Of a DNA stretch of 10,897 nucleotides, positions 1 through 10,897 are shown one piece after another. Position 1 is the stretch's first letter. The number at the start of each line of letters is the position of its first letter. Made by a program: the position numbers and the translations under genes. The notes beneath the pieces were generated by a model. That model saw only the letters and a list, made by a program, of their open reading frames with translations. It had not been told where the DNA came from and did not search any database. The DNA comes from Candidatus Argoarchaeum ethanivorans. GTDB lineage: Archaea > Halobacteriota > Methanosarcinia > Methanosarcinales > EX4572-44. Where the stretch lies: the NCBI GenBank assembly GCA_905067535.1, contig CAJHIR010000033.1, forward strand, positions 1-10,897. The letters run 5' to 3'.

Positions 1-1542
1 AATTTTATATTAAGGAGGGCTGCTGTAGAAACTGCCCACCTCTCTCACTATGAACGGATACGGATTGCTACTGAGGAGCTTGGACCAACTTTTGTCAAAT
101 TCGGACAGATGCTGAGCACAAGGCCTGATCTGGTACCACCTGACCTTGTCAGGGAACTTGAAAAGCTTCAGGAGAGTGTCCCTCAATTTTCTACGGAAAA
201 TGCCAGGCAGATTATTGAAGAAGAATTGGGAAGTCCTGTTGATCTGTTATTCAAAGATTTTGTGGATTCCCCTATTGCAGCCGCTTCTATTGCACAGGTG
301 CATAAAGCAGTGCTTCCGGAGGGCGATACTGTGGCAGTCAAGGTTCAGCGTCCCAATATTGATAAAATTATAGAAGTGGATCTGGAGATAATGCTTCACC
401 TTGCTGCGCTCGCAGAGAGACATTTCAAAGAAGCAGATGTTTTTGATCCTGTTGGAACGGTTAAAGAATTTGCTCGTGTAATCAGAAAAGAATTAAACTT
501 CAGACTCGAGGCTGCGAACATTGAGCATTTTTTAATTAATTTCAAATCTGACAGAACTATTCATGTTCCCCACGTATACCATGATTTGTCTTCAAGTAAG
601 GTCCTGACGATGGAGTTTATCGGTGGGTACAAAGTCTCTGAAATCACACGCATTAACCCGAAAGTTGTGGCTTCGCGAGGTTCGGACCTTGTTCTGAAAC
701 AGATATTTATAGACGGCTTCTTCCACGCGGACCCGCATCCGGGAAATATCAGAATCCTTGAAAATAATGTAATCTGCTTCCTTGATTACGGGATGATGGG
801 AGTGCTGTCGAAAGAACATCGAGAACGCCTGGCTGACATTCTCATTGGGATTATAACCAAAGACGCGAGCAAAGTAACTAAGACCCTCTTAGACTTAAGC
901 AAACATAAACAGGTTGAAGATGAAGATAGCGAAATTTTGGAGTCTGACATTTGCGAGCTTATCGAAATATACAGTGCCTGCCCACCCAACGAACTTGAAA
1001 TAGGAACTCTACTGCAGCACATCGGGGACGTGGTCATAGAATACCATCTGAAACTGCCAAGAGACTTCTATCTGCTTGCAAAAGCACTGGTAACAATCGA
1101 AGGTGTGGGGAGAGAACTTGACCCGGATTTTAGTGCAGTGGAACATTCTACTCCGTTTGCCAAAAAACTAATCAGGGAACGCATGAACCCTAAAAAGTTA
1201 ATAGAAGACTTTGTTAACTCTGCTCTCGAGGCACGCCTCTTGATGCGCGATCTACCCTTTGAGGTAAGAGAGATACTGAGGCTGACGAAGCGAGGTGAAG
1301 CAAAGATTAGATTTGAGCACGAAGGACTTGATCCAATGCTAAAAACGCTTGACCGGATTGCAAATCGCATGGTGTTTGCAGTTGTTTTAACTTCTCTTGT
1401 AATTGGTTCAGCCTTAATCGTTCTTTCAGGCATCCCGCCCAAATGGCATGAAATACCAGTTATAGGAATTGCTGGATTTCTGACAGCAGGAATGATTGGG
1501 TTCTGGCTATTATTTTTAATTATACGCCGTGAAAATATGTAG
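1..1542 (+). CDS. UbiB/ABC1 (AarF) family atypical kinase, 5' truncated by window edge
   Basis: The frame is open from base 1, so the first internal ATG (109) is not the true start: the codons before it encode the family's signature LGPTFVKFGQ, which runs straight into MLSTRPDLVPP. Numbering from the first visible codon (513 visible): KxGQ motif at about 33-36; Ala-rich nucleotide loop AAASIAQVH at about 93-101; VAVK lysine at about 114; conserved Glu in KELNFRLEA near 164; catalytic loop HADPHPGN at about 242-249; metal-binding LDYG at about 261-264 (DFG is usual). Two hydrophobic helices, about 457-478 and 485-508, make a C-terminal membrane anchor typical of this family. Bacterial and mitochondrial members support quinone biosynthesis through ATPase or kinase-like activity; the archaeal substrate is not known, so no symbol is given. 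A T5 run follows the stop at 1548-1552 and may help end transcription. Confidence 0.93.
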   Translation, partial: NFILRRAAVETAHLSHYERIRIATEELGPTFVKFGQMLSTRPDLVPPDLVRELEKLQESVPQFSTENARQIIEEELGSPVDLLFKDFVDSPIAAASIAQVHKAVLPEGDTVAVKVQRPNIDKIIEVDLEIMLHLAALAERHFKEADVFDPVGTVKEFARVIRKELNFRLEAANIEHFLINFKSDRTIHVPHVYHDLSSSKVLTMEFIGGYKVSEITRINPKVVASRGSDLVLKQIFIDGFFHADPHPGNIRILENNVICFLDYGMMGVLSKEHRERLADILIGIITKDASKVTKTLLDLSKHKQVEDEDSEILESDICELIEIYSACPPNELEIGTLLQHIGDVVIEYHLKLPRDFYLLAKALVTIEGVGRELDPDFSAVEHSTPFAKKLIRERMNPKKLIEDFVNSALEARLLMRDLPFEVREILRLTKRGEAKIRFEHEGLDPMLKTLDRIANRMVFAVVLTSLVIGSALIVLSGIPPKWHEIPVIGIAGFLTAGMIGFWLLFLIIRRENM

Positions 1543-1674
1543 ATTCGTTTTTAAGACTGTTTCGTACTTCATCAGGCGAGAGTACTGCAGAATAAAAGCG
1601 AGATTGAGGGGGGGGTTATGAGAAGATAGATATAAGGGAATTCACAAATAATGATTTACCATGGAACTGTATCA

Positions 1675-1710
1675 TTTTTCAGTTCTCTGCAATTTCTCTG
1701 CACTGAAAAA
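1675..1710. repeat. Inverted repeat with a nested direct repeat upstream of the phosphoesterase gene
   Basis: TTTTTCAGT (1675-1683) and ACTGAAAAA (1702-1710) are perfect 9-bp inverted arms. The 18-nt loop holds TCTCTGC twice (1684-1690 and 1695-1701). It lies 58 nt before the next start codon. It could be a hairpin or an operator; the sequence alone does not decide. The rest of the 1543-1768 spacer holds a run of eight Gs (1608-1615) and no convincing gene. Confidence 0.5.
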
Positions 1711-1768
1711 GCCATCTCACGATTTTGCACAAAAACAACCATAACTTACCCGAGCATGTTCATCAATT

Positions 1769-2224
1769 ATGAGCCTTGAAGACTATCGTAAAAAACGAGA
1801 TTTTAGCAAAACATCAGAGCCATGTGGCTATGAAGCACTCGTGCATCCAGCACCAATATTTGTTGTGCAGGAACACCATGCTTCACATTTGCATTATGAT
1901 CTTCGTCTGGAAATCGATGGTGTGTTGAAGAGTTTTGCCATTCCAAAAACACCGCCAATAGAACAGGGTATCAAACGGCTTGCTATTCAAACAGAAGACC
2001 ATCCACTCTCCTATGCAGACTTTGAAGGAGAAATTCCAGAAGGACACTATGGCGCAGGTACCGTGAAACAATGGGATAAGGGCGGACTTATAATCGAAGA
2101 AGTTAAAGAAAATGAAAAGATGTTGTTTGAACTGTCGGGCAGCAAACTTACAGGCAGGTATGCGTTAATTAAGACTAAATATGGCGGGAAAAGGAATAGC
2201 TGGCTCTTTTTTAAAAGAAAATAA
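1769..2224 (+). CDS. Stand-alone LigD-type 3'-phosphoesterase (PE domain protein)
   Basis: This 151-residue protein is a single PE domain. In bacteria the domain is the N-terminal part of the NHEJ ligase LigD, where it trims 3' ribonucleotides and 3' phosphates from DNA ends. All residues known to matter in the Pseudomonas domain can be aligned with correct spacing: His36, His42, Asp44 and Arg46 in the block QEHHASHLHYDLRLE, then His78 and Tyr82 in EDHPLSY. The GEIPEGHYGAGTV block (88-99) and a C-terminal GRYALIK segment (129-135) are also family hallmarks. No polymerase or ligase domain follows, as in other free-standing archaeal PE proteins. The ATG has no clear Shine-Dalgarno sequence, so translation may be leaderless. 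The neighbours do not point to a repair operon. A role in DNA end healing is inferred from the family. Confidence 0.9.
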   Translation: MSLEDYRKKRDFSKTSEPCGYEALVHPAPIFVVQEHHASHLHYDLRLEIDGVLKSFAIPKTPPIEQGIKRLAIQTEDHPLSYADFEGEIPEGHYGAGTVKQWDKGGLIIEEVKENEKMLFELSGSKLTGRYALIKTKYGGKRNSWLFFKRK

Positions 2225-2244
2225 TGCGTAAAAACCGGTGGATA

Positions 2245-2272
2245 TGCTTTGCGCACTCGATTGCTTTGCGCA
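2245..2272 (+). repeat. Direct repeat TGCTTTGCGCA, two copies
   Basis: TGCTTTGCGCA occurs at 2245-2255 and 2262-2272, 17 nt apart, each followed by CTCGA (the second after one extra A). It directly abuts the palindrome at 2274. The element lies in the 155-nt gap between the phosphoesterase and cobD genes. Function unknown. Confidence 0.6.
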
Positions 2273-2273
2273 A

Positions 2274-2294
2274 CTCGACTACTTCGTAGTCGAG
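2274..2294. repeat. 21-nt perfect palindrome, variant type (arm CTCGACTAC, loop TTC)
   Basis: A 9-bp arm CTCGACTAC, a TTC loop and the exact complementary arm give a very stable small hairpin. Its centre ACTTCGT is shared with the other palindromes in this window, but the outer arm differs. Both strands fold. It could terminate or protect the transcript of the phosphoesterase gene, or bind a dimeric protein. Confidence 0.7.
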
Positions 2295-2310
2295 AGTTCC
2301 GGGTTTATTT

Positions 2311-2331
2311 CTGCACAACGAAGTTGTGCAG
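2311..2331. repeat. 21-nt palindrome, CTGCACAAC type (copy 1, reverse orientation)
   Basis: The arm CTGCACAAC is followed by GAA and the complementary arm. This is exactly the reverse complement of the three copies at 4691, 4760 and 4796, which carry TTC in the loop. It sits 16 nt before the TATA-like box of cobD, so it could mark the end of one transcript or act near the next promoter. Confidence 0.8.
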
Positions 2332-2346
2332 GCTCGAAAGATTGGG

Positions 2347-2354
2347 TTATATAT
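2347..2354 (+). promoter_or_regulatory. Probable TATA box for the cobD-cbiB transcript
   Basis: TTATATAT is centred about 29 nt upstream of the GTG start at 2380. With archaeal box-to-start-site spacing, transcription would begin within a few bases of the start codon. Together with the lack of a Shine-Dalgarno sequence, this suggests a leaderless or nearly leaderless mRNA. Confidence 0.5.
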
Positions 2355-2379
2355 GTAGAGAGCACACTAAAGACTTCCT

Positions 2380-3810
2380 GTGACAGAAACTTGTGATGAT
2401 TATGCAGACAATCTTCGTGAAGAGATTGTTAGGTTAACGCCGTGTGTTCATGGAGCAAGACTTAAAGAAGCTTCAGATCACACAGGCATACCAAAATCAG
2501 AACTTCTTGATTTTAGCAGCAACCAGAACTTACTGCATATAGATATAACAGAATCACTCACAAAAGCCTGTAAATATATTAACCGGTATCCTGATAGCGA
2601 ATATACGCAGTTTCGGGCGACTGCCGCTGATTTTGCAGGCGTGTTTTCTGAAAATATCATACCAGGCAACGGTTCAACGGAATTGATACGTCTGTTTGCA
2701 GAAACAGTGATCAAACCAGAAGATATCGTTATCATCCCAGTTCCAACATTTGGGGAGTACGAGAATCAGTGCAGGTTGATGGGTGCAAATATTATTCATC
2801 AAAAGTATGAAGAAATGCTTACAATTACCGATAAACAGCTTTCAGGCGTCAAGGCGGTGTTTGTGTGCAACCCGAACAATCCAACTGGCACACTGATAGA
2901 ACGTGAACAACTCATCACTCTTGCTGACAGGTGTGCAAGAAAGAAAGTGTTTCTATTCATGGATGAAGCATTTATCGAGCTGTCAGACCCGGGATATAGC
3001 ATAGCTACCCATGTACTGGACTGTGAGTTTCTATTTGTCCTTCGCTCTCTTACCAAAGCCTTTGCAGTACCTGGGCTTAGAATTGGTTTTGGTGTTGCAC
3101 CAATTACGCTTGCAAAATATATGAATGTTGCAAGGCTTACCTGGAACCTCAACTGCATAGCTGATACAGTAGGAGAATGGTTATTAAAACATGGCAGCAA
3201 GTTTATTCACAATTCCAGAGACGCGATTAAGGCAGAACGGGAATGGTTCCATGCACAACTTGCACACATCCGTGGTTTTAAACCACTGCCAAGTCAAACA
3301 AATTTTATACTTGTAGATACCAGCGATTTCCCACTCACTGTAGCAGAACTTGCAAAGAGACTTCTTTTAGAAGGTATTGTAATTCGGGATTGCGCGTCTT
3401 TTGGACTTGAAAACCATATTCGCCTTGCAGTGCGTACCCACAAAGAAAATATTACATTAATTCAAGCAATTGAACAAACATCAATGGAATGGGGTGAGAA
3501 AATTGGAAAAAAATCACTTAACGCTGCAATTAAACAGGGACAAACTGCAAACAGTCGTGTCAGCTGCCCATTTTATCCCTGCCACTTCGAGGGGCAGGAT
3601 TGTACCTTCTGTTTCTGCCCATTCTATCCATGTGAAGATACACGAACAGGGGGTGAATACATTAAACGTGCAAGTGGAAGTAAAGTATGGAGCTGCATGA
3701 ACTGCCACCTTGTACACAAACCAGAGGTAGCATCGAAGATACTTGATGAATTGTTAAAAGGCAGTGATGTCAAAGAAGCGTGGAAGCGTGTGATGGAGCC
3801 ATTGTTGTGA
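2380..3810 (+). CDS. cobD: L-threonine-O-3-phosphate decarboxylase (CobD) with Cys-rich C-terminal domain
   Basis: This 476-residue PLP enzyme is in the class I/II aminotransferase fold. CobD decarboxylates threonine phosphate to (R)-1-amino-2-propanol phosphate, the linker of the cobamide nucleotide loop. Visible signatures: DFSSNQN (44-50), CNPNNPTG (163-170), MDEAF (194-198), the Schiff-base lysine in SLTKAF (Lys226), and Arg348/Arg352 near the domain end. After about residue 390 comes an extra domain of about 85 residues with eight cysteines (396, 401, 408, 411, 413, 418, 439, 442), including two CPFYPC units. It looks metal-binding. The Methanosarcina mazei homologue with such a tail has been reported as bifunctional, also phosphorylating L-threonine; transfer of that activity here is inference. 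The start is GTG. The stop overlaps the next gene's start by 4 nt, so the two are translationally coupled. Confidence 0.93.
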   Translation: MTETCDDYADNLREEIVRLTPCVHGARLKEASDHTGIPKSELLDFSSNQNLLHIDITESLTKACKYINRYPDSEYTQFRATAADFAGVFSENIIPGNGSTELIRLFAETVIKPEDIVIIPVPTFGEYENQCRLMGANIIHQKYEEMLTITDKQLSGVKAVFVCNPNNPTGTLIEREQLITLADRCARKKVFLFMDEAFIELSDPGYSIATHVLDCEFLFVLRSLTKAFAVPGLRIGFGVAPITLAKYMNVARLTWNLNCIADTVGEWLLKHGSKFIHNSRDAIKAEREWFHAQLAHIRGFKPLPSQTNFILVDTSDFPLTVAELAKRLLLEGIVIRDCASFGLENHIRLAVRTHKENITLIQAIEQTSMEWGEKIGKKSLNAAIKQGQTANSRVSCPFYPCHFEGQDCTFCFCPFYPCEDTRTGGEYIKRASGSKVWSCMNCHLVHKPEVASKILDELLKGSDVKEAWKRVMEPLL

Positions 3811-4724
3811 ACACGGTGTTACTATTAATACTACTTGGAGCAGTGGCTTTCGACATAATAATAGGTGAACCGCCAAGAAGACTGCACCCTGTCGTATGGA
3901 TGGGAAAAATCATACATCTGCTTGAGAAGCATGCACCACAAAATAATAGAGCACTTTACGGAGCAGCAATGACTCTTATAACAATCACACCTTTCGCAAT
4001 AGCAGGTATACTTCTCACCCGAACAAATCACATATTTGCAATTATTGCTTCCATTTATCTACTAAAATCAACTTTCTCTATTAACATGCTCTTTGGCTCT
4101 GCAAAAAAAATAGAAGACCAGCTCAAACACGGAAGAATTGAAACAGTAAGAAGTGAACTTCGCACTCTTGTAAGCAGGGATACCAGTAACCTCAATGAAA
4201 CAAAAGCCACGTCAGCAACAATCGAGTCAGTTTCGGAAAATTATGTTGATGGCATCCTCACACCCATGTTCTACTTTGTACTCTTCGGACTGCCGGGAGC
4301 TCTTGCCTACAAAGTTGTCAACACACTCGATTCAATGGTAGGATACAAAAAGCCACCGTACCGGCAACTTGGCTTCGTTCCGGCCAGGGTTGATGATTTT
4401 CTCAACTACATTCCAGCACGCATATCAGCACTGATCATAGCACTGGTATCCAATAATCCAGCAGCAACACTGAGATGTGCTCTCAATGAACACATAAAAA
4501 CACCTTCACCAAACTCTGGTTGGCCAATAGCGGCAACAGCCTGTGCCCTTGGAATCACACTTGAAAAACCTGGTACATACATTCTAAACAACGAAGCAGA
4601 CACACCAGAACCAGATCGCATCACTCAGGCAGTCACACTGATAAAAAAAGCAACAGTGGTAAGTATTGTAGCAGTTATAATTCTGCTCTACTGCACAACT
4701 TCGTTGTGCAGAATTAACTTTTGA
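3807..4724 (+). CDS. cbiB: Adenosylcobinamide-phosphate synthase CbiB
   Basis: CbiB is an integral membrane enzyme that joins adenosylcobyric acid to aminopropanol or its phosphate, the step directly after CobD. Motifs in the 305-residue protein: an N-terminal membrane helix (1-19), GEPPRRLHPVVWMG (20-33), ATIESVSENYVDGILTPMFY (137-156), NTLDSMVGY (172-180) and SPNSGWPIAA (234-243). Several hydrophobic segments (about 53-90, 152-170, 202-214, 281-295) fit the family. I place the start at GTG 3807, in the GTGA overlap with the cobD stop. GGAG at 3795-3798 lies 8 nt upstream, and family members begin just before the first helix. An in-frame GTG at 3780 is less likely. The last ten or so residues (tail CTTSLCRINF) are encoded by a copy of a palindromic repeat, so the native C-terminus seems to have been replaced or extended. 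Confidence 0.93.
   Translation: MNTVLLLILLGAVAFDIIIGEPPRRLHPVVWMGKIIHLLEKHAPQNNRALYGAAMTLITITPFAIAGILLTRTNHIFAIIASIYLLKSTFSINMLFGSAKKIEDQLKHGRIETVRSELRTLVSRDTSNLNETKATSATIESVSENYVDGILTPMFYFVLFGLPGALAYKVVNTLDSMVGYKKPPYRQLGFVPARVDDFLNYIPARISALIIALVSNNPAATLRCALNEHIKTPSPNSGWPIAATACALGITLEKPGTYILNNEADTPEPDRITQAVTLIKKATVVSIVAVIILLYCTTSLCRINF
4691..4711. repeat. 21-nt palindrome, CTGCACAAC type (copy 2), inside the cbiB 3' end
   Basis: The arm CTGCACAAC, loop TTC and complementary arm lie in codons 295-301 of cbiB, 13 nt before its stop. The sequence is identical to the copies at 4760 and 4796. A short T run (TTTT, 4719-4733 area) follows, so it could double as a transcript-end hairpin. Confidence 0.85.
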
Positions 4725-4759
4725 TTGCATCCTCTGATGATTCTTGATTGTAAATAGCA

Positions 4760-4780
4760 CTGCACAACTTCGTTGTGCAG
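4760..4780. repeat. 21-nt palindrome, CTGCACAAC type (copy 3)
   Basis: Identical to copies 2 and 4. It lies between the convergent genes cbiB and Fae-Hps, 69 nt after copy 2 starts. Copies 2-4 are each followed, 4-5 nt later, by TAAC. ATTCTTGATTG occurs at 4740-4750 and again at 4830-4840, exactly 90 nt apart, so a longer unit may have duplicated. Confidence 0.85.
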
Positions 4781-4795
4781 AGACTAACCTAACAA

Positions 4796-4816
4796 CTGCA
4801 CAACTTCGTTGTGCAG
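4796..4816. repeat. 21-nt palindrome, CTGCACAAC type (copy 4)
   Basis: Identical to copies 2 and 3, starting 36 nt after copy 3. Spacing between copies (69, 36) is irregular and the intervening sequences are short and AT-rich, unlike a CRISPR array. Confidence 0.85.
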
Positions 4817-4832
4817 AAAATAACCAGTAATT

Positions 4833-4854
4833 CTTGATTGCGTCAGCAATCAAG
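4833..4854. terminator. Hairpin just past the Fae-Hps stop codon, possible transcript end
   Basis: CTTGATTGC (4833-4841) and GCAATCAAG (4846-4854) are perfect 9-bp arms around a GTCA loop. The hairpin begins 1 nt after the stop of the minus-strand Fae-Hps gene. No long U run follows on the minus strand, so transcript stabilisation or 3' end processing is as likely as termination. Confidence 0.45.
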
Positions 4855-4855
4855 T

Positions 4856-6058
4856 TCAGAAATCGGTCATTATGCGGTACTGGTCAATTTCTGGTTTTTT
4901 CATGTGTTCGAGGAATTGCTCTGTCTTGAGTCTTACATCTTTTGCTTTAGTAATATCCCGACCGACTACAATAATATCTGCACCTGCTGCAAGAGCCTCG
5001 TCTACAGTATGATCGCTTGGTTTTAGTTTATCTATACGTATGCCCCCAGCGACTGCCACAAGTATTTTTCCTGATATTTTCTTGATTTTTTGTATGCTGT
5101 CCCAACCTGTTGCAACCGTGTTCTCAAGGTCTATAGCCCTGTGCAATTCAACGATGTTTGGCTTTACAGGGAGATTGTCTATCAGCCCTGCCGCATCTTT
5201 CACATTTAACATATCAATGACTGAATAAACACCTGTTTTTTTGGCTTCTTTAATTGCTTTTTCAATCGTCGATGTTGGGGCAAGACCTGAAATTACCACT
5301 GCGTCTGCTGTTGCATCTGCTGCCATGCGGACTTCAAGATTGCCAGTATCAAGAGTTTTTAGATCTGCCACAATAAACGGATTATTACGTGCTTCACGTA
5401 TTTTCTCTATAACATCCACACCATATCGTTTGATAAGCGGTGTTCCTGCTTCGATTATCAGATGATCGCTTTGTGGCATCTCTTTTAGTATTTGCTGTAC
5501 GTAGTCTATATCAGGTACGTCGATTGCTACCTGCAGGTACGGCGGGTCCCAGAGCCTTGTCACCTTAAAGCCCATTACAGGGTGCGCTGCCCTATTCTTT
5601 TCATCCAGCACCGTATTAATGCTTGGAAATTGTTCCATTGCCCTCTGTATTGCAAGCTTGGTTGCACCATAATTGTATCGATATATCTTGCTGTAATCTT
5701 TAGCATCAGGGTGTATGAATACACTTGCAATTACCACCCACTCTTCTGCTTTATCCTGTGGTATCAGTTCTTCTTCCACGGCATCTGCTATTGCAAGTGC
5801 CACAGCATTCTGGGCAGGACCAAAGATCTGGTTTACCTGCTCTGTTTTTTTCATTGTTACCTTTGGCACAATGAGAGTTGCTGGCTTAGTTAAAAGATTT
5901 GGCCGTATTACAGACAGTACAGGTGTGTGACCTGCCGACAATTGTGTCATGCCTGCTGCAAAGGCACTGCCCACCGGGCCATTTTTGTCGCCTATCACCA
6001 GGTCGATGTGTGCAAGTTCCGGTGCCGATCCAATAAGTGCTTCTCCTATTAAAAACAA
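4856..6058 (-). CDS. fae-hps: Bifunctional formaldehyde-activating enzyme / 3-hexulose-6-phosphate synthase (Fae-Hps)
   Basis: This 400-residue fusion has two domains. Residues 1 to about 160 are Fae, which condenses formaldehyde with tetrahydromethanopterin to methylene-H4MPT. Its marks are the start FLIGEALIG, His17 in ELAHIDL (the proposed catalytic His), [13 protein letters not shown] (43-55) and IFGPAQ (78-83). Residues about 172-390 are Hps, an orotidine-decarboxylase-like barrel with AIDVPD (178-183), the DLKTLD acid-lysine-acid motif (232-237), VAVAGGIR (334-341) and the phosphate site [11 protein letters not shown] (359-369). In archaea lacking the oxidative pentose route, Hps runs in reverse to make ribulose 5-phosphate and Fae traps the released formaldehyde. 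The start is TTG at 6058, chosen because family members begin at this point and AGAGGT lies 9 nt upstream (6073-6068). The length is usual for the fusion. It converges on cbiB and lies just downstream of the tRNA gene. Confidence 0.95.
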
Positions 6059-6094
6059 GATTGTAAAACCTCTATAACCTGAATAGGCTGTAGA

Positions 6095-6109
6095 GTATTT
6101 ATTTATTTC
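6095..6109 (-). promoter_or_regulatory. Probable promoter of Fae-Hps
   Basis: On the minus strand the A/T-rich stretch GAAATAAATAAATAC resembles a BRE/TATA element. Its centre is about 43 nt before the TTG start, which predicts a short leader just long enough to hold the AGAGGT ribosome site. Confidence 0.45.
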
Positions 6110-6126
6110 GCATCGAATTTGATGCG
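6109..6126. repeat. Short inverted repeat at the tRNA 3' end
   Basis: CGCATC (6109-6114) and GATGCG (6121-6126) pair around a six-base loop. The second arm includes the discriminator and first acceptor base of tRNA-Arg. It may be a 3' processing or termination structure of the tRNA transcript, or chance. Confidence 0.3.
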
Positions 6127-6198
6127 GGCTCGCCGGGATTTGAACCCGGGCTTCAGGCTCCGGAGGCCTGTGTGCTATCCAGACTATACTACGAGCCC
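6125..6198 (-). tRNA. tRNA-Arg (anticodon CCG)
   Basis: Read on the minus strand: acceptor arms GGGCTCG (6198-6192) and CGAGCCC (6132-6126) pair fully. The anticodon stem CAGGC/GCCTG encloses the seven-base loop CTCCGGA, giving anticodon CCG for CGG arginine codons. The T arm CCGGG-TTCAAAT-CCCGG is canonical, and A14, G15, G18, G19 and A21 are in place. The D stem GTAT/GCAC is weak, with an A12-C23 mismatch and a U-G pair. The discriminator is G (6125). CCA is not encoded and no intron is seen. It is 66 nt upstream of Fae-Hps on the same strand. Confidence 0.93.
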
Positions 6199-6323
6199 AA
6201 TTTCAGTGGACAGTGGTTTGTTGCTATCAGTCACGATCAGGTTTTTTTTTCGAATTCTCTAAAGGACTATAAAAACAAAACCCAAACTTTGCCAGTCTTT
6301 CTGTCGCAATACAACTCAATAAT

Positions 6324-6467
6324 TCAAAGAACCAGTTGAATCGCTTCTTTAATAGTTTTTAGGGTATCTTCTATTGTATCCCCCTCACTTATCGCAGCAG
6401 GAAGCTCAAGACATTGAGCAGTATATCCTCCTTCGTCGAATTCTTCAAGTTTAATTGTAAATTGCAT
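6324..6467 (-). CDS. Small HicB-like (UPF0150) protein
   Basis: This 47-residue protein starts MQFTIKLEEFDEGGYTAQC and continues with ELPAAISEGDTIEDTLKTI. This is the partial RNase H-like fold of HicB antitoxins and UPF0150 proteins: the strand-turn-strand YTAQCLELP, then SEGDT and an amphipathic helix ending EAIQLVL. It stops right after that helix and lacks the DNA-binding C-terminal domain of full HicB. No HicA toxin gene is visible next to it, so it may be an orphan antitoxin, a remnant or a housekeeping UPF0150 protein. There is no Shine-Dalgarno sequence before the ATG. A TTTAAAT box is about 27 nt upstream, which predicts a leaderless mRNA. Confidence 0.8.
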   Translation of the reverse strand: MQFTIKLEEFDEGGYTAQCLELPAAISEGDTIEDTLKTIKEAIQLVL

Positions 6468-6490
6468 GTTTAATTATTGAGTCTGTAATT

Positions 6491-6497
6491 ATTTAAA
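6491..6497 (-). promoter_or_regulatory. Probable TATA box of the HicB-like gene
   Basis: TTTAAAT on the minus strand is centred about 27 nt before the ATG at 6467, the distance expected if transcription begins at the start codon. Confidence 0.45.
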
Positions 6498-6735
6498 CGT
6501 ATGTGTTTAGCTGATATAAAAACCATGAGAGTTCACAAGATTAACCCAAGAAATTGGAATTAATATGGGACAGAGTAGTAATGAAGTCATTGCATATTGA
6601 TTTTTCGATAAATCAGTTGCACAGATGCTAAAATTGAATATTTCGATGGTTTGAAAGATTTGATGGGTTGATAGGTACCTGAATAATTACAAAAAATATT
6701 GTTTTCTTTTTGTAACGGTTTATCATGCGTTATAT
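6498..6735. other. AT-rich intergenic stretch without a recognisable gene
   Basis: Both strands are broken by stops. Short ATG frames at 6526 (12 codons) and 6565 (11 codons) have no ribosome site and no recognisable product. It lies between the divergently transcribed HicB-like gene and the reductase operon and may hold upstream control sites, but I see no clear operator. Confidence 0.5.
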
Positions 6736-6766
6736 CGAAACTCTTAAATACAGAGCGTATATAAAT
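6736..6766 (+). promoter_or_regulatory. Promoter region of the reductase operon
   Basis: Two overlapping-range boxes are visible: CTTAAATA (6743-6750), preceded by CGAAAC (6736-6741), which looks like a BRE; and GTATATAAA (6757-6765). They are 14-15 nt apart and could set two start sites, near 6772 and 6788. Either gives a leader of about 110-130 nt before mcrB, which is long for an archaeal mRNA. Confidence 0.6.
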
Positions 6767-6783
6767 GGTATCTGTTAAGAACC

Positions 6784-6898
6784 ATGAATTGAGCAGATAT
6801 GGAATCTTGACAAACGAACACCTCCTTGATAATTGTGTTCCATGCCATGGAAGCTTGACGATGGTTTCTTAAAAAATTAAAAATGGAGGAAAAAATAA
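6784..6898 (+). promoter_or_regulatory. Structured 5' leader of the reductase operon
   Basis: The leader contains an imperfect 13-nt direct repeat, ATGGAATCTTGAC (6799-6811) and ATGGAAGCTTGAC (6847-6859), 48 nt apart. TTCCAT (6838-6843) can pair with the ATGGAA of either copy: downstream with a 3-nt loop, or upstream with a 33-nt loop. Each repeat is a three-codon frame ending in TGA. CCTCC (6821-6825) is complementary to the mcrB ribosome site GGAGG (6885-6889), which is 9 nt before the ATG. TATCTG/CAGATA (6769-6774/6794-6799) could form another stem. Regulation by alternative folding is inferred only. Confidence 0.4.
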
Positions 6899-8302
6899 AT
6901 GGCCTATCTAACTGAAAAAATAGATCTATACAATGATAGAGGTCAGGTAATAGAATCCGGCATTCCGCTGGAAGCTATAACACCTGTCCAGAACCCAGCC
7001 GTTAGAGAGATTGCAGATACTTTTAAACGCTCTATAGCAGTAAATCTTGCAGGTGCCCAGAAGGCACTCTCAACCGGACACTATGCTAACGAGTATATCC
7101 ATCTACCTGATATACCAAACAAAGCAGATTTACCAATAAAGAGCGGTCCGTATGGCAAGCCAAAAGCAGTAAGAACACGCACATGGGATGTACCCTTAGT
7201 TGATAATGCAGACAAACTTGCAGCTAAACTTAAAGATAAACTGCAGGTCGATGCAGGCGATGGTACAGTAGTTAACATAATGAAAAAAGGTGCCATGTTC
7301 TATGTTAAGCCATCCGAGAAGCTGTGCACCGCTGGTATTGAATATACCGCTGCACTTACAGCAACTGCCCAGGCAATGACCGATCTTGTGATGGAAGAGT
7401 TTGGTGACATACTTGACTTCCATGCAGCACCACTGGTACATACAGCATTCTATGGCAGATACCCCTCAACTTATGAATTCATGGGTGGAAATGTCATTTC
7501 ACTACTTGCAGCAAGCTGTGCTAACGAAGGCCCAGGATTTTCCCTACGAAACCTGATGGTAAACCATATTGTAGCTATAACACAAAGAAGAACGATGGAA
7601 TCAATGGCACTCAGCTCAACCCTCGAAGCTATTTCCCACCTTGAAATGGGTGATGCAATCGGTCGATGGAGACGCTGGCAGTCTCTCGTGTATGCATACC
7701 AGGGATTAAATGCCAATAATATTGTATACGACCTTGTAAAGGAATGCGGAAGCGGCACCACAGGTGATGTGGTCGGAGCACTAGTTGGAAGAGCACTCGA
7801 AGATAAGGTTATCAAAGTGCTTAAGACACTCCCATCTGGATATAAGTTTTACACTGCACTTGATCCGTCGCTGTGGAATGCCTATGCTTGCGCAGGAACA
7901 TCAGCAGCAGTTATTGTCAACCAGGGTGCAGCAAGAGCAGCACAGGGTGCTGGTTCAACAATTTTGTACTTTAACGACATGCTCGATCATGAGACAGGAC
8001 TGCCATCCGCAGGATATGGTGATGCTATTGGTAATGGTATCGCGCTGTCCTTCTTCAGCCATTCTATCTATGGTGGAGGAAGCCCGGGTGTGTTCCATGG
8101 AAATCATATTGTAACCAGGCACTCCAAAGGATTTTTGATACCTGCATTAACAGCGGCAGTAGCACTTGATGCAGGCACAGCAGTATACGGACCTGAGGCA
8201 ACATCAGGACTTGTAGGAGATATATTTGGTGAAATAGATCTTATTAGAGAACCAATGGAATCGGTTGCAAAATCAGCAGCAGAAATAAAGGATAAGTTCT
8301 AA
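6899..8302 (+). CDS. mcrB: Alkyl/methyl-coenzyme M reductase beta subunit
   Basis: The beta subunit of the 2:2:2 F430 enzyme that makes or cleaves alkyl-S-CoM with coenzyme B. It has 467 residues, against about 443 in methanogens. The extra length is mostly a loop at about 60-96 (from HYANEY to VRTRTW) with no match in the methanogen subunit. The core is well conserved: GPGFSLRNLMVNHIVA (211-226), LVYAYQGLNANN (263-274), WNAYACAG (326-333), NQGAARAAQG (341-350) and the active-site stretch SFFSHSIYGGGSPG (384-397). Phe385, Ser389 and Tyr391 match Phe361, Ser365 and Tyr367 of the Methanothermobacter enzyme, and His403 matches His379. GGAGG is 9 nt upstream of the ATG. It is first in the operon; the next gene begins 13 nt after its stop. 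No mcrD or mcrC follows, unlike methanogens. Confidence 0.97.
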   Translation: MAYLTEKIDLYNDRGQVIESGIPLEAITPVQNPAVREIADTFKRSIAVNLAGAQKALSTGHYANEYIHLPDIPNKADLPIKSGPYGKPKAVRTRTWDVPLVDNADKLAAKLKDKLQVDAGDGTVVNIMKKGAMFYVKPSEKLCTAGIEYTAALTATAQAMTDLVMEEFGDILDFHAAPLVHTAFYGRYPSTYEFMGGNVISLLAASCANEGPGFSLRNLMVNHIVAITQRRTMESMALSSTLEAISHLEMGDAIGRWRRWQSLVYAYQGLNANNIVYDLVKECGSGTTGDVVGALVGRALEDKVIKVLKTLPSGYKFYTALDPSLWNAYACAGTSAAVIVNQGAARAAQGAGSTILYFNDMLDHETGLPSAGYGDAIGNGIALSFFSHSIYGGGSPGVFHGNHIVTRHSKGFLIPALTAAVALDAGTAVYGPEATSGLVGDIFGEIDLIREPMESVAKSAAEIKDKF

Positions 8303-8315
8303 GGAAGTGATAAAA

Positions 8316-9164
8316 ATGGCAAAATATGAAAGACAATACTATAATAAAGGAGACCAGATCGCTCGAAACAGGCAGCGAATCCTGGATCCAAAGACAAAAC
8401 TTGAAAAGCTTCGAACGATACCAGATGAAGGTTTTCTCAGCATACTTGGGCACAGGAACTTTGGAGAAGCATATAAAGCTGTGCACCCGCCACTAAGTGA
8501 GCTTGGTGAGCCAGAGGATCCAATGCGAGATCTCGTACCACCAACAGAGGGAGCAAAAGCAGGTGATAAATTGGATACCCTCGTTATGACAGATTCGGTC
8601 TATGATTCCCCAATCGCAGTATACCTGCGTGCATGGATGCTGCATAACAGAGCTCGCGGTCTTGATACAGGCTGCTACTCCGGTCGAAACACGATTGAGA
8701 TGAGAGCCCGGGACCTTGAAGATATAGGCAGGATGCTACTTGAAACAGAGGTATGCGATGTAAGAAGAAACCACCTTCGCCAGATGACATGCACAGGACA
8801 CAGCTGCCGACTTGACCAGGACGGTTTGATGTTTGATGCAATGCGTCGAACAAAGATGGAAGGCACAGATGTCGTATATGTCAAAAGCGGTTTTGGTATT
8901 TCAATTGATAAACCAGTCAATATTGGTAAAGGGGTTTCAGATGAAGAACTTAAAAAGAGATCTTCGATCTACCGATATGATAACATACCAAATCTCGTGC
9001 TTGAAGATGTGGTCGATCCTAAACCAGATGAAGAGATGAAGGAGACTACCCAATGGGGCAGACGAATCATGCGCCAGAGATTATATGGAAATCTGAATCC
9101 GGAGTTAATCAAAGAAGATGCGTATGAAAACCTTGAACAATTAGAACTGAAACCAAGATACTGA
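8316..9164 (+). CDS. mcrG: Alkyl/methyl-coenzyme M reductase gamma subunit
   Basis: The gamma subunit has 282 residues; the methanogen form has about 249. Aligned blocks: LGHRNFGEAYKAVHPPLSE (44-62), GAKAGD (79-84), the YSGRNTIEMR block (121-130) whose Arg124 matches Arg120 of the Methanothermobacter enzyme (near the coenzyme M sulfonate), and TGHSCRLDQDGLMFD (160-174). From about residue 220 the protein departs from the family and carries a charged C-terminal extension of about 30 residues (from NIPNLVLEDVVD to the end KPRY). I chose ATG 8316 rather than GTG 8307: the sequence GGAAGTGAT (8303-8311) is a near-perfect ribosome site and includes that GTG, and MAKYERQYY matches the usual N-terminus. 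15 nt separate its stop from mcrA. Confidence 0.95.
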   Translation: MAKYERQYYNKGDQIARNRQRILDPKTKLEKLRTIPDEGFLSILGHRNFGEAYKAVHPPLSELGEPEDPMRDLVPPTEGAKAGDKLDTLVMTDSVYDSPIAVYLRAWMLHNRARGLDTGCYSGRNTIEMRARDLEDIGRMLLETEVCDVRRNHLRQMTCTGHSCRLDQDGLMFDAMRRTKMEGTDVVYVKSGFGISIDKPVNIGKGVSDEELKKRSSIYRYDNIPNLVLEDVVDPKPDEEMKETTQWGRRIMRQRLYGNLNPELIKEDAYENLEQLELKPRY

Positions 9165-9179
9165 AACGAGGTGAAAAAT

Positions 9180-10897
9180 ATGAGTCAAACTCGAACAAGC
9201 AAAGAAAATACAGTAGTAGAAGAGGGAAAGTACTGGAATCCTCATGCTGTTGAAGGACACATTGAAAAGGGAAAAACGTGGGAACGTATGTCGATACGTG
9301 ATGACTGCGGAAATATGTTTAAAAGTAAGTTTGGTGATATAGACTTTACAAGCAAGAATACAGAGTACTACAGATTCAATGGCATAATGCAAAGCAAGAG
9401 AAAATCAGAAGCATGGGAAATTGCCAAACGAATCACCAGGGAAAGAGGAATACCAAACTACAATCCAGACCTTCACCTGCACGGCGTCCAGATGGGGCAG
9501 AGAATGCTCCAGACCTACAAGATAACAGGTCTTGAGCGCGAGTGGGCTGGTTCTGAAGATACGCCAACACATCCAGGATGGGTGCCAGGTACTGGTATCT
9601 ATGGTATTGAGATGGATGATGTCAACTATGAAAACAATATGGCTATGCAGCAGTCACGTGATGACATCTCTCGAACATCGATTAACGGCATGAACATTCC
9701 TCACGAGACTATAGAGAGACGTTTCGGTAAAGAAGTAACACCAGAGACCATCAACACCTATATGGAAATGCTCAACCACAACCTTGGAGCAGGTGCTCTT
9801 ATCCAGGAACATGTTACAGAGACAAACCCGGAACTGGTCAAAGACTGCTACGCCATCATGTTTACAGGTGATGACGATGTGGCCGATGCCATTGATCCGT
9901 GCTTTATTACTAACATAGACACACACTTTCCTGAGTACCAGGCTGTTCAGCTAAAAGACCAGATCAAAGACAAGATATACCAGGTCTGCCGCATACCAAC
10001 GATGGCACTGCGTACATCAGATGGTGGTCTGGCAAGAGCATGGGTAGGACAGCAGGCAAGCCTTGCCTTTGTTGGCGCCTATGATATTCCAGCAGGTGAT
10101 GCAGTTACCAGTGACTTCGTGTTTACAATCAAACACGGCGATGTAGTATTCACTGGAACAGCACTTCCATACAGACGTGCACAGCGTGTGAACTCGATTG
10201 GCGGCGTGCCTTACGGCTATTACGCAGATATCTGCCAGTCAAGCAGAACTCCTGAAGCTATAAAGGGATTAGACGGCGGAATTGATCCTGTTAAAGTAAC
10301 GGTTGAAGCTCTCACACCAGGATGCGTTCTGACAGACCAGGGTTGGCTTCATAACTACTTAGCAGGCGGTTCGTCAAGCTGGGCAAGTTATGTTATGTCA
10401 GTCTACACCGATGAAGTACTTGAAGATCCATCGTACTATGGTGCTGACTGGGGAATGCATCACTTCAAGTGCGGTGTCGGGGAAGTGCCAAACACACTTA
10501 AAAACGGCATGCAGATAGCAGAGGTAGTTGGACAACACTTCCTTGCAAGCTATGACCTGTATCCGGCAATGTGTGAAACACACTTTGGTGGAAGCCAGAG
10601 ATTCCTTCTCCAGTGTGCCGCTATTGGCGCAGCAACAGGTTGCCTCACAGGAGACACTGACCTTGGACAGACCATGTGGATGTACAACACCCACATACAG
10701 AAAGAACACTGCATGAGACTTGGTTTCTATGGGCATGATATGCAGGATCAGATGGGATGCGGACACAATGCTTCATACCGTTCAGATCAGGGTAGCCCGT
10801 ATGAGCTTCGAAACATGAACTTCCCTGACCAGGCAATGCATGTAGGACACGTAGGCGGATACGTCGGTATCTGTGGAGGATCAGCACACGCGAGAGG
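9180..10897 (+). CDS. mcrA: Alkyl-coenzyme M reductase-type alpha subunit (McrA/AcrA), 3' end beyond window
   Basis: The catalytic alpha subunit; 572 codons are visible and the C-terminus is cut by the window edge. GAGGTGA lies 5 nt before the ATG. By ungapped blocks against Methanothermobacter McrA: Gln209 = Gln147 (nickel lower ligand), His319 = His257, Arg332/Arg333 = Arg270/271, Tyr404 = Tyr333, Gln473 = Gln400, Phe516 = Phe443, Gly518 = Gly445 (thioglycine site), Asp523 = Asp450. Differences: Trp401 replaces Phe330 after a one-residue insertion, Met525 replaces Cys452, and the canonical WYLSMYLHKE reads WMYNTHIQKE (500-509). There is an N-terminal extension of about 38 residues, an insertion of about 24 around 118-142 (REWAGSEDTP to GTGIYG), and one of about 8 near 357-370. 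These traits set it apart from methanogen and ANME enzymes and favour an ethane or longer alkane substrate. The substrate itself cannot be read from sequence. Confidence 0.93.
   Translation, partial: MSQTRTSKENTVVEEGKYWNPHAVEGHIEKGKTWERMSIRDDCGNMFKSKFGDIDFTSKNTEYYRFNGIMQSKRKSEAWEIAKRITRERGIPNYNPDLHLHGVQMGQRMLQTYKITGLEREWAGSEDTPTHPGWVPGTGIYGIEMDDVNYENNMAMQQSRDDISRTSINGMNIPHETIERRFGKEVTPETINTYMEMLNHNLGAGALIQEHVTETNPELVKDCYAIMFTGDDDVADAIDPCFITNIDTHFPEYQAVQLKDQIKDKIYQVCRIPTMALRTSDGGLARAWVGQQASLAFVGAYDIPAGDAVTSDFVFTIKHGDVVFTGTALPYRRAQRVNSIGGVPYGYYADICQSSRTPEAIKGLDGGIDPVKVTVEALTPGCVLTDQGWLHNYLAGGSSSWASYVMSVYTDEVLEDPSYYGADWGMHHFKCGVGEVPNTLKNGMQIAEVVGQHFLASYDLYPAMCETHFGGSQRFLLQCAAIGAATGCLTGDTDLGQTMWMYNTHIQKEHCMRLGFYGHDMQDQMGCGHNASYRSDQGSPYELRNMNFPDQAMHVGHVGGYVGICGGSAHAR

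Follow-up and report, generated by a model that had tools for sequence, protein, structure and literature searches.

What does the reductase encoded at the end of this archaeal contig act on, and what does it say about the organism? Identifying the enzyme correctly determines which metabolism the organism behind the contig is likely to have, and anaerobic ethane oxidation at seeps relies on ethyl-CoM reductase (ECR). The window, i.e. the whole analysed stretch of 10,897 nucleotides, contains at positions 6899-10897 a BGA (beta-gamma-alpha) operon of the methyl-CoM reductase superfamily, the alpha gene of which is truncated by the window end. The initial annotation had placed all three subunits in this family. 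The open reading frames lie where it had put them, and Pfam and NCBIfam models agree on the subunit assignment of each.

6899..8302, plus strand: predicted ECR beta subunit of the McrB/AcrB type, 467 aa; residues 1-467 match 7b1s_B with 813 bits; PF02783 and PF02241
8316..9164, plus strand: predicted gamma subunit (McrG/AcrG type), 282 aa; 339 bits to 7b1s_C; PF02240
9180..10897, plus strand: predicted alpha subunit of the McrA/AcrA type, cut after residue 572 of about 640; 857 bits to 7b1s_A; 98% identity to locus L001

The gamma frame starts with ATG at 8316, with an alternative GTG possible at 8307. The alpha frame starts with ATG at 9180 and is still open at the window end; the full-length protein has 640 aa in the relative P0001, and the open frame of L001 has 645. 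Neither mcrC nor mcrD lies between the three genes. Elsewhere in the window, a tRNA was the sole match of an Rfam scan, and a HicB-like assignment of the open reading frame at 6324-6467 was discarded, residues 1-45 having no Pfam match.

With a probability of about 0.95, this operon encodes an alpha2-beta2-gamma2 ECR of an archaeon from the Candidatus Argoarchaeum ethanivorans group (GoM-Arc1). The assignment is read from sequence and builds on homology, the gene order in the operon, the position in the tree, insertions of the ECR type and a Trp replacing the canonical active-site Phe. Among solved structures, the ECR of Candidatus Ethanoperedens thermophilum (7b1s) was the top match for alpha, beta and gamma with 857, 813 and 339 bits, compared to 426, 444 and 223 bits for the respective next-best structures. 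Against genome contigs, the alpha subunit matched seven loci in six genomes. Identity to A. ethanivorans Eth-Arch1 (RPGO01000005, L001) amounts to 97.9% for alpha, 97.9% for beta and 96.8% for gamma. The DNA of a single-cell contig (L007), which like L001 carries the name Ca. Argoarchaeum ethanivorans, matches the window collinearly with 96.5% identity over 1-4685 and 97.4% over 4795-9905; the 110-base gap between the matched stretches is a site at which L007 holds about 0.75 kb of extra DNA. This DNA identity over positions 1-9905 less the gap assigns the contig to the A. ethanivorans group. The L001 locus shares with the window the operon, its insertions and extensions and an upstream promoter element, and matches its DNA with 96.6% over 6561-10897 and, inverted, with 93.8% over 2288-6289. 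Unlike in the window, its block with fae-hps, cbiB and cobD is inverted relative to the operon. The earlier suggestion that the organism, if this is its only reductase, is probably a short-chain alkane oxidiser rather than a methanogen is supported, and the alpha and DNA identities narrow it to an ethane oxidiser of the Argoarchaeum group. An ECR operon of this kind is already described, and from a known group of organisms; possibly new are only small details, namely the differences from the crystallised ECR in residues near F430 and the tunnel, and the shared putative promoter element.

The phylogeny of alpha was resolved in a main tree of 48 out of 100 rows, calculated under a mixture model with the root not inferred and including 21 canonical-type and 14 other AcrA rows; both labels were assigned from the 100-row tree and from residues. 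The window and L001-L003 formed a clade (100/100), and Argoarchaeum-type and Ethanoperedens-type rows together formed the GoM-Arc1 clade (99/96). Its sister was an environmental lineage, P0003-P0005 (100/98), and the P0040 group joined next (100/100). The 21 canonical-type and 14 other AcrA rows lay on the opposite side from the window, the latter as a separate clade (100/100). The branching order was the same in the 100-row tree, whose supports, printed after midpoint rerooting, were 89 for the five Argoarchaeum-type rows, 100 for GoM-Arc1 and 99 for GoM-Arc1 plus P0003-P0005. Counted as canonical were gL053 and gL054, whose long branch lies next to the canonical rows and which carry Val at alpha 400, an ANME-1 trait according to the accessible part of PMC9118554. 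The trees omit L055-L065 (11 loci with open reading frames under 480 aa) and the partial L006 and L007; L008-L015 are duplicates or come from the same genomes, and matches without a fetched locus are likewise absent. The McrA/AcrA tree that the initial annotation had proposed as a check thus puts alpha in the GoM-Arc1 ECR clade, outside the methanogen and ANME rows and the other AcrA. A position inside the methanogen or ANME clades, named there as evidence to the contrary, was seen in neither tree.

Extra sequence had been noticed in each subunit. It comprises 21 and 8 aa in alpha, about 22 aa at residues 59-84 of beta when compared with canonical chains, and in gamma mainly a longer C-terminus.

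9534..9596, plus strand: first alpha insertion, 21 aa, EREWAGSEDTPTHPGWVPGTG, alpha residues 119-139; from the row alignment
10257..10283, plus strand: second alpha insertion, AIKGLDGGI, alpha residues 360-368, net +8 aa; from the row alignment

The first insertion, which adds 21 aa behind M. marburgensis residue 77, is present in all nine other GoM-Arc1-type rows including 7b1s_A. P0003-P0005 and the P0040 group have 8 aa at this site. All 71 canonical (methanogen/ANME-type) rows, a set that includes many near-copies, have 0-1 aa, and all 14 other AcrA rows have 0. The second insertion, after M. marburgensis residue 298, recurs as +8 in P0003-P0005 and in eight of the nine other GoM-Arc1 rows, the exception being P0006 with -6, and as +4 in the P0040 group; the canonical rows have -1 to 0 (71 of 71). 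Four of the 14 other AcrA rows are longer by 15 or 16 aa at the same site, so the second insertion is not a strict ECR mark. Identical insertions in a methanogen enzyme had been named as a finding against an alkyl-CoM reductase; both alpha insertions are absent from all 71 canonical rows. The alpha and beta subunits of the window thus carry the ethanotroph-specific insertions that are described, with a role in tunnel entry, in the available text of PMC9118554, and that this text and that of PMC9081873 tie to the mouth of the 33 Å ethane tunnel. With 282 aa, gamma is longer than in 7b1s (266) and in the other listed solved chains (246-279, except 9ecn with 321), and it extends 14-16 residues beyond the Ethanoperedens-type chains at its C-terminus. 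An alignment with 1e6v_C and 3sqg_C revealed no clear internal insertion in gamma; the portion of PMC9081873 at hand describes ECR with a gamma insertion.

The alpha subunit also has a longer N-terminus than the E. thermophilum ECR.

9180..9287, plus strand: alpha N-terminal extension, 36 residues before the next Met; start conserved in the loci

A 36-residue N-terminal extension of the A. ethanivorans alpha subunit has been labelled suspicious in PMC9118554, as far as its accessible text goes. Start, spacing and frame are kept without an indel in all five Argoarchaeum-type loci (window, L001, L002, L003 and L007), and the start is preceded by AGGTGA in four of them and by GGGTGA in L002. Within the extension, 9 of 19 variable sites fall at codon position 3 (core 43 of 55), an excess that does not reach significance (P 0.15), so that the case for a real extension comes from the fixed start, the spacing and the lack of indels. 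On these grounds we lean towards regarding it as real. The structure prediction for L001 alpha had a mean pLDDT of 60.5, with residues 1-70 under 50, and nothing was derived from it in view of these low values. A longer alpha C-terminus than in the E. thermophilum ECR is seen in the Argoarchaeum-type P0001.

A change in the alpha active site, likewise noticed at the outset, is borne out by comparison with the 147 near-invariant columns, defined by at least 97% agreement among the 71 canonical rows. The window departs at 37 of them, including R225A, F330W and N481H (M. marburgensis numbering). By hand count, 20 departures match 7b1s, nine fall where 7b1s is canonical, and at eight both depart differently.

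10380..10394, plus strand: active-site loop Trp401-Ala402-Ser403-Tyr404-Val405; from alignment to 7b1s Trp373-Ser374-Asn375-Tyr376-Ile377

Trp401 is the Trp that marks the ECR loop at the position of canonical Phe330. Trp373, Tyr376, Phe441, Cys354 and His491 of 7b1s are all kept in the window, as are the insertions and the Ala (Ala259) at canonical Arg225 of the E. thermophilum ECR (7b1s, 7b2c). Cys354 and His491, which by their numbering we take to be the methyl-Cys and N2-methyl-His sites, align with Cys382 and His519, and the residue types agree. In contrast, Met181, Gly372, Asn375, Ile377 and Asn526 of 7b1s correspond to Gln209, Ser400, Ser403, Val405 and His554. By the same numbering, Ile377 is presumably the methyl-isoleucine site. 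Neither this isoleucine nor the Met Ni ligand of the crystallised ECR is thus found in the window, which has Val405 and Gln209. The available text of PMC9081873 describes the roles of the loop and of Trp373, Asn375 and Tyr376.

These replacements are shared by the relatives. In all five Argoarchaeum-type rows (window, L001, L002, L003 and P0001), the positions of 7b1s Met181, Gly372, Asn375 and Ile377 are occupied by Gln, Ser, Ser and Val, and all five have His at canonical Asn481, as does P0002. The 7b1s residues at the former four positions are retained in the four Ethanoperedens-type rows and in P0003-P0005. The latter lineage is 64-66% identical to the window and shares its second insertion (8 aa) as well as the Trp, Cys, His signature, but differs in its first insertion (8 aa vs 21) and in the Met, Asn and Ile at positions changed in Argoarchaeum. 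Ile377 and the Met ligand do not define an ECR, since A. ethanivorans itself lacks both; Gln as Ni ligand in this organism is already in print (PMC9118554, in the part accessible). Gln209, Ser403 and Val405 are no argument against an ECR, since these changes also occur in the type MAG of A. ethanivorans. The differences from 7b1s rather point out features of this structure that cannot be general, and they make its one-to-one transfer to the window enzyme less secure.

Could the operon still come from a methanogen or ANME archaeon and encode a canonical methyl-CoM reductase, divergent in looks only? The canonical enzymes and that of the window belong to one sequence superfamily with the same subunit set, and Gln400, Gly445, Asp450 and Tyr333 (M. 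marburgensis numbering) are kept. However, alpha is only 44.7% identical to M. marburgensis alpha vs 69.1% to ECR, stands apart from the canonical rows in both trees and carries insertions missing in every one of these rows; the 37 altered near-invariant columns and the McrD that was not found in six relatives are further differences. Refuted by tree, insertions and identity, the canonical reading deserves virtually no credence. Separation from the canonical rows is also a property of multi-carbon alkyl-CoM reductases of the Syntrophoarchaeum type, acting on propane, butane or longer alkanes, and the lengthened second insertion site in some other AcrA rows would fit such an enzyme. Yet the 14 other AcrA rows form their own clade, the three that were compared are 34-36% identical to the window, and Tyr333, kept in the window, is Ala, Gly or Thr in all 14. 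In addition, the acyl-CoA dehydrogenase model PF00441 had no match in any of the six relatives. The propane/butane reading was rejected on tree, insertions and identity and is highly improbable.

Altered tunnel and F430 contacts might also give an ECR-type enzyme of Argoarchaeum a substrate range unlike that of the crystallised one, for instance with methane or propane tolerated. Val for Ile377, Ser for Asn375 and Gly372, the Gln ligand and His for canonical Asn481, constant in the five Argoarchaeum-type rows, are what such a reading would build on. Against it, the A. ethanivorans type MAG has identical residues, PF00441 is unmatched in the relatives, and the published A. ethanivorans culture turns ethane into ethyl-CoM (PMC9118554, in the text available). 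An altered range is therefore unlikely, and an ECR that forms ethyl-CoM from ethane, by analogy with its characterised relative, is the best reading.

How the Argoarchaeum residues arose can be considered on the 48-row tree. The Met/Gln ligand requires two changes with a return to Gln, vs three for independent gains of Met. Met in P0003-P0005 and the P0040 group makes the return the shorter story, and the one change saved slightly favours it. A tentative picture, to which we give somewhat less than even odds, is that two forms of ECR exist. Argoarchaeum would have reverted its ligand from Met to Gln and replaced the methyl-isoleucine and Asn375; isoleucine methylation would be peculiar to the Ethanoperedens form and possibly linked to heat; and the extended termini of Argoarchaeum would be real and parts of a cold form. 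If this is true, isoleucine methylation is no general need of ethane activation. In the accessible text of three papers that treat both methylisoleucine and methyl-CoM reductase, alignment figures aside, there is no mention of Argoarchaeum at the methyl-isoleucine site.

The gene content of the relatives is in line with ethane oxidation. One mcrA per genome was present in all six related genomes (completeness unstated), and to judge from them the ECR is probably the only reductase of the source genome. In the single-cell genome G006, mcrA lies in two pieces: residues 1-242 are on the L007 contig, and the sequence from residue 258 on is at the start of another contig. After residue 242, L007 switches to DNA that is inverted at 16635-19025 in L001. 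We read this as one gene broken by single-cell amplification or an assembly chimera; it may instead reflect a real inversion. CdhC of the CO dehydrogenase/acetyl-CoA synthase and AOR-family proteins were found in all six genomes. PF00441, the sole beta-oxidation model used, had no match in any of the six and matched 9 of 14 controls; beta-oxidation genes are not expected for ethane. McrC was present in five of the six. McrD was not detected in any of them with two models that both match two methanogen controls; in a search with one of the models, 18 of 26 genomes matched, the misses besides the six relatives being G308 and G214. The part of PMC9584954 at hand reports no mcrD homologues in ANME-1 and alkane-oxidising archaea, and no mention of mcrD or mcrC was matched in PMC9012536. 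According to the available portion of PMC7175092, GoM-Arc1 is without a beta-oxidation pathway, and Ethanoperedens cells offered mixed alkanes formed only ethyl-CoM. For both A. ethanivorans and E. thermophilum, ethyl-CoM detected in cultures and a single MCR homologue per genome are reported in PMC9118554, to the extent accessible. The combination of a single mcrA, CdhC and AOR with no PF00441 fits ethane oxidation via acetyl-CoA as published in the accessible text of PMC7175092.

By analogy with the characterised relative and the published cultures, the enzyme would hold a Ni-F430 type cofactor, and a hydrophobic tunnel, with the insertions forming its mouth, would lead ethane to it. Ethane and CoM-S-S-CoB would yield ethyl-CoM and HS-CoB. 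The ethyl unit would then be converted to acetyl-CoA, whose oxidation would proceed via CO dehydrogenase/acetyl-CoA synthase and reverse methanogenesis, and a sulfate-reducing partner would receive the electrons.

Expression of the operon may be governed by a conserved region upstream of mcrB.

6713..6727, plus strand: putative upstream promoter element, 15 bp, TAAYGGTTTATCRTG; in 7 of 7 GoM-Arc1 sequences
6743..6752, plus strand: putative TATA box, CTTAAATACA, some 150 bp ahead of the start of mcrB; shared without change by all seven aligned upstream regions
6886..6890, plus strand: ribosome-binding site of mcrB, GGAGG; conserved in 7 of 7

The seven sequences with the 15-bp element upstream of mcrB (window, L001-L005 and L007) represent two genera. 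Neither strand of these loci or of 400 kb of Eth-Arch1 genome sequence contains a further copy. Apart from the element and the TATA-like box, which are common to both genera, the flanking DNA of one genus aligns poorly with that of the other.

Three environmental alpha-subunit sequences (P0003, P0004 and P0005) form a sister lineage to ethyl-CoM reductase (ECR) and have Trp, Cys, His, Ile, Asn and Met residues of the ECR type. At the site of the 21-aa insertion of ECR, however, they have only 8 aa. No member of this lineage was found among the six GoM-Arc1 family genomes examined. The group nearest to ECR plus these three sequences includes P0040, P0043 and L044, whose alpha subunits are 733 to 746 aa long (an open frame in the case of L044) with approximately 180 extra N-terminal residues.

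Within the ECR clade, the alpha subunit of locus L003 clusters in the tree with Argoarchaeum, separate from the Ethanoperedens-type loci L004 and L005, and the L003 DNA is 92% identical to the mcr region of the window. The title of the L003 record nevertheless reads Ca. Ethanoperedens thermophilum; the alpha sequence P0001 is of the Argoarchaeum type as well.

Upstream of the mcr operon, the following features were annotated in the window:

2311–2331, 4691–4711, 4760–4780 and 4796–4816: dispersed hairpin CTGCACAACTTCGTTGTGCAG
4856–6058, minus strand: fused formaldehyde-activating enzyme/hexulose-6-phosphate synthase (fae-hps)
6324–6467, minus strand: 47-aa ORF, by eye resembling a HicB-type antitoxin

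Among the neighbours of the fused gene are those for CbiB, a LigD phosphoesterase-type protein and a CobD-type decarboxylase whose tail is Cys-rich. A Pfam search with residues 1–45 of the 47-aa ORF gave no match.

In Eth-Arch1 the block carrying cobD, cbiB, fae-hps and tRNA-Arg (window 2288–6289; L001 1–4053) is inverted with respect to the mcr operon, whereas the A. ethanivorans single-cell contig L007 has it ordered as in the window. Where the window has its cluster of hairpins between cbiB and fae-hps (4686–4794), L007 (4775–5630) has approximately 0.75 kb of additional DNA. Further along, past alpha residue 242, L007 changes to DNA found inverted in L001 at 16635–19025 (L007 10727–14009), probably an amplification chimera. 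By eye, the switched-in stretch includes an elongation-factor-2-like ORF.

The hairpin CTGCACAACTTCGTTGTGCAG is present in 85, 50, 49 and 58 exact copies in the four Argoarchaeum-type genomes and in none in the two Ethanoperedens-type genomes; the reversed sequence, counted as a control, gave 0. In 400 kb of Eth-Arch1 we found 67 perfect hairpins, as opposed to 5 after block-wise shuffling, many of them sharing related stems and a GAA/TTC loop. By mechanical ORF calls, which cover 81% of the DNA, 57 of the 67 fall outside reading frames. At window positions 4691–4724, one hairpin copy overlaps cbiB: it is contained in the 3′-terminal part of the frame and codes for residues near the end of CbiB.

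Matches to the Y1 transposase family occurred in all six related genomes, in five of them above the cut-off.
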